A stretch of DNA of 59,440 nt from Desulfocapsa sp. (GTDB lineage Bacteria; Desulfobacterota; Desulfobulbia; Desulfobulbales; Desulfocapsaceae): positions 1 to 59,440 of the forward strand of contig JAFLJS010000015.1 in assembly GCA_022712895.1 (NCBI GenBank), read 5' to 3'. The notes below the pieces were generated by a model, which searched no databases, was not told the origin of the DNA, and saw nothing but the letters and a program-made list of their open reading frames with translations. Position 1 is the first letter of the stretch; each line of letters opens with the position of its first letter. The translations under genes and the position numbers were made by a program. Below are positions 1 through 59,440 of the stretch, in pieces.

Positions 1-754
1 CAGCCACATTCCAATATTTTTCAAACTGTTCGCCGTCAGGATATCCGATCCCCGTCAAATAGTTGATAAGCGCGTCAAACTAGACATAGGTCACAAATTT
101 GTCATCAAAGGGAAGTGGAATTCCCCAGGTGAGCCGTGAAGTTGGCCTCGAAATACAGAGATCTTCAAGGGGCTCACTCAAAAAAGAGAGTACTTCATTA
201 CGATAACGCTCAGGAGTAATGAATTCAGGGTTGGCATTGATATGATCAAGTAACTCCTGCTGATATTTAGACATTCTGAAAAAGTAATTCTGCTCAGTAA
301 TCTCATTGGGTACCGTTAGATGATCGGGACATTTACCACCGACCAGCTCTTTTTCTGTGAGAAAACGTTCACAACCCGTACAGTACAGCCCCGTATATTT
401 ATCAAAATAAATATCACCCTTATCGTACACATCCTGCAAAATTTTCTGCACGGTTGCCACGTGATCAGGATCGGTGGTACGGATAAAGTTGTCAGGAACA
501 ATATCTAGGCCAGGCCAACTCTCACGAAACATGGCACTGATACGATCGACATACTCCTTTGGGCTGACACCTTCTCTGTCAGCTGCTTCTACTATTTTAT
601 CACCATGCTCATCGGTTCCTGTCTGAAAACGTACATCGTCATCAGTCAGCCGACGAAACCTGCTGTAGGTATCAGCGACGATAGTGGTGTAGGCATGCCC
701 CAGATGCGGCTGAGCATTTACATAGTAAATCGGAGTAGTTATATAGGTTGTCAT
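1..754 (-). CDS. metG: Methionyl-tRNA synthetase, 5' part, with in-frame amber codon
   Basis: MetRS charges tRNA-Met with methionine in the cytoplasm. The N-terminal catalytic core is clear: [16 protein letters not shown] with the HLGH form of the HIGH signature (residues 8-23), then the CTGCE...KCPDH zinc-knuckle region and the TWGIPLPFD segment. Reading stops after 224 residues at a TAG (80..82), exactly where the family has the Trp of the conserved TYVWFDAL block. The same frame then continues open to the window edge as [16 protein letters not shown] and on to YWNVA, which is ordinary MetRS sequence. So a single TGG-to-TAG change (or sequencing error) interrupts an otherwise intact gene. 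The KMSKS loop lies beyond the left edge. The start overlaps the stop of the upstream ricT-like gene by 4 nt, so the two are translationally coupled. Identity is certain; whether the gene is functional is not. Confidence 0.93.
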
Positions 755-1626
755 GATTCCTGTTTCTTTTCTGTTTTCTTTTTCTTTTCTGGCCGGATTA
801 TTTCTGCACGTTTCCAGTCTTCAGCGGGCAACAGGTGCTGTTCCCCTTCCTCATCAACCACTAGAACTGTGCGCTGCAGAGGGTTTTGTTTCCTCACCCG
901 GTAACGTTTGCCATCCAGTTGCAAAGTTTTTCCTGGCCTGGGCATTCCCCGTCGTTCCAGTTTGTATGTTTCAAACTCATAGGTCAGACAACAGAGGAGT
1001 CGGTTACAGACCCCTGATATTTTAGCAGGATTCAAAGGAAGATCCTGCTCTTTCGCCATCTTGATGGAGACCGATTCAAACTTCTTCATATAGCCGGAAC
1101 AGCACAATTCGCGACCACACATCCCCAGCCCGCCCAGCATTTTCGTTTCGTGTCGCACGCCAACCTGCCGCATCTCGACCCGGGTTCTGAATTCCTGGAC
1201 AAGGTCTTTAACAAGGGCTCTAAAATCAACACGTTTGTCAGCAGTAAAGTAAAAAACAATTTTACTTCCGTTAAAAAAACGTTCCACACGCACAAGGCGC
1301 ATCTGCAGGCCATGTTTGGCAATGAGTTTCTTACTGGTACTAAAGGCAGACTCTTCTTCACCAGGTATTTTCTCGTAGCGTTTGCACTCCTCATGAGTTG
1401 CCCGACGTGCCAGCTCATAACTCGCCTTACGTTCACAATTCGAATCACGACACGCTGGTGCGGTAGCCACTACACAGGCTGGTTCCAGCCCGTACTCGCC
1501 GCGTACCATAGCCACTTCATCCTTCCGCAAATCTTTGAGGGGAGACGAGGCAGTGAATTGTTGTCCTCCATCGCGAAAGCGGATACGATAAAAATACAGG
1601 AGATTATCTTCTTTGGATTCTTCCAT
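751..1626 (-). CDS. ricT: PSP1-domain protein, RicT/YaaT family
   Basis: A 291-residue protein with the cysteine-rich PSP1 C-terminal signature: [15 protein letters not shown] followed by [13 protein letters not shown]. These cysteines are family hallmarks; in Bacillus the homologue RicT/YaaT joins a complex that carries Fe-S clusters and affects RNA processing and phosphorelay. An additional N-terminal pair (ACRDSNC) is present. The C-terminal 60 residues are lysine- and arginine-rich, ending in a KKKKTEKK tail. It sits between holB (8-nt gap) and metG (4-nt overlap), a holB-PSP1-metG order common in bacteria, so co-transcription is very likely. Its function in Gram-negative anaerobes is not established. 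Family assignment is firm, cellular role is inferred. Confidence 0.88.
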
Positions 1627-1634
1627 AATCGGTT

Positions 1635-2606
1635 CTAAATAGTTAGATGAAAGAGCAGCACTTCACAAACGAGTGTACGATTACAATTTCTCGAGAGCTC
1701 TTTTTCAGCACGGTCTATCGCCTCTAACTTAGCAAAATATTGTTGAGGATTCCACTCTTTCCGTGTCACAGGACTTTCAGCCCCTTCTGCACAACCATTG
1801 ATCGCAACAAGGCTGTCTCGCAACCAGAGCCGTATAAGGCCCAGAAAATGTGGCAAATCTTCTTTTAATACAGCCATACTCTCTGCCATAAGCAACAGTC
1901 TTCCAGTCTCTGCATCTTTACAGCTACTGGAATCGGCAAGAAGCGTAATAAGCGATTCCCGCAATGCAATCAACTTCTTCTGATGCAGTAACAAGGCCTT
2001 CCCAGGACTTCCCTCACTTAGGCGAGCCAGCAAGACTGCCATTTGCTCATCCATCTCTTCTTCCCGGGCCAGCAATATGCTTGTGGTTTCTTCAACCGTG
2101 AGAGGATAAAAAGGAATTGACTGACATCTGGAAAGTATGGTCTGCAAGACGTTCCCCGTGGAGTCAGCCGTCAGAATCAGAATGTTGTTCGCTGGCGGTT
2201 CTTCCAATGTTTTTAAAAGGGAATTTGCCGCCTCCTGGCGCATGGTGTGCACATCTTCCACCAGCACCACCCGAGTTTCCGCCTCGTAAGGTGCAAAGGA
2301 GAGCTTTTTAATAAGCTCACGCACCTGGGCAATCTTTATGGCACCCTTTTCGGGTGACACAAGGAAAAAATCCGGGTGCATACCAGCGGCCATCTTCTTA
2401 CAGGAGCTACAGACACCACAACTTTCCAGCCCCTCACTCGCACTGCAATTTATGGCAGCTGCAAACTTTCTGGCAAACAATTGTTTACCAATACCGCCAG
2501 GCCCCTGAAACAGATAAGCATGGGCAAGACGATCAGCGGCAAGACTTCTTGAGATGAGTTTATTAGCCTGTTGCTGGCCAAGCAACTGTTGCATCCCGTT
2601 TTTCAT
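1635..2606 (-). CDS. holB: DNA polymerase III delta' subunit
   Basis: Clamp-loader subunit of the replicative polymerase, 323 residues. Visible motifs in order are a Walker A-like loop GPGGIGKQ, a zinc module CGVCSSCKKM, a Walker B-type strand RVVLVEDVH, the LLKTLEEPP motif and the sensor-1/SRC region ILSRCQSIPF. These are the standard AAA+ signatures of HolB/DnaX-like proteins; the short length and single HAYLFQGPGG start favour delta' over gamma/tau. The gene starts 7 nt after ychF ends and precedes the PSP1 gene by 8 nt, so ychF-holB-ricT-metG reads as one minus-strand operon. Confidence 0.9.
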   Translation of the reverse strand: MKNGMQQLLGQQQANKLISRSLAADRLAHAYLFQGPGGIGKQLFARKFAAAINCSASEGLESCGVCSSCKKMAAGMHPDFFLVSPEKGAIKIAQVRELIKKLSFAPYEAETRVVLVEDVHTMRQEAANSLLKTLEEPPANNILILTADSTGNVLQTILSRCQSIPFYPLTVEETTSILLAREEEMDEQMAVLLARLSEGSPGKALLLHQKKLIALRESLITLLADSSSCKDAETGRLLLMAESMAVLKEDLPHFLGLIRLWLRDSLVAINGCAEGAESPVTRKEWNPQQYFAKLEAIDRAEKELSRNCNRTLVCEVLLFHLTI

Positions 2607-2613
2607 CAGGTGA

Positions 2614-3711
2614 TCACACGTTGAAGCGAAAGTTCAGACAATCTCCATCTGCCACCACATACTCTTTCCCTTCCGAACGCATCAGCCCTTTATCTTTGGC
2701 CCCACTCTCCCCATCACAAGCCACAAAATCTTCATAGGCAATGGTTTCCGCCCGGATAAATCCACGTTCAAAATCAGAATGGATTTTACCAGCTGCCCCC
2801 GGTGCTTTTGTCCCTTTTGTAATAGTCCAGGCCCGGGTTTCTTTTTCACCAACGGTAAAATAGGTCAGCAGACCAAGAAGCTCATAACCGGCGGCGATCA
2901 AACGATTCAGGCCCGGCTCTTCCATTCCCATATCTTCCAGAAACTCCTGCTGCTCTTCGGCATCAAGCTGACTCAACTCCTGCTCAATGGAGCCAGCAAT
3001 AATAACGACTCTATCACCATCTTCCGTTGCCAGTTTTTCAAGCGTGCGGACAAAATCATTGCCGTCTATTACATCATCATCCTGCACATTGGCTACATAG
3101 AGAACGGGTTTGTCGGTGAGCAGCGTAAGATCTTTCATCAGCTCCTCTTCCATATCCCCATCTCTTTCAAGATTTCTGGCTGTTTTGCCTTCGTCGAGAA
3201 GATCACGGAGTTTTGCTAAAAAAACGGCCTGTGCCTTAAGGGTTTTATCTCCGGACTTGGCAAGACTCTCTGCTTTTTTCAGTCGTTTTTCCACCGTATC
3301 CAGATCCGCAAGAATCAACTCCATGATAATAACGTCGCGATCACGGGCTGGGTCAATACTGCCATCAACGTGGACAATATTTTCATCCTCAAAACAGCGA
3401 ACCACATGCACAATGGCATCCACCTGACGAATATGCCCTAAAAACTGATTGCCAAGTCCTTCGCCCTGGCTGGCACCTTTGACAAGACCCGCAATATCCA
3501 CAAATTCCATCTGTGTTGCGACCTTATTCTTGGTTTTAGCCATTTCAGCCAGTACATCCAGACGTTTATCAGGAACAGGGACAATGCCCACATTTGGTTC
3601 AATAGTACAAAAAGGATAATTCTCAGCATCTATCCCTGCGGCTGTAAGCGCATTAAAAATCGTGGACTTTCCAACATTTGGAAGCCCTACTATACCACAA
3701 CAAAAACCCAT
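2614..3711 (-). CDS. ychF: Redox-regulated ATPase YchF (Obg family)
   Basis: OLA1/YchF P-loop ATPase that binds ribosomes. The protein starts with [17 protein letters not shown], the family N-terminus with its P-loop, followed by the G2/G3 region and the NVQD motif where GTPases have NKxD, consistent with ATP preference. The C-terminus is a TGS domain ([17 protein letters not shown] to the NFRFNV end). The frame is open 32 codons further upstream, but the ATG at 3711 gives 365 residues, the family length, and has a GGAG ribosome site 8 nt before it; the longer version has no support. Its upstream region runs straight into a palindromic repeat. Confidence 0.95.
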
Positions 3712-3753
3712 AACTTCACTCCGATATATTTTAAACTGCTCTTCAAGTAAGAT

Positions 3754-3906
3754 AAACTCGTAAAAAGTCCAGAACCAGGATGGATTTGTTAAAAGCTTCA
3801 TGTTCAAGGCGCAAGAAATTTAAATCATTTCGGCGTACTAGAGTACGTCGTAATTATTTAAATTTTGCAGCAACGAAGAAGATGAAGAGTTTTTACGAAT
3901 CCATCA
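3754..3906 (+). repeat. Long palindromic intergenic repeat, family 1, copy A
   Basis: Imperfect palindrome of about 125 bp preceded by a short flank. The centre has arms AAATTTAAAT (3816..3825) and ATTTAAATTT (3856..3865) around CGTACT/AGTACG. The outer arms (3781 onward and ending 3903) also pair: TGGATT...CTTCAT against ATGAAG...AATCCA. The flank AAACTCGTAAAAA at 3754 and a CCAGAA motif recur in copies at 11.0 kb and 58.9 kb. It fills the gap between the divergent ychF and mtaD genes. It has no coding potential that I can see; a MITE- or REP-like mobile hairpin is the best interpretation. Confidence 0.8.
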
Positions 3907-4004
3907 AGTAAAGGACAGCTTGGAGAGCGGCATTACTTGTAACTTCAAACGCGATAGTATACCCTGCCGAAAAAGAAATTGCCCCTATTTTTCAAAGGAT
4001 TGCC

Positions 4005-5324
4005 ATGCATACCCCTTCTCGACTCTCCAAAGTACTGATAAGCAACGTCACCCTTGCTACAAGCCCGAGAACTCCTTTATTACACGGTCAATGGTTGCTG
4101 ATTGAGGGAAACACCATTCATTCCTTCGGTGAAATGGAAGAGATCCCTTCGACACCTGACGCACAGCATATTGATGGAACAGGAAAAATAGTCATGCCGG
4201 GCTTAATCAATGCACACAACCATTGTGCAATGAGTCTCTTCAGGGGACTAGCTGATGACCTTGAATTAAGTGAATGGCTCAATGAGCACATTTTCCCTGC
4301 CGAGGCCAACAATGTAACTCCTGAAATGGTATACTGGTGTTCAAAACTGGCCGCTGCGGAGATGATACTGTCCGGAACAACCACCGTCGCTGATGGATAT
4401 TTTTATGAAAACCAGGCAGCACGTGCCTTTTTAGAGACAGGTATGCGGGCTGTGCCTGCCCAGGGGATTATCGACTTCCCCGCTCCCGGAGTGCCTGATC
4501 CCACAAAAAACATTGAAGCGGCAGAAAATTTTCTTCAGGAATGGCAGAACAGGGATCAACGAATAACACCAGCACTTTTTGCACATTCTCCCTACACCTG
4601 TTCACCTGAAACGCTGCAACGGGCAAAAGCTTTGGCCCAAAAATACCACACCACCTTTTTTATCCACGCCGCCGAAAGCAGACATGAGCAGCAGATACTC
4701 CTCAACCCCCAGGGCAGCAGCCCCATCAAACACCTTGCAGCACTTGAGTTGCTCGACAATGAAACCGTTCTCATCCACGGCATATGGCTTGACGACGCAG
4801 ACAGGGAGCTTATCAGCAAAAGCCTGGCAGGAATTGTCATCTGCCCCAGCTCCCACTTCAAACTGGCATCAGGAATAGCAGAAGTTCCAGAAATGGAACA
4901 ACAGGGAATACGAACAGGTCTGGGAACAGATGGCTGCGCCAGCAATAACAACCTGGATATGTTCCAGGAAATGGATCTGCTTGCGAAAAGCCAGAAGCTG
5001 CGAACACTTGACGCTACAGCATTACCAGCAAGCCACGCGTTAAGAGCAGCAACAACTGGTAACGCAGCGCTCTTAGGACTTGATAAAGTAGGTAAAATCG
5101 CCACAGGCTATAAGGCGGACCTCATCCTGCTGGACATGCAGCAACCCCACCTCCAGCCCTGCTATTCCCAGGATTTTCTGGTATACAATGCTACTGGAGC
5201 TGATGTGGAAACGGTAATTATAAACGGAGATATCGTACTCAAAGAACGAGAATTCACGTCCCTTGATGTGGAAGAATGCATGGCCGAAGTACGGACACTG
5301 GCCCGCACATTCGGCGCATTATAG
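4005..5324 (+). CDS. mtaD: Amidohydrolase, SAH/MTA deaminase-like (MtaD/SsnA/TrzA family)
   Basis: A 439-residue metal-dependent amidohydrolase of the group that deaminates S-adenosylhomocysteine or 5'-methylthioadenosine. Metal ligands can be placed: H71 and H73 in NAHNHCAM, H221 in FFIHAAESRHEQ, and D309 in GLGTDGCASNNNLDMF; H258 in VLIHGIW is a probable catalytic His. The C-terminal GYKADLILLDM strand closes the composite beta-sandwich formed with the N-terminus. The ATG follows an AAAGGA site. It stands alone between ychF (divergent) and topB (convergent, 33-nt gap). Substrate cannot be fixed from sequence; related TRZ/ATZ enzymes use other aminated heterocycles. Confidence 0.82.
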   Translation: MHTPSRLSKVLISNVTLATSPRTPLLHGQWLLIEGNTIHSFGEMEEIPSTPDAQHIDGTGKIVMPGLINAHNHCAMSLFRGLADDLELSEWLNEHIFPAEANNVTPEMVYWCSKLAAAEMILSGTTTVADGYFYENQAARAFLETGMRAVPAQGIIDFPAPGVPDPTKNIEAAENFLQEWQNRDQRITPALFAHSPYTCSPETLQRAKALAQKYHTTFFIHAAESRHEQQILLNPQGSSPIKHLAALELLDNETVLIHGIWLDDADRELISKSLAGIVICPSSHFKLASGIAEVPEMEQQGIRTGLGTDGCASNNNLDMFQEMDLLAKSQKLRTLDATALPASHALRAATTGNAALLGLDKVGKIATGYKADLILLDMQQPHLQPCYSQDFLVYNATGADVETVIINGDIVLKEREFTSLDVEECMAEVRTLARTFGAL

Positions 5325-5357
5325 AGGTCGTTTTACTGCTCAGTGTTCAGCTACAGA

Positions 5358-7430
5358 TCAATCACGATCTGCCTTTGTCTTTTTTTTCTGCCGATCAGCA
5401 GAAGGACAGCGCAGGGTCATGGGCATGCCCTGGGTGGAGAGGATAAGCATGCGTAACTCATCGTCCACACGGATGGGATGAGGCAGGATCTGCTGCTGCA
5501 AAAGGATCTGGACTTGTTTGGTGGTGAGCATCGTTCCCTGGCAATCTGGTTGCAGAACATATGGGCAGCCTTCTTTCCATCCAGAACAGCCGTAAGCTTT
5601 GTTTCCCTTGATCACCTCTTCCCCACAGAGTGGACACTTTCCCCAACGTGACCTGTCCAGTTGCCCGGACCTGCTGTCTCTGATCATATCACGAACGTAA
5701 GTTTCGATTCCGGCCATAAAATCATCCGGATCTAGTTCGTTGCGTTCAATCTGTTTGAGTTTTTCCTCCCATTCGCCTGTCATTTCGGGCGATTTCAGGA
5801 GTGGATCTTTGATCAGTGCTATCAGGCAGCGACCCATATCCGTGCAGCGCAGCTGTTTTTTCTCACGCCGGATATAGTTTCGCCGAAGCAGAGTTTCTAT
5901 AATGGCGGCACGCGTTGCTGGTGTACCGATCCCCCGCTCTTTCAGCGCTTCACGCAAAGAATCGTCTTCAACAAACTTACCAGCCGCCTCCATGGCACCA
6001 AGGAGTGAATTTTCTGTAAAATGTTTTGGCGGTGAGGTCTTCCCTTCCCGCAGGGATGGCTCATGCGATCCGCTTTCACCCTTTGCAAAAGCCGGCAGAC
6101 TTTGTCCATCGGTGGCTTTTTGCTTTTTGACAAACAGAACAGTCCAACCCGAATCAACAACCTGTGTCCCCTTGGCCTGAAATCGCACCGTTTCAGTAAT
6201 GCCGTCCACCGTGGTCACATTCTTTAAACAAGGGGGGTAAAAAGCAGCTATAAACTGCATGACAATGGCGTCATATACGAGTTGCTCATTGGCTCCGAAC
6301 CTGCGCGGCACCATACCCGTGGGGATGATAGCATGGTGGTCTGTCACTTTTTTGTCGTTAATTATCCGTTTACTGAATGGCAGTTTGGTAAGATCCATCG
6401 CTGTAATCTGTTCAGGAAGTCGACTTTTGAGTTGCGCAAGAATTTGTGGGACACGCTCCTTCATATCTTCACTAAGATAACGTGAATCTGTCCGTGGATA
6501 GGTAACGAGTTTGGCTTCGTACAAACTCTGGGTGGCGATCAGTGTATCGGCTGCCGAGATTCCGTGCAGTTTATTAATCTCCCGTTGCAGAGTCGTAAGA
6601 TCAAAGAGTTGCGGCGCTTGCTCTTTTTTCTTCTTCGCAACAATTGATGTAATCTCAAATGGTTTATCCGTTATTCTTTCAAGTAGAACTTGCGCTTTTT
6701 CAGGATTTTCAAAGCGTTTCCCCTTGTACTTGAAGAGCACCTCTCTGTATCGAGCCGTAAGCTCCCAGAATGCTTGAGCTCTGAATTGCAGAATGGTGTC
6801 ATCCCGAGCCACAATCATTGCCAGGACGGGGGTCTGCACCCGACCAATGGTCCACAGAACCCTGTCCCCCCCACCACCAATCCGCCCATGACGCACAGTA
6901 TAATAGCGAGTGGAGTTGAGGCCCACAATCCAGTCAGATTCGCTACGACAACGGGCCGCAGCATAGAGCGGATCATAGTCATGCCCATCTTTAAGATCTT
7001 TGAATGCTGTAAGGATCGCATCGGGTGTGAGAGAGTTGAGCCAGAGGCGACGAATTGGCTTTTCCTCACACTCGCAAAGCGCGAGAATATAGCGGAAAAT
7101 CAGTTCACCTTCCCGACCTGCATCCGTTGCACACACAATCTCATCGGCCTGTTGACACAGCTTTTTGATGACCTGAAACTGCTCAGCAACTCCCCGGTTA
7201 CTTATCAGTTTCAGCTTAAATTCTTCCGGCACAAAGGGCAGACTCTCCAAAGACCAGCGTTTCAGTGCCGGATCATACTCACCTGGCTCCAAAAGTGTTA
7301 CCAGATGTCCAAAGGCCCAGGTGACCGCGCAACCACGTCCTTCTATGTACCCTTTTTTAGACCCCTTAATGTCCAGCACCTTGGCAATGTCACGTGCCAC
7401 TGATGGTTTTTCTGCTATAATTACTTTCAT
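5358..7430 (-). CDS. topB: DNA topoisomerase III
   Basis: Type IA topoisomerase of 690 residues that relaxes and decatenates DNA. It opens with the TOPRIM domain (MKVIIAEKPSVARDIA; ATDAGREGE at 101-109). The catalytic tyrosine is Y311 in LVTYPRTDSRYL. The later RGIGTPATRA motif matches the family. The C-terminus has a zinc-binding module, CPLCGEE...YGCSGWKEGC, and a basic tail KKKTKADRD. Its length is typical for TopB. The promoter region is shared with the divergent tex gene. Confidence 0.94.
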   Translation of the reverse strand: MKVIIAEKPSVARDIAKVLDIKGSKKGYIEGRGCAVTWAFGHLVTLLEPGEYDPALKRWSLESLPFVPEEFKLKLISNRGVAEQFQVIKKLCQQADEIVCATDAGREGELIFRYILALCECEEKPIRRLWLNSLTPDAILTAFKDLKDGHDYDPLYAAARCRSESDWIVGLNSTRYYTVRHGRIGGGGDRVLWTIGRVQTPVLAMIVARDDTILQFRAQAFWELTARYREVLFKYKGKRFENPEKAQVLLERITDKPFEITSIVAKKKKEQAPQLFDLTTLQREINKLHGISAADTLIATQSLYEAKLVTYPRTDSRYLSEDMKERVPQILAQLKSRLPEQITAMDLTKLPFSKRIINDKKVTDHHAIIPTGMVPRRFGANEQLVYDAIVMQFIAAFYPPCLKNVTTVDGITETVRFQAKGTQVVDSGWTVLFVKKQKATDGQSLPAFAKGESGSHEPSLREGKTSPPKHFTENSLLGAMEAAGKFVEDDSLREALKERGIGTPATRAAIIETLLRRNYIRREKKQLRCTDMGRCLIALIKDPLLKSPEMTGEWEEKLKQIERNELDPDDFMAGIETYVRDMIRDSRSGQLDRSRWGKCPLCGEEVIKGNKAYGCSGWKEGCPYVLQPDCQGTMLTTKQVQILLQQQILPHPIRVDDELRMLILSTQGMPMTLRCPSADRQKKKTKADRD

Positions 7431-7665
7431 TCTAAAACTTTCTCATGATCCCTGGTTTCATTTGTACCCCGTCCTTCGAACAATACCTCAATCGTACTCA
7501 TTTGACCATCCAGCACCTTCTTCATCACATAAACGCATAAAAAAAATACTCGAGTTGCTTTTCGTGCTCGCCGAATTTTCAGTATCCGGTAAACTGCTCA
7601 GCAACAAAACCTGGAAAGACATGCAGCTCTTCCCCAGCATTAATATGAAAGATTACGAGGCACCA

Positions 7666-9795
7666 ATGAACAGCAAGCAACACTATCACTCCACAATTGC
7701 GAAAGAATTGCAGCTCAACCAAAAGCAAGTTGCAAGCGTTTTAGAGCTTTTTGAAGATGGTGCCACCATCCCTTTTATTTCACGCTACCGAAAAGAGCAG
7801 ACAGGCTCTCTAGACGAACTGCAAATAACCGCAATCCGTGACAGGCATGGCCTGTTAACAGATCTTGCCAAACGACGTCAGGTTATTACAGATTCGCTTG
7901 AAAAACGAGCACTTTTGACTCCCGGCCTCCAGGCTGCACTGACATCAGCCACTACCATTGCCACTCTTGAGGATATTTACTTACCTTACAAGCAGAAGCG
8001 AAAAACCAGGGCCATGGCAGCTAAAGAGAAAGGGCTTGAACCTTTAGCAAAAGCAATCTTTAAAAACAACACTATTCCTCCAGATATTACTGTATTTTTC
8101 AATCTGGAGAAAGAGTTACACTCGGCCGAAGACGTACTGGCAGGTGCCAGAGATATAATTGCAGAGTGGATAAGTGAAGATGCTTCTATCCGCAACTCTT
8201 TACGCAGACTGTTTTCGAAAAAAGCTCTGGTAAGCAGCACTGTGGTGAAAAAGCACAAAGAGAGTGGCGTCAAATATCGTGACTATTTTGACTGGCAAGA
8301 GATTTGTAAAAAAGCGCCTGGGCACAGATTGCTTGCCATGTTCCGGGGAGAAGCAGAGAAAGTGCTGCGACTTGTCATGCGCCCGGATGAGAATGAAGCT
8401 TTGGCCATTATCAGGCAACGTTTCCCTGCAAAAGGTAAATATGCAAAAGAATATAACGCTGCAATCGAAGATGGATACAAGCGACTCATTGGCCCCTCAT
8501 TAGAGAAAGAGTTACGAACAAGTCTCAAAGAAAAGGCACATATTGAAGCAATTACAGTCTTTGCAAATAATCTGAAAGAACTGTTGTTAGCCCCGCCACT
8601 CGGGAGAAAAAGTGTAATGGCCCTTGATCCAGGTTTTCGTACCGGAGCCAAACTGGTCTGCCTTGACAGCCAGGGGGCTCTGCTCGATTTCACCACCATC
8701 TACCCAACCCATGGGGGAGCATCTGCCAATGAAGCAGGACGTACAATTGAGCAACTCTGCAAAAAGTACAAGATCCAGGCAATTGCCATAGGAAATGGTA
8801 CAGCAGGACGGGAGACAGAAGATTTCGTTCGTAAACTCGGCCTTGCTACAGATATCATTATAACCATGGTCAACGAAAGTGGAGCTTCAATCTATTCGGC
8901 CTCAGCGATTGCACGAGAGGAATTTCCAGATCATGACCTCACCGTAAGGGGAGCCGTTTCCATTGGCAGACGCCTCCAAGATCCTCTGGCGGAGCTGGTC
9001 AAACTCGATCCTAAATCCATTGGGGTTGGGCAGTACCAACATGATGTAAGCCAGAACCTTTTGAAGCAGGGGCTTCATGATGTGGTGGAAAGCTGCGTCA
9101 ACAGTGTCGGCGTCCAGGTGAACAATGCTTCTCGTGAGTTGCTGAATTATGTCTCAGGATTAGGCCCTGTACTGGCTGACAACATCATACAATATCGTCA
9201 GGAGAACGGCCCCTTCACATCAAGAAAAGATTTGCTCAAGGTGAAAAGGTTAGGGGCCAAAGCCTACGAGCAGTGTGCCGGTTTTATGCGAATCCATGGA
9301 GCGAAAAACCCCCTTGACGATTCAGCTGTGCATCCGGAACGGTATAGGGTTGTCCAGAATATGGCTAAAGATCTTCAGTGCACGATACAGAAAATGATAA
9401 CTAATGGGAATCTGGGAGATAGACTAAACCTTCAATCTTACGTTTCTGAATCTTTAGGCATACCAACCTTAAAGGACATTATAGAAGAACTTGCCAAACC
9501 CGGTCGCGATCCCAGGGCAGCTTTCAATGCCTTTGCCTTTGCACCGGGGGTGAACAGTATGGACGACCTGATCGTCGAAATGAAACTCCCCGGCATCGTA
9601 ACAAATGTGACAAAATTTGGTGCCTTTGTTGATGTAGGAGTGCACCAGGATGGACTGCTCCATGTTAGTCAGCTGGCAGACAGATTCGTTAAAGATCCAG
9701 CAGAAGTTGTAAAAATCGGCCAGCAACTACTGGTCAGAGTGCTTGAAGTGGACAGCAAAAGAAAGCGAATTTCCTTGTCACTGCGAAGTACTTAA
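7666..9795 (+). CDS. tex: RNA-binding transcription accessory protein Tex
   Basis: Tex is a cytoplasmic nucleic-acid-binding protein related to Spt6. Domains in order: N-terminal helical region with PFISRYRKEQTGSLDE, the YqgF-like RNase H fold beginning VMALDPGFRTGAKLV, a helix-hairpin-helix region (VQVNNASRELLNYVSGLG then LLKVKRLGAKAYEQCAG), and a C-terminal S1 domain (GIVTNVTKFGAFVDVGVHQDG). The open frame extends to 7321, inside topB antisense, but the ATG at 7666 has a GAGG ribosome site 5 nt upstream and places the family start (STIAKELQ) correctly, giving 709 residues. Confidence 0.94.
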   Translation: MNSKQHYHSTIAKELQLNQKQVASVLELFEDGATIPFISRYRKEQTGSLDELQITAIRDRHGLLTDLAKRRQVITDSLEKRALLTPGLQAALTSATTIATLEDIYLPYKQKRKTRAMAAKEKGLEPLAKAIFKNNTIPPDITVFFNLEKELHSAEDVLAGARDIIAEWISEDASIRNSLRRLFSKKALVSSTVVKKHKESGVKYRDYFDWQEICKKAPGHRLLAMFRGEAEKVLRLVMRPDENEALAIIRQRFPAKGKYAKEYNAAIEDGYKRLIGPSLEKELRTSLKEKAHIEAITVFANNLKELLLAPPLGRKSVMALDPGFRTGAKLVCLDSQGALLDFTTIYPTHGGASANEAGRTIEQLCKKYKIQAIAIGNGTAGRETEDFVRKLGLATDIIITMVNESGASIYSASAIAREEFPDHDLTVRGAVSIGRRLQDPLAELVKLDPKSIGVGQYQHDVSQNLLKQGLHDVVESCVNSVGVQVNNASRELLNYVSGLGPVLADNIIQYRQENGPFTSRKDLLKVKRLGAKAYEQCAGFMRIHGAKNPLDDSAVHPERYRVVQNMAKDLQCTIQKMITNGNLGDRLNLQSYVSESLGIPTLKDIIEELAKPGRDPRAAFNAFAFAPGVNSMDDLIVEMKLPGIVTNVTKFGAFVDVGVHQDGLLHVSQLADRFVKDPAEVVKIGQQLLVRVLEVDSKRKRISLSLRST

Positions 9796-9929
9796 TGTGC
9801 TTTTTGTTCCAAATAATTTCTTCTCTGTCACCTCCTCCAACAATCCTTCTCAAGGCGGTAGAATGACAACGTAAAAGATATTATATATTATCCTGTTTGC
9901 TCGGATGGCCAGTTTTTTTTACGGGATCG

Positions 9930-10985
9930 TTATTTCAACGTTGTAACAGCAGGCAACTCTACAAGTTTGGCTTCAAATTTCATCTTCATAGCCTCAGCAA
10001 TCCTTTTGGATGTGACTATATCGCCCTTTCTATCATGACCAATTTGTAGCTCAGATGGTCGTTTATGCTTCGAAACTTCAATGTTTACCCCGTCATGTTT
10101 TGCCCATATCATATATTCGCAATTAGAAATTTGCGAATCTGTACATATCATTTTCCCATTACGATCAACAATAATAGTGCCTATTGGAAAACTTTCACAC
10201 CTACTGAATACTGCCTTAACAGAACTCTCCAGATCCATCCCCCCCAATTCAACCAAAGCATGAATTGATGAAGCGAGCCCTTCATTAATAATTTCCTCAC
10301 CCCAGCCAGTACATGAAACTGCGACATGAGATCCGGCATAATTGCCAGCAGGCAGCCCCGAGTCCCCAACCCTACCCCGCCAGTTACCAGTCGTTCCCCC
10401 TGTCGATGTCATGGCTACCAAAGGTTGTCCTGGAGTAGAAATAACAACACCCACTGTACTGGTTTTTTTATGCTCCCGACCGGAGCTGTCACTTTCAAAA
10501 GTCTTCCGCCATTCTTCAAAACGCTCTTTCGTTGTAAATGGATAAAAACTAATTCCTATTTTATGCGCATAATCCGTGGCCCCTGCTCCTGAAAGAACAG
10601 AGTTATTGATTTTTCTTCGTTTAAGTAACTGAAGAACAACCTGACTAGGAAATTCAATAGAATTAATATTGATAACGCCAGCAAATTTCCTCAAGACATC
10701 CTGGTAGTCTCCAACCATAATTGAGGCAGAAAACCGGGCCATTCCATCCTGCTGAATCTTACCACCTTTTCCACCAGCATTAAAAAGGGGATTATTTTCT
10801 AACATCTTAACTATATGAGACGCCACCTCAACAACCGGTGCGTCTGTTTCGAGAAATTCGTATCCATCCCGAATAATCTGCACCAAAGCCATACGTTTAT
10901 TTTCAACTGTATCCCAATCGTCAAAAAGCTCATCGGAAAAGCCACCGTGTATACTGATGCTACCTTTCTGTTTATTTCTTATCAT
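9930..10985 (-). CDS. Ntn-hydrolase of the isoaspartyl peptidase/L-asparaginase (T2) family
   Basis: A 351-residue protein of the self-cleaving asparaginase group. Features seen: SIHGGFSD near the N-terminus (family IHGGAG), NPLFNAGGKGG, the likely autocatalytic nucleophile T177 in KTSTVGVVI, and STGGTTGNWRGRVGDSG, which matches the substrate-binding TGGMTNK...GRVGDSP region. These features allow autoproteolysis into alpha and beta chains, and hydrolysis of isoaspartyl dipeptides or N-glycosyl-asparagine. The GTVGAV motif is changed (STVGVV), and the C-terminal half is longer and more divergent than in the E. coli enzyme, so the substrate may differ. The start has no clear ribosome site. Repeat copy B begins 25 nt upstream. 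No partner gene is next to it. Confidence 0.75.
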   Translation of the reverse strand: MIRNKQKGSISIHGGFSDELFDDWDTVENKRMALVQIIRDGYEFLETDAPVVEVASHIVKMLENNPLFNAGGKGGKIQQDGMARFSASIMVGDYQDVLRKFAGVININSIEFPSQVVLQLLKRRKINNSVLSGAGATDYAHKIGISFYPFTTKERFEEWRKTFESDSSGREHKKTSTVGVVISTPGQPLVAMTSTGGTTGNWRGRVGDSGLPAGNYAGSHVAVSCTGWGEEIINEGLASSIHALVELGGMDLESSVKAVFSRCESFPIGTIIVDRNGKMICTDSQISNCEYMIWAKHDGVNIEVSKHKRPSELQIGHDRKGDIVTSKRIAEAMKMKFEAKLVELPAVTTLK

Positions 10986-11009
10986 ATTTTGGACTTTGTC
11001 ATTTTTGAG

Positions 11010-11172
11010 AAACTCGTTAAAACCCAGAACTTAGATGGTTAAGCAAAAAACTTCATCTTCGAGTCGCAAATATTCTCTATCATTTCGGCGTACTAAGGCA
11101 CGTTGCAATGACAATATATGTGCAGCAACGAAGGAGATGGAGAGTTTTCTCCCTAACTACGGGCATAAATAC
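11010..11172 (+). repeat. Long palindromic intergenic repeat, family 1, copy B
   Basis: Second copy, same orientation as copy A. It opens with AAACTCGTTAAAACCCAGAA (11010 onward), has the central CATTTCGGCGTACT / CACGTTGCAATG dyad near 11083-11110, then TGCAGCAACGAAGGAGATGG as in copy C, and ends with GGGCATAAATAC (11161..11172). The left half contains GGTTAAG followed by AAAAAACTTCAT, which pairs with GATGGAGAGTTTTCT on the right. It lies upstream of the isoaspartyl peptidase-like gene and could affect its transcription or mRNA stability. Confidence 0.8.
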
Positions 11173-11742
11173 GACACCATCATTTTTATCATAAAAAAAT
11201 ATTAGCCGTCATTCCAACCACGTGAGGCCACCCAGCCTATCACACTGATTTCATGTTATTTAACCCAATGAAACAGTTATTATCCTGCCATAGAGTGTTC
11301 TTTTACCCTCAAAAGATGCATCGTGAGAATGCCAAAGCCTCCTTCGATACGGTCTCTGATTCCTGACAAGATTCTTTTTGAGGTGAAAAAGGAGCTTCTA
11401 TGAGCAAAAACCGGGTGGCTTTCAGCATACTTTAACAATAAAACAGTTAGTTGCCTTGATTAGACCCTATTATTATATTGTTCACTATTGTTGTTCCTAC
11501 AAGCAATATTACCGACCAAGGTCATTTGGAAAACTGCCGTGCTTGGGATCGGCGGAATACCATTGTTATATGTATGTATCTCCAGCAAGTTGGCTATTTT
11601 TTTTAATGAGTATTGAGACTGTGCATATCTTTATTCTCGTGTTAAAATTGATGTGGCCATTTTAATTAATACTAAAATTTTAATTTTTATTGCACAATTT
11701 CAGATATTTTAGTTAATTTTATTAAAATTTATTGGGGACTCG
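11173..11742. other. AT-rich gap, no supported gene
   Basis: About 570 bp without a recognisable gene. A tiny pair of reading frames near 11329-11434 (24 codons starting MPKPPSIRS, overlapping by ATGA with an 11-codon frame preceded by AAAAAGGAG) has good translation signals but no recognisable product and is probably a decayed gene end. The last 100 bp before 11743 is very AT-rich and likely holds the promoter of the small TPR gene. Confidence 0.4.
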
Positions 11743-12084
11743 ATGAAAAGAAAATTTCTAGCTCTATTTTTGATGTTATTTTTAAAATCACCTGGTGTTG
11801 CTGGAGGCTTGCCAGCAAGTGAATTGTATAAATATGGAATGGCAGCATATAATAATAAGGAATACGGGCAAGCAATTATAGAATTTGAGGAAGCTCTTTA
11901 TGTAGATGAGGAGCATCTTGATTCTCTTAAACAACTATCTCGATCTTACTGTCGATTGGGGCAGTATTCAAAAGCTTTAACTTATGTACAGAAAGCGCAA
12001 AGAAAATTCCCGTTAGACCATGAAATTGATGAGATAATCAGCAAAATACATATGAAGCAAGCCATTAAAAAGGAGAATAGCTGA
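11743..12084 (+). CDS. Small secreted TPR protein
   Basis: A 113-residue protein with a signal peptide (MKRKFLALFLMLFLKSPGVAG, cleavage probably after VAG) and then about two TPR-like helix pairs: LYKYGMAAYNNKEYGQAIIEFEEAL and LKQLSRSYCRLGQYSKALTYVQKA. It is expected to be periplasmic and to act as a protein-binding adaptor; no partner is evident. A GGGGA ribosome site lies 6 nt before the ATG. The gene is clearly more AT-rich than the housekeeping genes on either side, in keeping with the accessory character of this region. It converges with the membrane protein gene at 12095. Confidence 0.7.
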   Translation: MKRKFLALFLMLFLKSPGVAGGLPASELYKYGMAAYNNKEYGQAIIEFEEALYVDEEHLDSLKQLSRSYCRLGQYSKALTYVQKAQRKFPLDHEIDEIISKIHMKQAIKKENS

Positions 12085-12094
12085 CTAAATCATC

Positions 12095-13282
12095 CTAATT
12101 ACTGTTGTTATATGAATTTATTAGTTTGCCTTCTTTTGAGTAAGTCTTCATAATTCCACTCAATTTTCCATTTCTATATTCTCCTTCTTGTATGATTTCT
12201 CCCTCTTTATATAATGAGATATAAGGGCCATTTTTTTGATTCTTATTATCTATACACCCGACAGTAAAATAAACTCCATATTGGATTTCTTTGAATCCTG
12301 AGATATCTTCATTCCAAACACTCTTGGAGGTAAAAGATGGACATTCTAGCTCTAATCCCCGGACAAGATCCAATGAGTAGCTATATGCTATTATGCGATT
12401 TTTCTTTTCCCGTGGTGTTTCTCCAACTCTACGTTTAGTCAGCCAAACATTGTTGCTTTGCATTTCATTTTTATTGTCTCTCGCCTTCTCCTTTTTAAAA
12501 AAATCTTTCGGTATTGAACTTCCTTGTTCATATTTCGTAACTTCATTTTTGGTGATTTCAAACAAATATGACGCAATATAGGACCCAATAATACCAACTA
12601 CTAGTGCTGTACAAATAGAAATTGTTAGTGAAATAATTGGTCGTTTTTTGACAAACGACAGTAAACGATAAAAAAGAGGCCTTTTAATTTTTTTGATTTC
12701 TGTTTGAACTTTCGAAATAATATCCGTTGAAACCCTATCTTTTTTTAATTCTTCGACGCATTCTGGACAAATTATTGGGTTGTCACACGATAGATGAATA
12801 TCAGTTTTAATACCATTCATATCAAATAGACAACCTCGTGTTTCATCATGAGTATGTCTGCTAGATTTCTCATTTGCCAATGGGATGTAGTTTCCATTTC
12901 TTTTGAAATGCAGTGTGTATGCGTAGAGCAAACGATAAATGAAATTTTCAAATGGTATGTTAAAAAACTGCAAAATTTCTGTTATTTCATGAGCTGTGAT
13001 TACTACTCGATTTTTTTTAAGGCGACGTGAATACCAATTCTTTTGAAGAGGTACATTTACTATTGCAATGAGAAAATCACCTGAAAAAGATTGAGGTAAA
13101 GCTGCTTCCAAATTTTCATCAGAGAAGCCCCAATTAGCTTCATCGGACTGTGAATTTAGAGAAAAGTTTTCAACTTCACCGACAATTGAAAAAACGGTAG
13201 AATTCCAAGTTGAAAATTTACTTTTATCAAACTCTGGAGGAGGGTGGCCTACCGTGACCAAAGTGATTTTAGTTGTGTCCAT
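12095..13282 (-). CDS. Unrecognised single-pass membrane protein with C-terminal MORN-like segment
   Basis: I do not recognise the family. Of 395 residues, about the first 180 look like a soluble cytoplasmic domain containing ITAHEITEIL and, near residue 147, THDETRGCLFDMNG followed by a CPEC pair, a pattern suggesting a metal site (His/Asp/Cys). A single membrane helix (PIISLTISICTALVVGIIGS) follows a KKIKRP basic stretch. The C-terminal part would be outside and ends with NGPYISLYKEGEIIQEGEYRNGKLSG-type repeats like MORN or YwqK-family repeats. The gene is AT-rich and is separated from the DUF3800 gene upstream by 98 nt on the same strand, so the pair may be co-expressed. A role in defence or stress sensing is only a guess from the neighbourhood. 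Confidence 0.6.
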   Translation of the reverse strand: MDTTKITLVTVGHPPPEFDKSKFSTWNSTVFSIVGEVENFSLNSQSDEANWGFSDENLEAALPQSFSGDFLIAIVNVPLQKNWYSRRLKKNRVVITAHEITEILQFFNIPFENFIYRLLYAYTLHFKRNGNYIPLANEKSSRHTHDETRGCLFDMNGIKTDIHLSCDNPIICPECVEELKKDRVSTDIISKVQTEIKKIKRPLFYRLLSFVKKRPIISLTISICTALVVGIIGSYIASYLFEITKNEVTKYEQGSSIPKDFFKKEKARDNKNEMQSNNVWLTKRRVGETPREKKNRIIAYSYSLDLVRGLELECPSFTSKSVWNEDISGFKEIQYGVYFTVGCIDNKNQKNGPYISLYKEGEIIQEGEYRNGKLSGIMKTYSKEGKLINSYNNSN

Positions 13283-13380
13283 TTTTTATTAATATAGCGG
13301 TCGGTATAAGGGCGCAGCAATAAAACTTGGCTTATCTATGAGTTTGCCAGCAAGTCCCTCTTGATACCTTTGTTATAAAA

Positions 13381-14538
13381 TTATTGTAGATTTACTATTT
13401 CAATTAGTTCGGGAAACATTTTTTTGTTCACAATTTCAAATTCCCCTTTACTCGCAAGTAACAGATGTTTTCTTGCAATGTTAAGTCTTTGAAGAGATGG
13501 TAAAATCTGATTATTCACTTTGCTTACATAATCATAAATATCTTTAACTGTATAGGGGATTTTATACCCTTTTCCACTACTAGCTATGATAACGCCCTCA
13601 TCACGGATCTTCGCAATAATTTTTGTTTTAAAAACATGATCGCTTATTGGTGTGTTTGTAAAGTTGAAAGAGTCTAAATGTGATATGATTTTTGCGGCCG
13701 GCACATATTTAACTGGATTTACGACATTATATTGATATAAGAGATATTTGAGAGTCTCTACTTGAAGTTTTGTTTCAATTTCATTTTCATGCTTTTCGAT
13801 GAATATCTTTGCGAGATTAACTCCTTGTTCTCTAGCAATAAAATCATTCTTTTCATTTGGATCAATGTTAAAAAATTTGCTTCTCAGCCTTAGTGAAGGG
13901 GGCCATTGCTCTATAAGTATAGTTTTAGCTGAAAATAAATTTATCAAATCTACGTTGTCTTTTCCAGAGTAACAGCGTGACAGAGTACCAGCAAACAAGT
14001 CAGCCACTTGAACTAGCGGTGTATCTTTACTTGAGACGAATTGAAAGGATGATTGTTCAAACAAAATAGGTGAATGATGTGTTTTTATATATTTTGCAAA
14101 ACTCTCCATAAATTCAGACCTTCCATGTTCATCTGCCTTTACATGAAGCTCATTGAAACTTTTATATAATGGACTGTAAAGTCGACCATTTAAGAATTTT
14201 AAAAATGATTTTTTATACTGCAAACCACTATCCAGAAAAATAGCTTTTTTATCTACAACTAGTGCATATAATTTAAAATCAATTTTGGCAGTAAGAGATT
14301 TGATAATTACTTCTCTTCTACCAGTCTTTTTAATTCTATTTGATTTTAATTCTCCGGATTGGCAATATTTTTCTATTATTAATTTGGTCTGTTGTTCTAT
14401 TTCTTCTAAATGTTTGGAATTCACGATAATAGCAGAAAGCACGAAGAGTTCACTAACACCTTCCTTGGTAATGTCGAGACTTGGATCACCGGATTCATCT
14501 ACAAAAACATGCTGTGATTTTGTTGTCAGTAGCATCAT
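13381..14538 (-). CDS. DUF3800 domain protein
   Basis: The N-terminal 230 residues match the DUF3800 pattern, a predicted RNase H-like fold often found in phage-defence or mobile regions: QHVFVDESGDPSLD at the start (acidic residues of the FxDExG strand) and LVQVADLFAGTLSR later (family QxADxxAG). The remaining 150 residues (from KYLLYQYNVVNPVKYVPAAK) are helical and contain a winged-helix-like stretch around IIAKIRDEGVIIASSGKGYKIPYT, so a DNA-binding C-terminal half is possible. Two adjacent ATGs (14538, 14535) could start it. It is AT-rich and lies upstream of the membrane protein at 12095. Nuclease activity is inferred from the fold, not shown. Confidence 0.75.
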   Translation of the reverse strand: MMLLTTKSQHVFVDESGDPSLDITKEGVSELFVLSAIIVNSKHLEEIEQQTKLIIEKYCQSGELKSNRIKKTGRREVIIKSLTAKIDFKLYALVVDKKAIFLDSGLQYKKSFLKFLNGRLYSPLYKSFNELHVKADEHGRSEFMESFAKYIKTHHSPILFEQSSFQFVSSKDTPLVQVADLFAGTLSRCYSGKDNVDLINLFSAKTILIEQWPPSLRLRSKFFNIDPNEKNDFIAREQGVNLAKIFIEKHENEIETKLQVETLKYLLYQYNVVNPVKYVPAAKIISHLDSFNFTNTPISDHVFKTKIIAKIRDEGVIIASSGKGYKIPYTVKDIYDYVSKVNNQILPSLQRLNIARKHLLLASKGEFEIVNKKMFPELIEIVNLQ

Positions 14539-15335
14539 TCCATCTCATTTATAACAAGTTATTATCCGTTCTCCTGATATCAATCATGTCAAAGCCGATT
14601 TGACAATGATTTCTCGACTATGACATGCTGCTTCTAACCTGATATCATTCACTAACCTATGATATCCAGAAACAGGATGCCAGCACACGATTCAAAATCC
14701 AGCCAATTTCATTAAAATGATATACAACCTTTGTCGACTGACAAGGCTTACCGCAACGGCATCAACACTATTATGCCAAATGGCTACGTTATTATATTGA
14801 TTTTGCTATAAATACGGATTTCCTGGTCATGAAACACGCTCTCTACCCACTTTTATAGAAACGTTTAAAGTAAAAAAATCCGGCATATCATGCAGTCAGT
14901 CTGTTTCAGACAATGGCAGTTGAGTCTACAGAAAATAAACCTCTGGTTAAACCCACCAAAGCTGATCAATTAGGGCCTGTATCCCAGAACACCCATAATA
15001 AAAAAAACGTGTTAAATCAAGAAGATTAAAAAAATCCCTCTGTGCATCGAGCCGAATATTCAGGCCCACTATCTCGTAAACGACCCGAAACGGATGACGC
15101 AGGCAGGACTGAAGTATTCGATGAGCTCAAAAGAACCATTAAGATGCGTTTTTACGCTGGCTCGCGGTGGAGCAGAATATGGCTGCATCCAGCTCAAACC
15201 AGGAATTCAATACTCTTTTGTTTTTAATCCGTAACGTGTTCAGGAAGGAGTTTGTTCAGGTTGTGACCTGCGCATTTTCAATTGCAATTAAGACTAATGA
15301 ACAACTACATCGTATAAGGACGTTGTGTGTTCTCT
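14539..15335. other. Gene-free stretch
   Basis: Roughly 800 bp without a supportable gene, RNA or transposon end. Reading frames here are short and lack ribosome sites. A few short direct repeats of the type CTGATATCA occur near 14574-14665. It marks the right border of the AT-rich accessory stretch; base composition rises again toward the sortase genes. Confidence 0.4.
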
Positions 15336-15908
15336 TTAACCAGACGTTCGATCTGCAAAAACAACGTACCTGAATGTTGTCCCCGGATTCAGTGCATTAA
15401 AGGGATAGCATGTGATAAGCGTCAGTACTGCGCTATCTGCCTCCTGCAAATACAACTTGTCTGCCTTTCTGGTTAACATTTCATTTACCTGATACTTATG
15501 GATACTGCCATCTACAATCTGTAGACTGAGAACGTCGTTTTCAGTCAGATTTTGTAAAAAACTGAAGCTGGTATCGCGATGTCCTGACAAAATACAATTT
15601 CCAGCTCGCCCGGAAATATCACTGACAGGCAGATGACCAGGTCCAAAGGCCAGCACTTCCCCACTTTCTCCTTCGAGCACAATAAGGTCAATTCCCAGTC
15701 GGTCCATGCGCAACCGGGCAACAGGCCAAGTATCTGCCCAGGGCCAAGGTTTTGTTACTTGTCCCGTTTGCAATGTTTCCTCCCAGGCATGCTGCAATAA
15801 CACTTGGGCAAGAACCGCCTTTGCCTTGATCCAGCAACCGTCAGACAGGAGAAAACTGCCGGCAACCAGCAGGACAAAAGCGGTTATGCGCAAAAAAGTC
15901 ATTTTCAT
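15336..15908 (-). CDS. Dedicated sortase (marine proteobacterial type)
   Basis: A 190-residue sortase anchored by one N-terminal membrane helix (MKMTFLRITAFVLLVAGSFLL). The catalytic triad is in place: H110 in LSGHRDTSF, C167 in TLITCYPF and R180 in TTFRYVVF. It would cut a C-terminal sorting signal on an inner-membrane or periplasmic target. The start chosen (15908) overlaps the stop of the target gene by ATGA and has AGGAGAGG upstream; the frame is open further but only inside the target gene. Pairing of one sortase with one VIT/VWA target is the hallmark of the proteobacterial dedicated sortase system. The matching two-component regulators are encoded at 39.8-42.6 kb. Confidence 0.9.
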   Translation of the reverse strand: MKMTFLRITAFVLLVAGSFLLSDGCWIKAKAVLAQVLLQHAWEETLQTGQVTKPWPWADTWPVARLRMDRLGIDLIVLEGESGEVLAFGPGHLPVSDISGRAGNCILSGHRDTSFSFLQNLTENDVLSLQIVDGSIHKYQVNEMLTRKADKLYLQEADSAVLTLITCYPFNALNPGTTFRYVVFADRTSG

Positions 15909-18013
15909 ACCATGCCTCTCCTGGTTCTTCGGAGCAGAAACAGACCAAGCAAAAGTAACAATACCCCCATAACAATCTGTAACTGGGCAGGTGTTGCAGC
16001 TCTGGCGCTTCCGGCAAAAACCGTATTGGTCTGCCACCCTGCCGGTGGATTTGTCTTCATGGCCGTTTGCTGCAACTTTTTGTCCACCGGACGTGAAATC
16101 TGTTGCTCAACAGCGACAAGACTTGTGTATTTTGACAGCAGGTGATGCGTAAGAGCTGTAGACAATACCTGTGCTCTTATTTCTTCCTCTGCCACACCCC
16201 GGGCCCGACCGTCCATTATCGTTCTAATTTTCTTTCTGGCCCAAAGAGATGCAATCCCCGGCCGCATAGCACCATTTTCAGTACTGATATTCTGCTGCCA
16301 CAATCTTCCATTTACCACACCACTCACCTGCAATTCAGAACCACTTTCTTCAGCCTTCACTGAGATTAGCAGTGGTTCTCCCTGGTACAAATCCGGGATG
16401 GGATCAGGATAATATTCCATTTTCCCGCCACTTGTACTCCTCAATCTGATATTAGTGATAGCTCGGTGTTCCAGTTTGTTAAAGAGCAACGTCATCTTTT
16501 CCTGCACTTCACTTACTTTACCAATATAGGTAAAACTTCCCCGACCAATGGTGGCAGCCCGCGACATAAAAAATGAATTTGGTGCAGAACCAATCCCCAC
16601 GGTAAATAATCTGGAATCACCAAGCCGTGACTCTATCATCGCAAATAGTTCCCTTTCGTTCGCCACACTTCCATCGGTAAGAAATATAACCTGACGAATA
16701 CGCTCATGGTTGTTTTTTCCATCAAGAGCAAGGTCAAGGGCCGATGCGATCTCTGTCCCGCCATTGGCATGTAAGCCACTGACAAATCTGATCGCCTTTT
16801 TTCGATGCTGGCTGTCCCCTTTTTCTGCATTTTTAAACAATTTTGAGGCAGTAGAGTTAAATTCAATTATATTAAACCTATCCTGTTCTGAGAGTCTTGA
16901 AATGGCAAGGATTAACGCTTCCCGCGCCTGAACGATAGAAGCCCCCGCCATGGAACCTGAGGTGTCCAGCACAAAAATTAACTCTCTTGCGGGGGCGACG
17001 CTTCCAGCATCCAAGCTGGGTGGAGTCAACATAAGGAGCTGATATTCATTATGGTCACGCTGCTCAACAAAGAGTGCCGCCTGAGGATTTTGTTGCGCCT
17101 CAGCTTCCCATTCGAGAACAAAATCCCGATCCGCTTTCACCTCTCCGTTAAAACGGATCAGTTGAGTCTTTTCTGTTCCCCTATCAACCGTGATCCCATG
17201 ATAAAGGCTTGTAAGACGAGCCACAGGGAAACCCGCTACCAGCTCAAGCATCAGGCGAACAGGATTAATTTTCGTTCCCTGTACTGTTAGCACTGGAGGG
17301 GTGATCCGGGATGCATCCGGGACTTTATCCGTATCAACAGACCAGCCGCTCCCGGTAAACTGAACTTTTTCTCCGTCCCCTGTAATCCCAATTGCTTTTC
17401 CGGGAATATAGCGTGGAGTCACCACCATGGGAAAACGCAAAGAAAATACACCATCTGTCAAAGCCACAACCTGTCCGAAAGCAATTTCCACCTCTACCTC
17501 CTCACCCGGTGCAATATTGGCCACAGCCATGGTGAAAATATTGGGTCGCTCCTGGGCCAGCAAAGAAGCTCTCTTCCCCTGAGACTTGGCTCTTTCGTAC
17601 ACTTTTTTGGCTTCTTCTTTTTCTTTTACCTCACCCACAATTACCCGTTCACCAATCTTCATCCGTAAGGTATCCACAGCAGACTCTGCAGGTAACGGAA
17701 ATACATAGATCGCCTCCTGCCAACTATCTGTGTCATTTACAAAACGTTGATTAAGAACGGTTCTGGCGACCATTCCACTTACATATATTTCAACATCCTG
17801 AGACAGGTGTGGAGCTGGAATAAAGTTTCCGTTTCCATTTGCATCCCTAAGAAGCAACTCCCCTTGCCGAACTTCCAATGGAGAAACAGCCGCATACCCA
17901 TCCACCACCAGCGCCAGAAAGATAAAAAACAGTAAAAATCCTATATAAAGGACCAAAAGTGCATTCCCAGGATCCAGAGTAATTTTGTTATTCTTTTCGT
18001 GCTTTTTCGCCAT
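15905..18013 (-). CDS. Sortase target protein with VIT and VWA domains
   Basis: A 702-residue exported protein. After an N-terminal hydrophobic helix (LVLYIGFLLFFIFLALVVDGYA) comes a VIT domain (YVSGMVARTVLNQRFVND through the MRMKIG-like EKEEAKKVYERAKSQGKRASLL stretch) and a VWA domain with the metal-ion site FVLDTSGSMAG. It ends with a hydrophobic helix and RRTRRGMV, a sorting-type tail. The expected LP-x-T-like signal is not seen; SARAATPAQL stands at that place, keeping only the ATPA part of the usual consensus. Start at 18013 is preferred over 18034 because GGAG lies 6 nt upstream. It overlaps the sortase gene by 4 nt. By family it is the 'marine proteobacterial sortase target protein'; its biological role is unknown. 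Confidence 0.88.
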   Translation of the reverse strand: MAKKHEKNNKITLDPGNALLVLYIGFLLFFIFLALVVDGYAAVSPLEVRQGELLLRDANGNGNFIPAPHLSQDVEIYVSGMVARTVLNQRFVNDTDSWQEAIYVFPLPAESAVDTLRMKIGERVIVGEVKEKEEAKKVYERAKSQGKRASLLAQERPNIFTMAVANIAPGEEVEVEIAFGQVVALTDGVFSLRFPMVVTPRYIPGKAIGITGDGEKVQFTGSGWSVDTDKVPDASRITPPVLTVQGTKINPVRLMLELVAGFPVARLTSLYHGITVDRGTEKTQLIRFNGEVKADRDFVLEWEAEAQQNPQAALFVEQRDHNEYQLLMLTPPSLDAGSVAPARELIFVLDTSGSMAGASIVQAREALILAISRLSEQDRFNIIEFNSTASKLFKNAEKGDSQHRKKAIRFVSGLHANGGTEIASALDLALDGKNNHERIRQVIFLTDGSVANERELFAMIESRLGDSRLFTVGIGSAPNSFFMSRAATIGRGSFTYIGKVSEVQEKMTLLFNKLEHRAITNIRLRSTSGGKMEYYPDPIPDLYQGEPLLISVKAEESGSELQVSGVVNGRLWQQNISTENGAMRPGIASLWARKKIRTIMDGRARGVAEEEIRAQVLSTALTHHLLSKYTSLVAVEQQISRPVDKKLQQTAMKTNPPAGWQTNTVFAGSARAATPAQLQIVMGVLLLLLGLFLLRRTRRGMV

Positions 18014-18242
18014 TATTTTCTCCATGTTGTGCATTGCTTTCTGCTAATTTCTCTTCCATAAATCAAGTAAACAGCATGACAATGACAAAACAGCGAAGCA
18101 ATTATGACAATACAGATGCCAATGATGATCAATTATGATGACAGCCTTCTGCTCCATGGAAAGTATTGCTTTCTGCGGAAGCCATTTCCAATTTATGAAG
18201 GATTTATGCTACTATTACAACAAGCTTTAAAATACCTTTCAA

Positions 18243-19331
18243 ATGACACAATGGATGTACAGAGGGCAATGTATGAGTGATGTAAAAGATATCGATGACG
18301 CAGACAATCCTGAACTTAACGAGGATGCAATTAAAGATAAGGAGAGTGAGGCGAAAATAGCATCAGAAAACAATACTGACCCAAAAGGTAACAATGAAAA
18401 GTTCCAAGATGATGCGCCAGAAAATCTTGATAAAATAGAAGAAGATATCGAAGCAGAAGATGAAAGTGAAGAGACAAGAGCAAAAAGCGAAGATAAAAAC
18501 AAATTATCCAATATCCTCAAATGGACAGGAATCGTCTCACTCCCTCTGATAGCAACGGCCCTCCTTCTCTTCCTGAAACCTTCTATTATAAGCAATCTCT
18601 TCAACACAACAGAGTTGCAGGTTTTCACGCCTAAAACGGCAGCGATTCAATGGACGGCTGAAGAGCTGGAAATGATCAATGTCGTAGGACAAACCTTAAC
18701 TGAAACAGAAAAGATCTGGAATACTATCTTCACCCGAAAAGGTGGCTTCTATAAACAACCGGATTTTACAATCTTTACAGGTAGAATCCGTTCAACCTGT
18801 GTAGATAAGCAAAAGAATGAACTGACCATCGGGCAGTCCTCCTTGGGCACATTTTATTGCCCGGCTGAAAAACGTATATATATTGATCTCTCCCTCCACC
18901 TGGATCTAAAAAACAGACTAGATATCCCGGGAGACTTTGCACAAGGATATATTGTCGCCCATGAAATAGGGCACCATGTACAAAATCTGGCAGGAATCAG
19001 TGAACAGATACCCGTCGCACGCTTGCGACTCAATGACAAAGAGTTTGATAGGGTTTCACAACGCCTGGAATTACAAGCCGATTGTTTTGCTGGCATCTGG
19101 GCCAGGCTTGCGGCTGAGCCGCAGTACAATGTCAGGCAGGATGAATTTGCAGATGCTCTGGATGCGGTTACTCACTACTCACGAAAACATCTAAAGCAGA
19201 AAAAGAATAACGACATTATGCCAGATCCATTCACACATGGTTCCTCACGATTACGTCTCCACTGGTTCACCATCGGGTATGACAAAGGAACCTTTGATGC
19301 CTGCAACACGTTTACGATCATGGAACTATAA
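18243..19331 (+). CDS. Neutral zinc metallopeptidase (YpfJ family)
   Basis: The metallopeptidase core is plain: HEIGHH at residues 240-245, the third ligand region ELQADCFAG (E276), and the C-terminal THGSSRLRLHWF...CNTF block typical of YpfJ. One membrane helix (residues about 93-112) precedes the catalytic part, which would face the periplasm. Unlike E. coli YpfJ, residues 15-88 are a strongly acidic, disordered-looking linker. The N-terminus WMYRGQCMSDVKDIDD resembles the family start (MRW-GRR-SDNVEDRR), which favours the ATG at 18243 or 18255; the ATG at 18273 has a better ribosome site (AGAGGG). It is divergent from the sortase target gene across 230 bp. Its function is unknown in the whole family. 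Confidence 0.85.
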   Translation: MTQWMYRGQCMSDVKDIDDADNPELNEDAIKDKESEAKIASENNTDPKGNNEKFQDDAPENLDKIEEDIEAEDESEETRAKSEDKNKLSNILKWTGIVSLPLIATALLLFLKPSIISNLFNTTELQVFTPKTAAIQWTAEELEMINVVGQTLTETEKIWNTIFTRKGGFYKQPDFTIFTGRIRSTCVDKQKNELTIGQSSLGTFYCPAEKRIYIDLSLHLDLKNRLDIPGDFAQGYIVAHEIGHHVQNLAGISEQIPVARLRLNDKEFDRVSQRLELQADCFAGIWARLAAEPQYNVRQDEFADALDAVTHYSRKHLKQKKNNDIMPDPFTHGSSRLRLHWFTIGYDKGTFDACNTFTIMEL

Positions 19332-19709
19332 ATTGGCCTTCTACGAAACTCAACCTCACCACGACAATCCGCCCGATAGCAAAAGAATTTCTTACCGCTC
19401 CCCTCAAACTTCAGGCAAGTAAAACTCTTTGAGTATAAGCATTATCAATGATTTAACATTACATTATTCAATCCTGAAATGTACTCAATATGGTATTTGT
19501 CAGCTAGTCATGTAAAAAACAGGCTCTATTCAAACACCATGACAACTGTCTTTTTTCTTTATGATTCCAACGCAACCTCTCGCTGTTAATGGTTGATATG
19601 AACCAGACAACCATATTCCCAATATCTACGACTCAACGATAGACTCACCTTAGCACAAAACATCAGCAAGTTAGACGCTTCATTCGTTTCAATAGCAGTA
19701 TTTTTTTGG
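19332..19709. other. Intergenic region before the TetR gene
   Basis: About 380 bp with no gene, repeat or terminator that I can support. The final part leads into the TetR promoter and operator at 19710. Confidence 0.4.
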
Positions 19710-19740
19710 TTGACCGCCACCCTACCTACTGATAGGGTGG
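19710..19740 (+). promoter_or_regulatory. Promoter overlapped by a perfect inverted repeat, probable TetR operator
   Basis: A perfect dyad CCACCCTA-N8-TAGGGTGG spans 19717..19740. A -35-like TTGACC (19710..19715) is followed after 17 bp by a weak -10-like TAGGGT (19733..19738), so the dyad covers the spacer and -10. The TetR start codon is 6 nt downstream. This geometry is typical of an autoregulated TetR-family gene; binding has to be tested. Confidence 0.65.
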
Positions 19741-19745
19741 AATAC

Positions 19746-20309
19746 ATGATTAACACACGAACAAAAATTCTTGATGTAGCTGAAGACCTTGTGCAGAGAG
19801 TCGGACTGAATGCCATGAGCTACAAGGACATCAGTGAGGCTGTTGGTATTCGTAAAGCCAGTATCCACCACCATTTCCCTAAAAAAGAAAATCTGATCGA
19901 TGGCTTACTTGAACGTTGCGCCATTTCCTATGGCGATAAGTACCAACGAATAGTTGACGGAAACGGAAAGGCTCCTGACAAATTACGTAACCTTACTGCT
20001 GTCTTTGCGGAAGGCCTGAATAACAAAAAGCTCTGTCTGGTTGGCTCTATCAGTGCCGACAAAAACACATTACAAGATGCTTCCTGCCACATCTTACAGG
20101 GCACCATTGAAAATACCGTATCTATCTTTTCCTCTGTTTTCAAGCAGGGCAGACAGGAACAATCGTTGACATATACGGGCACCGATGAGGAAACGGCCTT
20201 CGCTTTTTTTTCTCTTCTGCTCGGCGCACAGATAGTTGCCCGTTCACATGGTGGATTCCAATTATTTAAACAGGCAGTAGAAGTTGTTATCTCAGGCTTT
20301 GAAAGATAG
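19746..20309 (+). CDS. TetR/AcrR family transcriptional regulator
   Basis: A 187-residue repressor-type protein. The N-terminal helix-turn-helix is canonical: TKILDVAEDLVQRVGLNAMSYKDISEAVGIRKASIHHHFPKKENLI. The C-terminal ligand-binding half is unlike well-characterised regulators (it has SISADKNTLQDASC and FFSLLLGAQIVARS), so the inducer cannot be named. ATG 19746 was chosen over 19710 because the upstream part is the operator/promoter. It is followed after 62 nt by the radical SAM, aldehyde dehydrogenase and flavoprotein genes in the same direction, which it probably controls along with itself. Confidence 0.88.
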   Translation: MINTRTKILDVAEDLVQRVGLNAMSYKDISEAVGIRKASIHHHFPKKENLIDGLLERCAISYGDKYQRIVDGNGKAPDKLRNLTAVFAEGLNNKKLCLVGSISADKNTLQDASCHILQGTIENTVSIFSSVFKQGRQEQSLTYTGTDEETAFAFFSLLLGAQIVARSHGGFQLFKQAVEVVISGFER

Positions 20310-20371
20310 TATTTCCCCCAATGCCTATTTATTAGCAGGGTGTTACGTAAGACATCAAAAGAAGATAAAAC

Positions 20372-21526
20372 ATGAAACCCATTGCAACGTATAACGGTTT
20401 TGAACAGGGCCCGATTCGCCCTCCCAGTGAAGCCGGAAGTCTACTCATAAGGATTACACGTAACTGTCCATGGAATCGCTGTACATTTTGTGGCCTCTAC
20501 AAGGGGTCCAGATTCAGCCTGCGTCCCGTAGAACATGTGTTACGCGACATTGACACGATCCGCTTTTATGTCGACGCCATTGATTCCGCCAACAAATCAG
20601 GCAGAAAGCTATCTCAAGAAGAGCTTTTAACACTCATACCAAACGGTGGCGAAACTAGCCTACAGGCCCTCCAGGCAGCATCCAGTTTTTTGGCAAACGG
20701 CATGGAATCAATTTTCCTTCAGGATGGAAACAGCCTCATACTTAAACCAATCGATATCATACGTATATTACAACACCTTCAAGAGGCGTTTCCCAAAGTT
20801 AAAAGGGTCACCTCATACGCCAGATCCCATACCACCGCCAGGATAAGTGACGAGAACCTCAGCCGCATGGCCAGTGCCGGTTTAAACCGGATTCATATCG
20901 GTATGGAATCCGGTTCAGACAGGATACTCAAAAGGGTAAAAAAGGGCAGCGATAAGGCAACGCAAATTGTTGCCGGACAAAAAGTCAAAAAGGCAGGAAT
21001 TGAATTATCTGAATACTTTATGCCTGGGCTTGGTGGCAAAGCATTGTCGAAGGAAAATGCCATGGAAACAGCCGACGCCCTCAATCAGATCAATCCGGAT
21101 TTCATCCGTTTGCGAAGCCTTGCCTTATCGGCGTCAGCACCTCTCATGGGGCAGTTTGAAAACGGAGACTTTGATAAAATGGGTGAGGTAGATACAGCCC
21201 GGGAATTGCTTCTCTGGCTGGAAGCATTGAATGGTATAAGCAGTACCATCCGAAGCGACCATGTACTGAACCTTTTCCCTGAAATTGACGGAGTACTTCC
21301 CGGTGACAAGGAGCAGATGATGCAACCCGTTCACGACTTTCTTGCCCTGCCACCAGAAGAACAAATGATTTTCTGCATAGGCAGGAGAACCCACAGGATG
21401 GCATGTTTCAGTGACTTGAGAAACCCTGTACTGCGTGACGACACCCAAAAGATATGTTCTGAACTTGGTGCAACTACAGCCAATTTTGATAAGATCATTG
21501 ATTCTATAATGCAGCGTTTTATATAA
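20372..21526 (+). CDS. Radical SAM protein
   Basis: A 384-residue radical SAM enzyme. The cluster motif is C32-x4-C37-x2-C40 in RNCPWNRCTFCGLYK, one residue longer than the classical CxxxCxxC but usual for this subgroup, in which CPWNxCTFC is conserved. Downstream, IHIGMESGSDRILKRVKKG is the standard radical SAM strand that resembles Elp3/HemN-like proteins. No extra Fe-S (SPASM) motif is seen at the C-terminus. The reaction is unknown. It lies between the TetR gene and the aldehyde dehydrogenase, with 33 nt to the latter, so one transcript is likely. Confidence 0.85.
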   Translation: MKPIATYNGFEQGPIRPPSEAGSLLIRITRNCPWNRCTFCGLYKGSRFSLRPVEHVLRDIDTIRFYVDAIDSANKSGRKLSQEELLTLIPNGGETSLQALQAASSFLANGMESIFLQDGNSLILKPIDIIRILQHLQEAFPKVKRVTSYARSHTTARISDENLSRMASAGLNRIHIGMESGSDRILKRVKKGSDKATQIVAGQKVKKAGIELSEYFMPGLGGKALSKENAMETADALNQINPDFIRLRSLALSASAPLMGQFENGDFDKMGEVDTARELLLWLEALNGISSTIRSDHVLNLFPEIDGVLPGDKEQMMQPVHDFLALPPEEQMIFCIGRRTHRMACFSDLRNPVLRDDTQKICSELGATTANFDKIIDSIMQRFI

Positions 21527-21559
21527 GCCGCAGGCGAGAGAATTTAAGGAGAAACAATA

Positions 21560-22900
21560 ATGGATCAAAACATACTATCATCCTATGATCCCAGTACTGG
21601 AGAAATACTGGGAGAGCTGCCAAAAGGAACCCTCACAGGGATAGAAGAGATTGTCAAAAAAGCACGGGTTGCTGGCAAACAGTGGAAAAACTTTTCCGCA
21701 GATGATCGGCTGCGTACTATTCAAAATGCATATTCCGCTGCTGAGCCCTCTGTAAATAAACTTGCGGAACTTCTTAGTAGAGAAATGGGCAAAGATATAA
21801 GAAGATCATTTTCTGAAGTCCAGGGTACAATCTGGGGTGGTCCCTATATGGCCACTTCTGCCCTTGAGGCTCTGCGTAGCAAGAACATCGAAGGTGCAAC
21901 CATCGAATATGGGCCGTTAGGCATTGCAGCAATAATATCACCATGGAACTATCCTCTGGCCATGGCCAATAACCTTCTGATACCAGCTCTTATGGCAGGC
22001 AATAGCGTCATCTGGAAACCGTCTGAGGAGACGCCGCTTATTGCCCAGGCCTTTTTCGATATTATCAACAAAAGTTTTCCCAAAGATGTCCTGCAAATTG
22101 TGCATGGGGATGGCGAGCAAGGAAAAATGCTTGTTGAAAGTGATGTCAATCTAATCGGCTTTACCGGATCTCAGGCAACGGGCAAAGATATTATGGCCCG
22201 GGCAGCATCGTCTCTCAAACGACTTATCATGGAACTTGGCGGCAATGATCCGCTGATTGTGATGAAAGATGCCAATATCGAATCTGCCGCCCGTTTTGCA
22301 GTTGCAAGCAGTTTTGAGAATAGTGGTCAGATGTGTATAGCAACGGAGCGCATTTATGTGGATGAGTCGGTTGCCCATGAATTTGAGCGTCTGGTGGTGA
22401 CCATTGCCCATCAATACAAAGCCGCTCCATGGAACTTGGATGACGCAAATATCGGGCCGATTACCAATAAAAAACAGCATACACATATTGTAGACCATAT
22501 CAAAGATGCAGTGGAAAAAGGCTCCAGAATACTCCTTGGCGGCCCGGATCAATCTGCCCCCTTTATTATGCCAACTGTGCTGGCAGATATGACACCTGAC
22601 ATGCGTATTGAACAGGAAGAAACCTTTGGTCCCGTGGTGTGCATAAGCAGCTATACAACTATTGAAGAAGCCATTGATCGTGCGAATCACAGCAACTATG
22701 GACTGGGAGCAGTGGTCTTTGGCAATACGGGCGTGCAGGAAGTTGCTGACCAGTTGGAAGCAGGTATGATTGGTGTTAACCAGGGTGTTGGCGGGGGCGG
22801 TGATGCCCCTTGGGTTGGTGCCAAACAGAGTGGTTTCGGGTTTCACGGCTCCCCTGAAGGACACCGCCAGTTTGCCCAGGTTCGGGTGGTCAGTCGCTAA
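21560..22900 (+). CDS. NAD(P)-dependent aldehyde dehydrogenase, succinate-semialdehyde-like
   Basis: A 446-residue aldehyde dehydrogenase. Catalytic residues are present: E225 in MELGGNDP and C259 in ENSGQMCIATERI; the IISPWNYP and KPSEETP cofactor-site motifs are intact. The compact length and the TIEYGPLGIAAIISPWN region are typical of the Sad/GabD-like short forms annotated as succinate-semialdehyde dehydrogenase, but substrates of these enzymes vary. A strong ribosome site (GGAG) precedes the ATG. It is followed after 51 nt by the flavoprotein gene, so the cluster may oxidise an aldehyde and pass electrons or product to the neighbouring enzyme. Confidence 0.9.
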   Translation: MDQNILSSYDPSTGEILGELPKGTLTGIEEIVKKARVAGKQWKNFSADDRLRTIQNAYSAAEPSVNKLAELLSREMGKDIRRSFSEVQGTIWGGPYMATSALEALRSKNIEGATIEYGPLGIAAIISPWNYPLAMANNLLIPALMAGNSVIWKPSEETPLIAQAFFDIINKSFPKDVLQIVHGDGEQGKMLVESDVNLIGFTGSQATGKDIMARAASSLKRLIMELGGNDPLIVMKDANIESAARFAVASSFENSGQMCIATERIYVDESVAHEFERLVVTIAHQYKAAPWNLDDANIGPITNKKQHTHIVDHIKDAVEKGSRILLGGPDQSAPFIMPTVLADMTPDMRIEQEETFGPVVCISSYTTIEEAIDRANHSNYGLGAVVFGNTGVQEVADQLEAGMIGVNQGVGGGGDAPWVGAKQSGFGFHGSPEGHRQFAQVRVVSR

Positions 22901-22951
22901 TTGGAAAACGTTCAGTGACATCTAAACACGTCATAAACAAAGGGAAAAGAT

Positions 22952-24601
22952 ATGGGTTTAACCAAAAGTAATCAAAACTTTTCATGCGATGTCCTTGTTA
23001 TAGGGGGCGGAGGAGCCGGTCTCAGGAGTGCTATTGAAGCAAGAGAGCATGGCGCCCACGTGATTGTTGTTTCTAAAACCAAGGTTGGATACGGTAACAA
23101 CACCATTATGTCCAAAGCCATTCTCACATCTCCAGGATGGGGAGACAGCGATGACAATTCTCAAGTTTACCTCAAAGACACTGTCAGCGGAGGAAGATAT
23201 ATCAATGATCAAGAACTTGTTCATGTAATGGCGATAGAGGCTGGTCGCCAACCCCTGGTACTTGAAAAATATGGTGCCAAGTTCTCAAAACAGGACAATA
23301 AATTTGATCTCCTTGCTATTCCCGGCCACACTTTTGCAAGAGATGTTCAAGGAAAGACCAACAAGGGCAAAGATTATATGCTTCCCCTGCTGTCATATGC
23401 ACAGGAAATTGGCGTGGAATTCGTTGACAAAGTCTTTATTACCAAGCTTTGCGTCAACGACAACAGGATTGCGGCAGTGACCGGAGTTTCAGAAGAGGGA
23501 GACTTCGTCATTTTTGAGGTTAAGTCTGTCATTCTGGCCACTGGGGGATATTCACAGATTTATTACAATACAAGCAATACTCCAGGAATAAACGGGGACG
23601 GCCTGACCCTGGCCTATGAGGCAGGTATTGCCTTAAAGGATATGGAGTTTGTACAGTACTATCCCACAGCCGTTGGCAAAAGAGGCAGCAATCTTTTGTT
23701 GTATGAAGGGTTTCTTTTCAATGGGGCTGTCTTGCGAAACGCTGACAATGAAAATATCCTCAACAAGCATGGCCTGAACGATCCGCAAACCATCACTAGA
23801 GACCTTCTCGCCCAGACAATTTTCAAGGAAATCAGAGAAGGGTATGGCATTGAAGGTGGTATGCAAATGGATCTGAGCGCAGTTTCTGATGAACGACTCA
23901 AGCAGCTCAAGCCCATGCTACCGCAAGGGGTCTTTGAAAAAAGAACCTGTATCGTCTCACCCACCACCCACCATAGTATGGGAGGTGTTGTCATTGACAG
24001 CACTACTCAGACTGATCTGTCTGGCCTCTACGCGGTAGGAGAAGTGTGCGCAGGTATGCACGGCGCCAACCGACTTGCTGGCAATGCCCTTGCCGAAATT
24101 TTTGCCATGGGAGGAATTGCCGGACGCAATGCTGCCATCAACGCCAGAAAAAGCGGCGAGAACAGTCTGCCGCAAAAACAGATAGTTAAGGAGAAAGAAA
24201 GGCTACAATCTCTCTTCTCTAGCAATGGCGAAGACTCTGCTTTGTTAATCAAATCACTGAAAAACATGATGTGGTTGCGGGCAGGAATTGTCAGAAGCTC
24301 AGCTGATCTGAAAACAGCACTGGTGTACATTGAAAAGATCAGCTCAAAAAGCCAGGAATGCAAAATTGAAACAGTTACAGATCTTATACGTAGTATTGGT
24401 CTTCGGAACATGCTGCTTCTTGCCGAAATGGTCTGCCGTGCAGCACTGTTAAGGACTGAGACCAGAGGGTCGCATTATCGCTCTGACTATTCGTTGGAAG
24501 ATAATGACAACTGGCTGAAAAATATTGTCATTCGTAAACAGAGTGGTGAAATGAACATGAATAGCTATCCTGTGGAACTGCCGTATGTTTCCCCCATATA
24601 G
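22952..24601 (+). CDS. FAD-binding fumarate reductase/succinate dehydrogenase-type flavoprotein
   Basis: A 549-residue flavoprotein of the SdhA/FrdA/NadB superfamily. It has an N-terminal FAD loop (VLVIGGGGAGLRSAIEA), the active-site region TTHHSMGGVVID, a second FAD contact GLYAVGEVCAGMHGANRLAGNALAE, and the C-terminal helical domain ending AALLRTETRGSHYRSDY..EDNDNWLKNIV. Those elements suggest reduction or oxidation of a dicarboxylate-like C-C bond. No iron-sulphur or membrane-anchor subunit is encoded nearby, so its electron partner is not known; related stand-alone forms pair with a small ferredoxin-like subunit elsewhere. Third enzyme of the TetR-headed cluster. Confidence 0.85.
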   Translation: MGLTKSNQNFSCDVLVIGGGGAGLRSAIEAREHGAHVIVVSKTKVGYGNNTIMSKAILTSPGWGDSDDNSQVYLKDTVSGGRYINDQELVHVMAIEAGRQPLVLEKYGAKFSKQDNKFDLLAIPGHTFARDVQGKTNKGKDYMLPLLSYAQEIGVEFVDKVFITKLCVNDNRIAAVTGVSEEGDFVIFEVKSVILATGGYSQIYYNTSNTPGINGDGLTLAYEAGIALKDMEFVQYYPTAVGKRGSNLLLYEGFLFNGAVLRNADNENILNKHGLNDPQTITRDLLAQTIFKEIREGYGIEGGMQMDLSAVSDERLKQLKPMLPQGVFEKRTCIVSPTTHHSMGGVVIDSTTQTDLSGLYAVGEVCAGMHGANRLAGNALAEIFAMGGIAGRNAAINARKSGENSLPQKQIVKEKERLQSLFSSNGEDSALLIKSLKNMMWLRAGIVRSSADLKTALVYIEKISSKSQECKIETVTDLIRSIGLRNMLLLAEMVCRAALLRTETRGSHYRSDYSLEDNDNWLKNIVIRKQSGEMNMNSYPVELPYVSPI

Positions 24602-24745
24602 CAGTCTGCCAGCATCAGGGATATAATTATAACACAAAATTGCTTCTGAGAACTTTCCTCAAATTACTGTTCAAGACTTCCCCATTATGCTTAAATGGAC
24701 ATTAGAAAAACAATGCTGCGACGAGCGCACAATTACTATTCAATA

Positions 24746-24843
24746 CCTGATTTCCACTAAAGCTTAGGTAACGATAATTTACATTGTAGGAGGCCGCCCC
24801 TGCACTCGGTACCAGCAAAAGTTGAGCGTCGGTGGTAATCAGG
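24746..24843 (+). repeat. REP-like hairpin repeat, family 2, collapsed copy
   Basis: A 98-bp copy of the element described at 39553..39694. Both ends are recognisable (CCTGATTTCCACTAAAGC at the left and GTGGTAATCAGG at the right), and so is the left arm TGTAGGAGGCCGCCCCTGC, but the right arm of the inner hairpin is missing, so it joins directly to ACTCGGTACCAG. It is the only notable element in the 350-bp gap between the flavoprotein and binding-protein genes. Confidence 0.75.
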
Positions 24844-24950
24844 ATTCAAGATGTAACGTCCCGTCATCGGATCATGCCTCGAAAAACTTCACATACTAGA
24901 GTTTGTTTGTAAATAACTCGAATTATTAAAAACATATATTTGAGAAAAAA

Positions 24951-26075
24951 GTGGGATATTACCTTAACATTATAGCAGTTTGTATTTTCGCCTCCATCGT
25001 CTCTTTTCCAAGCTCGGTTTTTGCTGCCAAAGAAGATATCTTACGACTGTTAATCTGGGAAGGCCATGCTCCCAAACAACATGTTGAAGAATTCGAGAAA
25101 CGGATTGAAGCGAAGTATGATCGTAAAGTAACTCTAAAAATCGATTATGTCACTGGTTCCGATGACTTTTATAGTGCCGTAAGACGTAAAAAAGTTGACA
25201 TGGTTATGATGACACATCACCATTTCAAAGATGAACGTTTCAACTATATTAAAAATAAACTTTTACTTCCACTCGACCTGAAAAACATACCTAATTACAG
25301 ACATGTTATACCCAGCCTGCAAAAGGCTGAGTATCTGTGCTGTGATGAACAAATATACGCTGCACCAGTCAGTCAAGGCCCCTACGGATTAGCATTTAAC
25401 CCAGCGCACTTCAAAGACGAGCCACAAAGTTGGAACATCTTCTGGAGTCCTCACCTGAATGGCAAATATGTCATTGGCGTAAATGAATATATTTATAACG
25501 CCAATATCACTGCACTGGCCTTAGGGTACCCTCAAGAATCCATCGGTAACTACAACGCATTAAACAATAAAGAGTTCAAAGATAAATTGCGTCAACTGGC
25601 TGCAAATGCGGGGGCTTTCTGGGTTGGTGTAGATAAAGCCGATAACCTTGAAGGGAGTTTCCTGGCTACCTCATGGGGTGATTCCATTGGAGCACTCAAA
25701 AAACGGGGGGAATACTGGAAAATTGCTGAACCAATCGAAGGTATGCCCTGCTGGATTGACAACTACGCCATCACATGGGCCCTGGCAGACAAGCCTTTTC
25801 TTAAAAAGGTGGCTGAAGAATACCTCAACGGATTACTTTCAACGGCCTACCAAGTCCAACATATTATGCGCAACCTGAGCCTCACCCCGACAATTACAAA
25901 CATTCGTGACTTGCTGACACCAGATGAAGCCCAACGCATTCACCCTGAAGCACCAACGTTTTTTGATAAAAACAGAATATTGCAACCAACATACTCCAGA
26001 AGAGACCGTAACGGTCTAAAGCTGTTATGGAAGGAAGCTATGGAAGGAATACAAATCGACAAAGGCAGGAACTAA
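24951..26075 (+). CDS. Periplasmic binding protein, polyamine (PotD/PotF)-type
   Basis: A 374-residue extracytoplasmic solute-binding protein. The signal peptide runs GYYLNIIAVCIFASIVSFPSSVFA and the mature part begins AKEDILRLLIW. YGLAFN, PQSWNIFWSPHLNGKYVI and ITWALADKPFL fit the PotD-like fold and its substrate lobe layout. No permease or ATPase is nearby. Instead its stop codon overlaps the start of a hybrid sensor kinase (TAATG), which suggests that it feeds a signal to that kinase rather than a transporter. The start is a GTG with only a weak ribosome site (GAG, 6-7 nt before); no better start is visible upstream. Ligand specificity cannot be read from sequence. Confidence 0.8.
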   Translation: MGYYLNIIAVCIFASIVSFPSSVFAAKEDILRLLIWEGHAPKQHVEEFEKRIEAKYDRKVTLKIDYVTGSDDFYSAVRRKKVDMVMMTHHHFKDERFNYIKNKLLLPLDLKNIPNYRHVIPSLQKAEYLCCDEQIYAAPVSQGPYGLAFNPAHFKDEPQSWNIFWSPHLNGKYVIGVNEYIYNANITALALGYPQESIGNYNALNNKEFKDKLRQLAANAGAFWVGVDKADNLEGSFLATSWGDSIGALKKRGEYWKIAEPIEGMPCWIDNYAITWALADKPFLKKVAEEYLNGLLSTAYQVQHIMRNLSLTPTITNIRDLLTPDEAQRIHPEAPTFFDKNRILQPTYSRRDRNGLKLLWKEAMEGIQIDKGRN

Positions 26076-28750
26076 TGAAGAGCAGGACATCAATATCCAT
26101 AAAAAATTCTATTGCAACTAGAATACTGATGGTAGTTCTTGGCCTTTATCTGTTAATTGCGACGCTGATTACCGTGAGCCATATCTGGATTGAATACAGA
26201 TACCAGAAAGAAAATATTATCCACGACTTAAGCGATTTTGAGAATGCTTTTGAGGATGGGTTAGCTATCAGTTTGTGGGGATTGGACGACGAAGCGCTTT
26301 ATGCCTCCATCCAAGGAATGCTCAAAATCCCAACACTTGTTGGAGTTAAAATCAATAATGAAAAGGGGGATATAATTGCCATTGGTGGATTTGTTACAGA
26401 ACACGGCGTAACAGGAACTCTCCCCCTTCATGTCAACCTCTCCGGGATCGGCAAAAAAAAGACAACCGTTGAGCAAGGAAAGTCTTCTAATTTTGAAATG
26501 TTCCAGCACCCGTTTACAATCGATATTGATATTAATGACGAAACGATACGATTAGGGCAGGCAACCATCTACTCTAATAGCTCCGTAATCCATCGGAGGA
26601 TGAAATTGCAGGCCACCATGCTCGCCGGTAATGTCGCACTGATATTGTGTACTTTTTTTCTAGCACTCTTGTGGGCACTCAATCGTTACCTACGAATGCC
26701 TCTCGCTTCCTTTGCATCCGCCACAGAAGAAGTGAGCCTGGAAAACCTGGATTCTTTTAGAGTGAATATTGGACACACTGATAAGAGTGAACTGAAGATT
26801 CTCGAAGAATCATTTAATTCTATGATTAGCAATCTTGGTCAGTCGGTGGCTGAGCGGAAACGAGCCGAGGAAGTATTACGTAAAAGTGACGAACAATGGG
26901 AGCGAACCTTTAACTCTTTTACTGATATCGTCACTATTCAAGATACCGATTTTCGTATAATAAAAGCCAATCAGACAGCATGTGAAAATCTGAATATCAC
27001 AGATGATGCAATTGTCGGTCGACACTGCTATGCCCTCTTTTGTGGCACCACAGAACCGTGCAAGGACTGTCCTCTTCTTGTAACAAAAGAGAGCTTTGAA
27101 CCTTATACTCGGGAGATGTACCACGAAAAAATCGGGAAAACATTTTTAGTCTCCGCCGCTCCTGTCTTTGATATCCAGGGCAAACCCGAATTTATTGCCC
27201 ACGTTGCCAAAGACATTACAGACACAAAAAAGATAGAAGAAGACAGAGTACGACTAACAACCGCCATTGACCAGACATCCGAGGCTGTGGTTATAACTGA
27301 CTCACAGGGCTGTATTCAGTATGTCAATCCCTCTTTTGAAACACTTACCGGTTACACATCTGAAGAAGTACTGGGAGAAAATCCTCGCATCTTAAAGAGT
27401 GGCAAGCATAGCAAAGAATTTTATAAAAAAATGTGGGCGACAATTCTGGATGGCGAAGTCTGGAGTGGTCACCTGCTCAACAAGAAAAAGGATGGCTCAC
27501 TGTTTGAAGAAGAGGTCACAATCTCTCCCGTTAAAAACAAAGAGGGACAGATTATTAACTTTGTGGCAGTTAAACGTGATGTAAGCAAAGAAATCTCACT
27601 TGAAAAACAACTGCGACAGGCTATGAAGATGGAAGCTATCGGCACCCTTGCCGGTGGTATTGCCCATGATTTTAACAATATTCTTACTGCTATTCTCGGT
27701 TACAGTGAAATGGCAAGAGCCCAACTGCCTGACGCAGACCCGATCAGAAAGGATCTGGATCAAGTAATAAATGCCGGTATAAGAGCCACTGAACTGGTGA
27801 AACAAATCCTCACATATAGTCGTCAGGGAGAGGAGGATTTTAAGCCACTGAAAATTCAACATATACTCAAAGAAGTTCTCAATTTATTACGCGCATCACT
27901 CCCAACAACTATCCAACTGAAAGAATCCATTGCAACAAGTACCAGTTCAGTATTAGCAGATCCCACGCAGATCCACCAAGTGGTGATGAATCTGTGCACC
28001 AACGCCAAACACGCCATTGGTGCAAAAACTGGAACCTTGACTATTACATTGTCTGAAATACAAGTTACAGAAGGACAGGGCCTTGCTGATTGTCCACAGG
28101 CGATACTTGGAACCTATCTTGATCTTGAGATCAGCGATACAGGCTGTGGTATGAATGGCTTAACCAGATCAAAAATATTTGATCCATTTTTTACAACCAA
28201 AGAAAAGGGCAAAGGAACTGGCCTGGGCTTGTCTGTTGTCCATGGCATCATCAAACAGCATAAAGGAGAGATTACGGTTGCCAGCGAACCGGGACAAGGA
28301 ACCACGTTCCATATATACCTGCCAGTAATTGATGAAAATCTGTCCAGCGAACATATTGTTGCCGAAGAGATACCACGAGGCAATGGAGAACGGATCTTAT
28401 TTGTGGATGATGAGACGACTATTGCTCAAATGATGAAAAGAGCACTTGAAAAACTGGGCTATGTTGTCACAATTTTCACTAGTAGTGTTGAAGCGTTGAA
28501 GGCTTACAAAAACAATCCTGGTAACTTCGATCTGGTTATCACGGATATGACCATGCCGGAAATGACTGGAACAGAATTAACCAGAGAACTACACACGCTC
28601 CAGCCAAATCTACCTGTGGTTCTCTGTACAGGGTTTAGCGAGGCAATTGATGAGACAACTGCCAAGTCGTTTGGTATCTCTGAATATATTAAAAAACCTG
28701 TTGATAAACTGACGTTAGCAAAAGCACTCAGATCGGCACTGAGACAGTAA
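26075..28750 (+). CDS. Hybrid sensor histidine kinase (HAMP, two PAS, HisKA, HATPase, REC)
   Basis: An 891-residue membrane kinase. Helix 1 (about 15-37) and helix 2 (about 180-202) frame a periplasmic sensor domain of 140 residues; a HAMP region follows. PAS 1 (about 275-385) carries the unusual CxxxxCxxxxxCKDCP-type cluster (C318, C323, C329, C332), which could bind metal or sense redox. PAS 2 (about 393-505) precedes HisKA with H531 in GGIAHDFNNILTAI, then the ATPase domain (DTGCGMNG, GTGLGLSVV) and a C-terminal receiver with D824 in LVITDMTMPEM. The start was moved to 26075, which overlaps the stop of the binding-protein gene and has AGGA upstream. No DNA-binding output gene is adjacent. 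Confidence 0.9.
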   Translation: MKSRTSISIKNSIATRILMVVLGLYLLIATLITVSHIWIEYRYQKENIIHDLSDFENAFEDGLAISLWGLDDEALYASIQGMLKIPTLVGVKINNEKGDIIAIGGFVTEHGVTGTLPLHVNLSGIGKKKTTVEQGKSSNFEMFQHPFTIDIDINDETIRLGQATIYSNSSVIHRRMKLQATMLAGNVALILCTFFLALLWALNRYLRMPLASFASATEEVSLENLDSFRVNIGHTDKSELKILEESFNSMISNLGQSVAERKRAEEVLRKSDEQWERTFNSFTDIVTIQDTDFRIIKANQTACENLNITDDAIVGRHCYALFCGTTEPCKDCPLLVTKESFEPYTREMYHEKIGKTFLVSAAPVFDIQGKPEFIAHVAKDITDTKKIEEDRVRLTTAIDQTSEAVVITDSQGCIQYVNPSFETLTGYTSEEVLGENPRILKSGKHSKEFYKKMWATILDGEVWSGHLLNKKKDGSLFEEEVTISPVKNKEGQIINFVAVKRDVSKEISLEKQLRQAMKMEAIGTLAGGIAHDFNNILTAILGYSEMARAQLPDADPIRKDLDQVINAGIRATELVKQILTYSRQGEEDFKPLKIQHILKEVLNLLRASLPTTIQLKESIATSTSSVLADPTQIHQVVMNLCTNAKHAIGAKTGTLTITLSEIQVTEGQGLADCPQAILGTYLDLEISDTGCGMNGLTRSKIFDPFFTTKEKGKGTGLGLSVVHGIIKQHKGEITVASEPGQGTTFHIYLPVIDENLSSEHIVAEEIPRGNGERILFVDDETTIAQMMKRALEKLGYVVTIFTSSVEALKAYKNNPGNFDLVITDMTMPEMTGTELTRELHTLQPNLPVVLCTGFSEAIDETTAKSFGISEYIKKPVDKLTLAKALRSALRQ

Positions 28751-28834
28751 GAACGTGATGCTAAGCTGATCTGCCGACCTAACAAACTGTAGTGCCGATC
28801 AGTAATCGGTTCAACTTGCACTATTGAAATTTCC

Positions 28835-29476
28835 CTACCCTAGCAACAGTCGTACAGCCATGCCCCCCATAACGATGATCATAAGCCAATTGCGGACTTT
28901 TTCCAGACGTAAACGGGCTCGTGTCCCATTGCACATTTTACTCCCCAGATGTTGTACCATTCCACCAGCAAGAAAGACATAAAACAGATCGAAAAGCAGA
29001 CCGATGCTGACCAGCACACCTCCAAGTAATATGAATTGTGACAGCAAAGCACCCCGATCAGGTGACGTGAATTGAGGAAGCAGTAAACTACAAAACAGGA
29101 GTGCCTTTGGGTTTAGCAAATTCGTCAGAAAACCACGCAGCATATTTGAATGCACTGAGGTAGGTGCCATGGACAGATCCGAACTGACCAGTGGAGTTTT
29201 CAGCATCTTCAATACCCAACAAAACAAATATACTGCCCCCGTCACACGTACAACAGTCTGAAAATATGGGTACATTACAAAGAGTGCTGCCAAGCCTAGG
29301 CCTGAGCCTAAAACATGCAGCGTACGTGCAGCGGCAATACCACCAACAGTGCTCAAGCCTGCCCGCCTGCCTTGGCTGGCTGAGACAGCCAGTACAAGAG
29401 CCATATCCGGGCCTGGCGACAGGTACACAGCTATCAAGGCGGTAAGGTATAAATACAGCAGCGCCGGTTCAATCAC
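28835..29476 (-). CDS. LysE/RhtB-family amino-acid exporter
   Basis: A 213-residue inner-membrane protein with about six hydrophobic segments. Family marks are YLSPGPDMALVLAVSASQGRRAGLSTVGGIA near the N-terminus and LTNLLNPKALLFC in the middle. It is expected to export an amino acid or related small metabolite. The start is GTG at 29476 with an excellent GGAGG site 7 nt upstream. It is divergent from the Lrp-type regulator at 29599, the usual arrangement for a regulator controlling its exporter; a dyad in the shared region supports this. Confidence 0.88.
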   Translation of the reverse strand: MIEPALLYLYLTALIAVYLSPGPDMALVLAVSASQGRRAGLSTVGGIAAARTLHVLGSGLGLAALFVMYPYFQTVVRVTGAVYLFCWVLKMLKTPLVSSDLSMAPTSVHSNMLRGFLTNLLNPKALLFCSLLLPQFTSPDRGALLSQFILLGGVLVSIGLLFDLFYVFLAGGMVQHLGSKMCNGTRARLRLEKVRNWLMIIVMGGMAVRLLLG

Positions 29477-29490
29477 GTTTATGCCTCCAA

Positions 29491-29505
29491 TACTACAATT
29501 TAGTA
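29491..29505. promoter_or_regulatory. 15-bp dyad, possible Lrp/AsnC-type operator
   Basis: TACTACAATTTAGTA is an inverted repeat (TACTA/TAGTA) with an A/T centre, the size and style of Lrp-family boxes. It sits directly upstream of the LysE ribosome site and within the 122-bp region shared with the regulator gene. It could lie over the LysE promoter. Confidence 0.4.
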
Positions 29506-29598
29506 GCAGACAGTATAACGAAATGCTGTTGAAATTAACTTGCTTTATCAGAGAAAATAGAAGAGTAAATTGTAAGATTCTTTTAACTGGAGACGAAA

Positions 29599-30099
29599 AT
29601 GAGAAAGAAACCCCTCAACGAAGACCTGGACGATACAGATTACGCTCTATTAGCGTTAGTGCAAGACAACGGACGCATATCAAATGTCAAAGTAGCCGAA
29701 ATGCTGTCATTGAGTGAAACACCATGCTGGAGACGACTCAAGCGACTTGAAGAAAACGGTTATATTACTGATTACCAGGCCAACCTCAATCGTCATCGAT
29801 TAGGTTTTGGAATTTTGGCTTTGGTACAGATATGTTTTGCGAACCACACCGATGATGCACCATCAAGATTTGAGGCGGCGATAGAAAATATTCCAGAAAT
29901 AATTTCCTGCCATAATGTTACAGGCGAGGCTGACTATTTTCTCCAGATTGTATCCCAGGACCTGGTAACATATGAACAGTTTCTCCGAAAAGTACTACGT
30001 AAACTACCTGGAGTTACCTCTATTCAATCCAGCTTCTCTTTAAGAGAAGTTAAGAATTCAACTCGTTTGCCAGTTTATTCAGGCACTGCGAAAACATGA
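29599..30099 (+). CDS. Lrp/AsnC family transcriptional regulator
   Basis: A 166-residue protein. The N-terminal winged helix-turn-helix reads DYALLALVQDNGRISNVKVAEMLSLSETPCWRRLKRLEENGYI, and the C-terminal RAM/AsnC ligand domain includes PEIISCHNVTGEADYFLQIV and a SSFSLREVK ending. It probably senses an amino acid and regulates the divergent LysE-type exporter. GGAG lies 9 nt before the ATG. Assignment is firm; ligand unknown. Confidence 0.92.
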   Translation: MRKKPLNEDLDDTDYALLALVQDNGRISNVKVAEMLSLSETPCWRRLKRLEENGYITDYQANLNRHRLGFGILALVQICFANHTDDAPSRFEAAIENIPEIISCHNVTGEADYFLQIVSQDLVTYEQFLRKVLRKLPGVTSIQSSFSLREVKNSTRLPVYSGTAKT

Positions 30100-30114
30100 C
30101 CATTCTTCTGTTCA

Positions 30115-30252
30115 TCAACTGTTGGATCTTTTGTCAGCGGCAAGCATCAACAATATTTTCTTCACACCTTCAATCGATGAATTCCCGGCCATTTTTCGGT
30201 ACAACTCTTCCGCATCTTTTTCCATCTGGATTGAAAACTCAAACATGTTCAT
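30115..30252 (-). CDS. Truncated ferritin-like (rubrerythrin-type) small protein, 45 residues
   Basis: A short reading frame with a good GGGAG ribosome site. Its product begins MNMFEFSIQMEKDAEELYRKMA and then GVKKILLMLAADKR, which matches the first iron-binding helix and the start of the second helix of rubrerythrin/ferritin-like proteins (usual pattern: MEKDGxxxYxxLA, then ILxMLAxDExxH). It stops just where the family continues with the second metal-ligand helix. Only the first Glu ligands are present, so an iron centre is unlikely; it may be a remnant or a micro-protein. It was found by reading the gap after the Lrp gene on the minus strand. Confidence 0.5.
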   Translation of the reverse strand: MNMFEFSIQMEKDAEELYRKMAGNSSIEGVKKILLMLAADKRSNS

Positions 30253-30558
30253 GATAGCGCTCCCATTCGTTTAGGTTCAACTTCCTCTTTAGGTAACAAC
30301 TGATAGTCAGCTACTTATCTACCGTAACCACGATATGACACCCCACCAGACCTTAACGATTACCATTACTATCGTTTCTCATAAAAGGACAGTAATTAAC
30401 CCTACAGTTCATTTTTCAGCCTGCATCCAGACGACCATTTTCACCGCTCTATTTGCAGGGACTATTTAATCTTGCTGGTTGGCCTTGAAGATCTGAATAT
30501 GACAGTCTAGAGTAAGTATTGTTATTTTATTTATTAGATTAGTTGAGGTTATAGCTCC
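30253..30558. other. Gap before the TPR lipoprotein gene
   Basis: About 305 bp with no gene that I can support. It carries the upstream region of both the short ferritin-like frame and the TPR lipoprotein gene; no clear promoter or dyad was seen. Confidence 0.35.
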
Positions 30559-31572
30559 ATGCGATTTGTTCTCTTCTTCTGTATACCTTTATTCCTGCTC
30601 TCTTCCTGTACCCAAGTCAATAATATTGGGCAACAGATAGAAATTGCAGGTCGCTTTGTAAAACATACTGTTCAGGGCGAACATTATCTATCGACTAAAA
30701 ATTATCAGCGGGGTTACGAGGTTTTTAAGGAGGCTGTACAGCTTGACCCGGATGACGCTCAGAGCCTTTATTTTTTAGGTCGCTTTCAGCTTGTCTTAAA
30801 AGAAAAAAAATCGGCACTGAAACATCTAAAAAAGGCTGTTATTTTAGATCCTGATGACACAAATTATCTCTTTTGGCTAGGAGTTGCGTATGCAGAGAAT
30901 CATCATTTCAAGTCGGAGCGAAAGAGCTACAAGAAGGCACTTGCCCTGAAAAAAGATCACCTGCAGGCACTTATTTATCTCGGGCACAATCAACTAAAAA
31001 GTAAACAGTACAAAACTTCTCTTGTGACCTATCAAAAAGCGCTGAAGCTATGGCCGCAGAGTCCTTCCTCATTATACAATCGGGCCTTACTATTAAATAT
31101 TCTCAAACGTACTCCCGAGGAGAAACAGGCCTGGCTTGAGTATCTGGATTTTTATCCTGCCGGTTCTCTAGCCCGTAGAGCAACCAACCATCTGAATCGT
31201 CTGTCTGATTTTTCCTACCGCAACCATTCTCTTGGGGCACGGACAGTGACTCTTGGTAAAATGCGATTTGAAACAATTACTGCCAGGCTCTTGAAGTCCT
31301 CCTATCTTTCGTTGGATGTTGTTGGAGCAACAGTGTCCAATATGGAGCAGGGGACCTTGCAAATCATTGCCTACCAGAAAAACAATAAAGCTCTGGCCCG
31401 ACAGAAGGTTATCAATATCAAGAACTATCTGAAGGAACATTTCCCTAAGTTAGAAAAACAGAAACGTATTCAGGTTAGCTGGTTCGCAGTGCCTGAAACG
31501 TATCGTATCGGGAAAAAGAAGGTACGAGCCGACGAATCCATTCGATTCTTTTTAACCGATGTGAGAAAGTAG
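30559..31572 (+). CDS. TPR lipoprotein
   Basis: A 337-residue exported protein. A lipobox (LLSSC, C17) marks it as a lipoprotein. Residues 40-190 hold four or so TPR units (AQSLYFLGRFQLVLKEKKSALKHLKKAVILDPDD, then similar). After a WLEYLDFYP...HLNRLSDFSYRN hinge the last 110 residues form an alpha/beta domain with ARQKVINIKNYLKEHFP and RIQVSWFAVPE, faintly like OmpA/MotB-type domains. The same two-part plan, with the FSYR hinge, is found in the protein at 32237, so the two are paralogues. It precedes the sigma factor gene by 120 bp; likely part of the same regulatory module. Confidence 0.72.
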   Translation: MRFVLFFCIPLFLLSSCTQVNNIGQQIEIAGRFVKHTVQGEHYLSTKNYQRGYEVFKEAVQLDPDDAQSLYFLGRFQLVLKEKKSALKHLKKAVILDPDDTNYLFWLGVAYAENHHFKSERKSYKKALALKKDHLQALIYLGHNQLKSKQYKTSLVTYQKALKLWPQSPSSLYNRALLLNILKRTPEEKQAWLEYLDFYPAGSLARRATNHLNRLSDFSYRNHSLGARTVTLGKMRFETITARLLKSSYLSLDVVGATVSNMEQGTLQIIAYQKNNKALARQKVINIKNYLKEHFPKLEKQKRIQVSWFAVPETYRIGKKKVRADESIRFFLTDVRK

Positions 31573-31692
31573 TCCTCCTCTTTTTTTTATAAATAATGTG
31601 ACCTTCACAGAACTCACACGTATATATCAATAAGGTCTTACAAGACCCATGCGTTAGAGTCATATTTTTTCAGGCACAGCTACGGCGATGAA

Positions 31693-32250
31693 ATGGAGCA
31701 ATCAGACAGAGAAATTGTCAAGCAGGTGCTTGCTGGTGAAGTTGAACTGTACGCAGTACTGGTAGAGCGCTATACTCGTCAGATTTTCAATCTGATGTAC
31801 CGCTTCAGCCACAAAGACCAGGACGCTGCAGACTTAACCCAGGATGTTTTTTTGCGGGCCTATGAGAGGCTTGAGTTGTATCAGATGGAGCGTAGTTTCT
31901 TTTCCTGGCTCTATTCGCTGGCTACTAATCTTGCCACTGACTGGTCTCGGCGCTGGACAGTTCGCACCAATAAACAACACTTGCTGGTAACGGAAAAAAC
32001 GCATGGCCCGGTTCATGGTGAACAGGAAACGCTTTTTGAAAGTCGTGAAGAGTTGGATCAGTTGCAAAGCGCCCTTTTCGACTTACCGGAAGTAACGCGG
32101 GAGATACTATTGCTCAGGTACAGGGAAGAACTTTCCATCAGGGAAGTAGCCCAGGCCTTTTGCCTCAGTGAGAGTGGGGCAAAGATGCGAATCTCCCGGG
32201 GCTTGAAGGATTTACGAAAACTTATGGAACCCAGTGATGGCAAAGAATAA
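31693..32250 (+). CDS. ECF-type RNA polymerase sigma factor
   Basis: A 185-residue sigma-70 family protein with only regions 2 and 4. Region 2 is LVERYTRQIFNLMYRFSHKDQDAADLTQDVFLRAYERL; region 4 is ALFDLPEVTREILLLRYREELSIREVAQAFCLSESGAKMRISRGLKDLRK. There is no extra C-terminal domain. The stop of this gene overlaps the start of the membrane TPR protein by 14 nt, as sigma/anti-sigma pairs often do. A second in-frame ATG two codons upstream is possible. Confidence 0.9.
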   Translation: MEQSDREIVKQVLAGEVELYAVLVERYTRQIFNLMYRFSHKDQDAADLTQDVFLRAYERLELYQMERSFFSWLYSLATNLATDWSRRWTVRTNKQHLLVTEKTHGPVHGEQETLFESREELDQLQSALFDLPEVTREILLLRYREELSIREVAQAFCLSESGAKMRISRGLKDLRKLMEPSDGKE

Positions 32251-33370
32251 TCTACAAAAAGAGCAGTTAACCAGTTTACTGCGACAGTTGCCGGATCGCA
32301 GCCCGCCGGCCGGGCTTGCCCGGCAGATAGTGGAAACTGTGGGTGAATCAAAAAAACAGTATTGCCGTCCTGAAAAGTCCAATTGGTTTTCTTTTTCACT
32401 GGGGGGAATGCCATGGCCCAGACAACTGGCAGGGGCATTGTGCTCCTTTGTACTCGTCTTTTCGATTGGGTTCACTCTTGGCGAGAACAAAAAAGAACAT
32501 ATTGCTGAAGCTCCCACAGCACAATTCCCTGAATATATTTATCAAAATGCTCAGGCCGGTTTTTTGGTCGGTCGGGGGCTTCTTGCCGCTGGTAAAGAGG
32601 CTGAAGCCCTTGCAATACTGCAACACGCATCTCAGTTAGCACCGGACAATCCTGAGTATCTCTTCTGGCTGGGTACTACCCACTGGCGCATGGGAGATAC
32701 TGAGATGGAACAACTGAGTTATCGCAGGGCAGTTCAAGCAAATCCTGAGTACCTGCCTGCCCTTGTAAATCTTGGTCATAATCTGCTGGAGAACAATGAC
32801 TCTGAAGAGGCACTGCAAACCTACAAGCGCGTGCTGGCCATTGTGCCTGATCATAAGGTGGCACTCTATAACAGTGCGCTTGCAACCCATATAACAGGGA
32901 ATTCTGACCAGGCAATAAGCGCATGGAAACGCTATTTGAGTGTCTATCGCTCTGGGAAATGGGCACAGCGGGCAGTGAAACATTTGAATGGACTGGGTGA
33001 TTTTAGTTACCGTGCCTATCAGATAGGTGTTCGCCAGATTATCCTCAATCAGGACGTGCTGCTCAGGTCACAGGCAGCTGAACAAAAACAGGAAATTAAG
33101 TACCTCGCTGAAATTTTCAACCAGGCTCCAGTGTCTGAACTGCATCTGACACTGTTTTATGCAGGCAGTGAAGAAAAGGCTAAGAAGCAGGCAATTATAT
33201 TGAAATCGTTATTAAAAAATTCCGCACAAAAGCACAATAAGCGCATACAAATCAGCTGGTTTGCTGAGCCAGAAGCTGTGCAGACAGCGTCCGGGACCAA
33301 GAGCCTTAGCAATGGGCTTCTTATTTTCGGTCAGCTCCAGCTATCACTAGTACAAGGAGCATCTATATGA
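32237..33370 (+). CDS. Membrane TPR protein, probable anti-sigma factor
   Basis: A 377-residue protein. Its first 45 residues (LTSLLRQLPDRSPPAGLARQIVETV) resemble the N-terminal sigma-binding part of membrane anti-sigma factors, and one membrane helix (RQLAGALCSFVLVFSIGFTLG) follows. The rest would be periplasmic: about four TPR units (AALGKEAEALAILQHASQLAPDNPEYLFWL-like) then the same C-terminal domain as the 30559 lipoprotein (GDFSYRAYQIGVRQIILNQ; RIQISWFAEPE). Start chosen is ATG 32237; GTG 32234 is two letters away in the same frame. It overlaps the sigma gene (14 nt) and the secreted-protein gene (4 nt). Anti-sigma role is inferred from position and architecture. Confidence 0.72.
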   Translation: MAKNNLQKEQLTSLLRQLPDRSPPAGLARQIVETVGESKKQYCRPEKSNWFSFSLGGMPWPRQLAGALCSFVLVFSIGFTLGENKKEHIAEAPTAQFPEYIYQNAQAGFLVGRGLLAAGKEAEALAILQHASQLAPDNPEYLFWLGTTHWRMGDTEMEQLSYRRAVQANPEYLPALVNLGHNLLENNDSEEALQTYKRVLAIVPDHKVALYNSALATHITGNSDQAISAWKRYLSVYRSGKWAQRAVKHLNGLGDFSYRAYQIGVRQIILNQDVLLRSQAAEQKQEIKYLAEIFNQAPVSELHLTLFYAGSEEKAKKQAIILKSLLKNSAQKHNKRIQISWFAEPEAVQTASGTKSLSNGLLIFGQLQLSLVQGASI

Positions 33371-34320
33371 AGCAACGTGGCCCTCTTTTTCAATTAATTG
33401 CTGTTGCAATTGTATGTTTTAGTTTTGCATTCTTTCAATCCCGTGCAGTTTTTGCTGCAGATGATGATACAGCTGACGACTCAGCATCTCCATCGGTGGA
33501 TGCTGACGGTACAGCAGATGATGAAAGTGGAGATGCAGATGTGACTTCAGCTTTTCAAAACCCTGCCCAGGCTGCACATGCGGCGAATCTTGCAGATGCA
33601 GTGGCCAATGTTGGCAGTGAAGAAACCGAAACGGCGTCAGCGGCTGTTGAAGATGCCACAGAGGGGCTTGCAGAGGCTATGGCCACCGGTACTCCTGAAG
33701 AAATTGAAACGGCAAAAGCAACACTTGAAGAGAAAGAACAAGCCTTTGCTGATGTTGTATCAGCGCTGACAGGTGTCGTTTCTCAGGATATTAATGATAT
33801 GCGTGATACCGGAATGGGGTGGGGTAACATAGCCAAGGAACTTGGTGTGCATCCTGGCGTTCTTGGGCTTGGTCATACCAAAGGAATACAGGAAGCGTAT
33901 GCAGAAGCGGCAGCTGTTGGCTCCATTGAGGCAAGTGAAGTTGCGGAGGCAACAGCACGAAATACTCACTCCGGCTATGCCAAGGGACATGGACTGGGTA
34001 TGAATACAGGAGTGGGCAGCGAGACTAGTAGTCTGGGATTTGGTGCTAACTCAAAAGGCCAAAAAGGGCTTACCGGTGCTTCCGGTCTGAGCAGCGGTCA
34101 AGGTCAAGCCGGTAATAATGGAAACCGTGGTGGCGACAATAACAGCGGTTCGTCAGGCCCGGGTAACAGTAGTAACAGTAATAAAGGCGGCGCTGGAGTT
34201 GCTGGTAGTGATGGTACTCCCGGTGGCGGAAATAACGGAAGCTCTAACAACAGCGGAAAAGATAAGAGCGACAAGACGAACAACGGTAAAAGTGACGAAA
34301 GAGGAAATAGTCAAAAGTAA
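33367..34320 (+). CDS. Secreted acidic and Gly/Asn/Ser-rich protein
   Basis: A 317-residue protein with a signal peptide (LFQLIAVAIVCFSFAFFQSRAVFA). Then come an acidic stretch, a helical alanine/glutamate-rich section, a compact motif DMRDTGMGWGNIAKELGVHPGVLGLGH that I have seen in other uncharacterised secreted proteins, and a 110-residue low-complexity tail rich in Gly, Asn and Ser. The tail looks like an extracellular or cell-surface filamentous region. No anchoring signal is seen. AAGGAG lies before the start. It overlaps the TPR gene by ATGA, and a strong hairpin lies downstream, so it ends the sigma operon. It is a candidate effector of the sigma regulon. Confidence 0.65.
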   Translation: MKQRGPLFQLIAVAIVCFSFAFFQSRAVFAADDDTADDSASPSVDADGTADDESGDADVTSAFQNPAQAAHAANLADAVANVGSEETETASAAVEDATEGLAEAMATGTPEEIETAKATLEEKEQAFADVVSALTGVVSQDINDMRDTGMGWGNIAKELGVHPGVLGLGHTKGIQEAYAEAAAVGSIEASEVAEATARNTHSGYAKGHGLGMNTGVGSETSSLGFGANSKGQKGLTGASGLSSGQGQAGNNGNRGGDNNSGSSGPGNSSNSNKGGAGVAGSDGTPGGGNNGSSNNSGKDKSDKTNNGKSDERGNSQK

Positions 34321-34351
34321 GATATATTTCTAGCCATTGATTTAGATACAT

Positions 34352-34390
34352 TGCAAAAAGGCGGCATATTATATATGTCGCCTTTTTGCA
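34352..34390. terminator. Bidirectional Rho-independent-type terminator hairpin
   Basis: Arms TGCAAAAAGGCG (34352..34363) and CGCCTTTTTGCA (34379..34390) are exactly complementary, with a 15-nt AT-rich loop. It is 32 nt after the stop of the secreted protein gene and would end the sigma operon; T- and A-runs are in the stem on both strands. Confidence 0.75.
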
Positions 34391-34464
34391 TCGCCTACAA
34401 TCAGAACTACACAGCTAGACTTTATCTAATTACGTACAATACTCAGCCATTCAGTTTTGTTTTT

Positions 34465-34544
34465 TGTAGGAGGCCGCCCCTGCGGCCGATTCTGAAGAGT
34501 GTGTTTTTGCCACCAGTAATCGTTCGCAGGGGCGAACTCCTACA
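34465..34544 (+). repeat. REP-like hairpin repeat, family 2
   Basis: Inner hairpin arms TGTAGGAGGCCGCCCCTGC (34465 onward) and GCAGGGGCGAACTCCTACA (ending 34544) pair over most of their length. Same core as at 24.8 and 39.6 kb, but the outer ends CTTGATTACCA are not recognisable. It lies in the 286-bp gap between the secreted-protein gene and the oxoprolinase gene. Confidence 0.65.
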
Positions 34545-34606
34545 ATCTATTGTAGTTCCATTATATTCTGCCCATTGTCATTTTACTGGCTGAGTTTCAT
34601 GCGTAA

Positions 34607-37600
34607 TCAAAATACTTTATGATTAGTAATTGCTTCCCCAAAGCCGCCCCCGCCAGGGGTCATAATACGAATAGCATCACCCGCCTCTGCGCGGATTTCA
34701 TTCTTGCCACCCAGATTCAGATGCCGACCATCCTTGCGGATAAAAATATTCTTCCCCCGCCCTCCCGGCTCACCACCAGCAAGTCCATAAGGCGCAAAAA
34801 CACGACGCTCTGAAAGGATAGCCACATTTAAGGGTTCTAAAAATTCCAGTTCCCGAACCAGTCCGTTTCCTCCACGAAACTCCCCGTCGCCACCGGAATC
34901 CTGACGTAGAGAAAACTCACGCAACAAAACAGGATAGCGACGTTCAAGGATCTCAGGATCGGTGATTCTGGTATTGGTCATATGGGTATGCACACCGGAT
35001 TGTCCATGCCAATCCGGCCCGGCTCCAGCGCCACCACCGATGGTCTCGTAATAGCCAAAACGATCATTGCCAAATGTGAAATTATTCATACATCCCTGTG
35101 ATCCGGCTGCCACTCCAAAGGCCTTAAGCACCACATCAACAACCCGCTGTGAAGTGAGTACATTGCCTCCCACCACTGCGGCCACAGGAGAAGGATCAAG
35201 CAAACAGCCCTCAGGAATCACAAGCTGAATGGGCAACAGACAACCATGATTTAACGGAATATCTTTTTCCACAAGGCAGCGCAAGCTATAGAGGATTGCT
35301 GATTGGGTAACGGCTTTAGGAGCATTCAGATTGCCCCAGAGCTCTATCCCGGTTCCGCTGAAATCAAAGAGAGCACTGCCGTCTGTACGATCAATGGTGA
35401 GGGTCAGCACAATGGGACTGCCATCATCCAGATATTCGGTGGCCGTTACAGAATCCTTCACTGCCATTCCCCTGGTGCTGGACACCTCGCACAGACTTGC
35501 ACGAACTGCCTCTTCTGCTGTTTCCTGAACATGAAGCATATAGGCTTGAACAACACCAAGACCACGATAGGCAACCATCTCCAGAATCAGATCAATTCCC
35601 TTCTGATTTGCGGCAACCTGGGCTCGCAAATCAGAAAGGTTATCACTGAGCAGACGTGTACCACTGATTGGAGGACGCCCCACCTCCTGGGAGGTAGCCT
35701 GGGGTGCCAGCAATAACTCAGAAATCCCCTCTTCCTGAAAAACATAGTTCTCGACCAGTTTAAAAGAAAGGATGGCAGCACCTTCTTCCACGAGTTGTCG
35801 AGAGTCAGGCGGCATCGATCCCGGCGAAATTCCACCGATATCAGCATGATGCCCACGGCTTGCCACCCAGAAGATAACAGTCTCTCCCTGAAAGACCGGC
35901 GTCATCACCGTGATATCCGGCAAATGGCTGCCACCGGCAGCCGGATGATTGCTGACCAACACATCACCCGCTTTTATCACATCCACCCGCCGAATCTGTT
36001 CCTTCACAGCTTCGCTCATGGCACCCAGATGCACTGGGACATGTGGTGCATTGGCAACCAGATTACCGTTTGGCCCAAACAGGGCGCAGGAAAAGTCCAG
36101 CCGCTCTTTAATGTTTGTTGAGATGGCCGTTTTCTGTAACATCCGCCCCATCTGTTCGGCAATGGACATAAAAAGATTGCTGAAAATGGAGAGCTGTACC
36201 GGATCCACCGCAGTACCTATTTTTTGCTGTCGCCCGGCTCCACTTTCAATCTCCACATCTCCATAACTGGTGATCATTGCAGTACAGCTAGGTTCCACCA
36301 GTATGGTTCCGGTACTCTGGATGAGGATAGCCGGCCCCTGAATCTCTTCACCCGCTGCCAGTGTATCCAGATTGTACAATCCGGTTTTCTGCCAGCCGCC
36401 AGTGAAATAACAACGTACATTTTCTAACTTGCCTTGTGAGGGCTGACTGCTATCAAGGGGAAATGAGCGCAACGTGGATGCTTTGCCAATGGATCGTACC
36501 CGAAGATCATCAACCAGAATATCACGACCAGTGAGTTCAAAACCAAATTCACGGCGATAGAGCCTTTGAAATAGTCCTGCAAAATCATTATCTTCAGGGC
36601 ATTCTACCATCATTGCCGTATCTGTCCCCTGATACCGTAGATTCAGGTAATGATGGCTTTTTATATCATTGGGGTTCAGGCCTTGATTGCATAAATCCTG
36701 AAGTGTTTCACTCTCTAGATGGACAAGTTTCCCCTGTAAGACAGGAAGCGACTCATCATTCAATATTGCCGCTGCCGGCTGCTGTTTTTCAACCACAGTA
36801 TCGGCAAGACCAATACCATAAGCAGAGAGAATCCCGCCAAAACGATGGATAAATATGGAAGTGATTCCAAGGCTACGGGCAATGGCGCAAGCATGCTGTC
36901 CCCCAGCACCACCAAAAGTAGCCAGCACATGTTCCTTACTGTCAAAACCACGCATAACTGACACTTCACGAATAGGACGTACCATCACCTCATTGGCAAC
37001 TTCTAAAAATCCCAAAGCGGTTTCTTCCACCGTCAACTGCGGTCGTGATGTCTTGGCATAGTAGTCATTTATTTCAGCTGTAAGGCTTACCATCTGTTTA
37101 TAACTTTCGTCATAATCCAGTGGCTGATCTTCCTTATCGCCAAAAATCTTCGGAAAATAATCGGGCTGTAAACGGCCTAAAATCAAGTTAGCATCTGTCA
37201 CTGTCAGATAGCCATTTTTCCGATAACAGACAGGCCCTGGATGGGCACCCGCAGATTCCGGCCCAACCACAAACATACCGTTATCAAAAAAGAGTCGTGA
37301 GCCACCACCTGCGGCCACCGTCCTGATATCAAGCTGTGGTGCCCGAATACGCACGCCTGCCGTTTTTGTTTCAAAAGTGAGATCATACTCGCCACCATAT
37401 CTGGAAACATCGGTTGAAGTGCCACCCATATCAAATCCAATTACCGGTTTTTTTGTTTCCCGGTTGTAAGTGGTCATGGCATAGCCAACAACACCTCCGG
37501 CTGGGCCTGAAAGAATGGCTCTGCTGCCAGTGAAATCTTCCGCAGGAGACAATCCGCCATCGGACTGCATAAAGAGCAGTTGCGTGGATTCCAGATTATC

Positions 37601-38380
37601 GCTAAACCCTTTTTTAAAACTTTGCAGATAGTCACGGATATGCGGCGTTAAATAAGAATCCACCATGGTTGTATCGCCACGGGAAACAAGCTTCACCATG
37701 GGAATGACCTGAGAGGATAGGGACACCTGCTCAAAGCCCAGTTTCAGAGCGAGCTGGCCGACAGCCTGTTCATGCTGGGGGCAGGCGTAGGCGTGCATAA
37801 ACACCACGGCAAGACTTCGAATCCCCTGATCAAGCAGCGCTTGCAGACGTGGACGTAAAGACTCAAGATCGGGTTTTGCAAGGACTGCAAAACGCTCACC
37901 AGTTACCCCTTCAAGCTGCTCCTCAACTGGTGTTTCATCTGTACGTAAAAGCCGTAAACGTTCTTCGACTTCGATTACTTCCAGATAGAGGAGTTCTGGT
38001 TTTTCCACCCGCAGATCAAAGAGATTGGGACGATCCTGGTTACCGATCTGCAGCACATCACCAAAACCAGCGGTGATCACGAGTGCAGTGGCAGCACCTT
38101 TTCGCTCAAGCAACGCATTGGTGGCGACCGTGGTCCCCATCCGTATCCATTCAATTTGTGAAGCATCAATACTGCCGTCAATCTTGACTGCAGTGTCGGA
38201 ATATTCTGCTAAAATTCGCCTGATACCCTCGCGCGGAGCATCATCATAATTAGCAGGATCAACAGAAAGCAGTTTAACAACCTTAAATCCGGGTTCACCC
38301 GGAACTTCGGCATAAACATCGGTGAAGGTGCCACCACGATCGATGGAAAACCGAAAACTATTTTGACTGCATTGGAACAT
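34607..38380 (-). CDS. Fused 5-oxoprolinase/hydantoinase (HyuA-HyuB fusion)
   Basis: A 1257-residue protein in which an N-terminal HyuA-type half ([50 protein letters not shown]) is followed by a HyuB-type half (from [57 protein letters not shown]). This is the layout of eukaryotic and some bacterial ATP-dependent 5-oxoprolinases, which open 5-oxoproline to glutamate. It could also act on a hydantoin. ATG 38380 was preferred; a TTG two codons upstream could also serve. Downstream of and co-oriented with the AIM24-like gene (62-nt gap). Confidence 0.9.
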
Positions 38381-38442
38381 GATCAATTCCCATTCATCAA
38401 GTTAAGGAAAAAGAGGGTACAGACGATGTGAAAAAAATGTGA

Positions 38443-39444
38443 TTAACGCTGAAACAGTGAGCCCAGCTCTCCCAAAACCGACCCTTCTCCTTTGCTTGAG
38501 CCAACACTTCCAGTCTGAGGAGCAGCGCTATGTATTTTACCAGCCAGCCGGGAAAAAGGCAGCGATTGGAGCCACACATGACCAGGGCCCTCTAGGGTCG
38601 CAAAGAAGAAACCTTCACCGCCAAAAATTGCAGACTTCACACCACCCACAAATTCAATATCGTAGTTCACTGTCTGGGTCAGAGCCACAAGACAACCGGT
38701 ATCCACTCGCAGAGTTTCACCTGCTACCAGCTCTTTTTCAACAATGGTACCGCCAGCATGCACAAAGGTCAGGCCATCCCCATCCAGTTGCTGCATAATG
38801 AATCCTTCCCCGCCAAAAAGAGCTGTGCCGATTTTTTTCTGAAAGGCGACACCAATGGCCACACCCTTGGCTGCACAAAGAAAAGCATCCTTCTGGCAGA
38901 TAATTCTGTTCTGATATTTTTTCAAATCAAGGGGGATAATTTTCCCAGGATAGGGGGAGGAAAAAGCAACCCGTGCCTTGCCCTGGCCAGTGTGACTGAA
39001 CACGGTGGTAAAGAGGCTTTCACCGGTAATCAATCGTTTCCCGGCACCCAGCATTTTATCCATAAAACCACCGGACTCTGAGCGGTGACTCCCGTCTCCA
39101 AAGACTGTCTCCATCTGGATACCGTCGGACATATACATCATAGCCCCGGCCTCGGCCACGGCAGATTCTCCAGGATCAAGCTCTATTTCCACATACTGCA
39201 TCTCATGGCCAAATATTTCATAATCTATTTCATGGGCCTGCGTTCCTCTCACAGGAGGGGGTGGTACCTGTGCAGTCTTCTGCTGCAAGGTTGCCACTGA
39301 GGAAATCGGCTGCCAGTCAGCCATTCCCTGCGCCCATACCATGGTATCGTCATTATAGACACCCTGTGCCAGTGAATTTCGAATCTGGCTGACCGAAAAA
39401 GGCCCCTGCTGCTTTCCATTTACTACGACAAAAAAACTTTCCAT
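38443..39444 (-). CDS. AIM24/TIGR00266-family protein with N-terminal GYF_2 domain
   Basis: A 333-residue protein. Residues 1-50 ([40 protein letters not shown]) form a GYF_2-type domain; the rest is the AIM24 beta-helix-like domain, with [44 protein letters not shown] and a second [15 protein letters not shown]. The family is uncharacterised in bacteria (AIM24 is a mitochondrial inner-membrane factor in yeast). The frame is open for 61 more codons upstream, but the ATG at 39444 precedes the GYF_2 start and has AGAGG at 10 nt. It lies upstream of the oxoprolinase gene with a short gap. Confidence 0.8.
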
Positions 39445-39552
39445 GGTATGTGTACCTCTTTGAATGATTACATAGAATCCAGCAAAAACTACACAGGCGA
39501 ATGTCTTTCTTTGTAAAACCCATCCATTTTCAATATGATCCTGACAAAATAG

Positions 39553-39694
39553 CTTGATTACCACTAAAGCACAATTTCTATTGTAGGAGCCCGCCCCTGC
39601 GGGCGATAAAGGATAGATATTTAGCATTTATCGCCCGCAGGGGCGGGCTCCTACACTCAGTACCAGACAACGCTTAGTTTCGATGGTAATCAAG
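39553..39694 (+). repeat. REP-like hairpin repeat, family 2, complete copy
   Basis: A 142-bp element with imperfect outer inverted ends CTTGATTACCA (39553) and TGGTAATCAAG (39684..39694). Inside is a perfect hairpin with 29-nt arms, from TGTAGGAGCCCGCCCCTGC (39582) to GCAGGGGCGGGCTCCTACA (ending 39655), separated by a 16-nt loop. This is the best-preserved copy and defines the family. The 347-bp gap holding it, between the divergent AIM24-like and response-regulator genes, contains nothing else that I recognise. Confidence 0.85.
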
Positions 39695-39791
39695 TAAAAT
39701 AATGGTGTTTACTTACCATAGAAAACATGGTTCCTTATTTCCACTGCAATCTTGCCACACAGACTAAAAACCGCACACAAAGAAATCAATT

Positions 39792-40493
39792 ATGACATAC
39801 ACAATCGCAATCGTTGAAGACGATGAGAACCTGCGCAATAACTATGTACAAGCTCTGCAACGAGACGGCTACACAGTAAACAGTTACGATTCACGAACCG
39901 TTGCCAGCAAGGCATTTTCACGGCAGCTTCCTGATCTTGCTATCCTTGATGTGATGCTACAGGATGAGATGGAAGGCGGCTTTGAACTCTGTCGGGAACT
40001 ACGAAATCGTGCTCCCAGCCTGCCCATTATCTTTCTCACCGCCAGGAATTCAGATCTTGATCGCGTTTCAGGATTGCGTCTTGGAGCCTGGGATTATCTG
40101 ACAAAGGACACCACCACTCTTGATTTCCTGCCTGTCCGGATTTCAGCTCTTTTTAAGATGCTGGAGACTATCAAAGGCACTGCCACCCAGGCAAGTGAGA
40201 CAGTGATTGAACACGACAGTGTACGCATAGAAGAAGAACGGAAACGGGTTACCTGGAAGGGAGATACCGTCAGTTTGACCCTTACCGAATTCTGGCTCCT
40301 GACATCTCTTGTCAAACATCCGGGCCACGTTAAATCCCACGAGCAACTTATGGATGCGGCTCAGGTTGTGGTCACGAATAATGCCATCGCCGCTCATGTG
40401 CGGCGTATTCGTGAGAAGTTTCGAGAGGTCGACCCGGAGTTTGATGCTATCTGTGCTGAGTATGGCATGGGCTATCGCTGGCTCGAAAAATAG
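39792..40493 (+). CDS. pdsR: Response regulator of the dedicated sortase system (OmpR type)
   Basis: A 233-residue regulator. The receiver domain has the acidic pocket (VEDDEN), phosphoacceptor D53 in LAILDVMLQDEMEG and a conserved K in DYLTKD. The C-terminal OmpR-type winged helix reads LTLTEFWLLTSLVKHPGHVKSHEQLMDAAQ...NAIAAHVRRIREKF. The MLQDEMEGGFELCR segment is characteristic of the response regulators that accompany proteobacterial dedicated sortases. It is followed after 6 nt by its kinase. I assign it by recognition of the family, not by a search; the sortase and target genes are at 15.3-18.0 kb, not adjacent. Confidence 0.82.
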   Translation: MTYTIAIVEDDENLRNNYVQALQRDGYTVNSYDSRTVASKAFSRQLPDLAILDVMLQDEMEGGFELCRELRNRAPSLPIIFLTARNSDLDRVSGLRLGAWDYLTKDTTTLDFLPVRISALFKMLETIKGTATQASETVIEHDSVRIEEERKRVTWKGDTVSLTLTEFWLLTSLVKHPGHVKSHEQLMDAAQVVVTNNAIAAHVRRIREKFREVDPEFDAICAEYGMGYRWLEK

Positions 40494-40499
40494 GCAGAG

Positions 40500-42611
40500 A
40501 TGCGTATCTCACTCCGCCTGAAACTCACCCTTATCTCACTCCTCTTATTGCTAATTCCGCTTATCGGCTTTCGCTTCAGCGCCATGTTGCAGGAAAATCT
40601 ACTGGCTAGCCGTGAAGATGCACTGATGTTCACGGCTAGAGCTGTAGCCACAAGCCTTGGCAACCGCCCTGATCTTTTTGACCAGGAATTTTTCCATTCC
40701 AAAGATCAGAACCGTGATCTCTATCTCTTCAGCCTCTCAAACAGTATTCGCCTCAACGGTAAGGCTGATGACTGGCAGCCGGAATTAAGTCAGAGTGAAG
40801 AATTCGGTGCCGAGCATCTGCTCAGCTCACGCGACCGCTACAATCCAGCATCACTTCGTTTCAACCACCTGCTTGGACAACGTGGAAAATATCTGTATGG
40901 TCTCTTTCAGGTACAGGATGACCATATTGTGTACCGCCATCCAAACTCCCTGTATCCTTCCAAGGCAGACCATATTCAAATTGGCATCCAGGATGCTTCT
41001 GGAACCGTAAGTAAATATATACTGGCCACAGACAAACCGGGCTGGATAAATGGATTCCTGATGGATAGCAACCCTGAAAACCTGATTCCTGTTGCCAACG
41101 AGCCCCGAATCCAGGGCGTCTGGGCCGAGACCGAAAAAGGGTATATCGTCGAAATGCGTATGCCCCTGTCCATGGTGAGTAACCGTCTCTCCTTTGCAGT
41201 GGCTGATGTGGATGATGCAAAAAGTAGAGTGATCGAAAATCTGATAGGCACAGCTACTCCCGGACAAACTGGAGAGCTCGGCTGGTTACTAGCGCCGTCA
41301 AAACAGATTGAGACCCTGCTTGCCAAGATGGATCTCCCCCACTCGCGTATTCGCGTGGTTGATGAAAACCGGCGGGTTCGTGCCCGATTTGGCAAACTAC
41401 AGGAAGAGAGCCGGCAGGAGAGTTACTCCCACCGCTTCCTGGCGCCTATTTATCGCCTCTTTACCGAGGCATTCACTGAAGACTTCAAAGACTCAAGCCA
41501 GGCAAAAACTCTTGATATCCAAGGAGTTGAAGAAGGGCTACAGGGGAACCCCAACATAACTCACTATCAGATGGCCAATGCCAACGTAGAAGTGATGGCC
41601 GCCATCACCCCACTCTTCAATGACGGTGAAGTGGTTGGCGCAGTTGTTGTGGAACAGACCACAAACTCTATCCTCGCCCTCAAAAACCGGATAATTGAAG
41701 AATCCATCACCTTCACCATTGTCTCCTTTATGAGTATCGGACTCGGCCTGCTCCTCTTTGCATCCCGCATTTCCAGCCGTATTCGCCATCTTCGTAATCA
41801 GGCGGGCAGTGCCATCAGCAAAGACGGTCGTATTGTCTCGAATATTGATCCAGTAAGGGCAAGGGATGAAATCGGCGACCTGAGCCGTACACTGTCCACC
41901 ATGCTGGATCAGCTACAGGAACAGAACAAATACCGGGAAACCATGGCTGACAATCTGGAGCATGAGATGCGAACGCCCCTTGCCGGGATCTCAGCTTCCC
42001 TCAAAAATCTGGAAAAGGAGCTAAAGGCTCCATCCAAACAGGTGCAAGACTATATGGCTTGGGCCTTAACAGATGTACAGCGCATGGAATCTCTGCTCAC
42101 TGCCATTCGTGATGCGACAACTCTTGAGCAAGCGCTACAACAGGACTACATGGAAGAATTCGACCTGGCCAAGGGCCTCACCCTGTGGCTGGAACGGGGC
42201 TGGCTAATCCAGTATCCTGATGTGACGTTCATCTTGCACCTCCCCGAAGAAAAGCCAAACATTCAGGGCGATGCCTATCGGTTACGACAAATGATAGAAA
42301 AGCTCGTCGACAACGCAGTTTCATTTCACACCCCCAAAACCCCAATCATTTTGTCTCTTACAAAGGAGGATAATCTCCTTGTATTACGGGTTTCCAACCA
42401 GGGGCCAGAAATAGCAAGCGACAAGCAGGGACAAATATTTAACTCCATGGTCTCTTTACGAAGCCGAAAGAAATCAAGCCCTCACCTGGGACTGGGCCTT
42501 TACGTTGTGCGTGCCATCACCCACCACCATAAAGGAACCGTCCGCGTCGAAAATCTTACCGGGGAAAAGAAAGGCGTCTGCTTTATTATCAACCTGCCGG
42601 CCTGCCTTTAA
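40500..42611 (+). CDS. pdsS: Histidine kinase of the dedicated sortase system
   Basis: A 703-residue sensor kinase. One membrane helix at the start (LTLISLLLLLIPLIGFRF) is followed by a large periplasmic part of almost 380 residues. It contains a CBM9-like section (SLSNSIRLNGKADDW; YLYGLFQVQDDHIVYRHPN) and a second region around 280-390. Helix 2 (about 402-421) leads to a HAMP region and the dimerisation helix with H488 in LEHEMRTPLAGI. The ATPase domain follows (DNAVSFH; LGLGLYVVRAI). The length and the periplasmic domain match the kinases of the sortase system. It may detect a sugar or a cell-envelope glycan. Starts 6 nt after the response regulator gene. Confidence 0.82.
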   Translation: MRISLRLKLTLISLLLLLIPLIGFRFSAMLQENLLASREDALMFTARAVATSLGNRPDLFDQEFFHSKDQNRDLYLFSLSNSIRLNGKADDWQPELSQSEEFGAEHLLSSRDRYNPASLRFNHLLGQRGKYLYGLFQVQDDHIVYRHPNSLYPSKADHIQIGIQDASGTVSKYILATDKPGWINGFLMDSNPENLIPVANEPRIQGVWAETEKGYIVEMRMPLSMVSNRLSFAVADVDDAKSRVIENLIGTATPGQTGELGWLLAPSKQIETLLAKMDLPHSRIRVVDENRRVRARFGKLQEESRQESYSHRFLAPIYRLFTEAFTEDFKDSSQAKTLDIQGVEEGLQGNPNITHYQMANANVEVMAAITPLFNDGEVVGAVVVEQTTNSILALKNRIIEESITFTIVSFMSIGLGLLLFASRISSRIRHLRNQAGSAISKDGRIVSNIDPVRARDEIGDLSRTLSTMLDQLQEQNKYRETMADNLEHEMRTPLAGISASLKNLEKELKAPSKQVQDYMAWALTDVQRMESLLTAIRDATTLEQALQQDYMEEFDLAKGLTLWLERGWLIQYPDVTFILHLPEEKPNIQGDAYRLRQMIEKLVDNAVSFHTPKTPIILSLTKEDNLLVLRVSNQGPEIASDKQGQIFNSMVSLRSRKKSSPHLGLGLYVVRAITHHHKGTVRVENLTGEKKGVCFIINLPACL

Positions 42612-42784
42612 CATACTTCATATAATATCGATCAAATATATGGTATAATAGTGCCAGCGGCATCCTCTTTTCTCTTCCTGGGAAGAAGGTGGCAACCCAC
42701 AATCTGGATTGGATATAGAGATTTGTTGACCAAGATATGTGACAGCAGTCTGCTTATATAAAACCAGCCATAACGAGGTGAAGC

Positions 42785-43750
42785 ATGAAACGTTTCAAGA
42801 ACATCCTCTTTGTGACCAGCCCCACAGGGGACAACAAGGTTTCTTTTCAACGAGCAGCAAATCTGGCTGCCCATAACCAGGCCAAGTTGACAGTGATGGC
42901 CGTACCTGAAGACCTCCCCGTCCAAGCAAGATTTCATATGGCAGGTGATGCATCCGCAAGAATCACCAAAGGGGTGCTCAATCATTACCGCAACCAACTC
43001 GTAGAACTGAGTGCAACCTCTCAACAAAAGATCGAGATACTAAACAAAGTCATTCCCGGTACTCCTTTTCTGGAAATCATACGAACCGTTCTCCACGATG
43101 GACATGATCTAGTCATCAAAACGCCACAACCGCAGCACGGACTGAAGGAATTGTTGTTTGGCTCAACAGACATGCACCTCCTTCGTAAGTGCCCCTGCCC
43201 GGTGTGGATGATCAAATCCGATGAAATCCCCCCTTACAGACGTATCCTGGCTGCCATAGATCTGGAATCCTCAGACGATGACGCAAGACGTGACGACCTC
43301 AATCTGCAGATTCTTGAAATGGCCTCTTCCCTTGCCCTCTCTGAACCGGGGAAGCTGCATATCGTAAACGCATGGCAGGCTGTGGGAGAGAGCCTGGTAA
43401 CGATGAATCTGGATCTGAACAAAAAGGAACTCAACGCCTGGTTAGATGACCATAAGAAGGCTTTCGAAAGTGAACTGGACACCTTTATGACCACCTTGCC
43501 TAAAATAATAGGTCAGGAAGGAGCAGAGTACATTGCTCCCCAGATACATCTGATCCGCGGAAGTGCTGAGAAAGTTATCCCACAACTGGCCGAAGAGGAA
43601 CAGATGGATCTGCTTGTTATGGGGACCGTTGCCCGAACGGGCTTAGCAGGGTTCTTCATGGGGAATATTGCAGAAAGTATCTTAAACCAGATAAACTGCT
43701 CTGTACTTGCCCTCAAGCCTTCCGGGTTCTGTACTCCTGTGACCATTTAG
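42785..43750 (+). CDS. Tandem universal stress protein (UspE-like)
   Basis: A 321-residue cytoplasmic protein with two UspA domains, residues about 1-145 and 150-310. The second has the nucleotide-binding signature GTVARTGLAGFFMGNIAESIL; in the first, the corresponding stretch KTPQPQHGLKELLFGSTDMHLL lacks the usual Gly pattern. Such tandem forms are linked to stress survival, and the ATP-binding half may be the regulatory one. GGTG lies at a suitable distance before the ATG. It precedes the antiporter cluster by about 150 bp and might be co-regulated with it, though this is a guess. Confidence 0.85.
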   Translation: MKRFKNILFVTSPTGDNKVSFQRAANLAAHNQAKLTVMAVPEDLPVQARFHMAGDASARITKGVLNHYRNQLVELSATSQQKIEILNKVIPGTPFLEIIRTVLHDGHDLVIKTPQPQHGLKELLFGSTDMHLLRKCPCPVWMIKSDEIPPYRRILAAIDLESSDDDARRDDLNLQILEMASSLALSEPGKLHIVNAWQAVGESLVTMNLDLNKKELNAWLDDHKKAFESELDTFMTTLPKIIGQEGAEYIAPQIHLIRGSAEKVIPQLAEEEQMDLLVMGTVARTGLAGFFMGNIAESILNQINCSVLALKPSGFCTPVTI

Positions 43751-43897
43751 TGTTCAAGAAATTGTTTTTCATCGCCACGCCACACAGAATCTTCTCTTGG
43801 TGATGCTCATTATTTTGTCGGCTGCTGTTGTCTAACGGGGGATAAAACAGCTTGACGTTCCCCTGTCAAACTGAGGAAAACAAAGGAGGAGAATGCT

Positions 43898-44452
43898 ATT
43901 TTAAAAAGAAATGAGCCTGGGCGTAACGACAGTTGTTTCTCCAAGAATCGTACCTTAGCAACTCTTGTCCGGCAAAATCTGCCCCGCTTTGCGATTTTTT
44001 CATTTTTATGGTACGCGCTTACTGGTGCGGACAAGGCTAGCTGGCTAATAGGTGTTCCAGCAATTTTGTTTGCCACAGCTCTGAGCCAAATATTGGCATC
44101 CTCCTCTTCACTGAATATACGTTTCGCTGGTCTCCTTCGTTTTATTCCTTTTTTTTTATATCAGTCTCTTCACGGTGGTATTGATGTTATGCGCCGTGCC
44201 CTTTCTTTTCAACAACTTCTCGATCCGGCCCTGGTTTCCTATACCACCCTTTTGCCTGAAGGGTCTGCCAGGATTTTTTTTGTCAATACCATCAGCCTGC
44301 TTCCCGGAACCTTAAGCGCCGAACTCCGGGGCAATCAAGTGACGATTCACACCCTTGACCAGGGCTTACCTATTTGGGCAAACATCCAGCGCTTGGAATA
44401 TCACGTTGCTATGATGATGAACAACAAAGATGAGAGGGAGGGAAACTTATGA
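43898..44452 (+). CDS. mrpE: Mrp antiporter subunit E (start uncertain)
   Basis: Small membrane subunit of the multisubunit Na+/H+ antiporter. The recognised core runs NLPRFAIFSFLWYALTGADKASWLIGVPAIL...LRFIPFFLYQSLHGGIDVMRRAL...TTLLPEGSARIFFVNTISLLPGTLSAEL, the MrpE/MnhE signature. The frame has no ATG, GTG or TTG start until a TTG at 44066, which would cut into the first membrane helix. A perfect ribosome site GGAGGAG (43885..43891) lies 6 nt before an in-frame ATT at 43898, so an ATT start, giving 184 residues, is my best reading. An out-of-frame ATG at 43893 leads only to a stop after three codons, so an upstream frameshift or sequence error is the alternative. It overlaps mrpF by 4 nt. 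Confidence 0.8.
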   Translation: MLKRNEPGRNDSCFSKNRTLATLVRQNLPRFAIFSFLWYALTGADKASWLIGVPAILFATALSQILASSSSLNIRFAGLLRFIPFFLYQSLHGGIDVMRRALSFQQLLDPALVSYTTLLPEGSARIFFVNTISLLPGTLSAELRGNQVTIHTLDQGLPIWANIQRLEYHVAMMMNNKDEREGNL

Positions 44453-44736
44453 GCGTGATGCACTTACTCTTTGCCCTGATTTTGTTACCTGCCATAACTG
44501 TGGGCATGGTTCGTATCTTGAGAGGCCCGACGGCGGCTGATCGAATGATGACCGCGCAGTTATTCGGTACCTGTGGAGTAGCGATTCTACTGCTTTTAAG
44601 TGTCGGCATGTTGAACCCAGTGCTCATTGATATTGCCCTGGTTTTTGCACTGTTGGCAACACTGGCGACGTTGACCTTTACCCGCCGTACCTGGCAAGGT
44701 TCAGACAAGAGAAAAAATGACGATCCTCTATCATAG
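44449..44736 (+). CDS. mrpF: Mrp antiporter subunit F
   Basis: A 95-residue membrane protein with three predicted helices; VRILRGPTAADRMMTAQLFGT is the MrpF/MnhF signature. The start overlaps mrpE by ATGA and its end overlaps mrpG by 20 nt, which fits a tightly coupled operon. Works as part of the cation/proton antiporter module. Confidence 0.9.
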   Translation: MSVMHLLFALILLPAITVGMVRILRGPTAADRMMTAQLFGTCGVAILLLLSVGMLNPVLIDIALVFALLATLATLTFTRRTWQGSDKRKNDDPLS

Positions 44737-45019
44737 CGGCACTGTATTTATCATAATCGGCGTACTGTTTTTTTTGTCCGGCACCGTGGGATTACTCCGT
44801 TTTCCTGATATTTATACCAGGCTGCATGCACTAACCAAGGCAGACAATGTCGGTTTAGGCTTTGTGGTCTTCGGCCTTGCCCTTCAATCCGGTACCCTGA
44901 CGGTTGCAATAAAGCTTCTGCTTATCTGGTTTCTGGTGCTGATCGCAAGTTCCGCATCCTGCCACCTTATTGCCAGTAGTGCCATGCAGAAAAAAATTGT
45001 GCCGTGGACACGCCCATGA
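44717..45019 (+). CDS. mrpG: Mrp antiporter subunit G
   Basis: A 100-residue membrane protein with about three helices. FLSGTVGLLRFPDIYTRLHALTKADNVG is the MrpG/MnhG signature. It overlaps mrpF at its start and the DUF4040 gene by ATGA at its end. Confidence 0.9.
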   Translation: MTILYHSGTVFIIIGVLFFLSGTVGLLRFPDIYTRLHALTKADNVGLGFVVFGLALQSGTLTVAIKLLLIWFLVLIASSASCHLIASSAMQKKIVPWTRP

Positions 45020-45336
45020 CCACTTCCATTCTTACACTCTTTGACAGCATACTTATTTTAACCCTGTTATGGCTTGGCTGGCGCCTGCTCAGCAGCGAAG
45101 ATATCTTCAAAGCTGTAATCCTATTTATTTCTTTTGGCCTGTTGATGGCTCTTGCATGGGTCAGAATGCGCGCGCCGGATGTAGCTCTGGCTGAAGCAGC
45201 ACTTGGTGCCGGTCTGACAGGACCGCTTTTTCTTGCCGCCCTCAGGCGGATGAATCGAACCCGCAAAGGAGAACGCAGGCTTGACAGCGATGAAAAAAGG
45301 GAAAAAGATCAAAAAACAGACACGGAACAGACGTAG
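45016..45336 (+). CDS. DUF4040 membrane subunit (MbhD-like, MrpA/MrpB-related)
   Basis: A 106-residue protein, mostly two or three membrane helices, containing ALAWVRMRAPDVALAEAALGAGLTGPLFLAAL, the DUF4040 pattern found in MbhD of archaeal membrane-bound hydrogenases and in the C-terminal part of MrpA. ATG 45016 overlaps the mrpG stop by ATGA; a GTG at 45004 is possible but less likely. The charged tail (EKREKDQKTDTEQ) overlaps the next gene's start. Confidence 0.82.
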   Translation: MTTSILTLFDSILILTLLWLGWRLLSSEDIFKAVILFISFGLLMALAWVRMRAPDVALAEAALGAGLTGPLFLAALRRMNRTRKGERRLDSDEKREKDQKTDTEQT

Positions 45337-46018
45337 ACCATTTGATGGCTTACAGGCACTGTTCCTGTTCCTTGTTTTTTGTCTGATTACGTTACTTGGA
45401 GCCATTCTGTCCAATTCCCCCAGGACCGTCTCAGGCCTTGCAGGTGCTGTTGCTTCTCTGCAAGACCAGAGTGGTGTAGAAAGTCCGGTGACCGCAGTAC
45501 TGCTCAACTTTCGCGGCTATGACACCTTACTGGAAGTCATGGTGCTACTGCTTGCCGTCATCGGTGTCTGGTCTCTGGCTAAGGCCCCTTTCCCCACCCC
45601 GGAAACTGATATCAGCCCCGTACAAATGGGAGTCGTCCGCCTGCTGGCTCCTGTCATGTGTCTGGTTGCAGCTTATCTGGTGTGGCAGGGAAGTCACCTG
45701 GCAGGAGGAGCTTTTCAGGGTGGTGCCATCCTGGGTGCTGCCGGGGTTCTGCTCTTAGTAAGTGAACTTCCATGGCTACATGCTATCCCTGTCTACGTTC
45801 TCCGTATTGGCCTGGTTCTGGGGCCACTGGTTTTTGTGGGGACTGCTCTGTCTTGTCTTTTTCTTACCGGTACCCTGCTTGCTTATCCCAAGGGAACTGC
45901 TGGCTGGTTGATTCTCCTCATCGAGACCGCTTGCGCACTTTCCATTGGCCTGACCCTGGCATTGCTTTTTGGTGGAGGCCGTCCTGAAAGTGACGTTCCA
46001 GGTGGAGACAGTCCATGA
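45290..46018 (+). CDS. Fused MbhE-like plus MrpB-type subunit
   Basis: A 242-residue membrane protein. The first half (LQALFLFLVFCLITLLGAILSN, SGVESPVTAVLLNFRGYDTLLEVMVLLLAVIG) resembles MbhE, and the second (PVQMGVVRLLAPVMCLVAAYLVWQGSHLAGGAFQGGAI) resembles the MrpB/MbhF domain. In many archaea these are separate proteins. The start is ATG 45290; a TTG three codons upstream is possible. It overlaps mrpC by ATGA. Confidence 0.82.
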   Translation: MKKGKKIKKQTRNRRRPFDGLQALFLFLVFCLITLLGAILSNSPRTVSGLAGAVASLQDQSGVESPVTAVLLNFRGYDTLLEVMVLLLAVIGVWSLAKAPFPTPETDISPVQMGVVRLLAPVMCLVAAYLVWQGSHLAGGAFQGGAILGAAGVLLLVSELPWLHAIPVYVLRIGLVLGPLVFVGTALSCLFLTGTLLAYPKGTAGWLILLIETACALSIGLTLALLFGGGRPESDVPGGDSP

Positions 46019-46350
46019 TAACAACTCTGCTCTATAGCCTGACCGGCCTGATCCTCTTTGGCATGGGACTCTTTACTCTGATTATTCATTCCCATCCGCT
46101 GCGCAAAATCCTGGCAATCAATGTCATGGCCAGTGGAGTCTTTCTCATCCTTATTGCCACTGCTTATACCCCTTTGGGGCAAGGGGAAATCGATCCTGTC
46201 CCCCATGCCATGGTTTTGACCGGTATTGTGGTTTCGGTAAGTGTTACAGCACTTGCCCTGATCCTGGCCTGTCGGGTGCAGGAAACTTCAAATCGCACCC
46301 TTCGGAAGAAAACAAAGCAGCCTAAAAATACAAAGGGCCCAAAGTCGTGA
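46015..46350 (+). CDS. mrpC: Mrp antiporter subunit C (NuoK-like)
   Basis: A 111-residue membrane protein with three helices, of the NuoK/MrpC family: TGLILFGMGLFTLIIHSHPLRKILAINVMASGVFLILI, then DPVPHAMVLTGIVVSVSVTALAL. The conserved PxPxAxVLTGIVV stretch is intact. The C-terminus is a short basic tail. ATGA overlap with the preceding gene and GTGA overlap with the next. Confidence 0.92.
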   Translation: MITTLLYSLTGLILFGMGLFTLIIHSHPLRKILAINVMASGVFLILIATAYTPLGQGEIDPVPHAMVLTGIVVSVSVTALALILACRVQETSNRTLRKKTKQPKNTKGPKS

Positions 46351-47864
46351 TCTTCCTTGCAGACAGCCCATCGTGGATGATAACTCCCGTTATCCTGCCC
46401 CTGATTGCAGGTCTACTCTGTTTCCTGTTCAGTCGCAGGACATTTGTTATCGCCCTGATCACTGCTCTGATCAATCTTTTTGTTGCTTGTCTCCTCATCT
46501 ACCAACTTCTTGTTTTCGGCACCATTCGCTATTACATCGGTGGTTGGCGGCCGCCAATCGGCATTAGCCTTCGAACCGATGGGCCGGCTCTACTTATGTT
46601 GTTAATGACTGCTGTCACCGGTCTTGCCATCACCCTGTATGCCCGGGGGTATTTTTCCTATCGCATTGCGGACCCTGTTCGGGGCAGCCGTCATCAACAT
46701 CAGCAACGTTATTTCTGGCCACTTTGGATGCTACTGCTGGCCGGCCTCAACGGACTGTTTCTTTCAGGTGATATTTTTAATTTGTATGTAACCCTGGAAC
46801 TTATAGGAATCTCAGCCGCCTCCCTGGCAGCTCTCTCTGGTAAGCCTGCCTCCCAGCGCGCATCCTTTCGTTATTTGCTTATCAGCCTGCTGGGATCACT
46901 CACCTACCTCCTTGGTATCGTATTTTTCTATCGGACATGCGGAGTACTGGATCTGGGTGTATTGCAAAACACTGCCATTAACGAACCTGGTATACGTGCT
47001 GCCCTGGCCCTGCTGACTGTGGGGCTGCTGCTGAAAACTGCTCTGGTTCCGCTTCATTTCTGGCTGCCTCCAGCCCATGCCAATGCTTTGGCTCCGGTGA
47101 GTGTCATTCTCTCTGCTTTGGTTGTCAAAGGCTCCTTCTATCTATTGTTCCGCTTCTGGTTCGAACTGTTTGCCCCCATTGTTACCACTTCAGCCCTAAA
47201 TTTTATGGGAACGCTTGGGGCGATTGCAATTCTCTGGGGTGGCATACAGGCTATTCGCCAGCAAAGACTAAAACTGATGGTGGCCTATTCCACCGTTTCA
47301 CAACTTGGTTATCTATTTATCGCCTTTCCCTTAAGCAGGACGCTTACGGGAGTACCGGTGTGGTCTGCGGTGATTTTCATAGCCCTTACTCATGCCTGTG
47401 CAAAGTCAGCAATGTTCATGGCGGCAGGTAACGTCTATCTGCATCTCGGGCATGACCGGATCAGGAATCTGGATGGGGTGAGAGCCAGCTTGCCAATCAC
47501 TGTCTTTGCTTATGGAATTGCAGGAGTCAGCTTGATGGGGCTCCCGCCATCGGGTGCCTTTATTGCTAAATGGATGCTGCTCACCTCATCTATTGACTCT
47601 TCACAATGGTGGTGGGCACTGGTAATCATGGCTGGCAGCCTGTTGGCTATGGTGTATGTGTTCAGAGTCATGTCACACTTTTTTGTCATCCCCAAAAGAG
47701 AATCATTGAAGGAAACTACACCCCTTTCTCCGCTCCTGGAGTGGCCAGCCCTAATCCTTGCCTTAATCGCCCTCTTCCTTAGTCTGCTCGCCCCGTGGCT
47801 CCTGCACATCTTGTCACAAGGAAGTACAGGACTTGCCCAGCTTTTCCCGGGAGGGTTGCCATGA
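46347..47864 (+). CDS. mrpD: MrpD-like proton-antiporter subunit, first copy
   Basis: A 505-residue integral membrane protein with about 14 helices. Ionisable residues expected for proton translocation are present: E151 in YVTLELIGISAAS, K230 in LLKTALVPLHFWLPPAHANA and K261 in ALVVKGSFYLL. GTG start at 46347 overlaps mrpC. It is related to NuoM/NuoN and probably the main D-type subunit. It overlaps the next gene by 4 nt. Confidence 0.93.
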   Translation: MIFLADSPSWMITPVILPLIAGLLCFLFSRRTFVIALITALINLFVACLLIYQLLVFGTIRYYIGGWRPPIGISLRTDGPALLMLLMTAVTGLAITLYARGYFSYRIADPVRGSRHQHQQRYFWPLWMLLLAGLNGLFLSGDIFNLYVTLELIGISAASLAALSGKPASQRASFRYLLISLLGSLTYLLGIVFFYRTCGVLDLGVLQNTAINEPGIRAALALLTVGLLLKTALVPLHFWLPPAHANALAPVSVILSALVVKGSFYLLFRFWFELFAPIVTTSALNFMGTLGAIAILWGGIQAIRQQRLKLMVAYSTVSQLGYLFIAFPLSRTLTGVPVWSAVIFIALTHACAKSAMFMAAGNVYLHLGHDRIRNLDGVRASLPITVFAYGIAGVSLMGLPPSGAFIAKWMLLTSSIDSSQWWWALVIMAGSLLAMVYVFRVMSHFFVIPKRESLKETTPLSPLLEWPALILALIALFLSLLAPWLLHILSQGSTGLAQLFPGGLP

Positions 47865-49357
47865 ATTCTGGTCAACTCCTTCTACTCTCCATACTGCTCA
47901 GCTCCTTCATCCCCGGTATCATTATCTTTTGCCTGCCTGAGGAGAATCATCGCCTGCGCACACTTCTCAATCTCTGTGGATCGATAGTCAAGATATCGCT
48001 GATTCTGGTGATGAATGTTGGAATTTATTACGGTCATGTTTTTGAAATCCGCATACCGCTTATCCCCGGTGTGGAGCTATTGTTAAATGGTGATCCGTTA
48101 TCCGCCCTGTTTGCTACCTTGTCCAGTGTACTCTGGCTATTGACCACCATCTATGCCGTGGGCTATCTTGAAGGTTCACCCAATCGCAGTCATTTTTTCG
48201 GTTACTTCAGTCTCTGTGTGACAGTGACCATAGGCATTGCCCTGGCAGGAAACCTGGTCACTTTTCTCCTTTTTTATGAAATGCTGACGCTTACCACCTA
48301 TCCGCTGGTTATCCATCGAGGTACTGAAAAATCATTGCGGGCAGGCCGCAATTATCTCATCTACGCCTTTGGCGGTGGTGCAGTCTTTCTTGTTGCTGTT
48401 GTCTGGCTACAGACCATTGTCGGACCGATGGATTTCTCGGCAGCAGGTTTCTCTCCATCGTATATTGATAGCCACGGCCCGGTTTTGAGCCTGATCTTTT
48501 GCTTACTGATCATAGGAGTCGGAGTCAAGGCGGCCCTTGTGCCTCTACACGGCTGGCTACCCCAAGCCATGGTGGCACCTGCACCGGTGAGCGCTCTTTT
48601 GCATGCAGTCGCTGTGGTTAAGGCCGGGGCTTTTGGTATTATTCGAATCGTCCTTGATGTGTTCGGAGCTCAGAATCTGCTCCTTTTAGGAGTTCTGCCT
48701 CTGCTTGCTGGTGTTGCCACCGTTACTATTCTCTATGGATCTGTCCGTGCCCTGCAACAGGATGATCTAAAAAAGCGGCTTGCCTACTCCACCATCAGCC
48801 AGGTCTCCTATATAGCTCTGGGCATGAGTATGGTTGACCAACCGCTGGCAGTCATCGGTGGCCTTGTCCATCTCGTACACCAGGGTCTGATGAAAATAAC
48901 CCTATTTTTCTGTGCAGGAAATCTTGCCGAAACCCTTGGTATCCATCGAATAAGTGAGATGCGTGGTGTCGCACGCCGCATGCCCCTCACCATGGCCGCA
49001 TTTTCCATCGCAGCTCTTGGTATGATCGGCATTCCGCCCACCGTCGGTTTTATCAGCAAGTGGTATCTTGGCCTCGGTGGTCTGGCAGCAGGGAATTGGT
49101 GGCTGCTGTTGGTTCTTGTGGTGAGCAGCCTGCTCAACGCTTGGTATTTTTTGCCCATCCTGATCAAGGCCTGGTTTGGAAAACAGCAGGGAGAATGGCC
49201 TGCCGAAATAGCCATTGGCCGTTTTGAGACTCGTTTAATGCTACTTGTTCCTCCCCTTGTTACGGCCGTTATTGTCCTGGTCGCAGGTTTGGTGGCCAAT
49301 GCCCAGATAAGTCCATTGGCCTGGGTTCGTTTTATTGTCCAGGGATACACGTTATGA
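47861..49357 (+). CDS. MrpD/NuoM-like proton-antiporter subunit, second copy
   Basis: A 498-residue integral membrane protein. The key residues are retained: E140 in FYEMLTLTTYPLVIHRG, K223 in GVKAALVPLHGWLPQAMVAP and K254 in HAVAVVKAGAFG. The ATG at 47861 was chosen because it overlaps the preceding stop by ATGA; the frame is open upstream but inside that gene. Position and sequence suggest a second functional proton channel. Confidence 0.92.
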   Translation: MNSGQLLLLSILLSSFIPGIIIFCLPEENHRLRTLLNLCGSIVKISLILVMNVGIYYGHVFEIRIPLIPGVELLLNGDPLSALFATLSSVLWLLTTIYAVGYLEGSPNRSHFFGYFSLCVTVTIGIALAGNLVTFLLFYEMLTLTTYPLVIHRGTEKSLRAGRNYLIYAFGGGAVFLVAVVWLQTIVGPMDFSAAGFSPSYIDSHGPVLSLIFCLLIIGVGVKAALVPLHGWLPQAMVAPAPVSALLHAVAVVKAGAFGIIRIVLDVFGAQNLLLLGVLPLLAGVATVTILYGSVRALQQDDLKKRLAYSTISQVSYIALGMSMVDQPLAVIGGLVHLVHQGLMKITLFFCAGNLAETLGIHRISEMRGVARRMPLTMAAFSIAALGMIGIPPTVGFISKWYLGLGGLAAGNWWLLLVLVVSSLLNAWYFLPILIKAWFGKQQGEWPAEIAIGRFETRLMLLVPPLVTAVIVLVAGLVANAQISPLAWVRFIVQGYTL

Positions 49358-51057
49358 CTCCTGTTGCCCTTGAGACAATAATTCATGCATTGATTCTATC
49401 ATCGACGGCAGGGATACCCCTGATTATGGCAGCACTTTGCTGCACACCATTAAAGACGAGGGTTATCGGGTTGCTCCCCTGGGCAACAGTGCCGGCTCTC
49501 TTTGTTGCTTTGACAGCGCCCAGTGATGTGGTTGTGGAAGTTGGCTGGTTTTTTATGGGTGGCCGTATGGGGCTTGATGGCACGGGAAAGATTTTCCTCT
49601 CTCTTGCTGCTTTTGTCTGGTTACTGGCCAGCTTCAGCAGTCGCAGCCTATTGAAACATGACCACAATCAAGTGCGCTTTCATCTATTCTTTTTGACTGC
49701 CATGGCTGGCAATTTTGGTCTCATCCTTGCCCAGGGCATATTTGGCTACTATCTGTTTTTTGCCATGATGAGCTTTGCGGCCTATGGCCTGGTGATCCAC
49801 AAGGGAAATAAGGAGGCTCTCAGTGTCGGACGTCTTTACCTCCTCCTGGTGATGATAGGCGAAGTCGCGCTGTTCACCGCCCTAATCATTCTGGTACACA
49901 GCAGTGGAAGTCTGGCTCTGGCCGATGTTGCAAGAGTCCCCTATCATCCCCTGACTTTTGTCTTACTCTTTATTGGTTTTGGCATCAAAATTGGTGCCCT
50001 GCCTTTCCACGGCTGGGTGATGCCTGCCTACCAGGCGACGCCTCCCCCAGCCGCTGCTGTTCTTGCCGGAGCCATGGTCAATGCAGGTATTTTGGGCTGG
50101 CTGCGATTTCTGCCCATTGGTCATATCTCCTGTCCTCAGGGTGCCATGCTCTTTATTGTTATGGGGGCTCTTGCAGCTGTCTACGGAGTTATCGTTGGTC
50201 TGAGACAAAAGCAGGCAGGAGCGGTACTGGGTGGATCAAGCATCAGTCAAATGGGGCTAATAACCGTTATTTTTGGGTTGGGCCTTTTTGATCAGGCCGC
50301 CGGAGTCCATGCAGTCCCCATACTCACCCTCTATGTCGTCCATCATTCTCTGGCGAAAAGCAGCTTGTTCTTTGGCTATGACCTGATTGTTCGACAAGGG
50401 AGGACATTGTCCCACCTGCAGTTGGTTGCCATCCTACTTCCAGCCTTGGCTTTAGCAGGGCTACCCTTTACCAGCGGCGCAATTACCAAAACCGGATTTA
50501 AGGAACTCGCGCTTAGCCTTGGCGAACCCTGGTCTGGATTGAGTGCATTCTTTCTCCCCCTGACAGCAATAGCTACAACCGTGCTCATGCTCCATTTTGT
50601 GGCTGTGCTCAGGCGTAGCGTTAAGAATGCTAAGGCAGATGGAACAGCGAACCCGATACTCTTCACTCTCAGTTGTATTGCTGTGGCGGGAACGCTCTGG
50701 CTGTGGCCCGCGGCCAGCAACTTTGCCAACGATTCCCTGGCCGGAATAAAACTATTACAAGGGCTTTGGCCTGTTGCAACCGGTTGTGTCCTGTTCCTTG
50801 TCTGGGACAGAATCTCTTTCACAACGGAGCTTGTAGGGGATAATCGAAAGAGACAAACCGGTTTTGATACGATTATATGCCTGCTATCAAGACTGCAAGA
50901 AAAAGAAGAACAGAAACCACAACAGGAGAGACTCGTTCTCTTCCTGCACAGACTCGTCCCGAATCTGCGCAGAGCAGAAAAGATTATGGGAAGATGGAAG
51001 GTGGTAGGGCTATCCTATATAACGCTCTGTCTCTGCCTACTTTTTCTGTTGTTATAA
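49354..51057 (+). CDS. MrpD-like subunit, third copy, altered active residues
   Basis: A 567-residue membrane protein aligning without gaps to the second copy over key regions. It has lost the conserved Glu (A137 in FFAMMSFAAYGLVIHKG instead of E) and one Lys (N243 in AGAMVNAGILGWLRF instead of K), but keeps K212 in IKIGALPFHGW. The C-terminus carries a charged insert (LQEKEEQKPQQERL) and a final helix. The loss of both groups suggests that it does not pump protons by the usual route and may be a structural or coupling subunit. It starts 4 nt before the stop of the second copy and converges with the hydrogenase operon. Confidence 0.9.
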   Translation: MTPVALETIIHALILSSTAGIPLIMAALCCTPLKTRVIGLLPWATVPALFVALTAPSDVVVEVGWFFMGGRMGLDGTGKIFLSLAAFVWLLASFSSRSLLKHDHNQVRFHLFFLTAMAGNFGLILAQGIFGYYLFFAMMSFAAYGLVIHKGNKEALSVGRLYLLLVMIGEVALFTALIILVHSSGSLALADVARVPYHPLTFVLLFIGFGIKIGALPFHGWVMPAYQATPPPAAAVLAGAMVNAGILGWLRFLPIGHISCPQGAMLFIVMGALAAVYGVIVGLRQKQAGAVLGGSSISQMGLITVIFGLGLFDQAAGVHAVPILTLYVVHHSLAKSSLFFGYDLIVRQGRTLSHLQLVAILLPALALAGLPFTSGAITKTGFKELALSLGEPWSGLSAFFLPLTAIATTVLMLHFVAVLRRSVKNAKADGTANPILFTLSCIAVAGTLWLWPAASNFANDSLAGIKLLQGLWPVATGCVLFLVWDRISFTTELVGDNRKRQTGFDTIICLLSRLQEKEEQKPQQERLVLFLHRLVPNLRRAEKIMGRWKVVGLSYITLCLCLLFLLL

Positions 51058-51141
51058 TTGCGTCACAGGTCATTTTACGACAAACAAGATCACAACTATC
51101 AGTTGCGATATCATCTCAAAAGAAGACAGAACAGCCGTTGA

Positions 51142-52422
51142 TTAATGAACTGAACAGGAGATACAGGGATCATAGGCCCGAACAAGCATCTCCGCCAGCA
51201 GACGAATCTCGTGATCGTCTTTACACTGGGCGGCCAGTTTCTGGGCCAAAGCAATTATATCGTAATGAATGTTGGCGTTATTTTGACTGGTGGGAATGAC
51301 GCAGTCTGCTTTAGTAATTCGACCGTCTTCGTCAAACTGATAGCAGTGATACAGAAGTCCCCGGGGAACTTCCACGGCCCCGGTTCCAAAACCTGCAGTT
51401 GGTGTGACGACTTGACGGGTTTCCTGCCAGTCATTACCTAACAGCTCATCGATGAGGAAGATAGAGTCTTGAACGACATGGACACACTCTACCAGCTGGG
51501 CAATATTGTTCATAAAGGGATTGTGATTGACCGGCTGTAGGCCTAAACGATCAGCAATACCTTGAGCCTCAGGATGGAGGGCGCTAAAGTTATTATTCAC
51601 CCTGGCCAGAGCACCCACAGCAAAACTTGGCCTTGACAGCTTGCTCCATTTAGAAGTGGAATGGTCAACCATATATTCGTTACTCATGGCCAGGTACTCT
51701 TCTTCCTCTTTGAGCACCCCGTCACTGGAGATCAACTGGCCGCCGATAAAAGGATAGTTACCCTCGCTCTTCAGGGAAACAAACTCAGTCTCACGACTAA
51801 AATCAGGAATACTAAAGGAACCGAACAGATCTACCGTCTTGTTGAGGTCAGGCAATGCTGCGCGCAGGCGTTGCCCAAGGGTTGCCAGTTTTGCACGGTC
51901 GGGCAACATGGTAAATCCACCCACCACAGTCCGGGTTGGATGGAGTCTGCGGCCGCCTATCAGATCACCTCCATCGTTAGCCAACAGCTTGAGTCTGGCC
52001 GCCCGTTGTACCTCATCACCATGGGGTTCGATCAAATCGAATACACTGTCTGCACCAAGAAAATCAGGTGCCACCAGAAAGTAGAGGTGGAGAATATGGC
52101 TCTGCAATGTCTCCATATGCTTAAGCAACAGCCTGAGTCTTTCGGTCTGTAAACTGGGCACCATACCAAAGGCTTGTTCAATAGCTCTGATAGATGCCAG
52201 GGTATGACTGATAGAGCATATTCCGCAGATACGCCCACAGAGAACAGGTGCATTTTCCCAATGTTTTCCCACCAGGATTGCCTCAAAAAAGCGCGGGGTC
52301 TCCACCACATCCCAACTGGCCTTTTCCACCTGACCATTTTTGATGCAAATATGAATATTGCCGTGCCCCTCAACTCTGGTCAGGTGCTTGATCTTGATGT
52401 CGCAGTTTATTGATTCTCGCAT
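51142..52422 (-). CDS. hydA: NiFe hydrogenase large (alpha) subunit
   Basis: Catalytic subunit of a group 3-type cytoplasmic hydrogenase, 426 residues. The N-terminal NiFe motif is C62-G-R-I-C66-G-I-C69 with H73 (RICGICSISH), and the C-terminal motif is DPCISCSVH with C420, C423 and H426. The protein ends exactly at H426, so there is no C-terminal extension of the kind normally removed by a maturation endopeptidase. RVEGHGNIHI and ETPRFFEAILVGK near the start are typical of group 3b enzymes. It ends the beta-gamma-delta-alpha operon and converges with the antiporter cluster (84-bp gap). Group is my inference. Confidence 0.94.
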   Translation of the reverse strand: MRESINCDIKIKHLTRVEGHGNIHICIKNGQVEKASWDVVETPRFFEAILVGKHWENAPVLCGRICGICSISHTLASIRAIEQAFGMVPSLQTERLRLLLKHMETLQSHILHLYFLVAPDFLGADSVFDLIEPHGDEVQRAARLKLLANDGGDLIGGRRLHPTRTVVGGFTMLPDRAKLATLGQRLRAALPDLNKTVDLFGSFSIPDFSRETEFVSLKSEGNYPFIGGQLISSDGVLKEEEEYLAMSNEYMVDHSTSKWSKLSRPSFAVGALARVNNNFSALHPEAQGIADRLGLQPVNHNPFMNNIAQLVECVHVVQDSIFLIDELLGNDWQETRQVVTPTAGFGTGAVEVPRGLLYHCYQFDEDGRITKADCVIPTSQNNANIHYDIIALAQKLAAQCKDDHEIRLLAEMLVRAYDPCISCSVH

Positions 52423-52432
52423 GCTGCCTCGC

Positions 52433-53215
52433 CTATTCGCTCATGTTCTTGATTGCACTGCTGAAGCCACCGAAACATTCGAGCCGGTCAAGCATGGCCT
52501 GTCTGGGGATGTTGTGGCTGTCCATGATTTCCTGAAGCTGGTCGAAGTTTGCCTCATCGGCTGGCCCTCGGCAGCCCCAGCACCCCACGCGGTTGTTTGG
52601 ACACCATGCATCGCACCCAGCTCTGGTTACTGGCCCCAGACATGGCTCACCGAGCTTGAAAAGACAGATATTGCCATTGGCCGTGCATTCCATGCACACA
52701 GGATAACGAGGATGATCAATTGATTTACCGAGCACCAGGTTGGTAACGATTTCTTCTACTTCTTCTTTTTTGATGGGACAACCATATATTGAGAGATCAA
52801 CTGTAACAAAATCCGACAAAGGTCTCACCTTCTGGGTTTCTATGGGGAAGTCGCCATAAACCTCTTTTTTGACCCATTCCAGGTCATTAAAACGATTTTT
52901 CAGTTGATTGACTCCACCAAAACAAGCACAGGAGCCCAATGCCACAAGGGTCTTTGCCTGTTTGCGGATCTTCAGAAGCCGCTCTTCCTCATCAGCTCTG
53001 GTTACACTGCCCTCCACAAAGGCTATCTCATAATCGTTACTGCCATTAGACATTGCTTCACGGAAGTTGACAATATCCAGTAGGTCGAGAAAGGCAAACA
53101 GGCTTGCCTCTTTATTGAGGATCTGCAGTTGGCAGCCCTCGCATGAGGAAAGTTCAAAGAATGCGGTTCTGGGCCTTTTTATTTCGACTCCCAAGTAAGT
53201 TCTGGTCTTCTCCAT
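52433..53215 (-). CDS. hydD: NiFe hydrogenase small (delta) subunit
   Basis: A 260-residue electron-transfer subunit. The proximal-cluster motif is SSCEGCQL (C25, C28) with GSCACFGG and YGCP further on; C-terminal cysteines in VCMECTANGNIC, GEPCLG and GCDAWCPNNRVGCWGC supply additional Fe-S sites. There is no signal peptide, so the enzyme is cytoplasmic. Placed 10 nt before the large-subunit start and after the gamma subunit. Confidence 0.93.
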   Translation of the reverse strand: MEKTRTYLGVEIKRPRTAFFELSSCEGCQLQILNKEASLFAFLDLLDIVNFREAMSNGSNDYEIAFVEGSVTRADEEERLLKIRKQAKTLVALGSCACFGGVNQLKNRFNDLEWVKKEVYGDFPIETQKVRPLSDFVTVDLSIYGCPIKKEEVEEIVTNLVLGKSIDHPRYPVCMECTANGNICLFKLGEPCLGPVTRAGCDAWCPNNRVGCWGCRGPADEANFDQLQEIMDSHNIPRQAMLDRLECFGGFSSAIKNMSE

Positions 53216-53223
53216 GAGCGTGC

Positions 53224-54126
53224 CTATATGGCCTCCTTCATATTCAATACTGACCAGTAATCAAAGACCGGCCCATTGAGACAGGTATAAGTCGCACCAA
53301 TATTGCATCGGCAGCATTTTCCTCGCCCGCAATGCATCCTCCGTTCCAGCGAGACAAAGATCCTTTGCATGGGTAACCCGGCGTTGATCAACATGTCGCA
53401 AACAAAATGGAACATGACTGGCGGCCCGCAAACAATTGCATACGTGTTTGTGGACAGGTCGTTTCCTGCTGCTTCGATTCGCTCCCCGAGAATCTCAGTG
53501 ATCAGACCGACAGGACCTTGCCAGGCAGCGTCAGGCTGGTCGACAATAATTTCCAGGTTAATATCAAATTGTCGCCACATCTGATACTGATAGGTAAAGA
53601 GTAGCTCAGATGGATTGCGAGCACCGTAGATGATATCGATCTGCTTATAGCGACTACGATTTTCAAGTACGGAAAAGAGAGGCGCGCGTAAAGGGACAAC
53701 GCCAAGCCCCCCGGCAATGAGGAGCAGGTCGCTATTTTCCATATCTTCCACCGGAAAACTTGTACCAAATGGTCCGCTGATGCCGACCAGAGTCCCCCGT
53801 GGAACTCTACCAAGAAATTTGGTCAGATTACCAACAGCACGGATACACAACTCCAGATCACCGTGCCGAGTGGGGGATGAAGAGATGGAAAAGGGTCCTT
53901 CTCCGATACCCGGCAATTCAAGCATCACAAATTGCCCGGGTTTGAAGGTAAACTGACGTCGCTGATCCGAATCGATTATTCTGATCTGGTACAGCTTTTC
54001 AGTCTCGGTTAGACTATAGACACTGGTAATTTCAGCCTTATAGCTGTATTCAAAACTGGTCAGGTCTGATTTCCGTGTAGAAAATTGCTGTGTAGGCAGA
54101 ACATCGACAAAATCAAGTCTATTCAT
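53224..54126 (-). CDS. hydG: Hydrogenase gamma subunit, FAD/NAD(P)-binding reductase
   Basis: A 300-residue ferredoxin-NADP reductase-like subunit. FAD is bound by the GPFSISSSPT region, NAD(P) by LLLIAGGLGVVPLRAPL and VCGPPVMF, and a 2Fe-2S site is supplied by the C-terminal MHCGRGKCCRCNIG...YTCLNG cysteines. It links the hydrogenase to NAD(P)H. The start at 54126 overlaps the beta subunit's stop by 4 nt. Related to AsrB of anaerobic sulfite reductase, but its position with the other three subunits makes the hydrogenase role clear. Confidence 0.9.
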   Translation of the reverse strand: MNRLDFVDVLPTQQFSTRKSDLTSFEYSYKAEITSVYSLTETEKLYQIRIIDSDQRRQFTFKPGQFVMLELPGIGEGPFSISSSPTRHGDLELCIRAVGNLTKFLGRVPRGTLVGISGPFGTSFPVEDMENSDLLLIAGGLGVVPLRAPLFSVLENRSRYKQIDIIYGARNPSELLFTYQYQMWRQFDINLEIIVDQPDAAWQGPVGLITEILGERIEAAGNDLSTNTYAIVCGPPVMFHFVCDMLINAGLPMQRIFVSLERRMHCGRGKCCRCNIGATYTCLNGPVFDYWSVLNMKEAI

Positions 54127-55169
54127 TTGGGAACCTCTTGGCGACGGACACTGTCAATAACATCTGGCACCGTAATCCCGGCAAGACACGCCTGACCGCA
54201 GCGGCCGCAGCCGACGCAGAGTGCTTCTTCGTAGGCCTCCTGGAACCCGCGATGTTTGTGGTAATAACGGTATTTAAGGCGAGAGGCACTGTCTGGTCTA
54301 AAGTTATGACCACCAGCGACCATGGCAAAATCTATCAGATTACAGGAATATAGCTGCCTCTGTTTTGTGGCGTTTGTCAGGTCAAGGTCAACAAACTCCT
54401 TCACTCCGTAACAGTAACAGGTGGGGCAAACACTGGCACAACTGCCGCAAGACATACATTTTTTCCCCCACTCCTGCCAAACAGGAGACTGGAATTCCAG
54501 GTCAAGGATCTTGGTCAGGTCGGAGTTATCCACTTGACAGGTGAATTTACTGTTCCGCTCATCCATCAACTCCACAAACCTGCGATGATCTGCCTCTGTA
54601 GGGTCCACAATGGGGAGCTCTGTGAGGATGTCGTAGGCAATAGCTGACTGGATTTCGACAAAGTATCTGTCACCCAGGTCAGTGAGAAACATATCAAAAC
54701 CGGAGAGCACCGTATCTGTCCCCATGGATTTACAAAAACACCAGGGTTGTGGACTGCAGTTGACACCGATGATGAACATGTTTTTCCTCTTCCCCGTATA
54801 AAATGGATCTGGATAAACAGGACCCGTTAATACCTTGTCTAGTTTGTTCAGCCCGTTGATATCACAAGGGTGCAAACCGAAAAAAACATGGGGCTTGTAT
54901 ATTCCCAGATCAACGTGCTTTTCCCAGTCTCCGTTAGTCAAAGTAAAAGAACTGAGAGTTTCTCGGGGAGGGAGGATAAAAGATTTTAAAGAGTGGACGG
55001 TGGAGGTGAAGTCGAGCCTGAGCTCTGTAAAACTGTGAATATAATCAAAGGCGAATAGCTCTTGCCCATTCAGATCTGTTCCTCTGAGCTGTGGCCCAAC
55101 CAGATGATGGCCTGCCAAGATATCGTAGAGGGTCTCCAACTCATTTCCGGGAAAGACCTTAAATAGCAT
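54123..55169 (-). CDS. hydB: Hydrogenase beta subunit, 4Fe-4S dicluster protein
   Basis: A 348-residue Fe-S protein. The first 4Fe-4S motif is C238/C241/C244/C248 (KCMSCGSCASVCPT), the second is C318/C321/C324/C328 (LCVGCGRCGQACLAG). Additional cysteines in HPCDING (C102) and NCSPQPWCFC (C138, C144, C146) may bind a further cluster, as in AsrA-like and HydB-type proteins. It is the first gene of the operon. GAGG lies 6 nt before the ATG, which supports this start. Confidence 0.9.
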   Translation of the reverse strand: MLFKVFPGNELETLYDILAGHHLVGPQLRGTDLNGQELFAFDYIHSFTELRLDFTSTVHSLKSFILPPRETLSSFTLTNGDWEKHVDLGIYKPHVFFGLHPCDINGLNKLDKVLTGPVYPDPFYTGKRKNMFIIGVNCSPQPWCFCKSMGTDTVLSGFDMFLTDLGDRYFVEIQSAIAYDILTELPIVDPTEADHRRFVELMDERNSKFTCQVDNSDLTKILDLEFQSPVWQEWGKKCMSCGSCASVCPTCYCYGVKEFVDLDLTNATKQRQLYSCNLIDFAMVAGGHNFRPDSASRLKYRYYHKHRGFQEAYEEALCVGCGRCGQACLAGITVPDVIDSVRRQEVPK

Positions 55170-55526
55170 GACTTACCTCACTGAATATTGGTTGTAGATT
55201 ACAAATCGATGGGCTAGCATTGTTACCAATGCCCCCACTCCTTTAGTGAGTTATGGAAGAGTGGTGCCGAAAACAGATCTTCATACCATATGATCTATCC
55301 CGGTGTTTGCTGATTCTTATTTGCTAATACAGAGAGCTGCCAATAACTCACCTCAATAAATAAATTTTATCATAGGCCAATCCCAGAAGTCAAACAGAAC
55401 TTCAGGACTTCTTTTGAGGTGTTCAACTCAATAACTGGTGGTGCACTTGGACGCTGAATTCACCTAGGAGTATCAACACCACCCTAATCTGGACCCCGTA
55501 CTCTTCAAGAAAAGAGAACAAAATTT
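55170..55526. other. Gap with possible insertion-element remnant
   Basis: About 360 bp between the hydrogenase operon and livF. Nothing coding was found. A section around 55430-55500 (CTGGTGGTGCACTTGGACGC, then a CACCACC stretch) resembles the kind of sequence found at ends of IS21-like elements, but no inverted partner or transposase was found. The hydrogenase promoter should be in the right-hand half of 55170-55300. Confidence 0.3.
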
Positions 55527-56231
55527 CTACACTCCAAGATAGCGCAGGGTAAGCTCTCTACTTAAATTTTCACCAGTACTCTCACCACTCCAAACGACTT
55601 CACCCTTCTCCATGATATAGGTGCGATCACTGATGGCAGTCAAGGCCCCTATATCCTTGTCAATAACGAGAATAGACAGCCCACGTTTTTTTAAGATATC
55701 AAGTCCACTCCATATCTCCTGGCATACCAGAGGGGCCAAGCCTTCAGTGGCCTCATCGAGCAACAGCAGCGAGGGATTAATCATCAGGGCACGGGCAATA
55801 GCCAGCATCTGCTGCTCACCACCGGACAGACTGCCACCTGATTGTTTCTGCCGCTCTTCAAGACGCGGGAAAATAGAAAAAACACGCTCCATGGTGTATG
55901 GATCACTATGGTTACAATGATTTGCAGCAACTGCCAGCAGGTTTTCACGCACGCTCAAGGTAGGAAAGATCTGCCTGCCTTCCGGCACCAGGCCAATACC
56001 AAGGCGGGCAATTTTATAGCTGGGAAGATTCTGGATCTCTACCCCATTAAAGATAATTTTCCCGAACCGGGGTGGGGTCAAGCCGATGATGGAACGAATA
56101 GTTGTGGTTTTCCCCATGCCATTACGACCAAGGAGGGCAACGACTTCGGCCTCCCCCACTTCAAGGGTTACCCCGAACAGTGCAAGGCCAGCGTCATATC
56201 CGGTTTTAACATTTTCTAGATGCAGCATCAT
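55527..56231 (-). CDS. livF: Branched-chain amino-acid-type ABC transporter ATPase LivF
   Basis: A 234-residue ATPase. Walker A is GRNGMGKTTT, the ABC signature is LSGGEQQ and Walker B is LLLLDEATEGLAP, with the Liv-specific RLGIGLVPEGRQIFPTLSVRENL segment. It is a cytoplasmic partner of livG, livM and livH. The final ILVIDKDIG shows a D-K-D in place of the usual VEQ, an uncommon change at the switch (H-loop) region: the customary His is replaced. The start overlaps livG by ATGA. Confidence 0.92.
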   Translation of the reverse strand: MMLHLENVKTGYDAGLALFGVTLEVGEAEVVALLGRNGMGKTTTIRSIIGLTPPRFGKIIFNGVEIQNLPSYKIARLGIGLVPEGRQIFPTLSVRENLLAVAANHCNHSDPYTMERVFSIFPRLEERQKQSGGSLSGGEQQMLAIARALMINPSLLLLDEATEGLAPLVCQEIWSGLDILKKRGLSILVIDKDIGALTAISDRTYIMEKGEVVWSGESTGENLSRELTLRYLGV

Positions 56232-56974
56232 GATCCTCCGAGATATGCTTCCTGAACAAGGCTGTTCTGTTTAATGAGTTGCGGTGAATCGGTGGCCACC
56301 ACCTCACCCTGCACCAGAACTGATATGCGGTCAGCCAATGCAAACACTGCCTGGGTATCATGCTCAACCAGTAAAATGGTAACCTCACCTTTAAGTTCTT
56401 CAATCAATTCACAGAGCTTCAGTGTACCGCCGGGACCAAGCCCTGCCATAGGTTCATCAAGAAGCAGCATGGCTGGTTTAGTGGCAAGAGCCATCCCCAT
56501 CTCTAGCTGACGACGTTCACCGTGGGAGAGAGCTCCTGCAAGAACGGTAGCTCTCTCGGTGAGCCCCATACGTTCCACATACTCATCTGCGGATGTCATA
56601 AGTTTCCGATCACGAGTGGCATTTGTCCAGAAACGAAAGCCTGTCCTCTGCTGTGCCTGTACTGCCAGCATCAGGTTTTCCCGCACGCTGAAATCGTTAA
56701 AGAGTGAGGTCACTTGAAAAGCACGGGCAAGCCCCAGCAACGCACGTTTATGTACAGATATGTTTGTTATATCGCGGCCATTAAAAAAAAGAACCCCACT
56801 ATCCGGTGTAAGCAAACCAGTAATCAGGTTCATGGCTGTAGTTTTACCAGCCCCGTTGGGACCAATCAGAGCATGCAGCTCTCCACTTGTAATGTTCAAG
56901 TCGAGGTTTCTACACACCTGTAGAGCACCAAAACGTTTGCACAAGCCTTTGGTCTGTAGGAGTGTTTCAGCCAT
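56228..56974 (-). CDS. livG: Branched-chain amino-acid-type ABC transporter ATPase LivG
   Basis: A 248-residue ATPase with Walker A GPNGAGKTT, signature LSHGERRQLE, Walker B LLLDEPMAGLGP and the switch His in LLVEHDT. RAFQVTSLFNDFSVRENLMLAVQ is the LivG-type loop. ATG 56974 has AGGTGG at a good distance; GTG 56983 is an alternative. It overlaps livM's end by 8 nt and livF's start by 4 nt. Confidence 0.92.
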   Translation of the reverse strand: MAETLLQTKGLCKRFGALQVCRNLDLNITSGELHALIGPNGAGKTTAMNLITGLLTPDSGVLFFNGRDITNISVHKRALLGLARAFQVTSLFNDFSVRENLMLAVQAQQRTGFRFWTNATRDRKLMTSADEYVERMGLTERATVLAGALSHGERRQLEMGMALATKPAMLLLDEPMAGLGPGGTLKLCELIEELKGEVTILLVEHDTQAVFALADRISVLVQGEVVATDSPQLIKQNSLVQEAYLGGS

Positions 56975-57953
56975 TATTGCCACCTGTTTCCGTCAACAAT
57001 CCGTACAGGCCCCTTTTGGCAAACAGGACTACAATAATAAGAAAGGGACCCAAAATAATCATCCAGTGTTCAGTGTACATGGCAAGAATATCTTCCATGA
57101 GAAGTAAGGTGGCAGCTCCAAGTACCGGGCCAACCAGGGTTCCCATTCCACCGAGCAGTACCATGACCATAAGTTCGCCGGATTTTGTCCAGTGCATAAT
57201 TCCGGGGCTGATGAATTCACTCTGATTTACGAGCAATGCTCCGGCCAGACCTGCTGCTGCTGCAGAAAAAGTATAACAGGCGAGTTTGTAACGATAACTC
57301 GCGAAACCAAGCACCTGAACCCGCTGTTCATTCTCACGACAGGCCGAGACAACCCGACCAAAATGAGATCCTGCCAACCTGTGAGCTACAATAAGAAATA
57401 TGACCAGAACAGCCAGACAAAGATAATAAAATAGGACATCACTGCCCAAGTCTATGCCAGGTAAGGTATTACGATTATAGAGGCTGAGTCCATCACTGCC
57501 TCCAAATTTTGTAAGCGACACAAAGAAATAGTAAGCCATCTGGGCAAAGGCCAGGGTAATCATGATGAAATGCATCCCTTTTGTACGCAGACAGATTGCT
57601 CCGGTTATCAAACCAAAAATCCCGGCAACCAGTACGGCAAAAGGCCATGCCAGAAGTGCATTTTCCGTACCAGCAAGAACAAAAGGCCAACTGAGTATGG
57701 GCGACGATTCGTAACTGTGAAAGGCGAGGATTCCAACGCTATAGCCACCAACCCCCATAAAAACAGCATGGCCGAGACTGACCATACCTCCATAGCCAAG
57801 GATAAGATCCAGGCTTGCTGCAGCCAGTCCGTAGATTAAGATTCGGCTAAACAGTGATAGCAGATACTCCTGGCCAAATATCTGGGTAACAGGCGGTAAG
57901 AGTAGAAAAAAGAGTAATCCGATTCCGTTAAGGATAGTTTTTCGATTAGGCAT
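56967..57953 (-). CDS. livM: Branched-chain amino-acid-type ABC transporter permease LivM
   Basis: A 328-residue inner-membrane permease with about nine hydrophobic segments. ILIYGLAAASLDLILGYGGMVSLGHAVFMGVGGY is the conserved LivM entry region, and SAAAAGLAGALLVNQSEFISPGIMHWTKSGELMVMVLLGGMGTLVGPVLGA is the inner EAA-type segment. It follows livH by 23 nt and overlaps livG. Confidence 0.92.
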   Translation of the reverse strand: MPNRKTILNGIGLLFFLLLPPVTQIFGQEYLLSLFSRILIYGLAAASLDLILGYGGMVSLGHAVFMGVGGYSVGILAFHSYESSPILSWPFVLAGTENALLAWPFAVLVAGIFGLITGAICLRTKGMHFIMITLAFAQMAYYFFVSLTKFGGSDGLSLYNRNTLPGIDLGSDVLFYYLCLAVLVIFLIVAHRLAGSHFGRVVSACRENEQRVQVLGFASYRYKLACYTFSAAAAGLAGALLVNQSEFISPGIMHWTKSGELMVMVLLGGMGTLVGPVLGAATLLLMEDILAMYTEHWMIILGPFLIIVVLFAKRGLYGLLTETGGNNG

Positions 57954-57976
57954 TGGAATCTTCTCTATTCATAGAC

Positions 57977-58891
57977 TTAATCCTGAGCCGGGAAGAGCCC
58001 GGCAGGTTTGCAGGTTAGAACCATGGCCATGAGAATATACACAGACATGGAAGCAAGGGATGCTCCCAAACTATTTGCAGTGGAAGAACTTACAAAAAAA
58101 GAGAGGACATCCGGCAGATAAACGCGTCCCAGAGTATCAACCATACCAACCAACAGAGCACCGACAAGAGCACCGCGCACTGAGCCGATTCCTCCAATGA
58201 CAATCACCACGAATGTCAGAATAAGAATTGATTCTCCCATACCCACTTCCACAGCAAGAATAGGCCCGGCCATGACGCCGGCAAGGGCTGCCAGCATAGT
58301 GCCGAGTCCAAATACAAGGGTATACAGCAAACGAATATTCACACCCAGTGCCGCCACCATATCACGATTACTGGCACCGGCCCGGATTCTCATACCCAGC
58401 CGGGTACGGGAAAAGAGCAGATATAGAAACAGGGCAACAAAAACACCAACCAGAATGATTGCCAGTCTGTACACCGGATAGTGGATTCCAGGAAGTAATT
58501 CCACCGCTCCACCAAGCCAGGACGGGACATCCATAAACAAGGGTTGCCTGCCCCAGATTATACGAGTGAGTTCATTGAAAAAGAAGATCAAACCAAAAGT
58601 TGCCAGTACCTGATCAAGATGATCACGCTTGTAGAGGCGACGCAGTATGGTCAACTCAACAATCATGCCTACAGCCGCAGCAACCGGCAAAGCCACAGCC
58701 ATTCCCAGCAGAAAACTCCCGCTGCGCACCGCAACCGTAGCTGCTACATAGGCACCGATCATGTAAAAGCTACCATGGGCCAGATTGATGACCTGCATAA
58801 TACCAAAGACAAGAGTCAGCCCGGCAGACATGAGAAAAAGCATGACGCCGAGCTGCAGGCCGTTCAAAAGTTGTTCAATAAACAGAAGCAT
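57977..58891 (-). CDS. livH: Branched-chain amino-acid-type ABC transporter permease LivH
   Basis: A 304-residue inner-membrane permease. LTLVFGIMQVINLAHGSFYMIGAY near the N-terminus and FVVIVIGGIGSVRGALVGALLVGMVDTLG in the C-terminal half are the LivH signatures. The gene is separated from the binding-protein gene upstream by 213 bp containing palindromic repeat copy C. Confidence 0.92.
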   Translation of the reverse strand: MLLFIEQLLNGLQLGVMLFLMSAGLTLVFGIMQVINLAHGSFYMIGAYVAATVAVRSGSFLLGMAVALPVAAAVGMIVELTILRRLYKRDHLDQVLATFGLIFFFNELTRIIWGRQPLFMDVPSWLGGAVELLPGIHYPVYRLAIILVGVFVALFLYLLFSRTRLGMRIRAGASNRDMVAALGVNIRLLYTLVFGLGTMLAALAGVMAGPILAVEVGMGESILILTFVVIVIGGIGSVRGALVGALLVGMVDTLGRVYLPDVLSFFVSSSTANSLGASLASMSVYILMAMVLTCKPAGLFPAQD

Positions 58892-58938
58892 AATGAAGTA
58901 AAAGACAGGGAAGTTTGTATTCCTATTTCATGATGGCG

Positions 58939-59103
58939 TCGTGAAAACTCTCCATCTCCTTCGTTACTGCACATTTTCTATCATTACGACGTACCTTAGT
59001 ATGCCTTAATGATAGAAAATATTTGCGCCTCGGATATGAAGTTTTTTACCCGAGCAAAGGGCATAAATACTTAACCATCTAAATTCTGGTTTTTTACGAG
59101 TTT
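58939..59103 (-). repeat. Long palindromic intergenic repeat, family 1, copy C
   Basis: Third copy, in reverse orientation to copies A and B. Read on the minus strand it begins AAACTCGTAAAAAACCAGAA and shares GGTTAAG, CTTCAT, the CGTCGTAATGAT dyad half and ACGAAGGAGATGGAGAGTTTTC with copy B. It carries an extra section TATTTATGCCC that is on the other arm in copy B, as expected for an element whose two halves are related. It lies inside the livK-livH gap. Confidence 0.8.
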
Positions 59104-59104
59104 A

Positions 59105-59440
59105 TCATTTCATATTACATTCCCCAGCGTAAGCATCGACATGATTGCTGAAAACCTTCTTCAGGATACGATTGGTATACGCGCCCTGTTTATCCTTGAT
59201 AACCTCACGTACATAAATATCCTGTACGGGATGATGATTTTTTCCAAAGCTGAAGTTACCACGTACCGTTGGAAAATCTGCTCTTTCAAGAGCAGTTCGG
59301 AAAGCATCTGCCTTTTCCATATCACCATTCACAGCTTTAAGCGCACTGCCAATCAACAACGCCGCATCATACCCCTGACTGGCATAAAGTGTTGGAGTAC
59401 GGCCGTAGGTTTTACGAAAAGCAGCAACAAAGGCGTTATT
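59105..59440 (-). CDS. livK: ABC transporter periplasmic binding protein, C-terminal part
   Basis: Partial gene that runs off the right edge. The C-terminal 111 residues are seen, including NNAFVAAFRKTYGRTPTLYAS, QGYDAALLIGSAL and VRGNFSFGKNHHPVQDIYVREV, which fit the last helices and strands of LivK-type branched-chain amino-acid binding proteins. Its start lies outside. It is followed by repeat copy C and then livH, so one transcript is likely despite the gap. Confidence 0.85.
   Translation of the reverse strand, partial: NNAFVAAFRKTYGRTPTLYASQGYDAALLIGSALKAVNGDMEKADAFRTALERADFPTVRGNFSFGKNHHPVQDIYVREVIKDKQGAYTNRILKKVFSNHVDAYAGECNMK

Follow-up and report, generated by a model that had tools for sequence, protein, structure and literature searches.

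In-frame TAG at a conserved tryptophan codon of a Desulfocapsa metG coincides with a contig break and is very probably absent from the working gene

Methionyl-tRNA synthetase (MetRS), encoded by metG, is as a rule an essential enzyme, and three lines of earlier work bear on a stop codon found within its gene. According to PMC8165550, the tryptophan of the VWFDA-type motif closes over the methionine, and W253 and Y13 of the Xanthomonas type 2 enzyme switch rotamer upon methionine binding. PMC8318568 describes the recoding of UAG as pyrrolysine in the trimethylamine methyltransferase of deltaproteobacteria, with the Pyl genes being present. Concerning the assembly of genomes, PMC10914622 states that assemblers can refuse a join owing to a single erroneous read or to few reads of a strain variant, and that MEGAHIT leaves an overlap of maxK at contig breaks, with a k list ending in 141.

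Here, we analyzed a stretch of 59,440 nucleotides (the window), which represents the complete contig C49 of a Desulfocapsa sp. genome of 3,681,847 bases in 75 contigs. The relevant features, located at the left edge of the window, are as follows:

1-80, no strand assigned: stretch shared without mismatch (80/80 bases) with the terminal 80 bases of contig C42 (C42:27023-27102)
1-79, minus strand: metG codons 226-251, with no stop before the contig edge; contig C42 has the complete run of codons 226-643
80-82, minus strand: in-frame TAG at metG codon 225 (letters CTA on the plus strand; the deviating base is window position 81)
83-754, minus strand: metG codons 1-224, N-terminal catalytic part of the methionine--tRNA ligase (NF008900 positions 5-227)

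The metG frame starts at 754, meets the TAG directly after codon 224 and then continues with 26 open codons up to the contig edge. A sequence-only reading of the window had described an amber codon at 80-82 in a metG frame open to the edge, and both its letters and its frame are as it stated. It had also claimed that the family has a tryptophan at this site, in agreement with the codon TGG in 79 of 80 relatives (loci from named GTDB genomes), the remaining one being not scorable. In other words, the assembled window shows TAG instead of the tryptophan of the VWFDA motif, for which all 79 scorable relatives have TGG. In view of the shared motif, residue 225 is presumably the counterpart of W253. 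The missing tryptophan codon in the assembled metG is judged to be an artefact. Upstream of metG and on the same strand, a ricT (YaaT family) gene with a 4-base overlap and a holB gene occupy window positions 751-2606. A search with Rfam at the gathering threshold gave no match within the window.

The remainder of the gene is located on a second contig. A profile search of the contigs resulted in 12 PF09334 matches in the genome, among them the C49 and C42 pieces of metG; the second-best match lies at the very end of C42, where metG extends from the last base of codon 225 through codon 643 to a TGA. The C49 piece covers positions 5-227 of the NCBIfam family NF008900 and the C42 piece positions 229-647 of 648; each alone scores below the whole-protein cut-off of this family, as expected for a half. 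Combined, the two pieces amount to 643 codons, the same length as the metG of the closest named relative (L018, Desulfocapsa sp. MAG GMC10.metabat2.188; 94% over the N-terminal piece), which is itself 100% identical to the metG of G104, a genome with the same genus label as that of the window. In comparison with L018, 211/224 residues of the C49 piece (dN/dS 0.028) and 371/418 residues of the C42 piece (dN/dS 0.047) are identical. Both pieces are under strong purifying selection and represent a single, strongly constrained metG with one lesion. The other PF09334 matches, in frames of 840, 894, 954, 500 and 560 codons on C12, C40, C24, C48 and C29, respectively, are taken as other synthetases, in line with the PF00133 and order-level searches, and no second intact metG was found with the PF09334 profile and a DNA search of the genome's contigs. 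A pseudogene backed by a second metG, as considered in the sequence-only reading, is not supported, since these searches yielded a single metG in two pieces that are both constrained.

C42 terminates at window position 80, one base short of the deviating base, and is silent on position 81; therefore, the gene-breaking base 81 is the first base supported by C49 alone. The next-best DNA match of window positions 1-300 in the same genome has an E value of 0.148, and no contig carrying the alternative base at position 81 was found in this genome. We compared both ends of all 75 contigs (146/150 ends usable), counting joins from 20 bases up, and observed exact 141-base overlaps between ends in 19 cases. 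Among the mutual one-to-one joins of at least 20 bases, 15/16 overlap by exactly 141 bases, one of which connects both ends of a single contig, and C42-C49 alone overlaps by 80. All remaining overlaps in the range of 20 to 140 bases concern ends that have multiple partners, i.e. repeats, and one further end overlap of 19 bases falls under the 20-base limit of the join count. With an overlap of 80 versus 141 bases, the C42-C49 junction is irregular for this assembly. The reading frame is fully open through the join in 6/15 of the other one-to-one joins, which is uninformative. As a matter of after-the-fact arithmetic, the chance of a given base being the first past a contig end, if unrelated to it, is about 146 in 3.68 million, and that of lying in the terminal 141 bases about 1 in 141. 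The low odds of such a coincidence between TAG and break strongly favour a common cause.

Altogether, we consider it very probable that the TAG is a contig-edge artefact (an error in the reads or in their assembly) or a minority allele and that the working metG does not have it. The assembler divided the gene between C49 and C42, and at the break C49 carries one deviating base at position 81, turning the tryptophan codon into TAG. One possible explanation could be that the reads disagree at this position, with a sequencing error or a minority allele making the k-mer graph branch; alternatively, position 81 may be covered by few reads, an erroneous one of which set the base. The reads at this position are thus presumably either in disagreement or scarce, and the organism itself presumably carries tryptophan at codon 225. 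Too few reads linking base 81 to the bases left of the window would be expected to give an overlap of 80 instead of 141 bases. The assembly was probably made by MEGAHIT. Of the three options put forward from the sequence alone, namely a sequencing error, a pseudogene with a second metG and a readthrough or suppressor case, the sequencing error fits best, base 81 being the first past an irregular junction, and the searches gave no support for the other two.

As a general trend, TAG behaves as an ordinary stop in this genome. Within 166,542 bases, 118 ORFs of at least 150 amino acids were counted, with TAA as the stop in 53, TGA in 39 and TAG in 26 cases (metG included), which means that TAG terminates 25/117 of the other ORFs of this size. 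RF1 is present (532.8 bits against a cut-off of 423.25) and has no internal stop. A reassignment of TAG was rejected on the basis of this usual stop function and of RF1. That TAG ends several genes of the window had already been noted from the letters alone and is borne out by three of them:

4005-5324: amidohydrolase ending in TAG
39792-40493: response regulator ending in TAG
42785-43750: universal stress protein ending in TAG

At least 80 open codons follow the stop in 2/24 scorable long ORFs ending in TAG, 6/53 ending in TAA and 0/39 ending in TGA. Both TAG cases are separate gene pairs (response regulator/histidine kinase and ribulose-phosphate 3-epimerase/phosphoglucose isomerase), and a general readthrough of TAG was rejected on these grounds. 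At window positions 39792-42611, the histidine kinase gene begins two codons after the TAG of the response regulator in the same frame, and a mechanical scan reads the two as one frame of 900 codons. PF00005 (ABC-transporter domain) matches in the genome are free of internal stops in 71/72 cases, the remaining one showing a TAG. This match is a fragment of an ABC-transporter ATPase close to the end of a contig (L300 635-907, G000:C63:19071-19343) with the in-frame TAG in the signature motif; the N-terminal third of the domain is missing, and the fragment looks like a decayed gene.

In addition, we searched metG at the level of the order, where 256/257 genomes matched metG or a relative of it. 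Among the 150 matches listed, which include neither the genome of the window nor G106 of the same genus, 149 are free of internal stops and a single TAG occurs in the remaining one (hand count). The latter belongs to G100, likewise a member of the genus, in which metG (L295, G100:C218, locus 1501-3444) shows one in-frame TAG mid-contig at a Glu codon (VPD*ITEENYFF, with the asterisk for the stop). This site corresponds to the Glu of VP(D/N)EITE in the neighbours and is not the tryptophan site. The G100 gene is otherwise open and approximately 80% identical to the metG of L018, and no stop was found in the other G100 synthetase stretches matched by PF00133. One G108 match in the PF00133 search contains a TAG; it begins upstream of metG, and the metG match of G108 has no stop. 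Among the RF1/RF2 matches of relatives, 6/49 show one internal stop, and these are taken as matches running beyond the gene end. In-frame TAG codons in metG are found in 2/19 genomes of the genus with metG seen (that of the window and G100). Two such codons in one genus, at different positions, are unexpected, and the contig-edge explanation does not cover the mid-contig TAG of G100.

A real nonsense mutation, by which metG would be freshly broken in the strain or substrain while methionylation is provided by an unassembled copy or by other cells, appears unlikely. The TAG is indeed present in the assembled sequence, and a fresh mutation would leave the remaining gene conserved, as observed. 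However, the genome has a completeness rating of 100% and yielded no second metG, an essential enzyme would be lost, and the TAG would coincide with the contig break by accident. The same coincidence would have to be accepted if UAG were translated, through a suppressor tRNA or near-cognate decoding, to yield full MetRS, which we regard as very unlikely. The frame is open and conserved on both sides of the TAG, and G100 provides a second in-frame TAG in a metG of this genus, though at a different codon. Against this stand RF1 and the use of TAG as a terminator described above, as well as the results for pyrrolysine and for tRNAs. The best match to PylRS in the genome reaches 29.5 bits against a cut-off of 178.15, which a Methanosarcina control passes, none of the 19 genomes of the genus has a PylRS over the cut-off, and the Pyl-containing methyltransferase MttB has no match in the genome; the Pyl system was rejected accordingly. 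Among the 35 tRNAs found after scoring 150/169 first-look candidates, an incomplete set without tRNA-Tyr and others, none has a CUA anticodon and one is a tRNA-Trp (CCA). The suppressor option of the sequence-only reading finds no support in these results, although a suppressor tRNA may have been missed in so incomplete a set.

Two further variants have even less in their favour. The genus might tolerate UAG in metG by low-level readthrough, for example by a near-cognate tRNA-Trp, with UAG limiting the level of MetRS, which we consider more doubtful still. It is scarcely conceivable that translation starts anew behind the TAG to give a MetRS of two chains: both pieces are conserved, but the cut would remove the pocket tryptophan itself, and 149/150 matches listed at the order level have no internal stop. 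Should the TAG prove genuine, a bacterium with no detected Pyl genes would naturally suppress UAG within an essential synthetase, which would be very surprising. Returning to the contig-edge artefact or minority allele as the preferred reading, the present case cautions that a stop in an essential gene can fall exactly on an assembly break, and a comparison of contig ends within the same genome reveals such break-linked stop codons quickly.

As in the pyrrolysine recoding covered in PMC8318568, the UAG of this locus is in frame and belongs to a genome of deltaproteobacterial type; unlike there, the codon replaces the tryptophan of a housekeeping enzyme, and neither a PylRS over the cut-off nor MttB was found in the genome. 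The breaks treated in PMC10914622 differ from the C42-C49 junction in that its overlap is 80 bases and not the expected maxK, and in that a competing contig was not found in the genome. On the other hand, as at the breaks of de Bruijn-graph assemblers described there (COBRA), an exact overlap is common to the two contig ends, breaks being located at non-unique joins, and the 141-base overlaps of the 15 other one-to-one joins correspond to the last k of the MEGAHIT list quoted in the same text. With regard to the known metG family (NF008900), both pieces match along the family length, and the codon at the contig break is the only one that sets this metG apart in kind from that of the relatives.
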